From contig NZ_LT732540.1 in NCBI RefSeq assembly GCF_900155635.1, positions 375,930-439,549 of the forward strand: a DNA stretch of 63,620 bases. The letters are read 5' to 3'. Below the pieces are notes generated by a model. That model had not been told where the DNA came from. It did no database searches and saw nothing but the letters and a program-made list of their open reading frames with translations. The DNA is from Olsenella urininfantis. Lineage in GTDB: Bacteria > Actinomycetota > Coriobacteriia > Coriobacteriales > Atopobiaceae. Shown piece after piece: positions 1 to 63,620 of the stretch; the stretch's first letter is position 1, and every line of letters starts with the position of its first letter. Both the position numbers and the translations under genes were made by a program.

Positions 1-23
1 GCTAACTATTGCGGGAGGCAAAG

Positions 24-233
24 ATGGGCATCATCGACTTCGTGATCGTTGCCGGCGTCTTGCTGGCGCTGGCACTGTGCGTCCGCTCGTTCGTGAGCGG
101 CAGGGGGGACTGCCATGACTGCGGGTCCTCGGGAGGCTGCGGCTCGCATGGCGGCGGGAAGTCCGGCTGCTCGGCCGCCAAGAGCATGCTGACCGACGTC
201 GAGAGGGCGCTTGCCGCCGAGAGGGACGAGTAG
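24..233 (+). CDS. FeoB-associated Cys-rich membrane protein
   Basis: This 69-residue protein has one N-terminal membrane segment (about residues 3-22) and then a short tail rich in Cys, Gly and His (CHDCGSSGGCGSHGGG). That layout is typical of the small proteins encoded after feoB in ferrous-iron uptake operons. I chose the ATG at 24 because a GGGAGG ribosome site lies just upstream; an in-frame TTG at 9 has no such site. The expected feoA and feoB would be outside the window. The role in iron handling is known only by association for this family. Confidence 0.75.
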   Translation: MGIIDFVIVAGVLLALALCVRSFVSGRGDCHDCGSSGGCGSHGGGKSGCSAAKSMLTDVERALAAERDE

Positions 234-279
234 CTCGCCCGACCTGTCGCCGATTGCTTTTGCCGCTGCGGGCAGAGTG

Positions 280-306
280 GAAACAGTGGTGAAACTTCTC
301 TGTGTC
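280..306 (+). promoter_or_regulatory. Candidate GlnR-type operator upstream of glnA
   Basis: Two GAAAC half-sites start 11 bp apart (280-284 and 291-295) with exactly six bases between them, followed after six more bases by GTGTC. This matches the AC-N9-AC core and the GTNAC-N6-GAAAC layout described for actinobacterial GlnR boxes. It lies 62-88 bp upstream of the glnA start, and a GlnR-like gene is encoded at 4304. The site is a visual match only. Confidence 0.4.
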
Positions 307-367
307 ATGCTACCGTTCATCATTGGTCTTCTCATGGCCCAAGACCGGTACATGCTAGGAGGATTTC

Positions 368-1714
368 ATGAGCCAAGACAGGAACGTAGACTTCGTCCTG
401 AGGACGGTAGAGACGCGCAACGTGCGCTTCATCCGGTTGTGGTTCACAGATGTCCTTGGCAACCTCAAGTCGTTCTCCATATCATCCGAGGACCTGGAGG
501 AGGCCTTCGAGGAGGGCGTGGGCTTCGACGGCTCCTCGGTGGAAGGCTTCGTCCCCCAGGAGGAGTCGGACATGCTGGCCTTCCCGGACCCCACCACCTT
601 CCAGGTCCTGCCGTGGCGCCCCGAGGAGCACGGCGTTGCCCGCATGTTCTGTGACACCTACACTCCCTCGCGCGAGCCCTTCGAGGGCGACCCCCGCAAT
701 TGCCTGCGCCGCCTCTTCCGCATTGCGGACGAGAGGGGCTACGTGCTCAACGTGGGACCCAAGTTGGAGTACTTCTACTTTGACAAGGACAGCAGGGAGG
801 TTCCCATCCCCCTGGATGACGCGGGCTACTTCGACTTCACCTCCTCTGACGCCTCAACGGACCTGAGGCGCCAGACCACGCTGAACCTCGAGAAGATGTC
901 CATTCCCGTCGCCTACAGCTACCACTCCAACGCGCCTTCGCAAAACGGCATCGAGCTGCGCTATGCCGAGGCGCTCACCTGCGCGGACAACATCCTCACG
1001 GCGCGCCTGGTCATCCGCCAGCAGGCCTACGCCAGCGGCATGATGGCCTCGTTCATGCCCAAGCCCCTCACGGACGTCTCGGGGTCTGGCATGTTCCTCT
1101 ACCAGTCGCTCTTCGACCACGAGGGCACCAACCTCTTCTGGGCCCCCAAGACGAGCCATCCGGCCCACCTCTCCGAGCTCGCCCAGCACTACGTCGCCGG
1201 CATCCTCAGGTACGCGCCCGAGTTCTGCCTGGTCACCAACCCGACGGTCAACTCCTACAAGCGCCTGGTGAGCAACGGGGAGGTCCCCGTCTACACCACC
1301 TGGGGACGAAAGAACCGCACCACCCTGGTGCGCGTCCCCACGCACAAGCCCGGCAAGCACCAGTCCTGCCGCATAGAGCTGCGCAGCCCCGACCCCACGG
1401 CCAACCCCTACCTCGCGCTCGCCGTCACGCTGGCCGCAGGCCTCAAGGGCATTGAGGAGGGACTCCCCATGCCCGAGGAGCTGACGCGCAACCCCGAGGA
1501 CATGACGTGCGCCGAGCTCTCCGCCGCCGGCGTCCAGAGGCTTCCGCGCACCCTTGGGGAGGCCATCGACCGCTTCCAGGAGAGCGAGCTCATGCGAGAG
1601 GCCCTGGGAGGCCACATCTTCGACTACCTCCTGAGCGAGAAGCGCCGCGAGTGGCAGGAGTACAGCTCCGTGGTCACCGACTGGGAGAGGCGCACCTACT
1701 ACGCGGGTCTCTAA
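368..1714 (+). CDS. glnA: Glutamine synthetase, type I
   Basis: This enzyme joins ammonium to glutamate using ATP in the cytoplasm. The 448-residue length, the N-terminal beta-grasp with GFDGSSVEGF (about residues 53-62) and the conserved C-terminal core are those of GSI. The region that carries the adenylylated tyrosine in GSI-beta enzymes (NLYDLP in enterobacteria) reads RNPEDMT here, without Tyr, so control by adenylylation is unlikely and a GSI-alpha-like mode is expected. An AGGAGG site precedes the ATG. A candidate GlnR box lies upstream and a strong terminator follows. A second, type III enzyme is encoded at 17599-19695. Confidence 0.95.
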   Translation: MSQDRNVDFVLRTVETRNVRFIRLWFTDVLGNLKSFSISSEDLEEAFEEGVGFDGSSVEGFVPQEESDMLAFPDPTTFQVLPWRPEEHGVARMFCDTYTPSREPFEGDPRNCLRRLFRIADERGYVLNVGPKLEYFYFDKDSREVPIPLDDAGYFDFTSSDASTDLRRQTTLNLEKMSIPVAYSYHSNAPSQNGIELRYAEALTCADNILTARLVIRQQAYASGMMASFMPKPLTDVSGSGMFLYQSLFDHEGTNLFWAPKTSHPAHLSELAQHYVAGILRYAPEFCLVTNPTVNSYKRLVSNGEVPVYTTWGRKNRTTLVRVPTHKPGKHQSCRIELRSPDPTANPYLALAVTLAAGLKGIEEGLPMPEELTRNPEDMTCAELSAAGVQRLPRTLGEAIDRFQESELMREALGGHIFDYLLSEKRREWQEYSSVVTDWERRTYYAGL

Positions 1715-1740
1715 CGAACCTGGCGCATGCGCTTGCGATG

Positions 1741-1770
1741 AGGCGCCACCTCGGAAGGGGTGGCGCCTTT
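1741..1770 (+). terminator. Intrinsic terminator after glnA
   Basis: A perfect 10-bp stem (AGGCGCCACC, 1741-1750, with its complement 1759-1768) and an 8-base loop come 26 bases after the glnA stop. The U-run is short, so termination may be imperfect. The AT-rich stretch that follows (about 1775-1850) probably holds the promoter of the next operon. Confidence 0.8.
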
Positions 1771-1910
1771 GTATGCAAAAAATTATTAAATGATTGATTC
1801 TATAGTCAAAAAGAGAGGTCAATAGAGCTAGATTTAAACACATGAATGAGGGGATGCGGGTGCTGCCCTGACGTTTGTCCCGGCGGCGTATGCCATGTGA
1901 GGGGGAAGAC

Positions 1911-3305
1911 ATGACTCAGCCAGAGGATCGCTCGGGCCAACGGGGGGTGTGGCCACGCCATGTGCTGCCGAGGGGCTGGCTGGCGCTTTTGTGCGCGCTG
2001 GTCCTGACCGCGGCCGCCTTCGGGCCACGTGCCGAGCCGGCCCTTGCCGCGGCGGAGGCGCCTGACACCGGGATAGTGGTGCGGAAGGCTACCGCCCGCC
2101 CCAACGAGGACGGCGGCTCTGCGGCGCTGGGAGGGCGGGAGACCCGCCTTACCTGGGAGGGCACCGTCAACGTCGCGGAGGGGGTCTCGTCCGTGACGCT
2201 CGAGCTGCCAGAGGGCTCGAGCTTCGAGGGGTCAAGCACGCGCGTGACCGTTCTCGAGGGGCTCGACCGCCAAGGCGTAGAAGGGACGGCCAGGCCCGAG
2301 GCGAGCTCGGTGACGGTGAGCTTCTCGGTCCCCGTTGCCGCGGGGTCGCTCCTGCGCCTCGAGGTGAGCGGAATGAGCTTTCCTTCCGCAGGCGGCGATT
2401 ACGTGGTGTCGGGCTCCTACGTCACCGCCTCGGGAGGACAGGGAAGGCTCGAGGACTCTCCGGCCATCAGCGTGGAGGAGAACACTGCCGTGCAGCGCGT
2501 GGTCGGCTGGCTGGATGGCCAGCAGTGGGTCGAGGCGTGGAACTCCGTGCCCTTCCTGGGAATGTTCCTCAAGCCCCAGCTGCTGGTGACCTCCTTCGCC
2601 TCGCTCTTCCAGGGCTGGCTGCTCTGCCTTCTGGTGGTGACGGCGGCCTATCCCTTCGCCATCCTCCTGGGTCTGGCGTTCGCGCTCATGCGCATCTCAC
2701 GAAACCCCCTGCTCAGGGGCCTCTCGTCCTTCTACATCAACGTTCTGCGCGGAACGCCGCTCTTCCTGCAGATCTATGTGGCCTTCTTCGGCCTGCCCAT
2801 GCTGGGGATCAACATAGACAACACCCTCCTGGGCGTCATCGTGATCGCCGTCAACTCCTCGTCCTACCAGGCGGAGATCTACCGCGCGGGCATACAGTCC
2901 ATTCCCCAGGGGCAGTACGAGGCAGCCCTCTCGCTGGGCATGACGAGGATGCAGACCATGCTCTGGATCATCCTCCCCCAGACGGTGCGACGTGTGATAC
3001 CCACGGTGACCAGCGACTTCATCACCTCGTACAAGGACACCTCGCTGCTCTCGTCGGTTGGCGTCATGGAGCTCATGATGTTCTCCAAAAACCTGACCAC
3101 GGTGACGGGCAACATCACGCCCTACATCGCCGCCGCCATCTACTACCTCATGGTCACGCTCCCGCTCATCAAGGTGGTGGGCATTGTGGAGAAGCGCCTC
3201 TCCGCTGCGGAGGCCGGACAGGGGCCGCGTCCCAAGGGCGACGGGAAGGGTTCGCTGAGCGTCGAGACGATCGATTCCATTGGAGGCGAGAGCAATGTCC
3301 GCTAG
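1911..3305 (+). CDS. Amino-acid ABC transporter permease with N-terminal extracytoplasmic beta domain
   Basis: The C-terminal half (about residues 223-440) is a polar amino-acid (HEQRo-type) permease, with the [13 protein letters not shown] coupling loop ([19 protein letters not shown]) and several membrane segments. The N-terminal half is unusual: a signal-like hydrophobic segment, then about 150 residues rich in Val, Ser and Thr with alternating beta-strand character. It does not look like the periplasmic binding domain found in many fused permeases of this family. I chose the ATG at 1911, preceded by GAGGGGGAAG. The gene overlaps the ATPase gene by 11 bp, so the two form one operon between glnA and a glnR-like gene. 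The substrate is unknown; glutamine or glutamate is a guess from context. Confidence 0.85.
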
Positions 3306-4158
3306 CCTGAAGTCCTCCTCCAGGGGCCTGTTGGTGCCAAAGGCCCTTGAGGCCGAGGAAGCCGCGCGCCTGGCCTGGGAGCATGACCTGAGCCTCTCGC
3401 GCCACCGCTTCGTGGAGGGCGAGCATCCCGTGGTTCGCATCGAGCACCTGAACAAGACCTTCACGGGAACCCCCGTCCTGCGCGACGTGAATCTCAACGT
3501 CTGGAACGGTGAGATCGTGGTGGTTCTGGGGCCCTCGGGTTCGGGCAAGTCAACCATGCTGCGCTGCATCAACCTTCTTGAGTCCCCCACCGCCGGCCAC
3601 ATCCTGATCGACGACAGGGAGATAACGGGCTCCAGCAAGACGGACACCACCCTGCTCAGGCGCGACCTTGGCATGGTGTTCCAGAACTTCAACCTCTTCC
3701 CGCACCTCACGGCCAAGGAGAACGTCATGATCGGCCAGACGAGGGTGCTGAGGAGGTCCAAGGAGGAGGCGGAGGGGGAGGCGCTCGCCCAGCTCGCCGC
3801 CGTGGGCATGGCGGACAGGGCGGATTTCAAGCCGCCCCAGCTCTCGGGGGGCCAGCAGCAGCGCGTCGCCATCGCCCGCGCCGTGGCGATGCATCCCAAG
3901 GTGCTGCTCTTCGACGAGCCGACCTCCGCACTTGACCCCGAGCTGGTGAGGGACGTGCTGGCGGTCATGCGCGACCTCGCCCTCAACAGCGGCATGACCA
4001 TGATCGTGGTGACCCACGAGATGGGCTTCGCGCGCGATGTGGCCGACCGCGTGGTCTTCATGGAGGGTGGCGTAGTGGTTGAGCAGGGCCTGCCCGAGGA
4101 AGTCTTCGATCGTCCGCGGGAGGAGCGCACCAAGGAGTTCCTGGGCAGCATTCGTTGA
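3295..4158 (+). CDS. Amino-acid ABC transporter ATP-binding protein
   Basis: This is a GlnQ-like ATPase of 287 residues. It has Walker [11 protein letters not shown]-loop QNFNLF, signature LSGGQQQR, Walker B VLLFDEP and the switch His in VVTHEMGFA. The first 45 residues are an extra leader not needed for the fold. It should energise the permease encoded just upstream, which it overlaps. No substrate-binding protein gene lies nearby, so the binding function is either elsewhere in the genome or supplied by the permease's extra domain. A strong terminator follows. Confidence 0.92.
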
Positions 4159-4197
4159 GCCGGCCGGCCCGCGCCCGTTGCTCGCATCGGCACGTCC

Positions 4198-4233
4198 CGA
4201 GGGAGCCCCTTTTCAGGGGCTCCCTCGATTTGT
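4198..4233 (+). terminator. Intrinsic terminator of the amino-acid ABC operon
   Basis: A 13-bp perfect stem (CGAGGGAGCCCCT at 4198-4210, partner 4215-4227) with a 4-base loop is followed by ATTTGT. It lies 40 bases after the ATPase stop codon. Confidence 0.85.
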
Positions 4234-4303
4234 GCTAATCTCTAAAGCAACTTTATCCATTTGGATAGCTGCACCCCGCAGGGGGCTGGGGTTGGGAGTG
4301 GGG

Positions 4304-4978
4304 ATGCATCACAAGAACATCTTGCTGGTGGCCAGGACATCGCGCTACATAGAGCGCATGCGCGAGCTCAAGCGAACGCTCGACGTGTCCATCCTGCCAA
4401 GCTCCCCAGAGACCTTCTCGCAGGCCATCAACTCAGGCCACAGCTTTGACCTCGTGATCCTGGACGGCGAGGGGCTCGGCCAGGACACGCTTGCCGCCGT
4501 CGACTCCTACGTCTCCGACAACGGCTTCATTCCCGTGCTGGTCATCCAGGAAGAGAGCAAGCTGGCCAAGCTCCGCCTTCCCTCGCAGGGCAGGAACGAC
4601 TTCATCCTCAGCAGCTCTGGCCAGGCCGAGCTTGAGGTGCGCTGCGCGCTGCTCCTCTGGCCGGGCGAGGAGAGCGCCCCGGCTGACATCGTCACCATTG
4701 ACAACATGACGATCAACCTGGCCACCTATCAGGTCTACATAGACGAGCAGCCCGTTGACCTCACCCTCATGGAGTACTCGCTGCTCTCTTTTTTGGCGAC
4801 GCACCCCTCGCGCGCCTACTCGCGCGAGACCTTGCTGCATCGTGTGTGGGGCTTCGAGTACTGCGGTGGCACCCGCACGGTGGACGTGCACATACGACGC
4901 GTGCGCTCCAAGGTGGGTCCCCAGGTCGCGGCGCACATCGTCACCGTCAGGGGCGTGGGCTACCTGTTCAAGCTGTAG
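4304..4978 (+). CDS. glnR: GlnR-like atypical OmpR-family response regulator
   Basis: The protein has 224 residues: a receiver-like domain (about 1-120) and a PhoB/OmpR winged helix (about 130-224, with GGTRTVDVHIRRVRSK). The receiver has lost its phosphorylation pocket. The acidic pair after beta-1 is replaced by A10-R11, the conserved Lys is a Ser in the DFILSSSG stretch, and only an Asp at position 54 remains. This pattern and the DNA-binding domain closely resemble GlnR of mycobacteria and streptomycetes, the nitrogen regulator that works without a dedicated kinase. Its position 2.6 kb from glnA and beside an amino-acid transporter fits. The ATG at 4304 follows a GGGAGTGGGG stretch. The GlnR name is an inference from motif recall and context. 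Confidence 0.78.
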   Translation: MHHKNILLVARTSRYIERMRELKRTLDVSILPSSPETFSQAINSGHSFDLVILDGEGLGQDTLAAVDSYVSDNGFIPVLVIQEESKLAKLRLPSQGRNDFILSSSGQAELEVRCALLLWPGEESAPADIVTIDNMTINLATYQVYIDEQPVDLTLMEYSLLSFLATHPSRAYSRETLLHRVWGFEYCGGTRTVDVHIRRVRSKVGPQVAAHIVTVRGVGYLFKL

Positions 4979-5155
4979 CCTGCGACCCGTGCGCCCCTCG
5001 GGCGCGGACGGACCCATTCAGAAAGCGGAAAGTCTTGTTTCCCTCGCGTGCATGACAACGCGGCCGAGGGAGGGCTGCCATGCCAATTGGTACAGTCGAG
5101 TTGTCAGTGTATGGCGGGCAATGGCTGCCCACCTTCCCTAAAGAGGTGCATGAGC

Positions 5156-6568
5156 ATGGATAACAACAAGAGCGGGCTTCCTCCCTTCCCCGAGCGCCGG
5201 ACGGACGTGGCCCCGCAGGCGCCGCAAGATCCTCACGAGGCGCCCACGCAGGTGCGGGCACGCATCGAGCGCGAGGAGGCTGGCGAGGGAGCCACCTCGG
5301 CGGAAGCGCCAGGCGGAGCCGGGGGCGGCCGTGGAGGGCACCCCGTCAGGAACGTCCTCGTGGGCGGGCTTTCCGGCGTCATCGCGGCAGGGGCCCTGGT
5401 GCTTGGCCTGAGGGCCACCGGCGTCATAGGCGGCACGCAGATCATCCGCACCACCGACAGCGCCGCCGGCCAGACCGTCTCCATCTCCGCGAGCGGAGAG
5501 AACGTCGACGTTGCCAAGGCCGTTGCGGCCAAGGCGCTGCCCTCCGTCGCGTCGGTGCACGTGAGCACCGCCAAGGGCTCTGGGCTGGGCTCTGGCGTCG
5601 TTCTGGACGACAAGGGCAACATCATCACCAACTACCACGTGGTGAAGGACGCCACGGCGATCTCGGTGACCATCAACGGCAAGAGCTTCGACGCCACGCT
5701 CGTGGGCACCGATGCCTCCAGCGACCTCGCAGTTCTTCATGTCGATTTGGGGGACACCAAGGTGACGCCCATGGAGGTGGGCGACTCCGATTCCCTCGTG
5801 GTGGGGGATTGGGTGATGTCCATCGGCAGCCCCTTCGGCCTTGACCAGTCCGTCTCCGCGGGAATCGTGAGCGCACTCACGCGCAACCAGCTGCTTGAGA
5901 GCAGCTCGGGAGCCACGCTCTACACCAACCTGATCCAGGTGGACGCCGCCATCAACCCTGGCAACTCAGGTGGCGCGCTTGTGAACTCGGAGGGCAAGCT
6001 GGTGGGCATATCCACGCTCTACTCGTCCGACACGCAGTCGTTCGCGGGCATAGGGTTCGCCATCCCAGGCAACTATGCCGTGAGCGTCGCCAACAAGATC
6101 ATCGCCGGCGAGACCGTGACGCACGCCTACATCGGCCTCACCATGCAGACCGTGAACGCCCAGAACGCCCTGCGCAACAACCTTCCCGTGAACCAGGGGG
6201 CATACGTGGCGTCCGTGACCGAGGGCGGTCCCGCCGCGGAGGCGGGCATCAAGAAGGGGGATGTGATCACGGCCATGAACGGCGAGGCCATCACCTCTGC
6301 GGACGGCATGATACTGAGCGTGCGCTCCCATTCCATCGGCGAGAAGGTCGCCGTCACGGTGCGCCGCGGAAGCCAGGAGCAGACCTTCATGGTGACCCTG
6401 GGCTCCGACGAGGCGCTTCAGGCCGAGCAGCAGAAGAACCGCACGCTGGATGACGGCGGCAACGGCGGAGGCAAGAACGGAATCACCACCGACCAGCTCT
6501 ACGACTACCTCGAGCAGATCTACGGCCAGCGCCAGAACAACGACAAGGGCGGCTCGACCCTCTCATAG
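5156..6568 (+). CDS. htrA: HtrA/DegP-type membrane-anchored serine protease
   Basis: The protein has a cytoplasmic Pro-rich N-terminus, one membrane segment (about residues 66-92), a trypsin-like domain and one PDZ domain (about 335-430). The catalytic triad is visible: H161 (NYHVV), D190 (SDLAVL) and S271 (GNSGGAL). Such proteases degrade or refold damaged proteins outside the membrane. I chose the ATG at 5156 (470 residues) because the AGAGG site at 5142-5146 lies 9 bases away; the in-frame ATG at 5150 is too close. It is a single gene ending in a long hairpin terminator. The C-terminal tail is Asn/Gly-rich. Confidence 0.92.
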   Translation: MDNNKSGLPPFPERRTDVAPQAPQDPHEAPTQVRARIEREEAGEGATSAEAPGGAGGGRGGHPVRNVLVGGLSGVIAAGALVLGLRATGVIGGTQIIRTTDSAAGQTVSISASGENVDVAKAVAAKALPSVASVHVSTAKGSGLGSGVVLDDKGNIITNYHVVKDATAISVTINGKSFDATLVGTDASSDLAVLHVDLGDTKVTPMEVGDSDSLVVGDWVMSIGSPFGLDQSVSAGIVSALTRNQLLESSSGATLYTNLIQVDAAINPGNSGGALVNSEGKLVGISTLYSSDTQSFAGIGFAIPGNYAVSVANKIIAGETVTHAYIGLTMQTVNAQNALRNNLPVNQGAYVASVTEGGPAAEAGIKKGDVITAMNGEAITSADGMILSVRSHSIGEKVAVTVRRGSQEQTFMVTLGSDEALQAEQQKNRTLDDGGNGGGKNGITTDQLYDYLEQIYGQRQNNDKGGSTLS

Positions 6569-6614
6569 CCCTGTGCCGCGCACCCCTCGGGCGCTGCGTG
6601 TCCCCGCGGCCCTT

Positions 6615-6696
6615 GCGCTATACCGTAGCCTAGTCCCACTTTTTCGGCGAAATCACCCAGAAAGTGGGACAAGAGCTACGGTATGGCGCCTTTTTG
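6615..6696 (+). terminator. Long two-part hairpin terminator after htrA
   Basis: The outer arms at 6615-6629 and 6675-6689 (GCGCTATACCGTAGC with one mismatch) enclose perfect inner arms GTCCCACTTT (6633-6642) and AAAGTGGGAC (6661-6670). The structure ends in a T5 run. It spans about 80 bases, much longer than the other terminators here, so it may be a small repeat element or structured RNA that also terminates transcription. Confidence 0.7.
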
Positions 6697-6735
6697 TGTG
6701 TTGAGGTCATTGGGGGTGTGCCACTCGTGCAATTG

Positions 6736-6786
6736 ATGCCCCTTAGGGGTATAACAAAGTCAGATTTAATACCCCCCAAGGGGTAC
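6736..6786 (+). promoter_or_regulatory. Two CsoR-type operators upstream of csoR-copA
   Basis: Two G-tract palindromes flank the likely promoter: ATGCCCCTTAGGGGTAT at 6736-6752 and ATACCCCCCAAGGGGTAC at 6769-6786. Both match the ATACCCC-N-GGGGTAT type of site bound by copper-sensing CsoR repressors. They lie 29-79 bp before the csoR start, so the operon is probably repressed by its own first product until Cu(I) binds. Confidence 0.72.
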
Positions 6787-6814
6787 TAAAGGAAGACAGA
6801 CGAGAGGAGCGCCC

Positions 6815-7123
6815 ATGGCGGAAGATGCTTGCGTCTCCTGCGCGCACAAGAAGCAGACCCCCCGCAGCGAGCGGCTCAAGCGGGACGTCGGCAGGCGCAT
6901 CAACCGTGCGATGGGCCAGCTCAGTGGCATCAAGGTCATGGTCGAGGAAGACCGCTACTGCGGTGACGTGCTCATGCAGCTCGCGGCCGTCGAGTCTGCC
7001 GTGAGGGCGATCTCGCGCGAGCTCATGAAGGACCATCTTGAGACCTGCGTGGTTGAGCGCATTCAGGCGGGTGACACGGAGGTAGTCGATGAGGTCATGG
7101 ACCTCTTTAGGAAGTTCATGTGA
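6815..7123 (+). CDS. csoR: CsoR-family copper-sensing transcriptional repressor
   Basis: This 102-residue all-helical protein has the Cys-His-Cys copper ligand set at C49, H74 and C78 (YCGDVL and HLETC). CsoR releases DNA when it binds Cu(I). The N-terminus also carries C6, C9 and H11, which could bind metal. The start follows a GAGGAG site. Its stop codon overlaps the copA start (TGATG), giving a tight two-gene operon with CsoR boxes upstream. Confidence 0.93.
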   Translation: MAEDACVSCAHKKQTPRSERLKRDVGRRINRAMGQLSGIKVMVEEDRYCGDVLMQLAAVESAVRAISRELMKDHLETCVVERIQAGDTEVVDEVMDLFRKFM

Positions 7124-9729
7124 TGGAAGAGGATGCAGCCAGGGAGACCTTCGACGTCACGGGCATGACCTGCGCGGCATGCTCCTCGCGCGTGCAGAAG
7201 GCTGCGGAGAGGGTGCCGGGCGTCCGCTCGGCAAGCGTGAACCTGCTCAAGAACTCGATGGAGCTGAGCTATGACGGCAGGCCCGCCACGCTCTCAGCCG
7301 TGAGCGCGGCCGTTGACAAGGCAGGCTACGCCGCCGTGCCGCGCAGCGCTGGCGTGCCGGTAGCCGAGGGGCAAGGCGAGACTGCCTCCAGCTCTGCCTC
7401 GGCGGGCGGATTCGTGGATCCCAGGCGTTCCGCCCAGAGAGCCATCGGGGAGAAGAGGCGTCAGCTGATGGTCTCGCTGGCATTCTCGCTGCCCCTGTTC
7501 TATCTCGCCATGGGCCCCATGCTCTCCTGGCCCCTGCCGCCTGCGCTGGCGGGGGAGCAGAACATGATGGCCCGTGCCCTCACGCAGCTGCTGCTTTGCG
7601 TTCCCACGCTCTTCGCCAACCGGCACTATTTCGTCATGGGCTTCAAGACGCTTCTTCACCTGTCGCCCAACATGGACTCGCTCATCGCCATAGGCTCTGC
7701 CGCATCCTTCGCCTACAGCGTTGCAAACCTGTACCAGATGGCCTTCGCTCTGGGACGGTCGGACCTCGTGGGCGCGCACGCGGCGTTCCACGACCTCTAC
7801 TTTGACTCGGCAGGCATGATCTTGACCCTCATCACCCTGGGGAAGTTCTTCGAGGCGCGCGCCAAGGGTCGTACCACCAGCGCGATCAGCACGCTCATGG
7901 ACCTGTCGCCCCAGGAGGCGACGCTTCTGCGGGACGGGCGCGAGCTGCGCGTCCCCACGTCCCAGCTGAAGCCGAAAGACCGCGTGGTGGTGCGCGCGGG
8001 GGAGTCCGTGCCTGCTGACGGCGTTGTGGAGGAGGGCTTTGCCTCCATAGACGAGTCGGCGATCACGGGAGAGTCGCTTCCGGTGGAAAAGTCGGTGGGC
8101 AGCCAGGTGACGGGGGCCACCGTTTCGCGCGGCGGCTGGTTTGTCATGGAGGTCACCGCGGTTGGCCAGGACACGGCCCTCGCGGGCATCATCCGCCTGG
8201 TGGACGAGGCCACCAGCAGCAAGGCCCCCATCGAGCGCCAGGCGGACAGGATCGCGGGCGTCTTCGTGCCCGTGGTCATGGCCATCTCGCTGCTTACGCT
8301 GCTTGCCTGGCTTCTGGTCCTTGCTCCGGGGGACTTTGCCTCAGCCTTCAACCACGCCGTGTCCGTGCTCGTCATCAGCTGCCCTTGCGCGCTGGGGCTG
8401 GCGACGCCCACCGCCATCATGGTGGGAACGGAGCGCGGTGCCGCGAACGGCATCATGATCAAGAGCGCCGAGGCGCTTGAGGAGGCCTGTGGCCTGGACG
8501 TCGTGGTGCTTGACAAGACCGGAACCGTCACCGAGGGCCGTCCTCGCGTGATGGGCCTGCGGCTTGCCCATGGCGTCGAGGAGGACGAGCTCATGGGGCT
8601 TGCCGCGGCGCTGGAGCGCAAGAGCGAGCATCTTCTGGCGGAGGCGATATGCTCCTACGCCGACTCGCACAACATCGCCAGCGAGGCCGAGGTCAAGAAC
8701 TTCGAGCAGGTTGCTGGCGGCGGCCTTGAGGCAGACGTTGCGGGCCATCACGTGCTTGCGGGCAATGCCCGCCTCATGGGGCGGCGGGGAGTGGACATCT
8801 CTGCGCTGCAGGGCGAGGCGAACGAGATGGCGGGTCGCGCCCAGACCGTCCTCTTCTTCGCCGCCGACGGGCAGACCCTGGGCGTCGTGGGCGTGGCGGA
8901 CAACGTGAAGGCAAGCTCCGCTGCCGCGGTCGCCCGCCTTCGTGGCATGGGCATCCGCAGCGTGATGCTCACGGGCGACCAGCCACAGACGGCGGCGGTC
9001 GTCGCACGCCAGGTTGGCGTGGACGAGGTGGTTGCCGGCGTGCTACCTGGCCAGAAGGAGGAGAAGCTGCGCGAGCTGCAGGGGACGGGGCTGAAGGTGG
9101 CGATGGTGGGCGACGGCATAAACGATGCCCCCGCACTCGCCCGTGCCGACGTGGGAATCGCCATCGGCGCCGGCACGGACGTCGCCATCGAGTCCGCCGA
9201 CATCGTGCTGATGCGCTCGGACCCCGCCGACGTTGCAACTGCCATCGAGCTCTCCCGGGCCACCATGAGGAACATCCGCCAGAACCTCTTCTGGGCGCTG
9301 TTCTACAACGCCATCTGCATCCCCGTTGCCATGGGAGCCCTGATGCCCCTGGGCATCTCCCTCAACCCCATGATCGGGGCCGCGGCCATGGGCTTCTCGT
9401 CGGTGTTCGTAGTGAGCAACGCGCTCAGGCTCTTCGGGTGGAAGCCCTCCGTAGCCCCGGCCACCGCACAGCCAGGATTCGATTCTCCCTCCGGGGAGGA
9501 AGGAAGGAGCAAGGAAATGAAGACGAAGAAACTGTCCATCGAGGGCATGATGTGCAACCACTGCGTGGCACACGTGCAGGAGGCGCTTGAGGCGGTCAAG
9601 GGTGTCGAGAATGTGCGGGTCTCGCTCGGGGACAAGTCCGCCACCCTGGACGCGGGGCTTCTCGTGAGGGATGAGGCCCTTGAGAAGGCCGTGGCCGACG
9701 CTGGCTACACGGTGATCTCCATCGCCTAG
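7123..9729 (+). CDS. copA: Copper-exporting P1B-type ATPase with N- and C-terminal HMA domains
   Basis: This is an 868-residue Cu(I)-transporting ATPase. An N-terminal HMA domain has MTCAAC (C17, C20). The membrane core has the metal-binding CPC at 420-422, the phosphorylated Asp is D464 (DKTGT), and the hinge GDGINDAP is present. Unusually, the protein ends with a second complete HMA domain (799-868, GMMCNHC with C811 and C814), which resembles the copper chaperone CopZ. The junction is a Ser/Gly/Glu linker. An internal Shine-Dalgarno site and ATG sit exactly at the domain boundary (see 9504-9729). It is cotranscribed with csoR. Confidence 0.95.
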   Translation: MEEDAARETFDVTGMTCAACSSRVQKAAERVPGVRSASVNLLKNSMELSYDGRPATLSAVSAAVDKAGYAAVPRSAGVPVAEGQGETASSSASAGGFVDPRRSAQRAIGEKRRQLMVSLAFSLPLFYLAMGPMLSWPLPPALAGEQNMMARALTQLLLCVPTLFANRHYFVMGFKTLLHLSPNMDSLIAIGSAASFAYSVANLYQMAFALGRSDLVGAHAAFHDLYFDSAGMILTLITLGKFFEARAKGRTTSAISTLMDLSPQEATLLRDGRELRVPTSQLKPKDRVVVRAGESVPADGVVEEGFASIDESAITGESLPVEKSVGSQVTGATVSRGGWFVMEVTAVGQDTALAGIIRLVDEATSSKAPIERQADRIAGVFVPVVMAISLLTLLAWLLVLAPGDFASAFNHAVSVLVISCPCALGLATPTAIMVGTERGAANGIMIKSAEALEEACGLDVVVLDKTGTVTEGRPRVMGLRLAHGVEEDELMGLAAALERKSEHLLAEAICSYADSHNIASEAEVKNFEQVAGGGLEADVAGHHVLAGNARLMGRRGVDISALQGEANEMAGRAQTVLFFAADGQTLGVVGVADNVKASSAAAVARLRGMGIRSVMLTGDQPQTAAVVARQVGVDEVVAGVLPGQKEEKLRELQGTGLKVAMVGDGINDAPALARADVGIAIGAGTDVAIESADIVLMRSDPADVATAIELSRATMRNIRQNLFWALFYNAICIPVAMGALMPLGISLNPMIGAAAMGFSSVFVVSNALRLFGWKPSVAPATAQPGFDSPSGEEGRSKEMKTKKLSIEGMMCNHCVAHVQEALEAVKGVENVRVSLGDKSATLDAGLLVRDEALEKAVADAGYTVISIA
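9504..9729 (+). CDS. Possible free CopZ-like chaperone from internal start within copA
   Basis: Within copA, and in the same frame, an AAGGAG site (9504-9509) lies 7 bases before an ATG at 9517. The ATG opens exactly at the first residue of the C-terminal HMA domain. Translation from here would give a 70-residue CopZ-like protein (MKTKKLSIEG, then the MCNHC copper motif). The coding DNA before it is purine-rich (GGGGAGGAAGGAAGGAGC), as expected of a former intergenic ribosome site now read through as a linker. The feature start marks the ribosome site. Whether the short form is made is unknown. Confidence 0.5.
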
Positions 9730-9744
9730 CGAGAGATGGGCTGA

Positions 9745-9792
9745 GGCCTCCCGGGCCGGCCAGGGCTATGCCCGGCCGGCCCGGGAGGCCTT
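9745..9792. terminator. Candidate hairpin terminator between copA and the MFS gene
   Basis: A perfect 16-bp GC-rich stem (9745-9760 with 9775-9790) lies between the convergent copA and MFS genes. The MFS stop codon falls inside the loop. Neither side has a real T-run, so it may act as a transcript 3' end barrier in both directions rather than a classical terminator. Confidence 0.55.
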
Positions 9793-11004
9793 CGTCCCGC
9801 GCAGGCGCAGCACGAACCCGCAGGCGACGAGCGTGACCATGAGCGAGGCTCCCATGAGCACGCCCTGGGCTCCAAAGGCGTCCGCCAGGGCTGGGGCAGC
9901 AAGCAGGGGGATCACGCCCGAGCTCATGATGCCGATGCGGATGACGCTGCTCACCCTGCCTATCTGCCCTATGTCGCAGCGCGACTGCACCAGGGTGTGA
10001 TGCACGGGCATGGACATGCCGCTGCCCAGTCCCACCACAAGCTGGCCCAGCACGGCGCACCAAAGCTGGTCGGTCCCCACATAGAGCAGGCACCCCAGCC
10101 CCTCCAGGAGGAGCGTCGCCGCCAGGAGCAGCAGGCTGAGACGCTCCTTGGGGATGCGAAGCAGCGCCATGGAACCCAGCATGCAGCCCACGCCGCCGAT
10201 CATGGACAGCCAGCCCATCCAGGCCTCGTCCAGCGCCAGGACGTCTCGGTAGAAGACGGATTCCAACGAGTCGAAGGCCCCAAAGGCGAAGTAGCCAAGA
10301 AAGCAGATCGCAAGGATGAGCCTGAGCTCGTGGGAGGAGAGCACCGTGCGCAGCCCCTCTGCGAACTCGCGCACACCGTCCCCGGCGGCCGAGGGTCCCT
10401 GCCTTCTCTCGACGTGCGAGCGGATCCTCTCGTGGCTCTGAAGGGCAAAGGCCAGCGAGGCGAGCAGGGCAAGCCCCATCAGGGCAAACACCGCCGACGC
10501 GGAGCTGAGGCTGGCAACCAGGCCTCCCAGGCCAGGGCCCAGGACGCTCGCCGCCCCCGAGATGCTGTCCACCAGGCTGTTCACCTGCTTGAGACGCCCC
10601 TGGTCATTGGTGAGGTAGGGCGCAAAGGCGCTCAGCGTGCCTCCCGCAAATGCCCAGACGGCGCCAAGGGCAAGCGAGCTTCCCATGAGCAGCGCCGCGC
10701 TGGGTGGCAGGAGCCAGGTTGCCAGCGAGCAGACGATGCCCGCCACCAGAGAGCAGATCAGAGTCTGGCGAGGCCCCACGCGGTCTATTGCTATGCCCGC
10801 CACGACGCTTCCCGCCAGCATGCTGGCGTTGTAGGAGAGGGTCAGGAGCGAGACGAGGCCAGGACCCGCGCTCAGCGAGAAGGTTGCCTGGCCAATGATG
10901 CCAATGAAGTACGAGGCCTGGAAGGCCATGATGAGAAAGAGCGCCGAGAGTATGAAGGCGCGCTCGTCGCCATTGCAGCGACGGAGTTCCTTGATGAAAT
11001 GCAT
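9766..11004 (-). CDS. MFS transporter
   Basis: This 412-residue protein has about 12 membrane segments and the loop-2/3 motif DRVGPRQT (near residue 73), typical of major facilitator proteins. It looks like a drug/metabolite exporter of the MFS_1 group; the substrate cannot be told from sequence. The gene stands alone and runs against copA. A 17-bp inverted repeat (GCATCT-N5-AGATGC, 11030-11046) lies 26 bases upstream of the start and could be an operator or leader hairpin. The 308-base gap to ligA holds nothing else that I recognise. Confidence 0.85.
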   Translation of the reverse strand: MHFIKELRRCNGDERAFILSALFLIMAFQASYFIGIIGQATFSLSAGPGLVSLLTLSYNASMLAGSVVAGIAIDRVGPRQTLICSLVAGIVCSLATWLLPPSAALLMGSSLALGAVWAFAGGTLSAFAPYLTNDQGRLKQVNSLVDSISGAASVLGPGLGGLVASLSSASAVFALMGLALLASLAFALQSHERIRSHVERRQGPSAAGDGVREFAEGLRTVLSSHELRLILAICFLGYFAFGAFDSLESVFYRDVLALDEAWMGWLSMIGGVGCMLGSMALLRIPKERLSLLLLAATLLLEGLGCLLYVGTDQLWCAVLGQLVVGLGSGMSMPVHHTLVQSRCDIGQIGRVSSVIRIGIMSSGVIPLLAAPALADAFGAQGVLMGASLMVTLVACGFVLRLRGTKASRAGRA

Positions 11005-11090
11005 GGGAGTTCTCCTGGGGAAATGTCAGGCATCTACCTGAGATGCGCATGTGTCATGAAGGCCGCGGCATGTGTGCCATGCAGCTCTAG

Positions 11091-13535
<2,445 letters not shown>

Positions 13536-13543
13536 GAGGTCCC

Positions 13544-14859
13544 ATGAACTCGATTCTCTTCTCGCTCTTCGTCATCCTGTCCGTGACCACGCTGGCGCCG
13601 TTCCTGGCGAGCCTCGTTCACGGCAGGGCGGTGCCCGAGGTGGTCTTCCTGGTCTTTGCCGGGGCCATCCTGGGCTCCCACGGCATGGGGGTCATCAACA
13701 CCTCGAGCGCCGCGCTTGTCCTGGTGGGCGACCTTGGCCTGGGCTTTCTATTCCTCAAGGCGGGATATGAGATAGACCCCCGCGACCTGGTGGGACACGC
13801 TGGCCGCGTCGCGGGCGCCTCGTGGCTTGCGTCCTTTGCGGTGGGAAGCGCCTTGGTTCCGCTCTTCGCCAACCTGGGCGTCTCCGAACCAGCGTCGTGG
13901 ATCGCGCTCTCCATCGCCATGACCACCACCGCCTACGGGACCCTGGCACCCATCCTGCGCGACCGCGGGCTCACGGACACGCGCGTGGGACGCATCATCA
14001 CCGTGCACGGGGCCATGGGAGAGCTGCTTCCGGTGGTGGCCATGTCATTCCTTCTCTCCTCGCGCTCCCTCGAGGGCACGTTGGTGAGCTTTGCGATCTT
14101 CGGCCTGGTGTGCCTTCTGGTGCTGGGCTTCTCCAAGCGGGTCAAGCGCATAGGCGCGCGCTTCTGGAGCTTTCTCGTCAATGACGTGGGCCATGCCTCG
14201 CAGCCCCTGCTGCGTATGGTGTCGGCCATCCTGGTGCTCCTGCTCCTGGCCGCCTCGTACTTCGACTTCGACATCGTCCTTGGCGCCTTCGCCGCGGGGT
14301 TCATCCTGCGAGCGCTCTTCCCCGAGGGCAACGAGGACATGGAGGAGCACATAGACGTGATCTCGAACGGCTTCTTCCAACCCGCTTTCTTTGTCATCTC
14401 GGGCGCGGGGTCATGGTGGCGCTTTCGCTGCACCTTGACCCCAAGACGCGCGACCTGGGTTGGCGCGAGCTCTTCTCCATTGCGGCATACTGTGCGATGG
14501 CGCTGCCCCTGGTGGTTGCCGTCACCTCGGAATCGGTGGAGGCGGGGGTCATGAGCTCGCAGAACGCCTCGGTGCTCGTCACGGCGGCAGCCCTCAGCGT
14601 GCTGGTGATCCCCGTCATCACCTCGCTGGTGCGCGTGGTGGACGAGGCCGACGCGGTGGGCGCGGTCCTCGAGGTGACCCGGCACGAGGCGAGCCTGCAG
14701 GAGGTCGTGGAGGAGCACCGCGAGGCATACCGGCAGAGGGAGCATGACTTCCTGGAGCAGAGGCGCAGGCAGCGCCGAGAGGGCCTGCAGCTCACGTCCG
14801 CCGACTACCTCGCGCGCAAGGGCAACCTGCGCAAGAAGGGGGAAGATGGCCGCGCGTAG
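13544..14859 (+). pseudogene. Cation:proton antiporter (CPA2/Kef type), frameshifted
   Basis: The first part (13544 to about 14410) encodes ten or so membrane segments of a Na+/H+ or K+/H+ antiporter. The reading frame is lost at a GGGG run (14407-14410). Adding one G restores ISGAGVMVALSLHLDP and joins it smoothly to the downstream frame (14413-14859), which carries the last membrane segments and a charged C-terminal tail. As read, the first frame continues into nonsense and stops at 14554. The cause could be a real mutation, phase variation at the G-run, or a sequencing error. Family assignment is firm; substrate is not. Confidence 0.8.
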
Positions 14860-14894
14860 CGCGTCCCCCGAGGGGGCCTGCCTGTGGCCTCCGG

Positions 14895-15827
14895 TTAGCG
14901 CCCCTGGGTGGGGCGGCCGTCGTAGTTGACCTTGCCCACCAGCTCGCGAAGGGCCCGCTCGTCCCCTGCGGCCAGGGCCTTTACCATCTCGTTCCAGACC
15001 TCGAGGGCGCGGAAGAAGAGGTCGGGGAAGCTCTCCTGGCGCCTCTTTCCGCTCGAGGGGTCTGCCCAGACATGGTGCTCGAGGTTGCAGGCGGGGCACT
15101 CGTCGCTCTCGCTCACGCGGTGGGCCAGCGCCATGAGCTGCGAGTGCTGGCGCAGGGTGGTCTCGAGCAGGCCCATGCCTCGGCCCAATGGAGAGCCCGC
15201 GGGCTCGATCACCTGGTAGATCAGGCGGCAGTCGTTTACGCAGGCATCGTACTCGAACGCGTCAATGGAGATTCCGTACACCTGCCAGGCAAGCTGGGAG
15301 AGCAGGGCACCTGCCACGCGTGTCGTGCGCTGGGTGTGGTCGAGGCGCGCGGACGGTGCGCTCTGCGCCACGGTCTGATGGCGCATGCTCCAGAGCATCC
15401 ATACGTCCAGGTCGCTCTCGATGAGGGCATGGACCTCGTTCTCGGCTCCCTCTAGCTCGGGGTTTGCCTCTATGAGCGCCGCCTGCTGAGCATACACGAA
15501 GGGGTGTGCGCGGCTGTCCAGCGTGTAGTGGGCGAGCATGCCCAGAACGAAGGCGCGGCCCACCTCCTTGTCCTCCTCACGCAGGTGGCTCACGCCGTCG
15601 CGAAGTGCCAGGAAGGCCTCGACTATGCGCTCGTCGTGCATGAGATGCGCCAGCCTGTAGCAGGACGAGCTCAGGCTGGGGAGCGTGGAGAAGCGAAAGA
15701 AGAAGGGGTCGGGGCCCTGGTTTCCCAGGAGGAAGGCAAGCTTCTCCTCCTGCCCCGAAAGGAGTCCTGCGGGCATGAGCAGGGACGCCTCCTCGCCGAA
15801 GAGATGATGCGTAATGAGTGCGGGCAT
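14895..15827 (-). CDS. Zinc-dependent phospholipase C family protein
   Basis: This 310-residue protein starts MPALITHHLFGEEA and carries the His/Asp pattern of the Zn-dependent PLC fold (LGNQGPDPFFF, MHDERI, GMLAHYTLDSRAHPF). Coriobacteria and Clostridia often carry such intracellular PLC-like proteins without a signal peptide, and none is seen here, so the substrate may not be extracellular lipid. The ATG at 15827 follows a clear AGGAG. It is convergent with the frameshifted antiporter. Confidence 0.8.
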   Translation of the reverse strand: MPALITHHLFGEEASLLMPAGLLSGQEEKLAFLLGNQGPDPFFFRFSTLPSLSSSCYRLAHLMHDERIVEAFLALRDGVSHLREEDKEVGRAFVLGMLAHYTLDSRAHPFVYAQQAALIEANPELEGAENEVHALIESDLDVWMLWSMRHQTVAQSAPSARLDHTQRTTRVAGALLSQLAWQVYGISIDAFEYDACVNDCRLIYQVIEPAGSPLGRGMGLLETTLRQHSQLMALAHRVSESDECPACNLEHHVWADPSSGKRRQESFPDLFFRALEVWNEMVKALAAGDERALRELVGKVNYDGRPTQGR

Positions 15828-15965
15828 GTCAGCTCCTGTCGGCTCGCCGGGTTCTCGATGCTCCATTGTAGCTCCGACAGGATTTGCACATCTCGGCTCG
15901 TGCCCTCGCCGCGACCGTCGTTGCCCTAGAATGCACGGACACACTTCGGAGCTTGGGGGAGCTGC

Positions 15966-16217
15966 GTGTCAGTCATAGAGATGCTTGTCCTGGGCGTCGC
16001 GCTTTCGGCGGACGCCTTCGCCGTCACCATTTCGAACTCGTTCGTCTACTCGGGGGAGAGGATGCGCCGCCTGGCGCTCATGCCGCTCTGCTTCGGGGCG
16101 TTTCAGGCGCTCATGCCGCTCCTGGGCCATGTGCTCGGCGGCCTTGCCGCCGGCGTGATTGAGCGCTACTCGGGCGTGGTGCTCATGTCCATCGGCCTGA
16201 AGGCCTTCCTCTCCTAG
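15966..16217 (+). CDS. MntP-like manganese exporter, N-terminal half only
   Basis: The 83 residues form three membrane segments with the DUF204 signature ALSADAFAVTISNSF. Full-length MntP exporters have about 185 residues made of two such halves with six segments. This one stops after IGLKAFLS, and the next gene runs on the opposite strand, so no second half follows. It starts with GTG after a GGGGGA site. It may be a truncated remnant or a half-size form that works as a dimer. The stop overlaps the end of the convergent MATE gene by 4 bp. Confidence 0.65.
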   Translation: MSVIEMLVLGVALSADAFAVTISNSFVYSGERMRRLALMPLCFGAFQALMPLLGHVLGGLAAGVIERYSGVVLMSIGLKAFLS

Positions 16218-17587
16218 CCCAGCGCCCTCTCGGCCTCGTGCTCCTCGGCGTGTCGCAGCCAGTGGCCGAAGCGGTAGTAGGTGACGAAGAGCGCCGCAGT
16301 GAGCACCCAGCTGACGGGGTAGCTGAGCAGCACCGCCTCCAGCGTGTGGTTCATTGGGACGAAGGCGAGCAGCCAGACCAGGCGAAAGGCGCAGGTCCCC
16401 AGTATGGTCAGGAGCATGGGCCGGAAGCTCTCGCCCGCCCCGCGGATGGTTCCGGCGAAGTTGTCCATGAGGGAGTAGAAGAGGTAGAACGGCCCCATGT
16501 AGCGGATGACCAGGGTCGAGAAACCCACGACGCTCGGGTCGTCCACGAAGAAGTAGCCGCAGGCCTCGCAGGCCGAGACGGTGAGGGCTGCCACCCCGCC
16601 AACGATGAGCAGGGTGATGAGCAGGGAGCTCCTGAGGCCCTGACGCATGCGGTCAATGTTTCTCGCCCCGAAGTTCTGGGCGGCGAAGGTGGTGACGGAG
16701 GAGCCAAGGGCCTCGGAGATCATCCACACGGGCGCCTCGAGCCGCGTGGCCAGGCCCCATCCGGCGATGGCGTCGGAGCCAAACGAGTTGATGTTGGACT
16801 GGATGATGATGTTCGAGCCCGCATAGACCGCGGTCTGAACGCCCAGGGGCAGCCCCGTCTTCACCATGAGCCAGGCCATCGACGGATCTATGCGTATGCT
16901 GCGCAGCTGCACTCCCCAGGCCTCCTTGGTGCGCGTGAGCTGCCACAGCGTGACCAGGGCACCGACGGCGAGCGAGCTGGCGGTCGCGATGCCACAGCCC
17001 AGCGCCCCCATCTGCAGCCATGCCACGAAGACGAGGTCCAGCGCCACGTTCACCACGCAGGTGCCCGCGACGATGAGCGAGGGGGTGCGGGTGTCTCCCA
17101 CGGCCCGCTGAAGGGCAGATCCCGTGTTGAAGACTATGGAGAAGACCAGGGCAGACATGTAGGCGTGGGCGTACTGCAGAGATTGCCCAAGGATGTCGGC
17201 CGGCGTGCCCATGGCCCGCAGCACCCGTTCGACGAAGAACAGCCCCAGGACGGAGAAGGAGACGCCTCCTGCCAGGGCTATGCCCAGGGCGGTGTGGACG
17301 GCGCGCGACACCTTCTTGCTGTCGTGCGCGCCAAAGTACTGGCTCACCACCACGCCGCAGCCCACGCCGATGCCCAGGGAGAAGCCGACGACCAGGTCGT
17401 TCAGGGTGACGGTGGCCTGGATGGCGGCGAGGGCCTGCTTGCCGGCGAAGCGGCCCACCATCCAGGTGTTGGTGAGCGCGTAGGTCTGCTGGAAGAGGGA
17501 CGAGAGGAGAACGGGGATGCAAAGCGTGAGCAGCTGCCTCCAGATGACGCCGCTCGTGACGTCGAGCGACTTCTGCACCTCGCGCAT
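16214..17587 (-). CDS. MATE-family efflux transporter
   Basis: This 457-residue protein has 12 membrane segments in two repeated halves, with the MATE-type start VIWRQLLTLCIPVLLSSLFQQ and an NTWMVGRFAG turn. It should export cationic compounds using an ion gradient; the substrate is unknown. I chose the ATG at 17587, with GGCGGA upstream, because the frame further upstream overlaps the glutamine synthetase gene. The start is only 11 bases after that gene's stop, so the two share a transcript. Confidence 0.88.
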   Translation of the reverse strand: MREVQKSLDVTSGVIWRQLLTLCIPVLLSSLFQQTYALTNTWMVGRFAGKQALAAIQATVTLNDLVVGFSLGIGVGCGVVVSQYFGAHDSKKVSRAVHTALGIALAGGVSFSVLGLFFVERVLRAMGTPADILGQSLQYAHAYMSALVFSIVFNTGSALQRAVGDTRTPSLIVAGTCVVNVALDLVFVAWLQMGALGCGIATASSLAVGALVTLWQLTRTKEAWGVQLRSIRIDPSMAWLMVKTGLPLGVQTAVYAGSNIIIQSNINSFGSDAIAGWGLATRLEAPVWMISEALGSSVTTFAAQNFGARNIDRMRQGLRSSLLITLLIVGGVAALTVSACEACGYFFVDDPSVVGFSTLVIRYMGPFYLFYSLMDNFAGTIRGAGESFRPMLLTILGTCAFRLVWLLAFVPMNHTLEAVLLSYPVSWVLTAALFVTYYRFGHWLRHAEEHEAERALG

Positions 17588-17598
17588 CGCTTTCCGCC

Positions 17599-19695
17599 CT
17601 ACACCCAGAAGAGCATCTTGTTGTAGCTGGGAACGGGCCACCAGTCGTGCCCGCAGATCCTCTCCATGCCGTCCACGGCCGCCCGCAGCCTGGACATGCA
17701 GGGAAGGACCTCGTCGCGGTAGCGCTCGTCCTGCTCGCGGCAGTCGCATACGCTCCTCGCCGCGTCGTTCTTTGCCTCCAGCTCGCCAACGGTGTCGTAG
17801 ATGGTGTCGATGCCCTCGGTCAGGGCGTCAAGTGTCGCACGCTCGGCACGGCTCACCACGCCGATCTCCGCCTTTGTGGCGATGGAGGTGGCGAGGTCTC
17901 CCGAGTAGTTGAAGAGCGCGGGCAGGTACATGTGGCGTGCCATGTAGACCATGGTGTTGGCCTCGATGTTGATGAGCTTCGCGTACTGCTCTGCCGCGGC
18001 GGCGTAGCGCGCGCGTGACTCGGAGGCGCTCAGGACCTTGTACCTCTCGAAGAAGGCAATGTTCTCCTCGTTCACCATGCAGGGCAGGGCGTCCGGAGTT
18101 GTCTTGAGGTTGGCCAGCCCGCGCCTCTGCGCCTCCTGCTCCCATTCGTTCGCGTACCCGTTGCCGTCGAAGATGATGCGCTGGTGGTCGCGGAAGCTGT
18201 GACGCACGAAGCGCATGGCGATCATGTGGAAGTCCTCGGGCCTCTTCACGCGCTTGGCGATGTAGTCGCAGAAGCGGTCGCACTGCTCGGCAACGGCGGT
18301 GTTGAGCACCACGTTGGCGTCCGAGAGGTTCTGCTGGCTGCCGCACATGCGGAACTCGAACTTGTTGCCCGTGAACGCGAAGGGGCTCGTGCGGTTGCGG
18401 TCAGTGTTGTCGCGCAGGATGTCGGGCAGCGCCGGGATGCCCAGGTCTATCTGCTCGCGGTCGCGCGAGCTGGCGTGCTCCTTCTTGATGAGGGCGTCGA
18501 CCACGGGAGAGAGGGCGTCGCCCAGGAAGACGGAGATGATCGCGGGGGGAGCCTCGTTGGCGCCCAGGCGGTGATCGTTGCCTGCCGAGGCGACGCTGGC
18601 GCGCAGGAGGTCGGCGTGGTCATCCACGGCAGAGACCAGGCAGGCGAGAAACACCAGGAACTGCAGGTTGTCCTCTGGGTTGTCGCCTGGCTCCAGGAGG
18701 TTCTCGCCGTCGGCGGACAAAGACCAGTTGTCATGCTTGCCCGAGCCGTTCACGTACTCGAAGGGCTTCTCGTGCTCCAGGCAGGCGAGGCCGTAGTGGG
18801 TGGCCAGCAGCTTGAGCTTCTCCATGGTGAGGAGGTTGTCGTCAATGGCAAGCGACCCCTGCTCGAAGATGGGGGCAAGCTCGTGCTGGCAGGGCGCCAC
18901 CTCGTTGTGCTTGGTGCGAACGGGAATGCCCAGCTTCCAGAGCTCGTCGTCCACCTCCTTCATGAAGGCGTTGACCGACGGGCGGATGGCGCCGAAGTAG
19001 TGCTCCTCCAGCTCCTGGCCCTTGGCCGGCTCGCAGCCGAAGAGGGTGCGCCCGGTGAGGATGAGGTCGGGCCTGGCCTGGAAGTCCTCCTCCTTGATGA
19101 GGAAGTACTCCTGCTCGGGACCGCAGGTGGTGACCACGCGGGCAGGCTCCTTGCCGAAGAGCGCGAGAACGCGCTTGGCCTGCTGCTCCAGGACCACCTC
19201 TGAGCGCAGCAGCGGCGTCTTCTTGTCCAGGGCCTCGCCCGTGTAGGAGATGAAGGCGGTGGGGATGCAGAGCACCTCGTCCTTGATGAACACGGGGCTC
19301 ATGGGGTCCCAGACGGTGTAGCCGCGCGCCTCGAAGGTGGCCCTCAGGCCGCCGTTGGGGAAGCTCGAGGCGTCAGGCTCGCCCTGCACCAGCTCCTTGC
19401 CCGAGAAGGCCATGAGCACGCTGCCGTCGTCCTTGGGGCAGATGAAGCTGTCGTGCTTCTCGGAGGTGATGCCCGTGAGGGGCTGGAACCAGTGGGTGAA
19501 GTGCGTCGCCCCGCGCTCGAGCGCCCAGTCCTTCATGGCGTGCGCGACCTCGTTGGCGATGTCCAGGTCTATGGGCATGCCTCCGTCTATGGTGCGGCGC
19601 AGCTCCTTGTACGTAGGCTTGGGGAGCCTGTCCTGCATGTCCGCATCGGTGAAGACCAGGCTGCCGTACAGCTCGGATACCCTGTCCCTGCCCAT
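17599..19695 (-). CDS. glnN: Glutamine synthetase, type III
   Basis: This 698-residue enzyme is of the long GSIII class found in Bacteroidetes, Clostridia and Coriobacteria. The N-terminal region [12 protein letters not shown], the GSIII segment [14 protein letters not shown] and [11 protein letters not shown] are all present. It makes glutamine from glutamate, ammonium and ATP in the cytoplasm. The organism therefore has both a 448-residue GSI and a GSIII. The start at 19695 follows GGGGGT. The 225-base region to the divergent NADH oxidase must hold both promoters; I see no clear GlnR box there. Confidence 0.94.
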
Positions 19696-19920
19696 GCTAC
19701 CCCCAGTTTCGTCGCGCCCTCGGGCGCCATGCTGCTGTTGCGCGCGTCGCGCGCGGCCCGTACCGCAACTTACACTACCTGCCCATTGTTAAGCGGGCGT
19801 GAACGCCACACAAGATGAAAATTCACGACTTGCCCCTGCAGGCCCCAAATTGCCGAGACAAAATGATATTGATGAACTAACATAATCGCATCGGGTTTCA
19901 CCTTTATGAGAGGGGAAGGC

Positions 19921-21345
19921 ATGGAAGAGAAGAGCGAGCAGGTCAAGGATGCCATGACGGTGGCCGTCGTGGGGTGCACCCATGCGGGCACCTTCGCCGC
20001 GAAGTCGATTCTGGCCCAACATCCCGATTGGGACGTCCACGTCTTCGAGCGCAACGACACCCTGTCCTTCCTCTCCTGCGGCATCGCGCTATGGGTGGGC
20101 AACCACGTGTCCGATCCCAGGCGCATGTTCTACTCCTCTCCCGAGGAGCTTTCCTCCCTGGGCGCGCACATGCACATGCGCACCGACGTCACCTCGGTTG
20201 ACCTCGTGGGCAAGGACCTCAGCTACCGCAGCCTGCAGACGGGAGAGGAGAAGGTCCTCTCCTTCGACAAGATCGTGGTGACCACCGGCTCCAAGCCTGC
20301 GCTGCCTCCCATTCCCGGCCTGGCAGAGGGGCTTGGGGGAGGGCGCGTCCTGCGCTGCAAGAACTGGGATGACGGAAAGCTGATCAAGGAGAAGATGGCC
20401 GGCGCCAAGTCCGTGGCCGTGGTCGGCGCCGGCTACATCGGCGCCGAGCTCGCCGAGCAGGTCTCGCTCATGGGGGCCAAGGTCACGCTCATCGATGGCC
20501 TTGAGCGCGCCCTGGCCAAGAACTTCGACGAGGGAATCACCAGCCTGGTGGAGGAGGACTACCGCTCCCATGGCGTGGAGCTTGCCTTGGGCCAGATGGT
20601 CGAGGGTATCGAGGCGGACGAGGAGGGCGTCACCGTCACCTCCGGTGGCGTCAGGAGGCGCGTGGAGTACCTCATCATGGCCGCCGGCTTCCTGCCCCGA
20701 ACCGACCTCTTCTCAGGCAAGCTGGACATGCTCCCCAACGGTGCCATCAAGGTTGACCCCTATATGCGAGCGACCCTGTTGGACGAGAAGGGCGAGCCGT
20801 GCGGCGAGCCCAGCCAGGACGTCCTTGCCGCGGGCGACTCCGCCACCGTCCTCTACAACCCCACGGGCAAGGCGGACTACATTCCCCTGGCTACCAATGC
20901 GGTGAGGCAGGGCCTGCTGGTGGGTGCGAACATCGTCTGTCCCACCCAGGCATACCTGGGCACTCAGGCAAGCTCGGCGGTGCAGCTCTACGATCTCTCG
21001 CTGGCTGCCTGCGGCCTGACCGTGGCCGGCGGCAAGGCGCGTGGCATCGAGCTGGCGTCAACCACGCTCGTTCAGGACTTCCGCCCTGACTTCATGCTCA
21101 CCACCGAGCCCGTGACCTGCATCCTCACCTGGGACCCCCAGACGCGCGAGGTCAAGGGAGCGCAGTTCGCCTGCAGGCACGACGTGTCTCAGGCGGCCAA
21201 CGCCGTCTCCATCGCCATCCACAACCACAACACCATCGACCAGCTGGCAAGCTTCGACTTCTTCTTCCAGCCCAACTTCTGCCAGCCCGTCAACTACCTG
21301 GGCGCCGTTGCCATGAAGGCCGTCGCGGAGAACCCTGTGGCCTAG
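19921..21345 (+). CDS. nox: NADH oxidase / CoA-disulfide reductase family flavoprotein
   Basis: The 474-residue flavoprotein has an N-terminal FAD Rossmann motif (VAVVGCTHAG), the redox-active C53 in SFLSCGIALW, an NAD site (VAVVGAGYIGAELAEQ) and the C-terminal dimer domain. The single active Cys fits water-forming NADH oxidases, which remove oxygen and recycle NAD+ in anaerobes; CoA-disulfide or polysulfide reductase is the alternative. I chose the ATG at 19921 because GAGAGGGGAAGG precedes it; the ATG at 19906 does not have one. Confidence 0.85.
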   Translation: MEEKSEQVKDAMTVAVVGCTHAGTFAAKSILAQHPDWDVHVFERNDTLSFLSCGIALWVGNHVSDPRRMFYSSPEELSSLGAHMHMRTDVTSVDLVGKDLSYRSLQTGEEKVLSFDKIVVTTGSKPALPPIPGLAEGLGGGRVLRCKNWDDGKLIKEKMAGAKSVAVVGAGYIGAELAEQVSLMGAKVTLIDGLERALAKNFDEGITSLVEEDYRSHGVELALGQMVEGIEADEEGVTVTSGGVRRRVEYLIMAAGFLPRTDLFSGKLDMLPNGAIKVDPYMRATLLDEKGEPCGEPSQDVLAAGDSATVLYNPTGKADYIPLATNAVRQGLLVGANIVCPTQAYLGTQASSAVQLYDLSLAACGLTVAGGKARGIELASTTLVQDFRPDFMLTTEPVTCILTWDPQTREVKGAQFACRHDVSQAANAVSIAIHNHNTIDQLASFDFFFQPNFCQPVNYLGAVAMKAVAENPVA

Positions 21346-21464
21346 GCATCTGTGGCTTTCGCGCCGTGCCCACTGCGGGGGCACCTGTCTGGCTACGGCC
21401 ATTCGGGTGCCCCCGCTACAATTGTCCTCAGTACACGAAGCGCTACAGATGGGGATGCACAAAC

Positions 21465-24155
21465 ATGCCTGAACTCGACTCCAAGCCCGCCGACGCCCGT
21501 CGCTCCATCGCCGTCATCGACGGCAACTCACTGATGCATCGCGCCTTTCACGCCATCCGTCAGCCCATGAGCGCCCCCGACGGCCGCGCCACCAACGCGC
21601 TCTTCGGCTTCTTCAACATGCTCATCAAGTTCGTGGAGAGCTTCCAGCCCGACGGCGTCATCTGCGCCTTCGACAAGGGCAGGCCCCAGGTGCGCATGGA
21701 CATGCTGCCCCAGTACAAGGCCCAGCGCCCTCCCATGGACCCTGACCTGCACGAGCAGTTCCCCATGGTCAAGGAGCTTCTGCGCGCGATGGACGTCCCC
21801 GTGGTGGAGCTTGCCGGCTGGGAGGGCGACGACATCCTGGGCACCCTGGCGCGTCGCGGCGAGGAGGCGGGCTACGAGATGCTCCTGGTCACGGGGGACC
21901 GCGACATGTACCAGCTTGCGACCCAGAACGTGAAGATCGTCTCCACTAGGAAGGGCACCTCGGACGTGGCCGTCATGACGCCCGAGAGCGTGGACGACCT
22001 CTACCACGGCATCACGCCCGAGCTCGTGCCCGACTTCTACGGCCTCAAGGGGGACTCGTCGGACAACATCCCCGGCGTGCCCGGCATCGGTCCCAAGAAG
22101 GCGTCCGCACTCATCGTCCAGTACGGCTCCCTGGACGAGGTCATCGCCCATGCGGACGAGGTGAAGGGCAAGATGGGGGAGAGCCTGCGCGCCCACATCG
22201 ACGACGCCCTCCTCAGCCGCAGGGTTGCCACCATTCGCACGGACGCGCCGCTGGATGTGGACCTGGAAAGCGCCAGCTTCCCCACCTTCGACCCGGCAGA
22301 GGTGAGTGCCGCCTTTGGCAGCCTGGGCTTCACGGGCATGACGGCGCGCATCCTGAAGCTTGCGGGCGCACATGCCTCGGCTGATGGGGGGCAGCTTCGA
22401 CCCGAGCTTCCAGAGCTGCTTGCCGCCGAGAGGGCCGATGCCCTTCTCACGTCTGCCATCGAGGCTGCCAGCTGGGTCTCTGGGGTGCTGGAGCCCGTGT
22501 CGCAGAAGCGCGGCCAGGCATCGCTCTTCGAGGGGAGCCCGGCACCTGCCGTCTGGCTCTGCTTCGAGGAGGGGGTCGTGAGGCTTGAGGGCGATCCTGC
22601 CTCGGCAGCGGTTCTGCGCCTTGCAGAGGAAGGGCGCCTGGTCTCGCCCGACCTCAAGGCGCTTCTGCACCTGGTCTTTCCCATGGACTCCGCAGACCCT
22701 GCGCCCCTGGACCTCGAATCCCTTGACAGCGAGAGGATCTTCGACCTGAGCGTGGCGGCCTACCTGCTGGAAAGCGACCGCAGCTCCTATGATCCCGCGG
22801 GCCTTGCCAGCGACCGGCTGGGCGTGGTGGCCGGCAAGGCGAGCGACGAGCTCCCCCAGGCAGCCATTGACTGCTGGCTTGCGCGCGAGCTGAGGGGCGA
22901 CCTTGCGAGGGCGATGGCGGACGAGGGCGCAGACCAGCTCTTCTCCATGCTTGAGATGCCCCTGCTCAAGGTATTGCTTGCCATGGAGCGCTGCGGGCTT
23001 CATGTGGACGAGGCGGTGCTGCGCGAGCAGTCCGCGGACCTTGGCGCGGAGATCGACGCCATGGTCTCCATGATCAAGGCCGAGGCGGGGGAGGAGTTCA
23101 ACCTGGACTCCCCCCAGCAGCTCTCGCACATCCTCTTCGACGTGTGGGGCCTCTCGACCTTTGGCCTGAAGAAGACCAAGAAGGGCTTCTACTCCACCAA
23201 CGCCAAGACGCTGGAGGACCTTGCCTCGCGGGACGACCGTGTGCGCGCCGTGCTGGACTACCGGGAGCGGGCCAAGATAAAGAGCACCTACCTTGACGCG
23301 CTGCCGGCGGACGTTCGCCGCGACGGTCGCATTCACACCACGCTTAACCAGGCCGTTGCCGCAACGGGGCGCCTCTCGAGCTCGGACCCCAACCTGCAGA
23401 ACATCCCCACCCGCTCCGAGCTGGGGCATCGCGTCCGCACCGCATTCACGGTGCCCGAGGGCTCGGTGTTCCTCGCCTGCGACTACTCCCAGATCGAGCT
23501 CAGGCTGCTGGCCCACCTCTCGGCCGACGAGCATCTGGTGGGGGCCTTCAACTCCGGTGCGGACTTCCATGCCGCCACGGCCGCGCGCGTCTTCGGCGTG
23601 CCGGTCGAGGAGGTGACGCCCGCCCTGCGCAGCCGCGCCAAGGCCGTCAACTTCGGGATCGTCTACGGCCAGCAGGCCTTTGGGCTGGCAAGCTCCCTCA
23701 AGATACCGCGCGGCGAGGCCCAGGAGATGATCGACCGCTACTTCGAGGCCTACCCTGGCGTCCGTGCCTACCTCGACTTCTGTGTGGAGCAGGCCCGCCA
23801 GAAGGGCTACACCGCCACCATGTACGGGAGGCGCCGCCACACCGCCGACATTACGAGCCGCAACTTCCAGCTGCGCAGCTTTGCCGAGAGAACCGCAATG
23901 AACCATCCCATGCAGGGCAGCGCCGCGGACATCATCAAGATCGCGATGATCAGCGTCGCGGAGCGCCTGCGCGAGGAGGGCCTGCGCTCCAAGCTCGTGC
24001 TACAGATTCACGACGAGCTGGACTTCGAGGTCCCCGAGGACGAGATAGGGGCGCTCTCGCAGCTGGTCAAGGAGACCATGGAGGGCGTGGTCCAGCTGCG
24101 GGTCCCGCTGATAGCGGACGTCTCGTATGGTGCCAACTGGGCGGAGGCGAAGTAG
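21465..24155 (+). CDS. polA: DNA polymerase I
   Basis: The 896 residues contain an N-terminal 5'-3' flap exonuclease (about 15-300, with YKAQRPPMD), a central region and a C-terminal polymerase. Motif A is DYSQIELR with D673, motif B is [14 protein letters not shown] and motif C is [10 protein letters not shown] with D850. The central 3'-5' exonuclease region lacks the DxE motif, so proofreading is probably absent, as in many Gram-positive Pol I enzymes. I chose the ATG at 21465, as the protein family begins near there. The stop overlaps the rnhA start by one base. Confidence 0.96.
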
Positions 24156-24730
24156 TGGCAAGCTTCGAGGAATTTGCCCGAGAGCATGAGGGGCTGACGC
24201 ACGCGGCGTCCGCGCCGTCCGGCAGCGGGGCTGTCGAGAAGCCTCTCATGCACGTGGTGCTCTGGACGGACGGCTCCTCTCGGGGAAACCCGGGACCTGG
24301 CGGCTACGGAGCGGTGCTCAGCTACGTCGACCCTGCGGGCAAGGTCCATACCAGGGAGCTCTCGCAGGGCTTCGCCCGCACCACCAACAACCGCATGGAG
24401 CTCCTTGCCGTGATCGCGGGGCTAGAGCAGCTCAGGCGGCCCTGCGAGGTCGAGATTCATTCGGACTCCCAGTACGTGGTCAACGCCTTCGAGAAGGGCT
24501 GGGTCTGGGGCTGGCTCAAGAAGGGCTGGAAGACGGCCAGCAAGCAGCCTGTCAAGAACCCCGACCTCTGGAAGCGCCTGCTGCGTGCGGGCAAGCCGCA
24601 CAGGCTGAGCTGGCACTGGGTGAAGGGACACGCCGGGACCGCGCTCAACGAGCGCTGCGACGAGCTTGCCACCTCCGCTGCGGATGGACTTGCGGGCGCG
24701 CTTCTCGAGGACGTGGGTTTCGAGGGCTAG
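24155..24730 (+). CDS. rnhA: Ribonuclease HI
   Basis: RNase HI cuts RNA in RNA-DNA hybrids. The catalytic core runs from about residue 32 to 180, with D39 ([15 protein letters not shown]), Glu in NNRMELLAV, Asp in HSDSQYVV and the late Asp in NERCDELA. A leader of about 30 residues precedes the core. The GTG start at 24155 shares a base with the polA stop (TAGTG), so both are translated from one mRNA; an internal ATG at 24248 is an alternative start. No U-tract terminator follows; a hairpin array begins 19 bases after the stop. Confidence 0.93.
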
Positions 24731-24749
24731 CAGTGGCCTTCCGGCCGCC

Positions 24750-24911
24750 GGTGGGCAGACATGCACCTTTTCGGCCGGTAAGGGCCTTCGAGCGCGCATT
24801 GACCAACCCTGGGAGGGCGAAACGGTGGGCGAACGCGCAGCTCTCGACCTGTGACCAGCAGAAGATGCGCATTGACCCACCCACAGCGGCCCCAGCGGTG
24901 GGTGAGCGCCC
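24750..24911. repeat. Palindrome array 1 (73-bp period) after rnhA
   Basis: There are two full interrupted palindromes. Unit A has arms 24794-24808 and 24824-24838; unit B has arms 24867-24881 and 24897-24911. Their centres are exactly 73 bp apart. The left arm is GCGCATTGACCCACC (one change in A) and the right arm is close to its complement. A lone right arm, GGTGGGCAGACATGC (24750-24764), sits where a third unit would fall if its left half were cut off by the rnhA end. Spacers are 28-29 bp. Nothing else is seen in the 265-base gap 24731-24995. Confidence 0.8.
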
Positions 24912-24995
24912 GAACCCGAGGCTCCAGCCACCAAAAGGGTATAGTTAGCCATGGGTAAAATGCCCATTACGTTGATGCCGACGGAAGGCCACGAG

Positions 24996-25376
24996 ATGCT
25001 TGCAAACGTGATCATCCTGTCAATTGTGGCGCTGCTGCTCGCAGTGGGCGTGAGACGCGCCGTTGGTACGGCGACAGGAAGGCGTGACTGCTGCTCGGGA
25101 GACGCCATGCCCAGGGGCAAGGGCTTCAGGCCGGTCCGCATAGCGGATGCGGACGAGAGCCACTATCCCTACCAGGCGAGCCTGCTCATCTCGGGAATGA
25201 GCTGCGAGCGCTGTGCGAGAAACGTGGCCAACGCGCTGAACAGCCTGGAAGGCCACTGGGCGAGGGTGGACCTGGACGGGCGCGTGGCGCATGTGCTCTC
25301 GAAGGAGCCCATAGACCTCGACGCCTGCACGGAGAAGGTCCTTGAGGCGGGCTATCGCGTCATTGGGACCAGCTAG
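24996..25376 (+). CDS. Membrane-anchored HMA-domain metal-binding protein
   Basis: The 126-residue protein has one N-terminal membrane segment (about 5-22), a short loop with RRDCCSGD, and a C-terminal heavy-metal-associated domain with GMSCERC (about residues 65-71). The N-terminal part resembles the small Cys-rich protein at 24-233, so it looks like a FeoB-associated-type anchor joined to a CopZ-type domain. It may hold copper or another soft metal at the membrane. I chose the ATG at 24996, seven bases after GGAAGG; upstream ATGs at 24951 and 24960 lack such a site. Confidence 0.7.
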   Translation: MLANVIILSIVALLLAVGVRRAVGTATGRRDCCSGDAMPRGKGFRPVRIADADESHYPYQASLLISGMSCERCARNVANALNSLEGHWARVDLDGRVAHVLSKEPIDLDACTEKVLEAGYRVIGTS

Positions 25377-25576
25377 AGTCCCAGAAGCGTGCGGACGGCA
25401 ACAAGTAGCAGGCAGATGGCGGCAAGCCAGACGACGGCGGCAAGCAGCTGCACCAGGCAGCCGCGCCTGCGCCTGGGGCTGCCTCCTTTCGAGGTGGGTC
25501 CGGACGACTCGACGTCCTCCCACCACAGGGGGCCCTCGAAGGGCTTGTTGGGTTCCCTCCAGTTGTCACGTCGCAT
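25373..25576 (-). CDS. Small membrane protein of unknown function
   Basis: The 67 residues start with a polar N-terminus (MRRDNWREPNKPFEG, then LWWEDVE) and end in one hydrophobic segment (about 45-65) after a basic stretch (SPRRRRG), as in a tail-anchored protein. I do not recognise a family. It starts 21 bases after the cysteine desulfidase stop and is probably cotranscribed with it. The start ATG has a GGGGGG stretch upstream; a GTG five codons earlier is possible. Its end overlaps the convergent HMA gene by 4 bp. Confidence 0.55.
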   Translation of the reverse strand: MRRDNWREPNKPFEGPLWWEDVESSGPTSKGGSPRRRRGCLVQLLAAVVWLAAICLLLVAVRTLLGL

Positions 25577-25597
25577 CCTGCCACCCCCCACGGGCCG

Positions 25598-26914
25598 CTA
25601 GCTGCCCGAGACGTCAGTCTTGCCGATCATGATGTTCAAGATCTCCACGTCCGTGGGGTGCATGCCCACCCTGCCCACGTAGCCCATGGAGCGGATGGTC
25701 TCCTCGGCGTTCTTGCCCACGAGACCGTCCCCGGCAAGGAAGTTGTCGTCCGCCAGGGCCATGTCGCAGCCGAGGATGGCGGCGTCCACCGCTGCGCATA
25801 TCTTGGCCGCGCATGAGGGCTTGGCCCCGTCGCACACGATGCCGCCCACGTTGGCCAGGGTGTTCACGATGGTCGCCTCGTACTGGGCGAAGGAGCCGCC
25901 GCGCAGGTAGCAGATGCCCGCGCCTGCTCCGCAGGAGGCGGAGACGGCCCCGCAGAAGGCGGAGAGCTCGCCAATGAAATACTTCACGTGCACGGCAGTG
26001 AGGTCCGAGAGGACCACGGCCCTGACCAGCTCCTCGTGGCCTGCCCAGAGCTCATGCGCGTATTCGAGGACGGGCTGCGAGCAGGTGATGCCCTGGTTGC
26101 CGCTGCCACAGCAGATCATCACGGGCAAGGGGCAGCCGCTCATGCGGGCGTCGGACCCCGCCGCCGCGGAGGCGCGTGCCTTGCATGAGATGTCGTTGGG
26201 GCGACTGGCTAGGAGAGTCGAGCCAATGTTGGCGCCCCACCTGCCCGTGAGCCCCTCGTTGGAGATGGTCTGGTTGAGCTCAATCTGGCGGCTGATGAGC
26301 TCGTCCACGTCAGCCAGGTCGAGCTCGCGGGCGAACTCCCACACGGAGGCAAGGCTGATGGCCGAGCGGTCGGCAGCGGAGCCCGCGTCCGCCGCGGCAC
26401 TGGCGGGGGAGGGGCAGGCCGAGATTCCTGCCACCGTGGTTGCCACGCCGTCTCGGGTGAGCTCGCACACGTTGGTGTGACGCTCTTCGATGCAGGCCAC
26501 GCCGTCGTGTCCCGACGCGTGAGCGACGACGCGGACGTAGAGGTTGGGGACGTCCTCGGCGAGCTCGACGTTGCAGAATCCCTCCTGGCCGAGAAGGGAG
26601 ACGACCTTCCCTATGTGCTCGGGTCGCACCGACTGGAGCACCTCGAGGGCGGCGTCTGGCCTGCCTCCAACGGCGCCCAGCGTGGCCGCGGCCTCTATGC
26701 CGCGCAGGCCGCCCGAGTTGGGGACGGTCACGCTCTTCACGTTCTTGATGATGTTTCCGCTGCAGCGGACCTCAAGGCGCTGGGGGAGCTCCCCCAGCGC
26801 CGCCGCGGCCAGGGAGGCGGCCAGGGCAACCGCGATGGGCTCGGTGCAGCCGAGCGCGCAGACGAGCTCCTCGCGCAGTATCTGCAGGTGGTTCTCATAT
26901 TCGGCGGTCGTCAT
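25598..26914 (-). CDS. cyuA: L-cysteine desulfidase / serine dehydratase-like (CyuA, UPF0597 family)
   Basis: This 438-residue protein begins with the family signature LVCALGCTEPIAVALA and has the later conserved Cys residues expected to hold a 4Fe-4S cluster (CCGSGNQGI and GGIVCDGAKPSCAAKI). Relatives break L-cysteine into pyruvate, ammonia and sulfide in anaerobes. The ATG at 26914 follows GAGGAG; the frame open upstream has no ribosome site. This would supply ammonia and pyruvate in an amino-acid fermenter. Confidence 0.85.
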   Translation of the reverse strand: MTTAEYENHLQILREELVCALGCTEPIAVALAASLAAAALGELPQRLEVRCSGNIIKNVKSVTVPNSGGLRGIEAAATLGAVGGRPDAALEVLQSVRPEHIGKVVSLLGQEGFCNVELAEDVPNLYVRVVAHASGHDGVACIEERHTNVCELTRDGVATTVAGISACPSPASAAADAGSAADRSAISLASVWEFARELDLADVDELISRQIELNQTISNEGLTGRWGANIGSTLLASRPNDISCKARASAAAGSDARMSGCPLPVMICCGSGNQGITCSQPVLEYAHELWAGHEELVRAVVLSDLTAVHVKYFIGELSAFCGAVSASCGAGAGICYLRGGSFAQYEATIVNTLANVGGIVCDGAKPSCAAKICAAVDAAILGCDMALADDNFLAGDGLVGKNAEETIRSMGYVGRVGMHPTDVEILNIMIGKTDVSGS

Positions 26915-27068
26915 GGGCACTCCTCGGAACGCGTTGGCATACTGGCGTGATTCTAGCGCTTCGGGATTTCGCCCCGCCCTCTCGGCCCCTTTTGACGCGC
27001 TCGGCATAAAGCCGCGCGGCGCTTGAGTAGATTTCTCCACAAAAGGGGTTCTATCCTGCGCATGAGCC

Positions 27069-27098
27069 TTGAAATTAGGAGCAGAGAACGGCTATTCT
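27069..27098 (+). promoter_or_regulatory. Candidate rpsA promoter
   Basis: TTGAAA (27069-27074) and TATTCT (27093-27098) are separated by 18 bases, a good housekeeping sigma fit. It leaves a leader of roughly 140 bases before the TTG start, long enough for autoregulation by S1. The rest of the 329-base gap 26915-27243 shows nothing I can name. Confidence 0.5.
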
Positions 27099-27243
27099 GT
27101 CAAATGCATGGTTATGATGGCCGTGCAACTGTATCTGTCGGCCCCCGAGAGCATGTAAGTTTCCAATTGCGCGACGCCTTTGCCGAGCGCCCTAGGCAGC
27201 GATCATGTAGATCGGGGCCCCGTTTTTCGAAAGGGGTCCACCT

Positions 27244-28455
27244 TTGAGTGAGATTCAAAACTCGTCCATCTTCTCCCTGGATGACGTGTCGGACGAGGAG
27301 ATGAACAGCCTCATCGACGGTACCATCACCGATTTCGATGAGGGCGATCTGGTGACGGGCACCGTCGTCAAGATCGAGCACGATGAGGTTCTGCTGGACA
27401 TCGGATTCAAGAGCGAGGGCGTCATTCCCTCCCGCGAGCTCTCCATCCGCAAGGACATCAACCCCGAGGAGGTCGTTGCCCTCGGCGACACCATCGAGGC
27501 CCTCGTCCTGCAGAAGGAGGACAAGGAGGGTCGCCTGATCCTCTCCAAGAAGCGTGCCGAGTACGAGCGCGCCTGGAACCGCATCGAGGAGAAGTTCAAC
27601 GCCGGCGAGAACGTCGAAGGCGAGGTCATCGAGGTCGTCAAGGGTGGTCTCATCCTCGACATCGGCCTGCGCGGCTTCCTGCCCGCTTCCCTCGTTGACC
27701 TCCGTCGTGTCAAGGACCTTGGCGCCTACATGGGCACCCGCATCGAGGCCCGCGTCATCGAGATGGACCGCAACCGCAACAACGTCGTCCTCTCCCGTCG
27801 CATCGTGCTCGAGGAGGCCCGCAAGGCCGAGCGCTCGGAGATCCTCTCCAAGCTCCAGCCCGGCATGCGCCTCAAGGGTGCCGTCTCCTCCATCGTGGAC
27901 TTCGGCGCCTTCGTGGACCTGGGCGGCATCGATGGCCTGATCCACATCTCCGAGCTCTCCTGGAACCACGTGAACCATCCCTCCGAGGTCGTCAAGGTCG
28001 GCCAGGAGGTCGAGGTTCAGGTGCTGGACGTGGACCTCAACCGCGAGCGCATCTCCCTTGGTCTCAAGCAGACCACCGAGGACCCCTGGCGCACCCTCGT
28101 CAAGAAGTACCCCGTGGGCGCCATCGTCGAGGGCACCGTCACCAAGCTCGTCACCTTCGGCTCCTTCGTTGACCTTGGTGATGGCGTGGAGGGCCTGGTG
28201 CACATCTCCGAGATGGCCAAGCAGCACGTCGACGCTCCCGCACAGGTCTGCGCCGTGGGCGACACCGTCCAGGTGAAGGTCATGGAGATTGACCTCGATC
28301 GTCGTCGCATCTCCCTTTCCATGAAGGCCGCCGCTGAGACGCTGGGCGTCGAGGTTGAGGTCAAGCCCCTGGACAAGCCCGAGGAGGAGGTCTCCGCGGA
28401 GCAGCCCGAGGAGATCGTCGAGGATGCCGAGGTCGCAGAGGCCTCCGAGGAGTAG
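27244..28455 (+). CDS. rpsA: 30S ribosomal protein S1
   Basis: Four tandem S1 RNA-binding domains are visible in 403 residues (about 32-100, 118-183, 204-272, 289-358), followed by an acidic tail rich in Glu and Val. This is the actinobacterial and Gram-positive form, shorter than the six-domain enterobacterial one. The start is TTG at 27244, with AAAGGGG upstream, and yields MSEIQNSSIF. Codon use is strongly biased, as in highly expressed genes. A strong terminator follows. Confidence 0.95.
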   Translation: MSEIQNSSIFSLDDVSDEEMNSLIDGTITDFDEGDLVTGTVVKIEHDEVLLDIGFKSEGVIPSRELSIRKDINPEEVVALGDTIEALVLQKEDKEGRLILSKKRAEYERAWNRIEEKFNAGENVEGEVIEVVKGGLILDIGLRGFLPASLVDLRRVKDLGAYMGTRIEARVIEMDRNRNNVVLSRRIVLEEARKAERSEILSKLQPGMRLKGAVSSIVDFGAFVDLGGIDGLIHISELSWNHVNHPSEVVKVGQEVEVQVLDVDLNRERISLGLKQTTEDPWRTLVKKYPVGAIVEGTVTKLVTFGSFVDLGDGVEGLVHISEMAKQHVDAPAQVCAVGDTVQVKVMEIDLDRRRISLSMKAAAETLGVEVEVKPLDKPEEEVSAEQPEEIVEDAEVAEASEE

Positions 28456-28493
28456 CCTCGCACGGTTGCCCGAAACCAGCCTCAGATGATTGG

Positions 28494-28526
28494 GGGCCCG
28501 GAAGCATGGCTTCCGGGCCCTTTTTT
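28494..28526 (+). terminator. Intrinsic terminator after rpsA
   Basis: A perfect 12-bp stem (GGGCCCGGAAGC, 28494-28505, with 28509-28520), a 3-base loop and a T6 run make this the strongest terminator in the window after the one following uvrA. Confidence 0.92.
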
Positions 28527-28578
28527 GGCGAAAACACCTTTCCAGCTAATTTTTTCTGTTCGGTCGCCCCTATAGAGT

Positions 28579-28624
28579 GTTAACCTTAACTGACTTCGAA
28601 TTTGAAATACACGTCCGATTTCAA
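28579..28624 (+). promoter_or_regulatory. Candidate metalloregulator sites before the zinc-type ABC operon
   Basis: Two inverted repeats lie just upstream of the metal-binding lipoprotein gene: GTTAA-CC-TTAAC (28579-28590) and TTGAAAT-N9-ATTTCAA (28602-28624). A TATAGA box at 28571-28576 could be the -10 element. Either repeat could be bound by a Zur-, AdcR- or DtxR-like repressor; the bases do not match any of their consensus sites well enough to choose. Confidence 0.35.
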
Positions 28625-28653
28625 GTAAGGAAACGCAAGAGTAGGGAGCAGCA

Positions 28654-29595
28654 GTGCAGAAAAAGCAGTTGAGGACTTGCCTTGGCCTGGCGCTTTCGTG
28701 CGTCCTGGCCCTGACGATAGCGGCCTGCGGAAAGACCCAGGCGTCCCAGGCGCCTTCCGGGACGCCCGGCACGAGGCCCGTGGTATACGCCAGCTTCTTT
28801 CCGGTCAAGGACCTGACCGAGCGCATCGTGGGCGACAAGATGGAGGTCCGCAGCATCATCCAGGGCAACCAGGAGCCCCATGACTTCGAGCTGCAGACCA
28901 GCGACATGGCCAAGATCTCCCAGGCCGACCTCATCGTGTACAACGGGGCCGGCATGGAGGCCTTCATAGACGACCTCAAGGCGAGCGCCAAGAGCGACGA
29001 CAAGTTCCTTGACCTGTCCCAGGGACTGACCCTGCTGGAGGGCGCGGGAACCCTGGGTGACGACCACTCCAGCGTCAATCCGCACACCTGGCTCAGCGTG
29101 CGCAACGCCCAGCTCGAGCTCAAGAGCATCCTGGACAAGGTGTGCGAGGTAGACCCAGCAAACCGCGACTTCTACCAGGCCAACTACGAGACCGCCCTCG
29201 CTCAGTTCAAGGGGCTGGACGAGAAGTTCGAGCGCGAGCTCTCCCAGGTCCCCGCGGACAGGCGCTACTTCGTGGTGTCGCATGCCGCCTTCAACTACCT
29301 TGCGCATGACTACGGCCTGAGGCAGGTCGCGGTCACGGGCATCTCCCCCGAGGACGAGCCCTCCGCGAACCAGCTGAGCACCATCGCCGACTTCGTCAGG
29401 CAGCATGGCATCACCACCATCTTCTTCGAGGGAAAGGCGACGCCAAAGGTTGCCGAGACCCTCGCCAAGAACACGGGGACCAAGACCTCGACGCTCTACA
29501 CCATGGAGAGCCTCACCAGCGAGGAGCAGGAGCGTGGCTACCTGCAGCTCATGGAGGAGAACCTCGCCGCCCTGATGGGATCCTTCAATGGCTGA
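28654..29595 (+). CDS. znuA: Zinc/manganese ABC transporter substrate-binding lipoprotein
   Basis: This 313-residue cluster A-I binding protein starts with GTG and has a lipobox (LTIAACGK). Likely metal-ligand positions are His in EPHDFEL, His in NPHTWLS, His in VVSHAAF and the acidic residue in FFEGKATP. There is no long His-rich loop. It leads an operon with its ATPase, permease and a histidine-triad protein. That company favours zinc over manganese. The gene overlaps the ATPase gene by 8 bp. Confidence 0.87.
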   Translation: MQKKQLRTCLGLALSCVLALTIAACGKTQASQAPSGTPGTRPVVYASFFPVKDLTERIVGDKMEVRSIIQGNQEPHDFELQTSDMAKISQADLIVYNGAGMEAFIDDLKASAKSDDKFLDLSQGLTLLEGAGTLGDDHSSVNPHTWLSVRNAQLELKSILDKVCEVDPANRDFYQANYETALAQFKGLDEKFERELSQVPADRRYFVVSHAAFNYLAHDYGLRQVAVTGISPEDEPSANQLSTIADFVRQHGITTIFFEGKATPKVAETLAKNTGTKTSTLYTMESLTSEEQERGYLQLMEENLAALMGSFNG

Positions 29596-30259
29596 GGTCG
29601 TCCTCGAGATATCGGACCTTCGCTTCTCGTACGAGGATGGGGAGGTCCTCTCGGGCCTGAGCATGACGCTGGAGGAGGGGGAGCTGCTTGCCCTGGTAGG
29701 TGAGAACGGAGCCGGCAAGTCGACCCTGATGGAGCTCGTGCTGGGCCGGGTCATGCCCCAGTCCGGGTCCCTGCGCCTCTTTGGGGATGACATCTCGCGG
29801 GACGCGCACCATGCTGACGTGGCCTACGTCTCTCAGGACGCCTTGCGTGGGTACCGGCACTTTCCCACAACCATAGAGGAGCTGTTGCGGGTCCACTGCC
29901 GCTTTCTGGGGGTGGACGCGGACGTGGGGGAGCTTCTTGCGCGGGTCGGCCTGGAAGGCCATCAGCGCCGGCGCCTGGGAGAGCTTTCCGGAGGCCAGCT
30001 GCAGCGCGTGGGGCTTCTCGTCGCCCTGCTCAAGGACGCCCGCCTCATCCTGCTCGATGAGCCCACCACAGGCATTGACCAGCGCTTCTCGGAGGAGCTC
30101 TACCGTCTGCTGCGGGGCATGGCCAACGAGGGCAAGTCTGTCGTCCTCGTCACCCACCACCTCTCGGAGGCTGCGGGGTACGTGGACCGCGCCCTTCGCC
30201 TGGCGAGGGGGCGGCTCGAGGAGCTGCCGCGCGATCTTTGGCAGGGAGGTGCGAGGTAG
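29588..30259 (+). CDS. znuC: Zinc-type ABC transporter ATP-binding protein
   Basis: The 223-residue ATPase has Walker A GENGAGKST, signature LSGGQLQR, Walker B LILLDEP and switch His VTHHLSE. It belongs to the metal-ion group (ZnuC/MntB) and should energise import through the permease encoded 2 bp downstream. Confidence 0.88.
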   Translation: MAEVVLEISDLRFSYEDGEVLSGLSMTLEEGELLALVGENGAGKSTLMELVLGRVMPQSGSLRLFGDDISRDAHHADVAYVSQDALRGYRHFPTTIEELLRVHCRFLGVDADVGELLARVGLEGHQRRRLGELSGGQLQRVGLLVALLKDARLILLDEPTTGIDQRFSEELYRLLRGMANEGKSVVLVTHHLSEAAGYVDRALRLARGRLEELPRDLWQGGAR

Positions 30260-30261
30260 GG

Positions 30262-31047
30262 ATGCTCGAATACGACTTCATGCGGCGCGCCTTCGTGGTG
30301 GGCACCATCTTGGCCACCATCCTGCCCCTCATAGGCCTGCCCATTCTCCTGAAGCGCCTCTCCATGATGGGCGACACCCTTGCCCATGCCTCGCTCGCGG
30401 GCGTCGCCGTCGGCCTGTGCTTCGGCTTCGACCCGCTCCTGGGCTCCGTCATCGCCTGCGTCGTGGCGAGCCTCGGCATAGAGGCCATCAGCTCCCGTCT
30501 CAGGTCCTATCAGGAGATATCCACGGTCATCGTGCTTGCGGCATCCATCGGTCTGGCCGGCATCTTCACCAGCCTCACGGGAAGCAGCAACTCCATCAGC
30601 TCGTATCTCTTCGGCTCCATAGTGACCATAGGCGATGTCGAGTTCCTGCTGGTGATCGCGGTGGCCACCGTGGTGCTGGTGGTGTACCTCCTCATGCGGG
30701 ACCGCCTCTACCTGAGCGTCTTCGACCCCACGGCGGCGTCGCTCATGGGCATAGACGAGAGGAGGCTCAACTTCACCTTCTCCTTCCTTGTGGCAATCAC
30801 GGTCTCCATCGCGGCAAAGACCATAGGGTCGCTGATCGTCTCGTCGCTCCTGGTCATTCCCGTGATCTGCGCCATGCAGTTCGCACGCAGCTATCGTGGC
30901 ACCCTGCTGCTGTCGATGGTGCTCTCCGTGATCTTCGTCCACGTGGGGCTGGTCGTCTCCTATTACCAAAACCTCAAGCCCGGATCCGTGATCGTGCTGA
31001 TCGCGGTGCTGGGCCTGTCAGTGGCCATGTTCGTCAAGAGAAAGTAA
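30262..31047 (+). CDS. znuB: Zinc-type ABC transporter permease
   Basis: The 261-residue protein has about eight membrane segments and the ABC-3 family signature LKRLSMMGDTLAHASLAGVA (about 26-45). I chose the ATG at 30262 with GCGAGG upstream; the frame is open a few codons earlier but that would overlap the ATPase end. It forms the membrane channel for the metal taken by the lipoprotein. Confidence 0.88.
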   Translation: MLEYDFMRRAFVVGTILATILPLIGLPILLKRLSMMGDTLAHASLAGVAVGLCFGFDPLLGSVIACVVASLGIEAISSRLRSYQEISTVIVLAASIGLAGIFTSLTGSSNSISSYLFGSIVTIGDVEFLLVIAVATVVLVVYLLMRDRLYLSVFDPTAASLMGIDERRLNFTFSFLVAITVSIAAKTIGSLIVSSLLVIPVICAMQFARSYRGTLLLSMVLSVIFVHVGLVVSYYQNLKPGSVIVLIAVLGLSVAMFVKRK

Positions 31048-31060
31048 GGTGTGGAGGAAT

Positions 31061-32998
31061 ATGAAGAAGCTCAGCATAGGTGTGGCCAGCGCCCTCGCCG
31101 CCTGCGCCGTCGCCGCGGGCCTGTCGCAGGCGGGGATTCGCCCTGGCACGTCTGCCGGGGTGGCCCCCGACGCGGCGGTCCAGGCCAAAGGGGCCGAGAG
31201 GAAGACCTCGTACGCCAAGGACGAGACCACCGAGGTGCTCATCGACGCCCCCGCGGTCTCTGCCGACGAGATAGCGCGCATCGTCAAGCACGGCGACCAC
31301 TGGCACGTGTTCACCAAGGACGGCCGGGAGATCATCACGTACAGCGACCCCAGCAAGGCGTCGAACATCTCCCAGCTCACCAACACTGCCAGCGTGGTGT
31401 CCGCAGACCAGCTGAGGCACGTCAGCGGCAGCGACGTGGTCAGCATCCTCCGCCACGGCAACCACTGGCACATCCTCCTGGCCGACGGTCGGGAGTTCAT
31501 CAGCTACGAGGACCCCAGCGGCCTCTATCCGGGCGTGACGGTGGGAGAGTACACGGGAAGCCATGGGTCTCACGGCCAGCAGGGGGGCACGCACGAGGCG
31601 TCCCACGTCGAGCATCACGACGACCACCAGGGAGGAGGGGGGTCCTCGGACCACCATCACCACGGGTTCGTCCAGGTGGTGGGGATCGACGAGCTGTCCC
31701 GCAAGCCGATCGTGCGCATCCTCAGGCATGGCGATCACTACCATGCCTACACCGCCGATGGCACGGAGTACGTGACCCACGACGATCCCTCGTCGGCCTT
31801 CCCGGGCATCACGATAGGGGAGTACGAGGGCACCCACGGCGGGGGCACCCACGACCCGGCGTCTCCCGAGGGGCCCGTGGAGCAAGACCCCAACGACCCC
31901 AAGCGCGTCGTGAGCATAGAGCACCATGATGACCACTGGCACCTGCATCACGCGGACGGGAGCGAGAGCGTCTCGTACACGGACCCGTCCCCCCTCTATC
32001 CTGGGGTTCCCGTCAGCGAGTACGACGAAAACCAGGGCCATCACTTCGACCCCCTGCAGAAGGATGAGCTCTTTGCCTACGAGGACGTGAAGGCGGAAAT
32101 GCTCGTGCCGCTGGAGGACATAACGTACGGAAACGTCATCCACACCGTCAGGTATGACAACGAGAAGGGCTTCGTCATACCTCATCACGACCACTACCAC
32201 TACGTGTCCATAAAGACCATCATCCAGCTCTGCAAGTATGCGGACGGCCCGTTCGGAGGGCATGACGCCAAGTCCGTCGTGGCGACATTGAAGTACCTCG
32301 TCGAGCATCCCGAGGCAAGGCCCGAGGGAAGCGACGGGTGGGGCAGCAGCGCCGAGATCGTGCAGCCCGGCAATGGCGGAGACGCAGGCCACGGAGGAAA
32401 TGGCGGCTCCGAGGGGGGAGGCGGACACGCGGGGGAGAAGACGGTTACGCGCGTGGTCCACGACGGCTCCCGCTGGTTAGCGTATTACAGCGACGGAAGC
32501 TGTGACCCCGTCTCCCGCAACCCCGAGGGCCGCTATCCCGGCATCCCCATCGAGGAGGCGCCTGCCGACCCCAACGTGGGCATGAGCGACGAGGAGATCG
32601 TCGAGAGGTACTGCGCGGAGTACGGCATGACTGCCGACGAGTTCGACGAGGCGCTGCTCTCGCTTCCGGCCGTGCCTCTCTCGAGCATCGGGTTCCATGC
32701 GGACGGCACGGTGACCATACATGGGAGGACCTACCAGTTCAAGAGCCTCGTATCTCACGACGACCCTGGTGACGGGCACGGCCCGGCCGAGGAGGACGAC
32801 TCCGTAGACGAGAGGGAGGACGTCGAGGAGAGCGAGCCTGCCGAGGAGATCGCTCCCGTCGAGGGGCGCAGCGTCCCGGACGTGTCGGATGCCGTCGTCC
32901 CCGAGCATTCCGAGACGGCGGACGAGGGCGTCAGGCCCAGGCCGCTGGAGGAAGGCCTTCCCGAGGATGCCGAGCCTCTGCGGGAGGCGGACAAGTAG
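31061..32998 (+). CDS. Pht-like histidine-triad surface protein
   Basis: This is a 645-residue secreted protein with a short signal peptide that contains a possible lipobox (ALAAC at residues 11-15). It carries five HxxHxH motifs: H77-H80-H82, H132-H135-H137, H223-H226-H228, H289-H292-H294 and H375-H378-H380. Motifs 1-4 are each followed by a DG..x.SY.DP segment, and motifs 2-4 continue into a YPG or FPG turn ending in GEY or SEY. A sixth copy (near 475) keeps DGSRW and YPGIPIEE but has lost its His. Such motifs define the streptococcal Pht proteins, which bind zinc and pass it to AdcA-type importers. It is the last gene of a zinc-type ABC operon. The C-terminus is acidic with no LPXTG or membrane anchor. 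The start is the ATG at 31061; GGAGG lies only three bases away, so a GTG at 31049 remains possible. Confidence 0.82.
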   Translation: MKKLSIGVASALAACAVAAGLSQAGIRPGTSAGVAPDAAVQAKGAERKTSYAKDETTEVLIDAPAVSADEIARIVKHGDHWHVFTKDGREIITYSDPSKASNISQLTNTASVVSADQLRHVSGSDVVSILRHGNHWHILLADGREFISYEDPSGLYPGVTVGEYTGSHGSHGQQGGTHEASHVEHHDDHQGGGGSSDHHHHGFVQVVGIDELSRKPIVRILRHGDHYHAYTADGTEYVTHDDPSSAFPGITIGEYEGTHGGGTHDPASPEGPVEQDPNDPKRVVSIEHHDDHWHLHHADGSESVSYTDPSPLYPGVPVSEYDENQGHHFDPLQKDELFAYEDVKAEMLVPLEDITYGNVIHTVRYDNEKGFVIPHHDHYHYVSIKTIIQLCKYADGPFGGHDAKSVVATLKYLVEHPEARPEGSDGWGSSAEIVQPGNGGDAGHGGNGGSEGGGGHAGEKTVTRVVHDGSRWLAYYSDGSCDPVSRNPEGRYPGIPIEEAPADPNVGMSDEEIVERYCAEYGMTADEFDEALLSLPAVPLSSIGFHADGTVTIHGRTYQFKSLVSHDDPGDGHGPAEEDDSVDEREDVEESEPAEEIAPVEGRSVPDVSDAVVPEHSETADEGVRPRPLEEGLPEDAEPLREADK

Positions 32999-33026
32999 CC
33001 GCCGCGCGGCGCTGACCCGTATGGCA

Positions 33027-33054
33027 GGCGGCCCGGGCCATGGCCCGGGCCGCC
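33027..33054 (+). terminator. Hairpin terminator after the histidine-triad gene
   Basis: A perfect GC palindrome, GGCGGCCCGGGCCA and its complement (33027-33054), starts 28 bases after the stop. It is followed only by TCTTG, so the U-run is weak. Confidence 0.65.
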
Positions 33055-33096
33055 TCTTGCATGGGAATGGGGCATGTGTAGGCGTCGTGCACCTAT

Positions 33097-33112
33097 ATTT
33101 CACTCCAGTTTC
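33097..33112 (-). promoter_or_regulatory. Candidate GlnR-type site upstream of the opp operon
   Basis: On the minus strand the bases read GAAAC-TGGAGT-GAAAT: two half-sites 11 bp apart, the same layout as upstream of glnA (GAAAC-AGTGGT-GAAAC). It lies 110 bp before the peptide-binding gene. Nitrogen control of peptide import would make sense, but this is a pattern match with one changed base. Confidence 0.3.
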
Positions 33113-33221
33113 CGTATGCCCCGAAACGCTCCACTGAGGACCTTTATCGCTCATAGTATCTGACTTAAATCGCCGTCTCTTTCGCCGGCGTATCAAGATA
33201 CCTCGTGAGAAAGGTACGAAC

Positions 33222-34859
33222 ATGATGGAGAACCCCCTGAGCCGCCGCAGCTTCCTGAAGGGCTCCGCCGTCGCGACAGCCGGCGTTGCCGCATCCTCCA
33301 TGCTGTCTGCCTGCGGTGGCGGCAGCGCCGCAAAGGGCGAGAACGTCAAGAAGGTGCTCAGGTTCGGCCAGTCCAACGCCAAGCAGGGCCTGGACATGCA
33401 GAAGTCCACCAACGCCGGCTCCTCCTCCATCGCAGACTCGATCTTCGAGGCCCCTCTCCGCTGGAACGAGGACAACAAGCTCGAGACCGTCCTCCTCACA
33501 GACATCCCCTCCTTCGAGGACGACGGCGTGACCCTGCACTGCACACTGAAGGAGGGCATCAAGTTCCACGACGGCACCACCATGACCGCCGCGGACGTCA
33601 AGTACTCCTTCGAGCGGATGTTCCTGCCCGCCACGGGCGGCAAGTCCACCTACATGTACGACAAGATCAAGGGCGCTACGGAGATGCTCGCCGGCACCGC
33701 CACCGAGCTCGCAGGCCTCACCATCGAGGATGACAGGCACTTCACCTTCACCCTCACCGAGCCCATGGTCGCCTTCGTCAGCAACCTGGGCCTCTCCTAT
33801 GCCCACATCTTCCCCAAGGCTGCCTGCGAGGCGGCGGGAGACTCCTGGGGCTCTGGCACCAACTGCATCGGCTCCGGCAAGTACAAGGTCGTCTCCAACG
33901 ACGACACCACCGAGGTGGTCCTTGAGAAGTTCGCCGAGTACCATGATGGCGAGCCCGCCCTCGACGAGCTCCGCTACATCTTCTTCGACGACCTGAACAC
34001 CAAGTTGATGGCCTTCAAGAATGGCGACATCGACTACTGCGATCTTGACTCCACGCTGCTGCAGCAATGCCAGAACGACCCTGACGTCAAGGACCTCATC
34101 ACCTCCTACGAGCAGCTGGGGGTCCAGTTCGTCAACCTGAACCTCAATGACGCAGCGCTCCAGGACGTGAACGTCCGCAAGGCGCTCTCGCTTGCCATCA
34201 ACCGCCAGGAGATCGTGGACACCATCCTCTCTGGCGCAGGCACCGCCGCGTCCGGCTGGCTCGCCCCACAGACCCCGGGCCATGACAAGTCCGCCTCCGC
34301 CTTTCCCTACGACCCCGACCAGGCCAAGCAGCTCCTTGCCACAGCCGGCGTCTCGGGCCTCTCGCTCACCTGCAAGGTCCGCGCGGGTCTCAGCCAGAAG
34401 TACATGGTTGCCATCCAGTCCTACTGGGCTGCCGTGGGCGTCAGCCTGGACGTTCAGGTGGAGGACAACGGTGTCTGGGCGTCCGACTGGTCTGACGGCA
34501 ACCTGCAGGTCACGGCCCTGGGCTGGTTCCCGCTCTACGCAGACGCCGACAACCACATGTACACCTACTTCTACAGCGCCAACGCCGCGAAGAAGTCCTC
34601 GTTCTACAACAACCCCGAGTTCGACAAGCTGGTCTCTGACGCCCGCGTCGAGCAGGACGGCGACAAGCGCGCGGACCTCTACAAGCAGGCTGATGACATC
34701 CTGACCCGTCAGGACTACGCCACCCTGCCCCTGTACTGGCCCAAGGGCCAGTTCGTGGCCAAGGACTACGTGGTGGGCGCCAAGGTGGGCAACCTCATCT
34801 ACCACATGATTGACGTTGACATCGACACCACCAAGGACGACTACAACCCCGAGGCATAG
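33222..34859 (+). CDS. oppA: Oligopeptide ABC transporter substrate-binding lipoprotein (Tat signal)
   Basis: The 545-residue family 5 binding protein opens with a twin-arginine signal (SRRSFLKG) that ends in a lipobox (MLSACGG). It should therefore be exported folded by Tat and lipid-anchored. The rest shows the SBP_bac_5 fold (GIKFHDGTTMTAADVKYSFER, VRKALSLAINRQEIV). It heads the oppABCDF operon. A second, related Tat lipoprotein is encoded at 40919-42529. A GC-rich hairpin separates it from the permease genes. Confidence 0.92.
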   Translation: MMENPLSRRSFLKGSAVATAGVAASSMLSACGGGSAAKGENVKKVLRFGQSNAKQGLDMQKSTNAGSSSIADSIFEAPLRWNEDNKLETVLLTDIPSFEDDGVTLHCTLKEGIKFHDGTTMTAADVKYSFERMFLPATGGKSTYMYDKIKGATEMLAGTATELAGLTIEDDRHFTFTLTEPMVAFVSNLGLSYAHIFPKAACEAAGDSWGSGTNCIGSGKYKVVSNDDTTEVVLEKFAEYHDGEPALDELRYIFFDDLNTKLMAFKNGDIDYCDLDSTLLQQCQNDPDVKDLITSYEQLGVQFVNLNLNDAALQDVNVRKALSLAINRQEIVDTILSGAGTAASGWLAPQTPGHDKSASAFPYDPDQAKQLLATAGVSGLSLTCKVRAGLSQKYMVAIQSYWAAVGVSLDVQVEDNGVWASDWSDGNLQVTALGWFPLYADADNHMYTYFYSANAAKKSSFYNNPEFDKLVSDARVEQDGDKRADLYKQADDILTRQDYATLPLYWPKGQFVAKDYVVGAKVGNLIYHMIDVDIDTTKDDYNPEA

Positions 34860-34907
34860 CGTCCTTGCCCGTCGCCCGGCAAGAGGGCGGCGCTCACAGG
34901 GTCCAAG

Positions 34908-34953
34908 TTGTCGGAGGGACAGCGCGCGGGTCGCGCCGTCCCTCCGAGCACAA
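34908..34953 (+). promoter_or_regulatory. Intra-operon hairpin between oppA and oppB
   Basis: Arms TTGTCGGAGGGAC (34908-34920) and GTCCCTCCGA-gca-CAA (34938-34953) plus an inner GCGCG/CGCGC form a long stem with no T-run. Such structures after binding-protein genes commonly protect the upstream mRNA or trim read-through, so that more binding protein than permease is made. Confidence 0.6.
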
Positions 34954-35011
34954 GTGAACGGCGGGTCGCGAGGGGGGCGGCGCGCCCTGCGCGCAAGAGA
35001 GGAGAGGCCGA

Positions 35012-35947
35012 ATGAGGGACTTTCTCATCAAGAGAATCCTGCAGGCCCTGGGCGTGGTCATTTGCATCTCTGCGATCACGTTTTTCGTCCTGAACATCGT
35101 CCCGGGCGACCCCGTCCGGGTCATGGTGGGCGATATGGCCGACGAGCAGACCATCGAGCAGGTCAGGCATAACATGGGCCTTGACCGTCCCGTGCCCGAG
35201 CAGTACGGCAGCTGGTTCGCCAATATGATGCGCGGCGACTTCGGCACGTCCTACACCCAGAACAAGAGCGTGACCATGCTCATGGGCACCGCGCTCAACG
35301 TCACCGTCCGCCTCGCTGGGTTCGCCTACCTCTTCGCGCTGGTCCTGGGCCTGGCGGTGGGCATCTTGGCCGCCGTCTACCACGGCAAGTGGGTGGACAG
35401 GACGCTCATGACCCTTTCCATCTTCGGCATTTCGGCTCCGTCGTTCTGGATGGCGATCATCATCCAGATCATCTTCGCGCTGAACCTGAAGTGGTTCCCG
35501 CTCTCGGGCGTGAAGACGGCCGCGAGCTTCGTGCTGCCCACCATCGCGCTGGGGACGCGCTATGCCGCCTCCATCGCGCGCGTCACCCGAACCTCAATGC
35601 TCGACGTCCTCAATCAGGACTACATGCGCACGGCCGAGGCAAAGGGCCTCAAGCGCTGGGCCATCATCCTGGGCCACGGCCTGCGCAACGCCCTCATCCC
35701 CATCATCACCATCGCGGGCACGCAGCTGGGAGACATCTTCACCGGCTCCATCCTGATCGAGTCGGTCTTCGCCATGCCAGGCATGGGCAAGCTCCTGCTT
35801 GATGCCATCAATGCCCGAGACCTGCCCCTCATCGAGGGCGGCGTCATGTACATCGCAATCATCTGCGTCGTGGTCTATCTTGCGGTCGACATTCTCTATG
35901 CCGTCGTTGACCCGCGCATCCGACTCGGAGGGGAGGCTTCGGAGTAA
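35012..35947 (+). CDS. oppB: Oligopeptide ABC transporter permease (OppB type)
   Basis: The 311-residue permease has six membrane segments, the N-terminal FLIKRILQALGVV typical of DppB/OppB, and the EAKGLKRWAIILGHGLRNA coupling loop. It pairs with the OppC-type protein, whose start shares a base with its stop (TAATG). Confidence 0.92.
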   Translation: MRDFLIKRILQALGVVICISAITFFVLNIVPGDPVRVMVGDMADEQTIEQVRHNMGLDRPVPEQYGSWFANMMRGDFGTSYTQNKSVTMLMGTALNVTVRLAGFAYLFALVLGLAVGILAAVYHGKWVDRTLMTLSIFGISAPSFWMAIIIQIIFALNLKWFPLSGVKTAASFVLPTIALGTRYAASIARVTRTSMLDVLNQDYMRTAEAKGLKRWAIILGHGLRNALIPIITIAGTQLGDIFTGSILIESVFAMPGMGKLLLDAINARDLPLIEGGVMYIAIICVVVYLAVDILYAVVDPRIRLGGEASE

Positions 35948-36903
35948 TGGCTCTTCTTTCAAGCGACAAGAGTGACAGCAAGGTCCAGGAGGCGGAGCGC
36001 ATTGCCGCCGACAGCGCCAAGGCACGTGAGGACGAGCGCAGGGAGACGGGCAGGAAGCGCGCCTCAAGCTACTGGGCGGTCTCGTGGAACATCTTCAAGC
36101 GCAACAAGCTGGGCATGCTCTGCCTCGCCATCGTCGTCGTGCTGATTCTGGTGGCGGTCTTCGCCCCCGTGCTCGCCCCCTATGACCCTGACGCCCAGGA
36201 GCTCACCAATATGCTGGCGGCTCCTGGTGGGGTCCACCCCTTCGGCACGGATGAGTTCGGCCGTGACATCCTCTCGCGCGTCATCTACGGGTGCCGCATC
36301 TCGCTCTCCGTGGGAGTCGTCGCCCAGGGGATCTCGCTGATCATCGGCTTCCTCTCAGGAGTCTTCGCCGGATACTTTGGTGGGAAGGTGGACGCGGTGG
36401 TCTCCTTCGCCATCCAGGTCTTCTCGAGCTTCCCCTTCCTGCTATTCGCCATCGTGGTGATGTTCGTCATGGGGCCTGGCCTCGTGAACCTCTACGTGGC
36501 GCTCGGCCTGCTCATGTGGACCTCGACGGCCCGCCTCGTGCGCGGCGACGTCATGCGCCTGAAGAGCTCCGAGTACATTCAGTCCTGCATCCTCTCGGGT
36601 GGCAAGAGCTGGCGCATCATCATGAAGCACCTGCTCCCCAACTGCATCTCAACCCTCATCGTGGTCTCCACGCTGGGCATCCCCAGCGCGATCCTCTCGG
36701 AGGCGTCCCTGTCCTTCCTGGGCCTGGGCGTGCAGCCCCCCATGGCGAGCTGGGGGCAGATGATCTCGTCCTCGCAGCCCTACATCCAGTCGAACACCTA
36801 CTACAGCGTCATCCCCGGAGTTGCCATCATCATCACGGTCATGGCCTTCAACCTGCTGGGAGACGCCCTGCGTGACGCCCTCGACCCCAAGATGCGCTCG
36901 TAG
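35947..36903 (+). CDS. oppC: Oligopeptide ABC transporter permease (OppC type)
   Basis: The 318-residue permease has a charged cytoplasmic N-terminus of about 40 residues, then FKRNKLGMLCLAIV, HPFGTDEFGRDILSRVIYG and the coupling region (SGGKSWRIIMKHLLPN), all standard for OppC/DppC. It is translated together with OppB and is followed after 11 bases by the first ATPase gene. Confidence 0.92.
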   Translation: MALLSSDKSDSKVQEAERIAADSAKAREDERRETGRKRASSYWAVSWNIFKRNKLGMLCLAIVVVLILVAVFAPVLAPYDPDAQELTNMLAAPGGVHPFGTDEFGRDILSRVIYGCRISLSVGVVAQGISLIIGFLSGVFAGYFGGKVDAVVSFAIQVFSSFPFLLFAIVVMFVMGPGLVNLYVALGLLMWTSTARLVRGDVMRLKSSEYIQSCILSGGKSWRIIMKHLLPNCISTLIVVSTLGIPSAILSEASLSFLGLGVQPPMASWGQMISSSQPYIQSNTYYSVIPGVAIIITVMAFNLLGDALRDALDPKMRS

Positions 36904-36914
36904 GAGGAGGACAG

Positions 36915-38012
36915 ATGACCGAAGAGAAGAAGCATCGCACCACCTCCGACTTCCTCAGTGAGGGTGCCGAGCGCGAGCTGGGCCAGCAGCTTGTGGAGCA
37001 GAAGCTTGAGCGCGAGTGCGACCACGAGCTGCTGCTGCAGGTGAAGGAGCTGGACGTCACGCTCTTCACCGAGGACGGCGAGCTGCCCGCCATCACCAAC
37101 CTGAGCTTCGACATGCGCAAGCGAGAGACGCTCGCCGTGGTTGGCGAGTCCGGCTGCGGCAAGTCGATGACGGCCCTTTCCATCATGGGCCTTCTGCCCC
37201 AGCCCCCCGCGAAGGTCACCGGCGGCTCCATCGAGCTCGAGGGCGTTGACATGACCGGGCTCTCCGACGAGGAGATGCGCGGTTACCGTGGCAACAAGGT
37301 CGGCATGATCTTCCAGGAGCCCATGACCTCCCTCAACCCCGTCATGACGGCGGGACGTCAGATCAGGGAGGGCATCCTCGTCCACAACCCCGAGATGAGC
37401 AAGCAGGATGCCGACGCACGTGCGCTGGAGATGATCAAGCTCGTGGGCATTCCCGCTCCCGAGAAGGTATTCAAGAGCTATCCTCATGAGCTTTCCGGCG
37501 GCATGCGCCAGCGCATCATGATTGCCATGGCCCTTGCCTGCCAGCCCTCCTTGCTCATTTGCGACGAGCCCACCACGGCGCTCGACGTGACCATCCAGGC
37601 CCAGATCCTGCAGCTCATTGACCGCATGCGCGAGGAGCTGGGCACCGCCGTCATGCTCATCACGCATGACATGGGCGTGGTGTCCGAGATGGCGGACTGG
37701 GTGCTGGTCATGTATGCGGGACACAAGGTAGAGTACACCCTTGCTCCCGAGCTCTTCACCAACCCGCTGCACCCGTACTCGCGTGGGCTGATCGACTCCA
37801 TTCCCTCCCTGGACTCCTCGGTGGACACGCTCTATGCGATTCCCGGCAACGTCCCCATGCTGAGCGAGATGCCAACCGGCTGCCCCTTCCATCCCCGCTG
37901 CCCCTTTGCCAAGGACATCTGCCGCGCTCGCGTCCCGCAGATGGAGGCGGTTGACGGAGACGAGAACCACAGGGTGGCCTGCTGGAAGTACACGAAGGAA
38001 TGGGGTGAGTAG
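36915..38012 (+). CDS. oppD: Oligopeptide ABC transporter ATP-binding protein (OppD type)
   Basis: The 365-residue ATPase has Walker A GESGCGKS, signature LSGGMRQR, Walker [13 protein letters not shown] and the C-terminal oligopeptide domain with its four-Cys motif ([14 protein letters not shown]). The first 40 residues are an extra polar leader. It energises peptide import together with OppF. Confidence 0.92.
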
Positions 38013-38015
38013 ACC

Positions 38016-39059
38016 ATGGGCAAGAACAGGGACATGAGCGAGGTCGTCCTCAGGGCCGAGCACCTCACCAAGCGCTATCCCATCAAGAAGGGGCTCTTTG
38101 GCAAGGCCGCCAACTACGTGCACGCGCTGGAGGACGTCTCCTTCGAGCTGCACCGTGGCGAGACCTTTGCCATCGTGGGAGAGTCCGGCTGTGGCAAGTC
38201 GACCACGGGCAAGTGCGTCCTGCGCCTCACCGAGCCTACCGAGGGCAAGGTGCTTCTGGGCGAGGAGGACTTCACGTCCCTTTCTGGCGAGGCGCTCACC
38301 AAGGCCCGCCAGAAGATGAAGCTCATCTTCCAGGACCCCTACAGCTCGCTCAACCCGCGCATGACCGTGGCGGACATCATCGCCGAGCCCATCGACATCG
38401 CCGGGACCTACAAGACGCGCGCCGAGCGCGACGCCCGCGTCGAGGAGGTCATGGAGGCGGTCGGCCTTGACCTGGCCTTCAAGTACCGCTACCCGCACGA
38501 GTTCTCTGGTGGCCAGCGCCAGCGCATTGGCATCGCCCGCGCCATCGTTCTCGAGCCAGAGATCGTGGTCTGTGACGAGCCCGTCTCGGCGTTGGACGTG
38601 TCCGTGCAGGCAAAGGTCATCAACCTGCTGGAGCAGCTTCAGGACAGGCTGGGCCTCTCGTACATCTTCATCAGCCACGACCTCTCGGTGGTCAAGCACA
38701 TCTCGGACACGGTCATGGTCATGTACCTGGGTCACGAGATGGAGCTTGCCGACAAGGAGGCGCTGTTCGCCAAGCCGCTGCATCCCTACACGCAGGCCCT
38801 TCTCGACGTTATCCCTCGCATCCGCCACGAGCGCATCCAGGACAAGAGGATCCTCGAGGGAGACGTGCCCAGTCCCACCAACCCGCCCTCGGGCTGCGTG
38901 TTCCACACGCGCTGCCCCAAGTGCATGAAGGTGTGCAGCGAGCGTGCGCCTGAGCTGCGCGAGGTTGAACCGGGCCACCTTTGCGCCTGCCATCTCTTCG
39001 ACGATGCCCTGAGCGAGGCGGAGCGCCAGCTGGTGGGCGTGAGCGTTGCGGCAAAGTAG
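38016..39059 (+). CDS. oppF: Oligopeptide ABC transporter ATP-binding protein (OppF type)
   Basis: The 347-residue ATPase has Walker [10 protein letters not shown], signature FSGGQRQR, Walker B VVCDEPVSALD and the C-terminal Cys motif (CVFHTRCPKCMKVC). It starts 3 bases after oppD; a second ATG at 38034 could also serve. It ends the opp operon. No U-tract terminator follows, but a palindrome array begins within about 40 bases. Confidence 0.92.
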   Translation: MGKNRDMSEVVLRAEHLTKRYPIKKGLFGKAANYVHALEDVSFELHRGETFAIVGESGCGKSTTGKCVLRLTEPTEGKVLLGEEDFTSLSGEALTKARQKMKLIFQDPYSSLNPRMTVADIIAEPIDIAGTYKTRAERDARVEEVMEAVGLDLAFKYRYPHEFSGGQRQRIGIARAIVLEPEIVVCDEPVSALDVSVQAKVINLLEQLQDRLGLSYIFISHDLSVVKHISDTVMVMYLGHEMELADKEALFAKPLHPYTQALLDVIPRIRHERIQDKRILEGDVPSPTNPPSGCVFHTRCPKCMKVCSERAPELREVEPGHLCACHLFDDALSEAERQLVGVSVAAK

Positions 39060-39063
39060 GAGG

Positions 39064-39256
39064 GCATTCTCGCTTCGGTGAGGTTCCTTCCCCGAGGTGG
39101 GCAGATACGGCCCTCTCGCTAGAAAACATCGTTCTTTTGCGCGTTGACCCATCAAAACAGGCATTTTTGGTGGGTCAACGCGCTGTTTTCTCTCCTGCAG
39201 AAGCGCAACCCGCGCATTGACCCACCCGCCTGGGTCTCCTTGGCGGGCATCCGCCC
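39064..39256. repeat. Palindrome array 2 (73-bp period) between oppF and the nuclease-like gene
   Basis: Unit b has arms 39139-39153 and 39169-39183; its 13-bp core GCGCGTTGACCCA pairs perfectly with its partner. Unit c has left arm GCGCATTGACCCACC (39212-39226) and a degenerate right arm (39242-39256). A right arm GGTGGGCAGATACGG (39096-39110) plus a weak left arm (about 39064-39078) marks a third, decayed unit. Centres fall at about 39088, 39161 and 39234, that is 73 bp apart. The first unit lies next to the oppF stop, as in array 1 beside rnhA. The 208-base gap holds nothing else. Confidence 0.8.
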
Positions 39257-39267
39257 ATCTTGGCTTG

Positions 39268-40233
39268 CTACACACTAAACGGGTTGGTGCCAAAGAGCAT
39301 CGTCCTGAGCTCTCTTCGTGGGAGAAGCGCCTCCTCTTCCTGTGCGCAGTCCACCTCCTTCCCTAGGATCTCTCGAATCTGTGACACGAGTACCGCGCAC
39401 TCGTCCGCCTTGCTGAGGTCGCTGTATTCGCAGACGAGCACTTTGTGCCCCAGCGTCTTGAGCGCGTTCAGTCGCAGCTGGTCCTTGCGCGCCTGCCGCC
39501 CTTCGCCATGCCAGCGCCCGTAGTACTCAAGCCCCAGCATGCGCTGGCTCCAATAGAAGTCGACCGAGAAGAAGCTCCTGTCTGGTCTGTCCAGAAGAAG
39601 CTGATCGATGCCGTTAGTCGGTATGCGATGGTTGACGGAGAAGGGACCCAGGTCGTAGCCTCCATAGCGCTGGGGGAGGGCAAAGAGGACAGCTCCGTCT
39701 TCCTCGATCGGTGACGCCGCGTTCTCGCTCATCCAGCGCAGGGCCTTCTGCAGCTTCCTACAGCCGTACGAGCTTCCCACCTCATCGAGGACGCGCCGCA
39801 GGGAGCTGCGGCTGCAGAGCGGAGCCCTCCTCTCGAGCGTTGGACCCTCCATGCGAAAGCAGCTCATGAGACGAGTTCCCGCGATGACCAGCTCGAGGAC
39901 GCTGAGCTTCCCAGCGAGCTGAAGCAGGCAGAACTCTGGGGTGCTCACGTATACCTCGGGAGAGACCCTCACAAAGGCCCTGCTGGGAATGGTGCCGCGC
40001 CAGGCATGGCGAAAGACGCCACCAACCTCCTTGCTCCTCTCTCCCGAGCTCAGAAGGTGAATCGGGCCGTCGGGTTGGTCTGTCGCGTGCATTCCCGCGC
40101 TGACGACCGCGCGCTTCGTGTGCTCCGCATCCGAAAGCGTGTGGTGCAGCGCGTGGTGCAGCATGGACACCTTCCTCTCGTTCGCAGAGAGCCAGAAGTG
40201 GTACGCGCTGTTGTGACTCAGATAGATCGCCAT
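39268..40233 (-). CDS. PD-(D/E)XK nuclease-fold protein (DUF559-like)
   Basis: The 321-residue protein has an N-terminal half of unknown fold (about 1-150) and a C-terminal half that looks like the Vsr/DUF559 branch of the PD-(D/E)XK superfamily: D225 (SVDFYW), E236-Y-Y-G239, then RLNALKTLGHKVLVCEYSDL, matching the basic helix and final strand of that fold. Related actinobacterial proteins are sometimes named AbiEi-like antitoxin or endonuclease-domain proteins, usually without tested function. A strong AAGGAGGAG site precedes the ATG at 40233. It stands alone, flanked on both sides by the 73-bp palindrome arrays, and has no partner methylase or toxin gene beside it. Confidence 0.6.
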   Translation of the reverse strand: MAIYLSHNSAYHFWLSANERKVSMLHHALHHTLSDAEHTKRAVVSAGMHATDQPDGPIHLLSSGERSKEVGGVFRHAWRGTIPSRAFVRVSPEVYVSTPEFCLLQLAGKLSVLELVIAGTRLMSCFRMEGPTLERRAPLCSRSSLRRVLDEVGSSYGCRKLQKALRWMSENAASPIEEDGAVLFALPQRYGGYDLGPFSVNHRIPTNGIDQLLLDRPDRSFFSVDFYWSQRMLGLEYYGRWHGEGRQARKDQLRLNALKTLGHKVLVCEYSDLSKADECAVLVSQIREILGKEVDCAQEEEALLPRRELRTMLFGTNPFSV

Positions 40234-40467
40234 TTCTCCTCCTTTGTCGCGAGTGGGAGGAGCGTAGCTGCCATCCGCAGGAGAGGAAAGAAGCCGCGTT
40301 GCAAAAGTTCTGGTCAGCGGTAGGAAATTCCCTGAGAACCTGGCGATGTACTTTTGCTTGCGGCTGCCTGGCACAAAAGCGGGAGCCGGAGGCGCGCGTC
40401 GCTGGCAGTCAGGAGAGAATCTGTGTCAGAATCACCCCAAGTTTTCTTCCGCATCCAGGCTCGAAAC

Positions 40468-40877
40468 GAGTCGATTGTTGGGACTGCCATGTTGGGGGGT
40501 GAGCAAATGTGCGCCCGGTGTGCCGCAGATTCCTCGGGTGTCGTGTTCACCCACCCGAGTGGCTTTCTGGGATGGGCGGACGCGCAGCTTGACGCCGCGT
40601 GAAGCCCCAAAGCCCGCATTCGCCCACCCGGAGGGGCGACTTGGGTGGGTAAAAACGCCAGCTTGCGTCCACAATCGCCCAAAATAGCGTGTTGACCCAC
40701 CGTCGCCACGGCCAGCGGTGGGCCAACACGCAGGGTGGTGTCGTGGAGAGGTGCAAGGGTCGCATCGACCCACCCGCAGGGCGGCCTGGGGTGTGTCGAT
40801 GTGCGGAAATCTGCTCTCCGCGAGGAGAAGGCACGAATCCGCCCACCTTGCCAGGTGCGGCGAGGTGGGCGGACGAG
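40468..40877. repeat. Palindrome array 3: five or six units, 72-74-bp period
   Basis: Five interrupted palindromes follow each other, with arms at 40542-40556/40569-40584, 40616-40629/40643-40658, 40687-40701/40717-40731, 40761-40775/40788-40804 and 40834-40848/40863-40876. Centres are about 40563, 40637, 40709, 40783 and 40855. The third is best: GCGTGTTGACCCACC pairs with 14 of 15 bases. A sixth, decayed unit fits at 40468-40512 (right arm GGTGAGCAAATGTGC). Arms drift but change together (for example CGCATCGACC with GTCGATGTGCG), which suggests a selected structure. The stretch 40234-40467 shows nothing I recognise. The array ends 42 bases before the 3' end of the peptide-binding gene on the minus strand. 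Confidence 0.82.
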
Positions 40878-40918
40878 AGCGAACGGCGGATGGTGGCGGC
40901 CCCGCGGACCCCCGACGG

Positions 40919-42529
40919 CTACGCCTTGACGCTGACTCCGCCGAAGAGCGGGTTCACCAGCACCTTGAGGCCCGAGAACTCAGGCTTGAGCGCATAGGGC
41001 ATCTGCGGCCAGTCGATGGGAAGGCAGGCCCAGTCGCTGCGAACAAGCTGCCTGTCGGCCTGCTTGGTGAGGTCTATGACCCTGTCGTTGTCGTTCACGG
41101 TCTGGCGCGCCTCGTCCACCAGCGCGTCAAAGGCGTCGCTGGCGTAGAAGGAGGACTTCTGCGCCGCGCGGTCGCTCCTGAAGTAGGAGCCCATGTGCTC
41201 GATGCCCTGGAACGAGAGCGTGGACCAGGTGACGGTGGTGACCACGAGGTCCCCGTTCTTGCGGGAGTCGGCCCAAACGCCGTTGTCAATGACCGTCACG
41301 TTGCAGGTAACGCCGATTTTTGCCCAGGAGTCCTGCAGGGCAACCATGATCTTCTGGTCCTGCGAGCGCACCTGCGCGTTGAGCGTGATGCCCTCGGCAC
41401 CCGCCTCGGCGAGAAGGGCCCTTGCTCTCTCGGGGTTGTACTCAAGGACCTCCAGGCTGCTGTCGTGCCCGGTGCAGGACTCGGGAAGGAAGCAGCTGGC
41501 GGGCTTTGCGCAGCCGGCGAGAATCGTGGAGCAGATCTCCTCGCGGTTGATGGCCAGGGAGAGCGCCTCGCGCACGCGCACGTCTGCGAGGTACTCGTTC
41601 TTCTGGTTGAGGTTTACAAACTGGCAAGACCCAGGGGTGTAGTAGACGATCTGGTCCTTGACCTCGGGGTCCTCCTTGTACTGGCCCATGAGGTCGCGGT
41701 CGATGAAGGCGAGGTCTATGTCGCCGTTCTTGTAGTTCATCATGCGCGTGTTGGCGTCGTCGATGTAGACGAAGTCAACCTCGTCAAGGCCCGGACGCCC
41801 GCCATGGTAGTCCTCGAATGCCACGAGCACGCACTCGGTGCTGTCGTCGTTGGAGCTGATCTTGAAGGGGCCGGTGCCTATGAAGTTGGTGCCCGAGCCC
41901 CAGGACTCCCCAGCCTCGCTGCAGGCCCTCTCGGGGTAGATGACGGCGTAGAACTGGGCGAGCATGGCGGTGAAGGTGGAGTAGGGCTGCGTGAGCCTGA
42001 TGGTGAAGTGCGTGTCGTCCTGGACCTCGACGCCAGCGAGCTCGGTGGAGCTCCCGTTCATGACCTCCTTGGCACCCTCGATGTAGACATAGGAGTCCGT
42101 CGAGGTCGCCTTGGTGGCGGGCAAAAACATGCGGGTCAGGGTGAACTTCACATCAGAGGCCTTGAGCGTCTCCCCGTTGTGGAACTTGACGCCCTCCTTC
42201 AGCTCGAATGAGTAGGTCAGCCCGTCATCCGAGACGCTGGGGAGCTCCTTGAGCAGCACGGGGAAGAGCTCCTGCGTCTCTGGGTCGAGGTTGATCAGGG
42301 CCTCGGCCACGGCCTCGGAGACCCCTACGTCGCTCGAGGTCTTCTGCGTGTCCAGGGTCACCTTGGGGTTGTTGACGCCAAAGCGCAGGCGCTTGACGGC
42401 GGAATCCTTCGCTCCGTCGCCTCCGGCGCAGCCCGCCAGGAGGCCGGCGCTCGTTGCGGCGACCGTTGCGCCAAGGGTTCCGCGCAGGAAGCTGCGGCGG
42501 CTGAGTGATGGCAGGGTGGGTGTGCTCAT
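40919..42529 (-). CDS. Orphan oligopeptide-binding lipoprotein (Tat signal)
   Basis: The 536-residue SBP_bac_5 protein has a twin-arginine signal (SRRSFLRG) and lipobox (LLAGCAG), and aligns along its whole length with the opp-operon binding protein (GVKFHNGETLKASDVKFTLTRMFLPAT; VREALSLAINREEI). No permease or ATPase genes are next to it, so it may feed the OppBCDF system with other peptides. I chose the ATG at 42529, ten bases after GAAGGG; a TTG at 42538 is too close to that site. The gene ends without a U-tract terminator, facing palindrome array 3. Confidence 0.9.
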   Translation of the reverse strand: MSTPTLPSLSRRSFLRGTLGATVAATSAGLLAGCAGGDGAKDSAVKRLRFGVNNPKVTLDTQKTSSDVGVSEAVAEALINLDPETQELFPVLLKELPSVSDDGLTYSFELKEGVKFHNGETLKASDVKFTLTRMFLPATKATSTDSYVYIEGAKEVMNGSSTELAGVEVQDDTHFTIRLTQPYSTFTAMLAQFYAVIYPERACSEAGESWGSGTNFIGTGPFKISSNDDSTECVLVAFEDYHGGRPGLDEVDFVYIDDANTRMMNYKNGDIDLAFIDRDLMGQYKEDPEVKDQIVYYTPGSCQFVNLNQKNEYLADVRVREALSLAINREEICSTILAGCAKPASCFLPESCTGHDSSLEVLEYNPERARALLAEAGAEGITLNAQVRSQDQKIMVALQDSWAKIGVTCNVTVIDNGVWADSRKNGDLVVTTVTWSTLSFQGIEHMGSYFRSDRAAQKSSFYASDAFDALVDEARQTVNDNDRVIDLTKQADRQLVRSDWACLPIDWPQMPYALKPEFSGLKVLVNPLFGGVSVKA

Positions 42530-42809
42530 GGGTTTCAATCCCTTCGATAGGTCGCCGATGGGGCGTGAACCTCATTTTACCCTGCATGCCACCCGTCAAT
42601 CCCTCCACGGGAAATTGCGCCATCAGGGCAGGTGGGCGGCGCATGCGCAGAACAATGACCCGAGAAAAAAGACAAAACGATTGCGATTGCATAACGGTGC
42701 GCGTGCTGGCGCCCCACGGTAGTAGAGTCATTGGGGAAGTGCCCGCGCCGCCGTCACGGCTCGGCATGGGTCTGCAGGTCAGCAAGCTACCGGGAGAGTG
42801 CATCGCTTC

Positions 42810-43595
42810 ATGTGCGAAGAGAAATTGGAGGTCGCGGCCACAGCCGAGGGGGCCCGCCCGCTTATTGCCGTGACGCCTCGTTGGACGCCCGAGGACGATG
42901 GGGTGCTGGGGGAGTCCCTCAACAAGCTGCAGTTCGACGCCATCATCGCTGCGGGGGGCATGCCGGTCATGCTGCCCATCACCAAGGACCGGGAGCTCAT
43001 CTCGGCATATGTTGATCTCTGTGACGGCTTCAACCTCCCCGGTGGTCATAACGTCGACTCGACGCGCTGGGGAGAGCCGCCCATCAGCGAGGAGAAGCTC
43101 GCGCGAGAGAGGGACGCCCTCGAGTTTCCCCTGGTCGAGATGGTGCTTGCGGCAGACAAGCCGCTCTTTGCCATCTGTCGCGGCGAGCAGCTGCTCAACG
43201 TGGCCTGCGGCGGCACGCTGACCCAAGACGTCTACCAGGCGCCCACGCGTCCCGGCATGTGCCACTGGCAGCATCTGAGCGACCTCAACAGACCCGCGCA
43301 CGAGGTTGAGGTCGTGGCCGGCACACTGCTCTCGCGTTGCGTGGGCGGCGCAAGGATCCTGCAGGTCAACTCTGCCCACGAGCAGTGCGCGGGGAAGCTT
43401 GGCCGGGGCATCAGCGTGGGCGCGTATGCCACGGACGGAATCGTCGAGGCCATCGAGCTTGCGCAGAAGCGCTTCGTCCTGGGGGTGCAGTGGCATCCCG
43501 AGTACAGCTGGCACCACAACAAGAGGGACTTCATGCTCTGGCGCGCGTTCGTCTCGGCCGCCAGGACTTACAGGGAAGAGAGGAAGCAGCAATGA
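42810..43595 (+). CDS. Gamma-glutamyl-gamma-aminobutyrate hydrolase family protein (peptidase C26)
   Basis: This 261-residue class I amidotransferase-like hydrolase has the nucleophile in AICRGEQ (about residue 122) and the His-Glu pair in VQWHPEYSW. The family removes gamma-glutamyl groups (PuuD-like). Together with the two peptidases downstream it suggests breakdown of gamma-glutamyl or other unusual peptides. The ATG at 42810 has GGGAGAG upstream; the in-frame GTG at 42798 overlaps that site. Its stop overlaps the pepT start (ATGA). The 280-base gap before it holds the divergent promoters. Confidence 0.83.
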   Translation: MCEEKLEVAATAEGARPLIAVTPRWTPEDDGVLGESLNKLQFDAIIAAGGMPVMLPITKDRELISAYVDLCDGFNLPGGHNVDSTRWGEPPISEEKLARERDALEFPLVEMVLAADKPLFAICRGEQLLNVACGGTLTQDVYQAPTRPGMCHWQHLSDLNRPAHEVEVVAGTLLSRCVGGARILQVNSAHEQCAGKLGRGISVGAYATDGIVEAIELAQKRFVLGVQWHPEYSWHHNKRDFMLWRAFVSAARTYREERKQQ

Positions 43596-44842
43596 GCGAC
43601 GTCGTAGATAGGTTTATGCGCTACTGCAGGGTGGCGTCCCAGTCGGACCCCCTGACGGCAGACTCGGTCCCCTCGACCAAGAGCCAGTTTGCCATGGCCG
43701 AGCTTGTGGCGGAGGACCTGCGCGAGCTGGGGGCAGAGGACGTGAGCGTGGACGAGCATGCCTACGTCGTCGCGCACTGGCCGGCATCCGAGGAGGCCCA
43801 GGACCTGCCCGCGCTGGGCTTCTGCTGCCACATCGACACCGCCTGGCAGTCCTGGGGGGACGTGGTCACGCCCCAGATCAGGCGCTACGAGGGGGGCAGG
43901 CTGGTCATTGGGCGCGGCCGTGACGGCGAGGAGGTGGCCGTCAGCCCCCAGACCAACCCGCAGCTGGAGCACATGGCAGGCTGGGACATCATCTGCAGCG
44001 ACGGGAGCTCTCTTCTGGGCGGAGACGACAAGGCAGGAATCGCCATGCTCGTCTCGCTGCTGGCACGCCTGAGGGAGAACCCACGCCTCCCGCACCCACG
44101 CCTCGCCCTCTCCTTCGTGCCTGACGAGGAGATAGGGCATGGCGCCGCCTTGCTCGACCTCGAGCGCTTCGGCTCTCCCTACGGCTACACCATAGACGCC
44201 GGGCCCCTGGGCGAGTTCTGTTACGAGACCTTCAACGCCGCGGAGGTCAAGGTGCGCGCCCGCGGCCTCTCCGTGCACACGGGCACGGCCAAGGGCATCA
44301 TGATCAACGCCTCGGAGGCCATCATGCGCTTCCACCAGCTCATCCCCGCACAGGAGAGGCCCGAGTACACCGAGGGCTACGACGGCTTCTACTACCTGGA
44401 GCGCATGAGCGGCAACTGCGAGGAGGCTGCCGCAGACTACATCATCCGCGACCACGACCAGGAAAAGGTCGAGGCGCGCAAGGAGACCATGCGCCTCGCC
44501 GCCGCGCTGGTGAACCAGGCCATGGGCAGCGAGGTCCTTACCGTGGAGGCCAGCGACCAGTATCACAACCTGGCAGACGTGGTCTGCCGCCCGGAGTACG
44601 CGCATCTCATCGAGAATGCCCGAAAGGCCTACGCGAGCATAGGGCAGGAGATGAGGTGCATTCCCATGCGCGGCGGCACGGACGGCTCGCAGCTGAGCTT
44701 CCGCGGCTTCCCCTGCGCGAACCTCTCTGCCTGCTACTACAACGCGCACGGCGTGCGAGAGTTCGTGCCCGTGCCCGAGCTCGAGGCCATGGTGGACATG
44801 CTCCAGGAGCTCGTGGCGCTCTACTCGAGGCCTCAGGCATAG
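43592..44842 (+). CDS. pepT: Peptidase T-like M20 aminotripeptidase
   Basis: This 416-residue M20 metallopeptidase shows di-zinc ligands in CHIDTAW, GGDDKAG, PDEEIGHG and TIDAGPLGE. PepT releases the N-terminal residue from tripeptides in the cytoplasm, the natural next step after Opp import. The ATG overlaps the preceding stop; GAGAGGAAG is the ribosome site. A 61-base gap leads to the M42 peptidase gene. Confidence 0.88.
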   Translation: MSDVVDRFMRYCRVASQSDPLTADSVPSTKSQFAMAELVAEDLRELGAEDVSVDEHAYVVAHWPASEEAQDLPALGFCCHIDTAWQSWGDVVTPQIRRYEGGRLVIGRGRDGEEVAVSPQTNPQLEHMAGWDIICSDGSSLLGGDDKAGIAMLVSLLARLRENPRLPHPRLALSFVPDEEIGHGAALLDLERFGSPYGYTIDAGPLGEFCYETFNAAEVKVRARGLSVHTGTAKGIMINASEAIMRFHQLIPAQERPEYTEGYDGFYYLERMSGNCEEAAADYIIRDHDQEKVEARKETMRLAAALVNQAMGSEVLTVEASDQYHNLADVVCRPEYAHLIENARKAYASIGQEMRCIPMRGGTDGSQLSFRGFPCANLSACYYNAHGVREFVPVPELEAMVDMLQELVALYSRPQA

Positions 44843-44903
44843 CAAAGGCCGCCACCGAAGGGTGGCAAGGCAAGCACTGCGATTCCAGGACAAGGAGAGC
44901 AAC

Positions 44904-45959
44904 ATGGCATACCAGATTGACAGGGCCGGACTCGTGAGCGAGCTGAGGGACCTCGTGGCGGTTGACAGCCCGGTGGGCTACTACCCGCTGATCCACGGGT
45001 ACCTCAGGAGGACCTTCGAGGGCATGGGTTACGAGATGTTCACGGACAACAAGGCGACTGCCTACGTGCGCGTGAAGGGCCAGGACTCCTCCAAGACCGT
45101 CTGTGTAGGCGCCCACCTGGACACCATCGGGCTCATCGTGCGCGGCTTCAACGAGGATGGCACCCTGCGCGTCCGCCAGCTTGGGGGCGTCAACTACCAC
45201 TCCATCGAGGGCGAGACCTGCCATGTGATCTGCCGCGATGGCAACGCGGTGTCGGGGCAGGTCATCTGTAACAGCCACTCCACGCACGTCTTCGATGACG
45301 CCCGCACCGTGGAGCGCGACGAGAACCACATGAGCGTCTCCCTGATCGCTGACGTGAAGTCCCCCGCGGACGCCCGCGCGCTGGGCGTGAGCGAGGGCTC
45401 GATCGTCTCCATAGACCCCCAGTTCGAGACCTTCGAGAACGGCTACATCGTGAGCCGCCACATCGACGACAAGGCTGCCGTCGCCGTGCTCATCGACACC
45501 CTGAGCTGGCTCAAGGAGGAGGACCTGCGTCCCGCCTTCGACACGCTTTTCGCCTTCCCCATCTACGAGGAGATCGGTCACGGTGGCGCGTACGTGCCCT
45601 CCGAGGTGAGCGAGTACGTTGCGCTGGACATCACCCTTATCGGCCCTGACTACGACGCCGACGAGCATCACGTGGGCGTCATCGCTGCCGACCACCGCGG
45701 TCCCTACGACTGGGAGCTCACCAACCAGCTGGCCCGCTGCGCCCAGAAGGCCTGCGACCCCAAGAAGTGGAACATGCAGGTGTGCTACCGCTACTCGACG
45801 GATGCCAACGCGGCCTACGCGCTGGGCGCCAACATCAAGAGCGGTGCCTTTGGCATGGCCTGCCTCAACACGCACGGCCGCGAGCGCTGCCATGTTGACG
45901 CCATCATCGGCTGCGCCCAGCTTTGCCGCGCCTACCTCATGGGCGAGGGCTTGAAGTAG
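44904..45959 (+). CDS. M42-family metallo-aminopeptidase
   Basis: The 351-residue protein has the M42 metal ligands and catalytic acids: GAHLDTIG, HIDDKAAV, YEEIGHGG and the late His in CHVDAIIG. Such enzymes form large tetrahedral assemblies that trim peptides from the N-terminus (glutamyl aminopeptidase/FrvX group). It follows AAGGAGAG and ends a three-gene peptide-hydrolysis operon. A GC hairpin (45982-46006) follows, but without a T-run. Confidence 0.86.
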   Translation: MAYQIDRAGLVSELRDLVAVDSPVGYYPLIHGYLRRTFEGMGYEMFTDNKATAYVRVKGQDSSKTVCVGAHLDTIGLIVRGFNEDGTLRVRQLGGVNYHSIEGETCHVICRDGNAVSGQVICNSHSTHVFDDARTVERDENHMSVSLIADVKSPADARALGVSEGSIVSIDPQFETFENGYIVSRHIDDKAAVAVLIDTLSWLKEEDLRPAFDTLFAFPIYEEIGHGGAYVPSEVSEYVALDITLIGPDYDADEHHVGVIAADHRGPYDWELTNQLARCAQKACDPKKWNMQVCYRYSTDANAAYALGANIKSGAFGMACLNTHGRERCHVDAIIGCAQLCRAYLMGEGLK

Positions 45960-46057
45960 AATCGCCCTTCTGTGTCCCATGGCGCCCCGGCGTATGGCTG
46001 GGGCGCAAAACGGGCAGCCTAGTGTCAGACGAGAGGCGAGAGCGAGAGGACGGGCAT

Positions 46058-46468
46058 ATGAAGAGGGACGAGATTCAGAGCAGGCTGAGCGAGCTTCTGA
46101 GGGGGCGAAACGGCTACGACGAGCTGGCTGCCTTCTCTTCCTGGCTGGCGGTTGCCCTGCTGCTGGTCAACCTCTTCGCCCGTCAGGCCTGGCTGTCCGC
46201 CCTGGTGCTGGCGATCCTCGCCTACGCCCTCTTCCGCATGGCCTCTGCCCGCGTCGCCGCGCGCAGGAAGGAGAACGAGCAGTTCCTCGAGCTCCTGGGC
46301 CCTGCGCGACCTTGGCTGCGCGACCCTCGGGCGGCTCTTGCGGAGGCCCGGCAGTACAAGCACGTGCTCTGCCCCAATTGCCACAAGCGCTTGCGCGTTC
46401 CGCGCGGCAAGGGGAAGATCAGGGTCTCCTGCCCCCAGTGCCACCAGAAGTTCGAGACCAAGAGCTAG
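46058..46468 (+). CDS. Membrane protein with C-terminal zinc ribbon
   Basis: The 136 residues hold two adjacent membrane segments (about 28-65), a basic helix, and a C-terminal CPNCHK-N15-CPQCHQKF zinc ribbon, resembling the MJ0042-type fingers. I do not recognise the family. I chose the ATG at 46058 with GAGAGGAC upstream. It precedes coaE by 36 bases and could be cotranscribed. Confidence 0.65.
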   Translation: MKRDEIQSRLSELLRGRNGYDELAAFSSWLAVALLLVNLFARQAWLSALVLAILAYALFRMASARVAARRKENEQFLELLGPARPWLRDPRAALAEARQYKHVLCPNCHKRLRVPRGKGKIRVSCPQCHQKFETKS

Positions 46469-46504
46469 TCTCGCCATGCGAGCCTTCGAGAAGGGGAGAC
46501 TTGC

Positions 46505-47134
46505 ATGTACGTTCTGTTTCTGACGGGGGGCACGGCCTCGGGGAAGTCCACGGCCGCTCGCGAGCTGGAGAGGCTCGGGGCCGTTCGGCTCGATATGGAC
46601 CAGCTCTCGCGAGAGGTGCTTGCGCCGGGCGGGCCCTGCGTGGGCTCGGTCGCTGCCGCGTTTGGCGAGGATCTGCTCGACCCTGCGAGTGGCTCCCTGG
46701 ACCGACGGCTGCTGGCCCAGCGCGCCTTCGAGAGCGCAGGGCAGGCGCGGCTTCTGGAAGGCATCGAGCTGCCGCATATCAAGGGGCTCCTCCTGCGCAG
46801 GCTCCGGGAGCTGGAGGGGCGCTCCGTTGCGGTTTGCGTGGTGGAGGTCCCCCTGCTTGACCGCGTGGAGGATCTGCGCGGCCTGGCGGATGAGCTCGTG
46901 TGGGTCCGTGCGGACCCCCTCCTGCGCCGCCAGCGCGCCCTTGGACGCGGCATGGACGCCCGGGACTATGAGCGTAGGCTGGCGGGCCAGCCAAGCGACG
47001 CATACCTTGAGGCGCATGCCGATACCGTCATCCCGAACGACGGCGATGCCGAGGAGCTTCTCTTTCGGCTGCGCTCGTGGTGGGATGAGCGCGAGGGCCA
47101 GGGATGGCAGAAGAGGGGAGGGGTCACCCTATGA
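46505..47134 (+). CDS. coaE: Dephospho-CoA kinase
   Basis: This enzyme catalyses the last step of coenzyme A synthesis, phosphorylating the ribose 3'-OH of dephospho-CoA. The 209-residue length, P-loop GGTASGKST (residues 8-16), the DMDQLSREVL substrate helix, and VCVVEVPLLDRVE fit CoaE. The first P-loop residues vary from the usual GLTGGIGSGKS. Its stop overlaps the next start (ATGA). Confidence 0.9.
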   Translation: MYVLFLTGGTASGKSTAARELERLGAVRLDMDQLSREVLAPGGPCVGSVAAAFGEDLLDPASGSLDRRLLAQRAFESAGQARLLEGIELPHIKGLLLRRLRELEGRSVAVCVVEVPLLDRVEDLRGLADELVWVRADPLLRRQRALGRGMDARDYERRLAGQPSDAYLEAHADTVIPNDGDAEELLFRLRSWWDEREGQGWQKRGGVTL

Positions 47135-47721
47135 GACGCACGTCTTTTTTCCGCTGGTTCAGGGTTCTGCCCATTCTTGCGATGCTTGCCGTCTGCGCCC
47201 TGACGCTCTTTGCCCAGAGCGCGCCGGCGAGCCTCCTGCGCAACCTGCTCTATCCCGTCGAGCATGCGGAGCGCATCGAGGCGGCCTCGGCTCGCCATGG
47301 CGTTGACCCGTACCTGGTCTGCGCGGTGATCAAGTGCGAGTCCAACTGGAACAGCGACGCCAGCTCCACGGCAGGCGCCCTGGGCCTCATGCAGGTCATG
47401 CCTGAGACTGCCGAGGAGGTGGCCGGCCTGGGACTGGTGGACCGTGCGAGCTTCGACCCGCAGCGACTCACGGACCCCGACACCAACATCGAGTATGGCG
47501 TGGCCTACCTGGGATATCTTCAGCGTGCTCTGTCCAGCCAGGACGAGGTGATCGCCGCCTACAACGCGGGCGTGGGTTCCGTGGGAGACTGGCTGTCAGG
47601 TGGTGGGGACCTCTCGTCCAGCATCAGGTACGCCGAGACGGCCGCCTACCTCGCGAGGGTGAAGGATGCCCAGGCCCGCTACGAGGAGCTGTACCCGCGA
47701 GGCATCTCCAGCTCCTCGTAG
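47131..47721 (+). CDS. Lytic transglycosylase domain protein
   Basis: The 196-residue protein has one N-terminal membrane segment or signal anchor (about 8-30) and an SLT/goose-lysozyme-like domain. Its catalytic Glu is in [10 protein letters not shown], followed by [24 protein letters not shown] and [10 protein letters not shown]. It cuts peptidoglycan glycan chains outside the membrane. The ATG at 47131 overlaps the coaE stop, and uvrB begins 68 bases on. Confidence 0.88.
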
Positions 47722-47744
47722 GGCTCGCGGCCACCCTGATTTTG

Positions 47745-47758
47745 GGTACACTTGTTCC
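47745..47758 (+). promoter_or_regulatory. Candidate LexA/DinR box upstream of uvrB
   Basis: GGTAC-ACTT-GTTCC resembles the Gram-positive SOS box CGAAC-N4-GTTCG; the right half fits well and the left has two mismatches. It lies 31 bp before the uvrB GTG. On its own it is weak; a better site precedes uvrA. Confidence 0.3.
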
Positions 47759-47789
47759 AAACAACTTGGGGGGGCAAAGGAGTGCCAGA

Positions 47790-50108
47790 GTGGCCTCAGC
47801 GTGGGATAGTCAGGAAGGCTCCTCTGCGGAGCAGCGCGGCTTCATGACGGACGAGGGCGAGAGCGTGAACTTCGAGCCGCTGGCGGGGACGCCTGCCGCG
47901 CAGGAGCGCTTTGGGGCGGAGCTCAGGCGCTTCGGCATGGAGCGAGGCAGCGAGCGCCTGCAGGTGGTCTCGGACTTCGAGCCCGCCGGGGACCAGCCCC
48001 AGGCCATAGAGAGGCTCTCGCAAGGCGTCGAGGAGGGCCTGCGCTACCAGACGCTTTTGGGCGTCACGGGCTCGGGCAAGACCTTCTCTATGGCAAAGAC
48101 CATCGAGGCCGTGCAGAGGCCTACCTTGATCATGGAGCCCAACAAGACGCTGGCCGCCCAGGTTGCCAGCGAGATGAAGGAGCTCTTCCCCAACAACGCG
48201 GTGGTCTACTTCGTCTCGTACTACGACTACTACCAGCCCGAGGCCTACGTGCCGCAGACGGACACCTTCATCGAGAAGGACGCCTCCATCAACGAGGAGG
48301 TGGAGAAGCTGCGCCACCAGGCGACCTCGAGCCTGCTCTCCCGCCGTGACGTCATCGTGGTCGCCTCGGTCAGCTGCATCTACGGCATCGGCAGCCCGCA
48401 GGACTATGCGGGTCTGGCCCCAAACGTGGACAAGTCCGTTCCACTCGAGCGTGATGACCTCGTGCGGGAGCTCATAGACATCCAGTACGACCGCAATGAC
48501 TACGACCTCTCGCGCGGGACCTTTCGCGTGCGCGGGGATACCGTGGACGTGTTCCCGCCCTATGCGGAGAACCCCCTGCGCGTGAGCTTCTTCGGCGACG
48601 AGGTCGAGCTCATCGCGGAAATCGACAGCGTGACCGGGGAACTGGTCCGCGAGTTCGATGCCGTGCCCATCTGGCCCGCGTCCCACTACGTCACCGAGAG
48701 GCCCAAGGTCACACACGCCATCAAGACCATCAGCGAGGAGCTTGAGGGGCGCGTGCGGGAGCTCAAGGACAACGACATGGTCCTTGAGGCCCAGCGCCTC
48801 TCGCAGAGGACCGCCTACGACCTCGAGATGCTCGAGACCATGGGCTACTGCTCAGGTATCGAGAACTACTCGCGCCACATGGACGGACGCCACGCGGGCG
48901 AGCCGCCCTACACCCTGATTGACTACTTCCCTCGCGACATGCTCTGTATCATCGACGAGAGCCACGTCACGGTGCCCCAGATCCGTGGCATGTACGAGGG
49001 CGACCGCGCCCGCAAGATCACCCTCGTGGACCATGGCTTCCGCCTGCCCTCGGCGCTTGACAACCGTCCGCTGCGCTTTGACGAGTTCGAGCGGCGCGTA
49101 CCCCAGTTCATCTACGTCTCGGCGACTCCAGGAGACTACGAGGAGGGTGTGACCCAGCGGGAGGTGGAGCAGATCATCCGCCCCACGGGCCTGCTCGATC
49201 CCCTGGTGGAGCTTCGTCCCGTGAGGGGTCAGATAGACGATCTCTTGGAGGAGATCCGCGAGCGCGTGGCGCGCAGGGAGCGCGTGCTGGTGACGACCCT
49301 CACCAAGCGCATGGCGGAGGACCTCACCGACCACCTCCTGGACGCCAACGTGCGCGTGAACTACATGCACTCGGACACCGCCACCCTGGACCGCATAGCC
49401 ATCATCCGCGACCTGCGCCTGGGCAAGATTGACGTGCTTGTGGGAATCAACCTGTTGCGCGAGGGGCTGGACATCCCCGAGGTGTCCCTCGTGGCCATCC
49501 TGGACGCAGACAAGGAGGGCTTCCTGAGAAACCGCCGATCCCTCATCCAGACCATGGGCCGCGCGGCCAGGAACGCCCAGGGCAAGGTCATCATGTATGC
49601 GGACTCCATCACGGACTCCATGCGCATAGCGATGGACGAGACGGCCCGCCGCCGCGCCCTGCAGGAGGCCTTCAACGAGGAGCATGGCATCACGCCGCAG
49701 ACCATTCGCAAGTCCATCACGGACGTCACGAGCTTCATCGAGGAGGCATCGGCTACGCTTGGGGGCAAGTCGCGCGTGAACGGGGAGTTCCTCACGGCGG
49801 CAGGGCCCGCGGGCGAGGCATCCGGGCAGGCCGGCGAGGACATGGCCCAGGCGCTGGCAAGCGAGCTCGAGACCCTTCCCAAGGAGGAGCTTTCGCGCGT
49901 GCTGGGGTCGCTCGAGGACGAGATGCTCCAGGCGTCCGCAGACATGGACTTCGAGCGGGCCGCTCGCCTGCGCGACCAGATCGTGGCCCTGCGCTCCCAG
50001 CTCGAGGGCTCAAGCGCGCAGGACGTCATAGACCGCCTGAAGGCGACGGACCGCAAGGGGAGCGCACACGCCACCCGTCGCAGGTACAAGGGTCGCAGGA
50101 AGCACTAG
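47790..50108 (+). CDS. uvrB: Excinuclease ABC subunit B
   Basis: UvrB verifies DNA damage with UvrA and recruits UvrC. The helicase core is clear: Walker [10 protein letters not shown], the beta-hairpin [18 protein letters not shown], and helicase motifs with [11 protein letters not shown] and [11 protein letters not shown]-terminal UVR motif ([14 protein letters not shown]) is present. The GTG at 47790 has AAAGGAG seven bases upstream and gives 772 residues, with about 55 residues before the usual family start. ATGs at 47844 and 47938 are alternatives. Confidence 0.95.
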
Positions 50109-50124
50109 GGGGTTGTGCCTGGCG

Positions 50125-50690
50125 CTAGAGCAGGTCCACTCCAAGCTCTCCGAGCGCCTGGGCCTGCGCGCCAGCGCCGGAGTCGGTGATGATGCCCGTA
50201 AAGTCGCTGATGCGGGCGTAGCGGTAGCTGCCTCTGGCGCGAAACTTGTGCGAGTCTGCAACGAGGTAGCTGCGCACGCTGCCCTCGAGTGCGGTCTGCT
50301 TCACGGCACCGTCCTCCATGTCGAAGGTGGAGACGCTGTCATCGTTCACGTTTATCTCAAGGGTTCCAAGGAATGCCAGGTCGAAGCGGATGCGCGCAAT
50401 ATCTCGCACGGTCTTTGACCCAACGAGGCCAAAGAGCTCCAGGTTCATCCTCCCTGCGGGGCACTCCGCCACCACGTTCTTCCCTGCGGCAACCCTCTTC
50501 ACAACGTCGAGCATGTTGGAGACCACCACCGCGCTCTTCGGCCCCTCGGCAAAGAGGTCTGCAAGGTAGAGGTTGGTGGACGAGATGTCCAGGAACACCA
50601 CCTGCCCGTCTTCCACGATCTCGTAGGCCTTGCGCGCAATGGCGGCCTTCTGCTCGCGGCGGTCGTCTATGCGAGAGGTGACGACGCGCT
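50125..50690 (-). pseudogene. DeoR-family sugar regulator, N-terminal HTH deleted
   Basis: The frame encodes only the C-terminal sensor domain of a DeoR repressor (EQKAAIARKAYEIVEDG, VFLDISSTN, AGRMNLELFGLVG, down to GIITDSGAGAQA). Homology stops at about 50685, where the helix-turn-helix and linker should begin. There the sequence switches to an internal piece of a glycyl radical enzyme on the other strand. A single deletion between two divergent genes explains both stumps. It cannot bind DNA as it stands. Confidence 0.8.
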
Positions 50691-50696
50691 TCCTGC

Positions 50697-51187
50697 GCCA
50701 CTACGGTCGCGAGGTGAGCAAGTACCAGAACGTGCTCTCGGGGACCTTCCAGCCCAGTTCGTACACGGTGAGCGCGCACATCCCTCTGGGCGCCGCCGTG
50801 GGTGCCATGCCCGACGGCCGCCATGCCGGCGAGCAGCTTGCCGACGGCGGCCTCTCGCCCATGCTGGGAAGGGACGTGAGCGGGCCTACCGCCAGCCTCA
50901 TGAGCGTCTCGAAGCTCGACAACTGGAGAGACGCCAACGGGTCCCTGCTCAACGTGAAGTTCTCGCCGAGCACGCTGGCGGGCGAGGGCGGCCTGAAGAA
51001 GCTCATGGCGTACCTGCGTGCCTTCTGTCGCCTGGGCATACAACACATCCAGTGCATCAACCCGACTGATGACGAGATCGGGCACATGGCTCAGGGCGCC
51101 GTTGAAGCTCGTGGTGGCGATCACTGCGGTTTCTTCAGGGAGCTTCGCGTAAGCGATGTTGTCAGCATTCTTGAGATGGCCCGATAG
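50697..51187 (+). pseudogene. Glycyl radical enzyme fragment (pyruvate formate-lyase-like)
   Basis: About 130 residues match the C-terminal third of PFL-like glycyl radical enzymes: REVSKYQNVLSGTF, AVGAMPDGRHAGEQLADGG, SPMLGRDVSGPTA, SKLDNW and the stretch ending HIQCINPTDDE. The N-terminal several hundred residues with the active Cys are missing, and the glycyl-radical loop (RVxGY) is also absent: after about 51080 the family match is lost. The frame stays open to 51187. This is a doubly truncated remnant with no activity expected. Confidence 0.78.
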
Positions 51188-51221
51188 CCTGCAATCCCAC
51201 CGCCATCGTCATGCCCTGGAC

Positions 51222-51259
51222 ACGAGGGGACTGACGGCGTTGCACTGACCCCTCGTCAG
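51222..51259 (+). promoter_or_regulatory. Hairpin upstream of the PTS IIA gene
   Basis: ACGAGGGG (51222-51229) pairs with CCCCTCGT (51249-51256), and CTGACG with CGTCAG nested and overlapping. The alternative pairings could make a weak switch. It lies 27 bases before the IIA start and has no T-run. Confidence 0.35.
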
Positions 51260-51285
51260 GGCTGCTCGAAAGGAAAGGAAAGGCC

Positions 51286-51744
51286 GTGCACGACTTTATT
51301 CAAGAGCCAAACATCTTCTCTGGGCAGAGTCTGGAAGACCGTGACAGCGTTCTTCGCTTCATTGCGAACAGGGCTGCTGAGCTCGACATTACTGACGATG
51401 CCAACGGAGTCTACGAGGCATTCCAGTATCGCGAAAGCCTTGATATGACCGGCATGCTCGAAGGATTTGCAATACCTCATGCCAAGTGTGCCAACATCAA
51501 GCGTGCTGCGGTCATCGTAGTAAAGAACACTCATCCAGTTGCGTGGCCGAGTTTCGATGACATTGACTGCGACATCTTCATTGCTCTGCTCGTGCCTGAC
51601 GTTGAGGCGGGTACGACTCATATCAAGCTTCTCTCCAAGACGGCGGTCCTCCTGACCAAGGACGATTTCCGCAAGAAGATTCGCGAGACTGATGATCGGG
51701 CCGAAATAGCTCGCATAATCAACGAGGGCGTTGGCACAGATTGA
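51286..51744 (+). CDS. PTS IIA component (fructose/galactitol type)
   Basis: This 152-residue PTS_IIA_2 protein has the phosphorylated His in EGFAIPHAKC (about residue 65). It accepts phosphate from HPr and passes it to a IIB. It starts with GTG after AAAGGAAAGG. Base composition here and in the next gene is clearly lower in GC than in the flanks. The matching IIB is at 53204 but no IIC permease is present in the window. Confidence 0.85.
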   Translation: MHDFIQEPNIFSGQSLEDRDSVLRFIANRAAELDITDDANGVYEAFQYRESLDMTGMLEGFAIPHAKCANIKRAAVIVVKNTHPVAWPSFDDIDCDIFIALLVPDVEAGTTHIKLLSKTAVLLTKDDFRKKIRETDDRAEIARIINEGVGTD

Positions 51745-51835
51745 CGTTTGACGAGGCCCATGTCATTCATCACGGTTCTCTCATTGACTGGTTATGCCGT
51801 GCATTGTGTCGATTGGCTTATTCAAAGGACTGTTC

Positions 51836-52978
51836 ATGCCTAGCTTGCTTTTTGCATCCGACTCCTTCAAAGGAAGTATTTCTTCAACTCGTGCCTCAGA
51901 GCTTCTTTCACTGGTGGCGCATGACGAATGGGCACAGGTCGATTTGCGCTCGGTTGCCGTGGCGGATGGAGGGGAGGGGACTGTCGAGGCGCTCGTGAAC
52001 GCCTTGGGCGGCGAGTTGGTGCACGTGATGGTTAAGAACCCTTGCGGTGCAGATATACAGGCATCTTATGGTCTTCTGCCTAATGGCGGCGCCATCATCG
52101 AGATGGCCGCGGCGTCAGGGCTTCCGCTTCTCTCGACGAATCAGCGTGACCCTCGCTTTACGTCAACCTTTGGAACCGGACAACTAATTGCTGATGCTCT
52201 GGACAGAGGAGTTACAGACATCTCGCTTGCCATAGGCGGCAGCGCGACCAACGACGGCGGCATGGGGGCAATGCGTGCCCTGGGTGCCCGCTTCCTTGAC
52301 GCTGATGAAAGAGAGCTGGCAGGCCGGGGCAAGGACCTAATTCGCGTGCGTTCGATCGATCTTTCCGGTATGGATGAGCGTGTCTCCCAAGTTCATTTTC
52401 ATGTCATGTGTGATGTCGACAATCCCCTCGTGGGTCCGCAGGGGGCTTCTTGCGTGTTTGGTCCCCAGAAGGGTGCCGATGAGGTGGTTGTTGCTGAGCT
52501 CGAGAAGGGCATGAAGTCCTACTCTTCGGTTCTTGCCAAAACCTTTGGCATTGATGTGTCGGGTGACCCTGGAGCGGGAGCTGCGGGTGGTTTGGGCGCG
52601 GCTGCGCGTCTTTTTCTAGGTGCTGACATGGTTTCGGGCATTGAATACGTCCTTGATCTTGTGCATTTTGATGAGCTGCTCGAAGGTGTGGACGTTTGCA
52701 TTACTGGAGAGGGACATGCTGACGGGCAGTCAGTGCGTGGAAAAGTCATAAGTGGCGTTGCCCGACGCTGCAATCGGCATGGAGTGCCCTGCGTCGCATT
52801 GGTTGGATCTATGGATTCAAGTGCAACTATCTTGCTTGAACATGGGGTGTCGGCGCTCGTGCCTACAGTGATCGAGTGTGGTTCGGTCGAAGAGGCAATG
52901 CGTTATGCGGAGCAAAATTACATCCTCGCGGCTAAACGCATTTTTTCACTCCTGAAAATTGGTACTCAACTTACATAA
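51836..52978 (+). CDS. glxK: Glycerate kinase (class II)
   Basis: The 380-residue GarK/GlxK-type kinase has ASDSFKGSISS, VADGGEGTVEAL, GSATNDGGMGA and GAGAAGGLG motifs, and phosphorylates D-glycerate. AAAGGA lies seven bases before the ATG at 51836. It sits between the PTS IIA and IIB genes. Codon use is softer (many TTT, GAT, CTT, GCA codons) than in neighbouring genes, suggesting a different origin. The 225 bases after it (52979-53203) contain no gene that I can support. Confidence 0.88.
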   Translation: MPSLLFASDSFKGSISSTRASELLSLVAHDEWAQVDLRSVAVADGGEGTVEALVNALGGELVHVMVKNPCGADIQASYGLLPNGGAIIEMAAASGLPLLSTNQRDPRFTSTFGTGQLIADALDRGVTDISLAIGGSATNDGGMGAMRALGARFLDADERELAGRGKDLIRVRSIDLSGMDERVSQVHFHVMCDVDNPLVGPQGASCVFGPQKGADEVVVAELEKGMKSYSSVLAKTFGIDVSGDPGAGAAGGLGAAARLFLGADMVSGIEYVLDLVHFDELLEGVDVCITGEGHADGQSVRGKVISGVARRCNRHGVPCVALVGSMDSSATILLEHGVSALVPTVIECGSVEEAMRYAEQNYILAAKRIFSLLKIGTQLT

Positions 52979-53203
52979 GTGTGCTGAGGATGTCGGTGAG
53001 GTACCTGGCATGAAGCGCGCTCTGATACCCATGCCATGGCATCTCGCGAGAGGACAGCCCTTGTCGCAAGAGATTAAAACCAGGTTCGCTCGAAGAGACG
53101 GGTTGTGAGATGTCGCTCTCGTGCTATTCCTTCTGATCAGGTGTAACCCTGGGCTAGACTTGGGTCAAGATGTGACCCCATCTAGTCGAGGAGGAGAAGC
53201 ATT

Positions 53204-53488
53204 ATGTCCGCAAAGATCGTCGTCGCCTGTGGGTCGGGTGTTGCCACCTCCCAGGCCGTTGCCAACAAGATCCGCAAGCTGCTCGAGGCAGAGGGCGTCG
53301 AGGCGCAGGTCGTTGCCACAGACGTGGCCTCCCTGCATGAGGTGCTCAAGGGTGCCGCCGCCTACGTGAGCGTCGTGAAGACGCAGGAGAGGGTGGATGT
53401 CCCCACCTTCAACGGCGTCGCCTTCCTCACGGGCATGGGGCAGGACGAGGAGCTTGCCCGCCTCGTGGAGCTCGTTCGCGAGGCCTAG
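53204..53488 (+). CDS. PTS IIB component (galactitol type)
   Basis: The 94-residue IIB protein has the phosphorylated Cys in the P-loop VVACGSGVATSQ (C9) and resembles GatB. Its composition is GC-rich again, unlike the IIA and kinase genes. Without a IIC it cannot move sugar by itself; it may serve a permease elsewhere or be a relic of the broken locus. It overlaps the convergent flavoprotein gene by 4 bp. Confidence 0.83.
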   Translation: MSAKIVVACGSGVATSQAVANKIRKLLEAEGVEAQVVATDVASLHEVLKGAAAYVSVVKTQERVDVPTFNGVAFLTGMGQDEELARLVELVREA

Positions 53489-55149
53489 CTGCTCCTCAGG
53501 CTCCTCACCAGGGCCTCGGCAACGCGCAGCCCGTCCGTTGCCGCGCTCATGATGCCTCCCGCATACCCCGCGCCCTCGCCGCAGGGCCAAAGGCCCCCTG
53601 TCGATATGGACTGGAGGTCCTCTCCGCGCGTCACGCGCACTGGCGCGCTTGACCTGGTCTCCACGCCGGTGAGGACGCCGTCCGGATGGGCAAAGCCATG
53701 CAGCCTGCGGTCCATCTGCGGGATTGCCGCGCGCAGGGTCTGGCTGACATAGTCTGGCAGGCAGCCCTCGACGGACCCCCAGCGCACGCCCCGCGGGTAT
53801 GTGGGGGCAACGCTCCTCTCGCAGCCTGACTTACGCCCCGCGAGGAAGTCACCCACGAGCTGGGCGGGTGCCACATAGCCGCCTCCCCCCAGCTCGAAGG
53901 CGCGCTGCTCGCACCGTCTCTGGAGGGCAACGCCTGCCAGCACGTCGTCCCCGGGCAGGTCCCCCGGAAACACGTTGGCCAGAAGGCCGGCGTTGGCGTT
54001 TGCGCCCGCGCGGTCAGAGAGGCTCATGCCGTTTGTTACCACGCCCCCTTCCTCGCTGGCGGCGGCAACGACGTATCCTCCGGGGCACATGCAGAACGAG
54101 AAGGCCGAGCGGCCGGAGTCGAGGTGCGCAACCAGCTTGAAGGCCGCAGCTCCCAGGGCGGGGTGCCCGGCGGACTGCCCGTACTGGGCACGGTCGATGG
54201 TTGCCTGGAGCTGCTCGATGCGCACGCCCATGGCGAAGGTCTTGCGCTCGAGGGCAACCCCCGCCTCCTTGAGCAGGCCGAAGACGTCGCGCGCCGAGTG
54301 CCCGCAGGCAAGCACCACGCTGCTGGCGGCAATGCGCTCCTCGCTTACCAGGCCGGCGCCATCTCGCCGCTCGAGCGTGACGGAGCTCACGCGCCCACCG
54401 GAAATCCCCAGCTCCGTCATGCGGCAGGAGAAGCGGACCTCTCCTCCCGCCTCCTCGATGCGCCTGCAGACGTTGCTGACCACCTGGGGGAGAACGTCGC
54501 TCCCCACGTGGGGCTTCGCATCCCACAGGATCTTGCGCTGGGCGCCGGCCTCGACGAGGGTCTCGAGGATGAAGCGGTGCGCGACGCTCTTGGTGCCCGT
54601 CGAGAGCTTGCCGTCAGAGAAGGTGCCGGCGCCTCCCAGGCCAAACTGTATGTTGCTCTCGCAGTCAAGCTCGCCCGTCTCGTTGAAGCGCCCGATCGCG
54701 CGCGTGCGCCTCTCGCTGGGCTCTCCTCGCTCAACCAGAAGGGGCTCAAGGCCTGCCTCGGCCAGGGCAAGCGCGCAGAAGAGACCTGCGCACCCTGCTC
54801 CCACCACAACGGGCCGCTGGGCGAGCCTGGTCTCGAGGCGGGCGGGAAGTCGGTAACGCTCGTCCTCGACCAGTTGCAGGTTTCTGTCCTCATGGCGGCG
54901 CCTGAGACGGGACAGGAGCTCGCGCTCTGCGTTGGACGCGCCCCTGAGCTGCAGCCGCACGCTGTAGGTGTAGAAGATGTCGCCCTTCTTGCGTGCGTCC
55001 AGCGAGCGCTTGCGCGGCTCCAGCGAGAGGAGGTCGTCGGGCTGCAGGTGCAGCCTCCTCATGACCTGGGAGCGCAGGACGCGCTCCTCCTGGCCGTCGC
55101 TGCCGTCCAGCCCGTTCAGGGGAATGCGGATGTTGGAGAGCTCAAGCAT
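53485..55149 (-). CDS. FAD-dependent oxidoreductase (COG2509-like)
   Basis: This 554-residue flavoprotein has an N-terminal RNA-binding-like segment (RKRSLDARKKGDIFYTYSV), an FAD site (VVVGAGCAGLFCALALAEAG), the family motif NIQFGLGGAGTFSDGKL and a C-terminal GEGAGYAGGIMSAATDGL. Members are widespread and conserved but their substrate is not known. It starts 16 bases after the next flavoprotein's stop; both lie in one minus-strand operon with mrp. Confidence 0.83.
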   Translation of the reverse strand: MLELSNIRIPLNGLDGSDGQEERVLRSQVMRRLHLQPDDLLSLEPRKRSLDARKKGDIFYTYSVRLQLRGASNAERELLSRLRRRHEDRNLQLVEDERYRLPARLETRLAQRPVVVGAGCAGLFCALALAEAGLEPLLVERGEPSERRTRAIGRFNETGELDCESNIQFGLGGAGTFSDGKLSTGTKSVAHRFILETLVEAGAQRKILWDAKPHVGSDVLPQVVSNVCRRIEEAGGEVRFSCRMTELGISGGRVSSVTLERRDGAGLVSEERIAASSVVLACGHSARDVFGLLKEAGVALERKTFAMGVRIEQLQATIDRAQYGQSAGHPALGAAAFKLVAHLDSGRSAFSFCMCPGGYVVAAASEEGGVVTNGMSLSDRAGANANAGLLANVFPGDLPGDDVLAGVALQRRCEQRAFELGGGGYVAPAQLVGDFLAGRKSGCERSVAPTYPRGVRWGSVEGCLPDYVSQTLRAAIPQMDRRLHGFAHPDGVLTGVETRSSAPVRVTRGEDLQSISTGGLWPCGEGAGYAGGIMSAATDGLRVAEALVRSLRSS

Positions 55150-55164
55150 GGGGAACGCCTTCTT

Positions 55165-56421
55165 CTAGTGTGATGCCTTGCCAAGCGTCTGACCTGCGGC
55201 GGCGCTGCCGGCAAGCATGCCGCTCTTCCAGGCCCAGGCCAGGTTGAAGCCGCCACAGTCCGCGTCTATGTCCAGCGCCTCTCCGCAGGCGAAGAGGCCT
55301 GGTGCGCTCGCGCACGAGAGGTCCTGCGCCGCGAACTGCGAGCAGGCAAGCCCACCCCGTCGTACCTGGGCATGCGTCTCGTCGGCAGTGCCCAGGGCGC
55401 GCAGGCGGAAGCCCTTCGCGAGTCCTGCCAGCTCCTCGCTCGAGCATGCAAGACCCTCGAGGAGAGACGCGATGTCCGGGTCCAGCACCCCGTCCAGGCA
55501 GCCGGGAACAAAACGTCCCCTGCGCTTGGGGTCCACCAGGTCCAGAAGCTCATCATGCGTGAGCTCGCTGGCAAGGTCCAGGAGGAGCCCGTCTCCCTCG
55601 TGTGCGCGGCGCGAGAGGTCGAATATCACGATTCCCGAGAGACCATAGCTGCGGATGAGCAGCTCGCCCCCCTCGTCCCAGAGCCGCTTCCCCTCTCGGA
55701 CGAGTGTGACGCGCGCCTGGGCGCGTCTTCCGTCGAGCGTCAGAAGAGGGGAGTCCTCGCAGGACAGCGGGCAGAGCACGGGCCGCCTCTCGTGCAGCTC
55801 AAGCCCCAGGCCCGCAGCAACGCTGGCGTCCGTGCCTCCATATGCCAGGACGAGCGAGGAGCAGCGCAGGCTGCCGCGACGTGCGCTGCCTTCTGGGAGC
55901 TCCTGCGTGAAGCCCACACAAAAGCCGTCCTCCGTCCGCCTCGCCTCGTCTGCCCTGCGAGCGCAGCCCAGGGTCACCCCTGCGCGCCGGGCGCGTGCGA
56001 GGAGGACGTTGCGCAGACTCGCCGCGCGCCGGGAGCGAGGGTAGAGACGGTCCTCCTCCTGGACCCAGCGAAGGCCACAGTCCGAGAAGAACGCCAGGAT
56101 GTCTTCGAGCGCGCGCTCGCCAAACGCCGCCCGGACGAAGCCCGCGTCGTTGTAGCGCCTGGGGTCTAGGTTGGTGTTCGCGAAGTTGCAGCGGCCGTTT
56201 CCCGTTGCGAGGATGCTGCGCCCGCATTCCACATCCGCCTCGAGCACCAGGACCTTCGCCCCCTGCTCTGCGGCACAGATGCCCGCCACGAGTCCCGCAG
56301 CGCCTCCTCCCAGCACAACCACGTCATAGTGCTGCGCCAGCTCGATTGCGTCCGCGGCGCAAAGCAGTGCCCCGCGACGCCTGGCCCTCGAGGCCCTGTC
56401 CCTTGTCTTGCCCTGGGACAT
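55165..56421 (-). CDS. HI0933/YhiN-family flavoprotein
   Basis: The 418-residue protein carries the FAD motif VVVLGGGAAGLVAGICAAEQG and the family signature SILATGNGRCNFAN, with C-terminal GGFNLAWAWKSGMLAG. Relatives include BaiN, which reduces bile acid intermediates, but most are untested. A 25-residue leader precedes the flavin domain. Its start lies 4 bases past the mrp stop, so translation is probably coupled. Confidence 0.84.
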   Translation of the reverse strand: MSQGKTRDRASRARRRGALLCAADAIELAQHYDVVVLGGGAAGLVAGICAAEQGAKVLVLEADVECGRSILATGNGRCNFANTNLDPRRYNDAGFVRAAFGERALEDILAFFSDCGLRWVQEEDRLYPRSRRAASLRNVLLARARRAGVTLGCARRADEARRTEDGFCVGFTQELPEGSARRGSLRCSSLVLAYGGTDASVAAGLGLELHERRPVLCPLSCEDSPLLTLDGRRAQARVTLVREGKRLWDEGGELLIRSYGLSGIVIFDLSRRAHEGDGLLLDLASELTHDELLDLVDPKRRGRFVPGCLDGVLDPDIASLLEGLACSSEELAGLAKGFRLRALGTADETHAQVRRGGLACSQFAAQDLSCASAPGLFACGEALDIDADCGGFNLAWAWKSGMLAGSAAAGQTLGKASH

Positions 56422-56424
56422 GCC

Positions 56425-57270
56425 CTAGGCCCCGATGGCGGCCAGGGCCTTGGGAACGAATCCCTCCGGGAGCACCTTCTCGAAGTCACCGGCATCGCAG
56501 CTCGCGGCGATGGCGGGATCGATGGGAAGGGTGTCCAGGGCCTTGATGCCAAAGGCCTCGGTGGTCTCGGACAGGTGGCTGGGTCCGAAGGGCTCGATCC
56601 TGCGGCCGCAGTCGGGGCAGGCCACGTAGCTCATGTTCTCTACAACGCCCAGCACAGGAACGTCCATCATGGCGGCCATCTTCACGGCCTTGCCCACCAC
56701 CATCTGGACCAGGTCCTGAGGCGAGCTCACGATGACCACGCCCTCGATGGGCAGGCTCTGGAAGACGGTGAGCGCAACGTCGCCCGTTCCCGGAGGCATG
56801 TCAACCAGCAGGTAGTCGATCTCGCCCCAGGCGGTCTCCTCGAAGAACTGGCGCAGCGCGCCCATGAGCATGGGACCGCGCCAGAGCACGGGGTCCGTCT
56901 CGTTCTCAAGCACCAGGTTGGTGCTCATGATCTTGATGCCGCCCGCGGACTGTGCGGGAACGAGCTTCTGGTTGAAGGCGGTGGCATGCACGCCCGAGAG
57001 GCCGAACATCTTGGGGATCGAGGGCCCCGTGATGTCCGCGTCCATGATGGCGACCTTGTGTCCGGCCCGGCTGAGCTCGCATGCAAGAGCGCCCGTGACC
57101 AGGGACTTGCCGACGCCCCCCTTGCCGGAGATGACACCGATCACGTGCTTTATGTGCGAGCCCTCCTCGGGCTGGAACCTCTTGGGGCCTTGCTCCTGGG
57201 TACTGTGGTGGCCCAGCGCCTCGTCAACCTCGCGCCTCAGCGCCTCCTCGTCGATGTCTGGCATCCGCAT
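56425..57270 (-). CDS. mrp: Mrp/ApbC-type Fe-S cluster carrier ATPase
   Basis: The 281-residue P-loop ATPase has the deviant Walker A GKGGVGKS, DADITGPSIP, LLVDMPPGTGD and the cluster-binding CPDCGRRIEPFG near residue 235. It moves 4Fe-4S clusters to target proteins in the cytoplasm. The ATG at 57270 follows AAGGAGAGG; the longer open frame upstream has no ribosome site. It leads the minus-strand operon with two flavoproteins. Confidence 0.92.
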   Translation of the reverse strand: MRMPDIDEEALRREVDEALGHHSTQEQGPKRFQPEEGSHIKHVIGVISGKGGVGKSLVTGALACELSRAGHKVAIMDADITGPSIPKMFGLSGVHATAFNQKLVPAQSAGGIKIMSTNLVLENETDPVLWRGPMLMGALRQFFEETAWGEIDYLLVDMPPGTGDVALTVFQSLPIEGVVIVSSPQDLVQMVVGKAVKMAAMMDVPVLGVVENMSYVACPDCGRRIEPFGPSHLSETTEAFGIKALDTLPIDPAIAASCDAGDFEKVLPEGFVPKALAAIGA

Positions 57271-57430
57271 TTCCTCTCCTTGGGGCGGCGGGAACGCCCG
57301 CCATGGCGTATGTACTGGCTTGATTCTACCCAAGGGGTGAGCGAGACGACCCAACGCACGGACTCCTGCGTCTATACTTTCGGGAAAGCCAGCAAGCCGC
57401 CATCTGCGGCCCAAGAGAGAGGACGCTTTC

Positions 57431-57511
57431 ATGAAGGCTCACAAGTTCTTTGCCTGGGCAACCGTAACCTGCTTCGTCCTGACCATGATCACGGGCTACA
57501 AGCGCGCGTAG
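57431..57511 (+). CDS. 26-residue small membrane peptide
   Basis: An ATG at 57431 with GAGAGAGGA eight bases upstream opens a 26-codon gene. The peptide has a basic start (MKAHK), one hydrophobic segment (FFAWATVTCFVLTMITG) and a basic end (YKRA). A TATACT box lies at 57373-57378. The layout is that of tiny single-pass membrane proteins. I do not know a function. It precedes the YhcH-like gene by 38 bases. Confidence 0.55.
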   Translation: MKAHKFFAWATVTCFVLTMITGYKRA

Positions 57512-57549
57512 CGGCCTTGTCCGCACGAAGACCGACAAGGAGGTGGGGT

Positions 57550-58017
57550 GTGATCGTCTCGTCCCTGAGTCACGTCTCTGAGAACTACCTCTCCTCTCCC
57601 CAGCTTGAGAGTCTGCTCGCCTGGATTGGAGAGCAAGGCCTGGAGAGCCTTCCCTGCGGAAGGCACGACATAGACGGTGACGCGCTCTTCGCCAACGTCA
57701 TGGAGTTCGAGACCGTGGATGCCTCCCAGAAGGACTTCGAGGCACACCGCCGCTATGCGGACCTGCACCTCTGTATCCGCGGAGAGGAGCGCATCGGCGT
57801 GGTTCCCGTGGCGGAGCTCGAGTCGATTCAGGAGTTCAGCGAGCAGGACGACTTCGGACTGTACGGCGAGCCAGAAGGCGGGGCCCGAACGTCCTGGGTC
57901 ACCTTGCGTGCGGGCGAGTTCTGCGTGACGCCTCCCTCCGAGGCGCACAAGCCGGGCTGCTGCGCCGGCGGTCCGGCCTCCCTCAAGAAGATCTGCTTCA
58001 AGCTGCTGGTGGGGTAG
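57550..58017 (+). CDS. YhcH/YjgK/YiaL family protein (DUF386)
   Basis: The 155-residue cupin-like protein has the family pattern FEAHRRYADLHLCIRGEERI and EFCVTPPSEAHKPG, with the His residues that line the barrel. Relatives act in sialic-acid or other sugar use (YhcH, NanQ) or as EbgC. The GTG at 57550 has AAGGAGG six bases upstream. No sugar genes adjoin it here, so the substrate is open. Confidence 0.85.
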   Translation: MIVSSLSHVSENYLSSPQLESLLAWIGEQGLESLPCGRHDIDGDALFANVMEFETVDASQKDFEAHRRYADLHLCIRGEERIGVVPVAELESIQEFSEQDDFGLYGEPEGGARTSWVTLRAGEFCVTPPSEAHKPGCCAGGPASLKKICFKLLVG

Positions 58018-58101
58018 GGCGCCCTGCGGCCCTTGCAGATGAGCCTGCATGCATGCACGCTGCATGCGAGGGGATGGCCTCATTCGTCCTTCCAATGAAA
58101 T

Positions 58102-58139
58102 TTATCGAAAAACGATAAATACATATTGAAATTCGATAA
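58102..58139 (+). promoter_or_regulatory. Candidate operator of the DUF2975-HTH operon
   Basis: TTATCG-AAAAA-CGATAA (58102-58118) is a clean inverted repeat, and a further CGATAA half-site follows at 58134-58139, in a sharply AT-rich stretch 40-80 bp before the first gene. The small HTH protein of the operon (58641) is the natural candidate to bind it. Confidence 0.5.
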
Positions 58140-58179
58140 GACATTGCTATCCTAGAGTCATGAAAGGACGGGTGGTGCA

Positions 58180-58638
58180 ATGTCGAAGCGAGAGATGTCC
58201 ATCGTGCTCAAGGTCATAGACCTCCTGGCCGTTGCCGCCTGTCTGCTGGTGGCCGTGATGGTGATTCCGGCCATCGAGGGCAGGGGAGTGGTCCCCGTGG
58301 GGTCCGCCATCGTGTTTGCGCTGGGTGTGCTCCCCCTTGTCGTGCTTGCCGCCGTGGCATGGAGGCTGTTCTCCGCCATCGGGCAAGCCGAGGCCTTCAC
58401 CCAGGGGAACGCGGCGCGCCTGCGCCTCATGGGCTACCTTGCCGCGGTTGACGTGCTGGTGTGGCTGCTTGCGGCCGTTGCATACATCTCCTGCGCGCAG
58501 CCCCTGGTCTTCTCGGTGGTTGCGTCCCTCTCGGTGGCGCTTATCTTCAGCGTCTCCTTGGCCGTGGTCTGCGTGGCGCTCTCTGCGCTCACCGCAAACG
58601 CCGCCGAGCTCAAGGACGAGAACGACCTGGTGGTGTAG
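58180..58638 (+). CDS. DUF2975 membrane protein
   Basis: The 152-residue protein has four membrane segments and a polar C-terminus (AELKDENDLVV), the usual end of DUF2975 proteins. These are nearly always followed by a small Cro/CI-like HTH gene, as here after 2 bases. The pair may form a membrane-linked regulatory switch; function is not established. Confidence 0.8.
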   Translation: MSKREMSIVLKVIDLLAVAACLLVAVMVIPAIEGRGVVPVGSAIVFALGVLPLVVLAAVAWRLFSAIGQAEAFTQGNAARLRLMGYLAAVDVLVWLLAAVAYISCAQPLVFSVVASLSVALIFSVSLAVVCVALSALTANAAELKDENDLVV

Positions 58639-58640
58639 GC

Positions 58641-58859
58641 ATGGGACGCATTCAGGTGAAACTCGACCTCGTCCTTGCCGAGAGGCGCATGAGCCTCACG
58701 GAGCTCTCGGAGCGCGTGGGCGTGACCATGGCAAACCTCTCCATCCTGAAGACGGGCAAGGCCAAGGCCATCCGCTTCTCCACCCTTGAGGCCATCTGCA
58801 GGGAGCTGGGCTGTCAGCCCGCTGACCTGCTGGAATACCTGCCCGAAAAGGACTTGTAG
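58641..58859 (+). CDS. YozG-type Cro/CI helix-turn-helix regulator
   Basis: The 72-residue protein is a single HTH_26/YozG domain: VKLDLVLAERRMSLTELSERVG, MANLSILKTGKAKAIRFSTL, AICRELGCQPADLLEYLPE. It probably represses or activates its own operon through the TTATCG palindromes upstream. It is translated from the same mRNA as the DUF2975 gene (2-base gap). Confidence 0.87.
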   Translation: MGRIQVKLDLVLAERRMSLTELSERVGVTMANLSILKTGKAKAIRFSTLEAICRELGCQPADLLEYLPEKDL

Positions 58860-58875
58860 CAGAAAGCTGAACAAC

Positions 58876-60414
58876 ATGGACGAACGTTTGCAAGGGGGCT
58901 GCCCGCCGGCCCCAAGACCAAGCCTTGACCAAAGCTCCGCGCCCGCTCGGCCTTCCCAGCCCGACCAGCCCAAGGGGGGTGGCCCCAAGGACCTGCTCTG
59001 CCTGGGTGTGGCCGCGCTCCTCGCGTTCCTCTGGACGCTTTGCGTGGACGAGCTGCCCATGGTCCTCTCCGCCTTCTTTCTTGGCTTGGGTGGGCTGGGC
59101 ACCACGCTGCTCCTTTGGGGCTTCTTCGTCGCATGCCTGCTTCTGCGCGGTGGCATCAAGGGCCTGGGGAGGGCTGCGCTTCTCCTCATGGCGGCAAACC
59201 TGCTCCTTGCCGCCGCTCCCGCCATGGTCTTCAACGCGCAGCTGCGTCTTCTCAATGCCATTGTGCTGGGGATATGCAGCCTGCTTGCATTTGCGCTGCT
59301 AGCGGGTGGTGATGAGGCGGCCATGCTTTCCTCGGGTGGCGTGGCGCGCGCCTTGGGCTTCTTTGTGCGCGAGCAGTTCAAAAACTTGGGGATGCTCTTC
59401 TCTCTGCGCCCCTCCACAGGAGAGGGCGGCCGGGGGATTCGCTCGGCGGTGCTGGGACTTCTGGCAGGGGCCGCCGTGCTCCTCTTGGTTGTGCCTCTGC
59501 TGGCCAGCGCGGATGCGGTCTTCTCGGGCCTGGTGGGCGACGCCTTCTCCTGGCTCGAGGGAGATCTTGAGCTCTGGCTTGTGAGGGGTCTGCGCCTCCT
59601 TCTGGTGGGCCCGCTTGCCTTCTCCCTGCTCTTTGGGCTTGCCCATGGGCATGGCAGGTACCTTGCCGCCCCCAAGCCTGGGTGGAGGCCTGCCGTGAGC
59701 CCTCTTTCCCTCTCGTGCTTCCTTGCCCTGATCGATTCCGTCTACCTGGTGTTCGTGGCCATCCAGTTCACCTATCTCTTTGGTGGGGCAAGCTCCACCG
59801 CCATGTACGGGGGCTATGCCGCCTACGCTCGCTCGGGCTTCTTTCAACTGGTGGCGGTCTCTGCGGTCAACCTGCTTGTCGTGCTCTTCTGCCAGCGTCT
59901 GAGGCGTGATGCACCGCGCTCCGCGGGAGTGCTTGCGCTGCAGCTTGCGCTGCTTGCGGCCACGCTTGTCATGCTGGCGTCCGCCGCCTGGCGCATGGGG
60001 CTCTATGTGGGCTGCTATGGCCTGAGCCTGCTTCGCGCCCTCACCTATCTCGGCATGCTTGCCATTGCCGCCCTCGTTGCCCTGGTGGCGCTCAGCCTGC
60101 TGCGTCCACGGCTCCCTCTCTTTCGCCTGTCGCTTGCGGTCGTGGTGTCCCTCTGGATCGTCTTCGTCTTCTGCAACCCTGTCGGTCGCATCGCGTCGTT
60201 CAACGTGGATGGCTATCTTTCCGGGAGCATCGAGGAGATTGATGTCTGCTACCTGGGCTCGCTCTCTCCAGATGCGGCTCCTGCCCTGAGGAGGCTTGCG
60301 GAGGCGCGCCCGCAGTTCTCGGACGCCGTGCGAGAGCAGCTCGATGGCTTTGACGCCATGGCCCAGTCCTTCTCCTGGCCGTTCCGGACGCTTGGCCAGC
60401 TGATTTCTGGCTAG
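58876..60414 (+). CDS. DUF4173/DUF4153-type polytopic membrane protein
   Basis: The 512-residue protein has a Pro-rich N-terminus of about 40 residues, then 11-13 membrane segments. The conserved stretch [14 protein letters not shown] with [16 protein letters not shown] (about 290-330) marks the family, and a soluble C-terminal tail follows. The ATG at 58876 has only a weak AGAAAG upstream, so translation may depend on the HTH gene 16 bases before it. It often accompanies DUF2975-HTH pairs; function is unknown. Confidence 0.72.
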
Positions 60415-60471
60415 CCTCGAGTCGGGTCCCTCCAGCTGCATCGTCCACATTTTGTGTCCGTCGCCAAGAGG

Positions 60472-60501
60472 CAAACGTGTGTTCTATATCTCGGCTAGAA
60501 T
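60472..60501 (+). promoter_or_regulatory. Candidate uvrA promoter with LexA/DinR box
   Basis: CAAAC-GTGT-GTTCT (60472-60485) fits the Gram-positive SOS box CGAAC-RNRY-GTTYC at 12 of 14 positions. It overlaps the expected -35 position of a promoter whose -10 is TAGAAT (60496-60501). Binding there would block uvrA transcription until DNA damage. Confidence 0.45.
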
Positions 60502-60587
60502 GTTGCCGGGTAAGTTTGGGCAACCGCTTCGTCGGGTATAGGAAAATGCGACTGAATCGCAGACATACGCACACATCGAGGTAGCAC

Positions 60588-63488
<2,901 letters not shown>

Positions 63489-63497
63489 CTTCTCTCG

Positions 63498-63548
63498 GAC
63501 CGACTGACCGCCACCAAGTGGCGGTCAGTCGGTCTTCTTTTCTTTTTG
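63498..63548 (+). terminator. Intrinsic terminator after uvrA
   Basis: A perfect 17-bp stem (63498-63514 with 63518-63534), a CAA loop and a T-rich tail (TTCTTTTCTTTTTG) form a textbook terminator 9 bases after the stop. Confidence 0.93.
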
Positions 63549-63563
63549 ATAGGCTATATTGGC

Positions 63564-63596
63564 CCGCATGCCCGCCACTTGGTGGCGGGCATGCGG
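63564..63596. repeat. Second perfect hairpin beyond uvrA
   Basis: A perfect 15-bp stem (63564-63578 with 63582-63596) with a TTG loop lies 16 bases after the uvrA terminator. Its 17-base core is the exact reverse complement of the core of the first hairpin, so the two look like inverted copies. It may be the terminator of a convergent gene outside the window, though its minus-strand side lacks a T-run. Confidence 0.65.
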
Positions 63597-63620
63597 AAGG
63601 CCCGTCTCTTTTACACATCT

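Follow-up and report, generated by a model that had tools for sequence, protein, structure and literature searches.

The window analyzed here, a stretch of 63,620 nucleotides from Olsenella urininfantis, raises the question of what kind of element a series of evenly spaced, non-identical interrupted palindromes might be. The series in question, array C, consists of five full 45-bp interrupted palindromes on the plus strand (40541-40878), with 15-bp arms near GCGCATTGACCCACC, 15- to 16-bp centres, and 28- to 29-bp spacers on a 73-bp period. The preliminary description had placed five units here, with the same period and spacers of about 28 bp; the measured spacing agrees, and the units themselves are confirmed by covariance-model matches at 40540-40588, 40613-40661, 40686-40734, 40759-40807, and 40832-40881, the model being one that these five units had also helped to build. 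The units at 40541-40585, 40614-40658 (the weakest RNA fold of the array), 40687-40731, and 40760-40804 are defined by sequence and covariance model. The unit at 40833-40878, whose arms have changed jointly to TCCGCCCACC and GGTGGGCGGA, was detected by both of these and by a repeat finder. A likely sixth unit, proposed near 40490, did not hold up as a full palindrome, with a fold z score of +0.2 relative to shuffles and no model match at E ≤ 10, but its right arm, GGTGAGCAAATGTGC, is present at 40498-40512 on the plus strand, one period before the first full unit (window tail fraction 0.0005, or 0.0025 once 5 positions are allowed for).

Array C has two companions in the window, arrays A (24750-24911) and B (39096-39256), which share its arms, period, and polarity, and each of the three begins with a lone right arm in register. 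In array A, the half unit at 24750-24764 (GGTGGGCAGACATGC, window tail fraction 0.00013) precedes a palindrome at 24794-24838, recognized by sequence and by a match of model R1 at 24793-24841 (a unit used to build R1), and a second at 24867-24911, 73 bp past the first, with an R1 match at 24866-24914. In array B, the half unit at 39096-39110 (GGTGGGCAGATACGG, window tail fraction 0.0003) is followed by a model-supported palindrome at 39139-39183, which the terminator-like scan shows to run into a T-rich plus-strand tail, and by a second, covariance-model-supported palindrome at 39212-39256 that ends 11 bp beyond the stop codon of a nuclease gene. All of these palindromes and half units lie on the plus strand, where the model scores higher than on the minus strand for each of the nine full units.

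The dyad symmetry of the units is kept, as had been proposed. Across the nine units, 78.5% of pairing cells are paired compared with 73.8 ± 1.6% in shuffles (2 of 500 reach 78.5%), and the covariation score is 0.201 compared with 0.135 ± 0.020 (1 of 500). The suggestion that the two arms of a unit change together is borne out by pairing and covariation but not by the number of pairs with two-sided change, which is ordinary (6, against 4.4 in shuffles; 87 of 500). A strand test on mismatches between the window arms (13 A-C, 9 G-T) gave no bias and was abandoned. The absence of a named element also stood: no Rfam family matched at its gathering score, and two matches with E values of 0.92 and 0.98 fell far under it. 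The expectation that a covariance-model scan would find many copies in relatives did not. With Infernal's stricter filters on, a model of the nine window units matched 2 of 140 genomes of the family at E ≤ 0.001, each with one lone palindrome instead of an array. An exact pattern of one arm plus GGNGGG hit nine stretches of the species collection, once each and, by their titles, in unrelated bacteria; we took these single matches as chance. A pattern search had no match in 31 genomes of one genus. With hardly any copies outside the window, the search for its palindrome by sequence was dropped as a route to relatives, and the sequence is lineage specific. Judged from the comparisons that follow, the architecture is one that recurs with other arm sequences, tied to the nuclease gene, which the preliminary description had left out.

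That gene (39268-40233, minus strand) is the only member of its family in the window, is enclosed by arrays B and C, and is predicted to encode a 321-residue Vsr/DUF559-like (EDxHD-type) nuclease; its start codon is inferred, and the frame is open to 40425. The protein alone had no Pfam match at E ≤ 0.1 and no NCBIfam match above the cut-off. A Foldseek search gave nothing at E ≤ 0.001; its first row was a mitochondrial ribosome protein (E 9.1e-3) and its second the homing endonuclease I-Bth0305I (E 9.7e-3, probability 1.00). Among 83 homologs, E177 and D225 are invariant and E236, H242, and D251 occur in at least 90%; in an alignment of 25 sequences E177, D225, and E236 are invariant, and H242 and D251 fall below 90%. 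By fold and profile, the predicted enzyme belongs with the Vsr-like/EDxHD nucleases, I-Bth0305I being the solved structure closest to it, and has conserved acidic and histidine residues. Its N-terminal 170 residues show a resemblance to AbiEi at the level of fold only. The nine neighbours scanned are transport genes, two of which also have sub-domain-level AAA_21 matches (an overlap of ABC-ATPases). Homologs of the nuclease were found in 130 of the 140 genomes of one family searched, with up to 16 matches each, and none in the viral contigs or phages searched. A distant match lies on a Collinsella aerofaciens plasmid record (24% identity over 58% of the query), where the palindrome pair is absent.

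The palindromes follow this gene family. An inverted repeat (span ≤ 260 bp, BLAST E ≤ 1e-3) lies within 500 bp of the gene at 28 of 39 nuclease loci compared with 5 of 50 control ORFs from the same loci (P 1.7e-9), and a repeat common to both sides of the gene occurs at 19 of 39 compared with 2 of 50 (P 1.2e-6), although both P values overstate independence because similarity to the window protein was the basis for picking the loci, some of which are closely related (e.g., L056 and L059, 88% identical). The 39 loci are 40 from the top of the hit list minus an exact duplicate (L060); by this test, 11 had no inverted repeat and 20 no two-sided repeat. At the window gene itself, the test finds the inverted repeat and misses the two-sided one because the arms are too short and diverged, and among the window's control ORFs 8 of 34 have an inverted repeat nearby and none of 34 a two-sided one. 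A stricter short-loop test separates family loci from controls less sharply (18 of 40 versus 11 of 78, P 5e-4; window controls, 9 of 34) because centres of 60 to 150 bp are common in the palindromes of many clades. An initial survey of hairpin density counted 42 hairpins in the 31.4 kb lying within 400 bp of a family gene; further out, density was mostly 0.1 to 0.6 per kb, although individual bins reached as much as 0.86. At two loci (L067 and L074), longer inverted copies of about 130 to 180 bp stand on each side of the family gene, with dyads spanning 130 to 166 bp, which suggests that the length of the palindromes is characteristic of a clade. In the open-licence literature searched, we found no report of DUF559/Vsr-like/EDxHD genes paired with dispersed palindromes.

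Arm sequences vary from one genome to another. The arms to either side of a given gene match, and in each of the five genomes in which further copies were sought, arms also turned up at unlinked sites. One genome (G389) has 10 perfect palindromes on seven contigs, none of which occurs in eight other genomes; in its four complete arrays, one of them beside a family gene, arm starts are 39-32-39-54-39-32-39 bp apart. By eye, a GGCATAAATA-like stretch is retained in the 54-bp link between half elements of these arrays (L105-L111); it may be a promoter or belong to the element. A second genome (G367) has 46 arm sites with up to two mismatches compared with two for the reversed pattern, lying on either side of its family gene (L097) as well as elsewhere; the other eight genomes have 0 to 10 sites compared with 0 to 7 reversed. 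Two of the 17 stretches fetched around the arrays of these two genomes hold a family gene (L097 and L111), in each case beside or between arrays. In one genus, 19 palindromes of the form CGACCATAC...GTATGGTCG, all 64 or 65 bp long, occur in 6 of 31 genomes (reversed pattern, none). Five flank family genes (in three genomes), 12 have no such gene within 1.5 kb, and two lie outside the examined set; their inner arms vary between species and their centres are unconserved. G315 has five copies of an AACACCC version together with the matching nuclease; G298 has one copy, and its own nuclease at the site described below carries other arms. A solo palindrome at 128180 in G301 is absent by eye from 18 of 18 other alignable loci (30 loci were returned, 11 without usable flanks on the strand searched). 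In two of these 18 (G317 and G303; L136 and L145) the position is taken, by eye, by a longer insert whose repeated arms, CGCTTACGAAA-like, belong to a further palindrome family at that gene end. In 16 flanks inspected by eye we saw no target-site duplication, and we found no clean empty-site junction, orthologous intergenic DNA being too diverged for exact junctions.

One chromosomal site in this genus, defined by the genes flanking the G315 cassette, allows occupied and near-empty states to be compared. It was returned from 30 genomes (the 31st, G319, had no match): 15 loci have the order palindrome-nuclease-palindrome, though as orthologous sites they are not independent events, nine are near-empty, with 7 to 84 bp between the same genes, and six were left unscored, either because the locus was cut with the family gene present (L169 and L189) or as stretches in other arrangements without one (L174, L187, L188, and L190). 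Downstream palindromes at the occupied sites outscored every one of their ten shuffles in 15 of 15 cases, and upstream ones every one of their six in 13 of 15; in the two exceptions (L162 and L178) the centre or the mismatches exceed the limits of the scan, by eye. The best hairpins at near-empty sites score 12.5 to 29.5 as raw values. Similarity between the two sides of one gene averages 32.4 compared with 11.3 ± 5.8 between loci (0 of 20,000 permutations), a palindrome's own partner ranks first at 11 of 15 loci, and loci whose proteins are more nearly identical tend to have more similar arms (Spearman r 0.30; 30 of 5000 permutations). Between the sister genomes G315 and G298, the neighbouring genes are 93.6% and 97.9% identical and the nucleases 59.5%; the left flanks agree at every base except for two changes in the last ~130 bases, and identity stops at the palindrome's outer CGACCATAC. 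By this alignment, one cassette has been exchanged for another, and the palindrome marks one border of the exchange. Among the near-empty sites, L177 has, by eye, kept an apparent half palindrome, indicating that losses occur too. With 15 occupied sites, nine near-empty sites, and one exchange, the gene may also move into sites without it.

We think it probable, with confidence somewhat above even, that the palindromes are putative target sites of a cognate selfish nuclease and have spread by cut-and-copy. The components of this explanation differ in strength: that nuclease and palindromes form one unit is very likely, and cut-and-copy spread we would place slightly short of an even chance. 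Linkage to the gene family, two-sided copies, genome-specific arms, dispersal, presence and absence at one site, one exchange, and covariation of a DNA type all point toward this explanation at the level of sequence; from them we infer that the protein may bind the arms and cut in the centre, with cutting and repair driving the spread. The palindromes would then be DNA dyad sites belonging to the nuclease gene between arrays B and C, with each arm proposed to bind one subunit of the enzyme. After a cut or nick, repair from another copy would both spread the arms and homogenize them within a genome, leaving the centres free to vary. Loss, gain, or exchange would involve the whole palindrome-nuclease-palindrome cassette at once, and gene-less arrays such as array A would be non-autonomous copies. 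A review describes I-Bth0305I as dimerizing on a site almost 60 bp long (PMC3943268), which fits the 64- to 65-bp dyads. Intact target sites flanking an endonuclease gene would invite self-cutting, and this counts against the explanation, as do the family loci without such repeats, the Collinsella aerofaciens member without a palindrome pair, and the failure to find a target-site duplication or clean empty-site junction.

Four other explanations deserve to be weighed against a nuclease with its own target sites. Because the N-terminal part is AbiEi-like, the strongest is that the palindromes serve a DNA-binding regulator as operators, both at the gene that encodes it and across a regulon. We regard this as unlikely, since a matching palindrome sits a few bases past the stop codon, E177 and D225 are invariant in the 83 homologs, arms turn over between sister species, and neither arrays of up to five units nor site-wide loss along with the gene suits a regulon. 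The protein also differs from the AbiEi type IV antitoxin in its C-terminal nuclease domain with conserved acidic residues, and the locus from an AbiE operon in its dispersed sites and in having no AbiEii gene among the scanned neighbours. Elements acting in RNA, as hairpins for terminating transcripts or shielding the ends of mRNA, are considerably less probable. The arrays follow gene ends, unit 1 of array B has its T-rich tail, and the RNA folds of four of the five array C units surpass those of dinucleotide shuffles (z -2.5, -3.8, -3.1, and -5.3), but the fold of the unit within 40603-40668 does not (z -0.6), the scan for terminator-like T tracts was blank after every unit except that of array B (one found, 1.7 expected in shuffles), and the sequences are genome specific and tied to one gene family. 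The preliminary description had allowed for either a folded RNA or a DNA dyad. Cells changed on two sides versus one number 10 to 6 in the window units, which does not decide, and 24 to 2 and 32 to 2 in two aligned sets from one genus (8 and 9 palindromes of 9 and 10 found), counts that include shared history because L119 and L122 are orthologous; covariation in both sets exceeds all 500 shuffles. Selection on RNA pairing usually proceeds via G-U pairs, and the arms of these relatives covary almost without G-U intermediates. Their pattern fits a symmetric DNA site, or one arm copied from the other, and favours DNA over RNA.

More probable than an RNA element by a little, though still improbable, is that these are REP/BIME elements moved by a RAYT-type Y1 (HUH) transposase, with the nuclease gene a bystander at a hot spot. 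The geometry is BIME-like, with alternating-arm palindromes that are regularly spaced, intergenic, and present in many copies, and of 10 genomes tested, 8 have a Y1_Tnp (PF01797) match, in some cases in frames of 250 to 330 aa, the typical length of a RAYT. Against this, G301 and G310, both carriers of 65-bp palindromes, have no Y1_Tnp match; the single match in G367, in a 174-aa frame, has its closest arm site some 84 kb away; and the three in G389 are all on contigs without a perfect palindrome. No GTAG-type tag was seen by eye at the arm feet in the window or in one genus, and a RAYT would leave unexplained why repeats match on the two sides of one gene family. Least credible by a wide margin is that the array is a decayed CRISPR, or that GC-rich DNA has produced the palindromes by chance. 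The 73-bp period and unique spacers are CRISPR-like, but mean column identity of the repeats is 64% in array C and 67% across the nine units, three arrays follow one register plan, and none of the nine neighbours scanned has a CRISPR-associated domain. A repeat finder that needs near-identical copies returned no direct-repeat family and picked up one palindrome only. The earlier judgment that this is neither a CRISPR nor a simple tandem repeat is upheld.

A nuclease with its own palindromic sites would resemble several known systems in part. As described in PMC8266576 and elsewhere, REP/BIME repeats with their RAYT (TnpA-REP, the "REPtron") are dispersed intergenic palindromes in regular arrays, with one cognate nuclease-type gene per repeat family, flanked by repeats, and genome-specific sequences, all of which are seen here. 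The fold here is that of a Vsr/DUF559-like hydrolytic nuclease in place of a Y1 HUH transesterase, and units are 45 to 65 bp or longer with a variable centre. The system works like a REPtron, yet it misses the two defining features tested, namely the conserved tetranucleotide before the palindrome (most often GTAG in REPs), missing by eye in the window and one genus, and the Y1 gene, absent from G301 and G310 and present in other genomes. Its copies number in the tens at most, whereas REPs usually run to hundreds. With EDxHD homing endonucleases such as I-Bth0305I the enzyme shares a Vsr-like nuclease domain with conserved acidic and histidine residues, and cleavage of a long dyad-like target would be a further resemblance; unlike them, its gene lies outside any intron or intein found, has flanking dyad repeats and gene-less copies, and carries the AbiEi-like N-terminal region rather than a known homing-endonuclease DNA-binding arm. 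Inverted ends around a single gene, with short gene-less copies, recall insertion sequences and their MITEs, except that each end is a complete palindrome and not half of an inverted pair, target-site duplications were not seen in the 16 flanks, and no known transposase domain was found.

If cut-and-copy spread is shown, the nuclease-palindrome pair would be a kind of its own. More speculatively, and with slightly less confidence than we give to the spread itself, a Vsr/EDxHD nuclease may make and maintain, within the genome of its host, a population of palindromes that it targets, as a class of selfish repeat. Cutting would fall between the two arms, and repair from another site would copy arms and whole cassettes; nuclease and arms would shift specificity together, and sister species would exchange cassettes at fixed hot spots. 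With a hydrolytic nuclease at its core, such a system would parallel RAYT/REP independently and be widespread in a family of Coriobacteriia, and it would provide a second route, besides RAYT transposases, to populations of dispersed palindromes in bacteria. The question of why bacterial genomes keep extragenic palindromes would become testable in a lineage that includes two palindrome-bearing genomes without a Y1 match. A large and mostly unnamed nuclease family would gain a concrete, testable job, and each member would have a candidate DNA target written alongside it. Because these targets vary between close relatives, they would offer a natural series from which the DNA choice of such enzymes could be read, and a possible source of new long-site nucleases.

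The window also contains palindromes of other kinds. At 6630-6673 there is a separate one, CTAGTCCCACTTTTTCGGCG...CACCCAGAAAGTGGGACAAG, with a T-rich tail, unlike those of arrays A to C. Past a uvrA-like gene, at 63497-63596, lie two perfect short-loop palindromes with common GCCAC/GTGGC ends (GGACCGACTGACCGCCAC-CAA-... and CCGCATGCCCGCCAC-TTG-...), a pair different from arrays A to C. The last bases of the window (63600-63620, GTCTCTTTTACACATCT) resemble the end of a sequencing adapter, and the contig may finish in such sequence.
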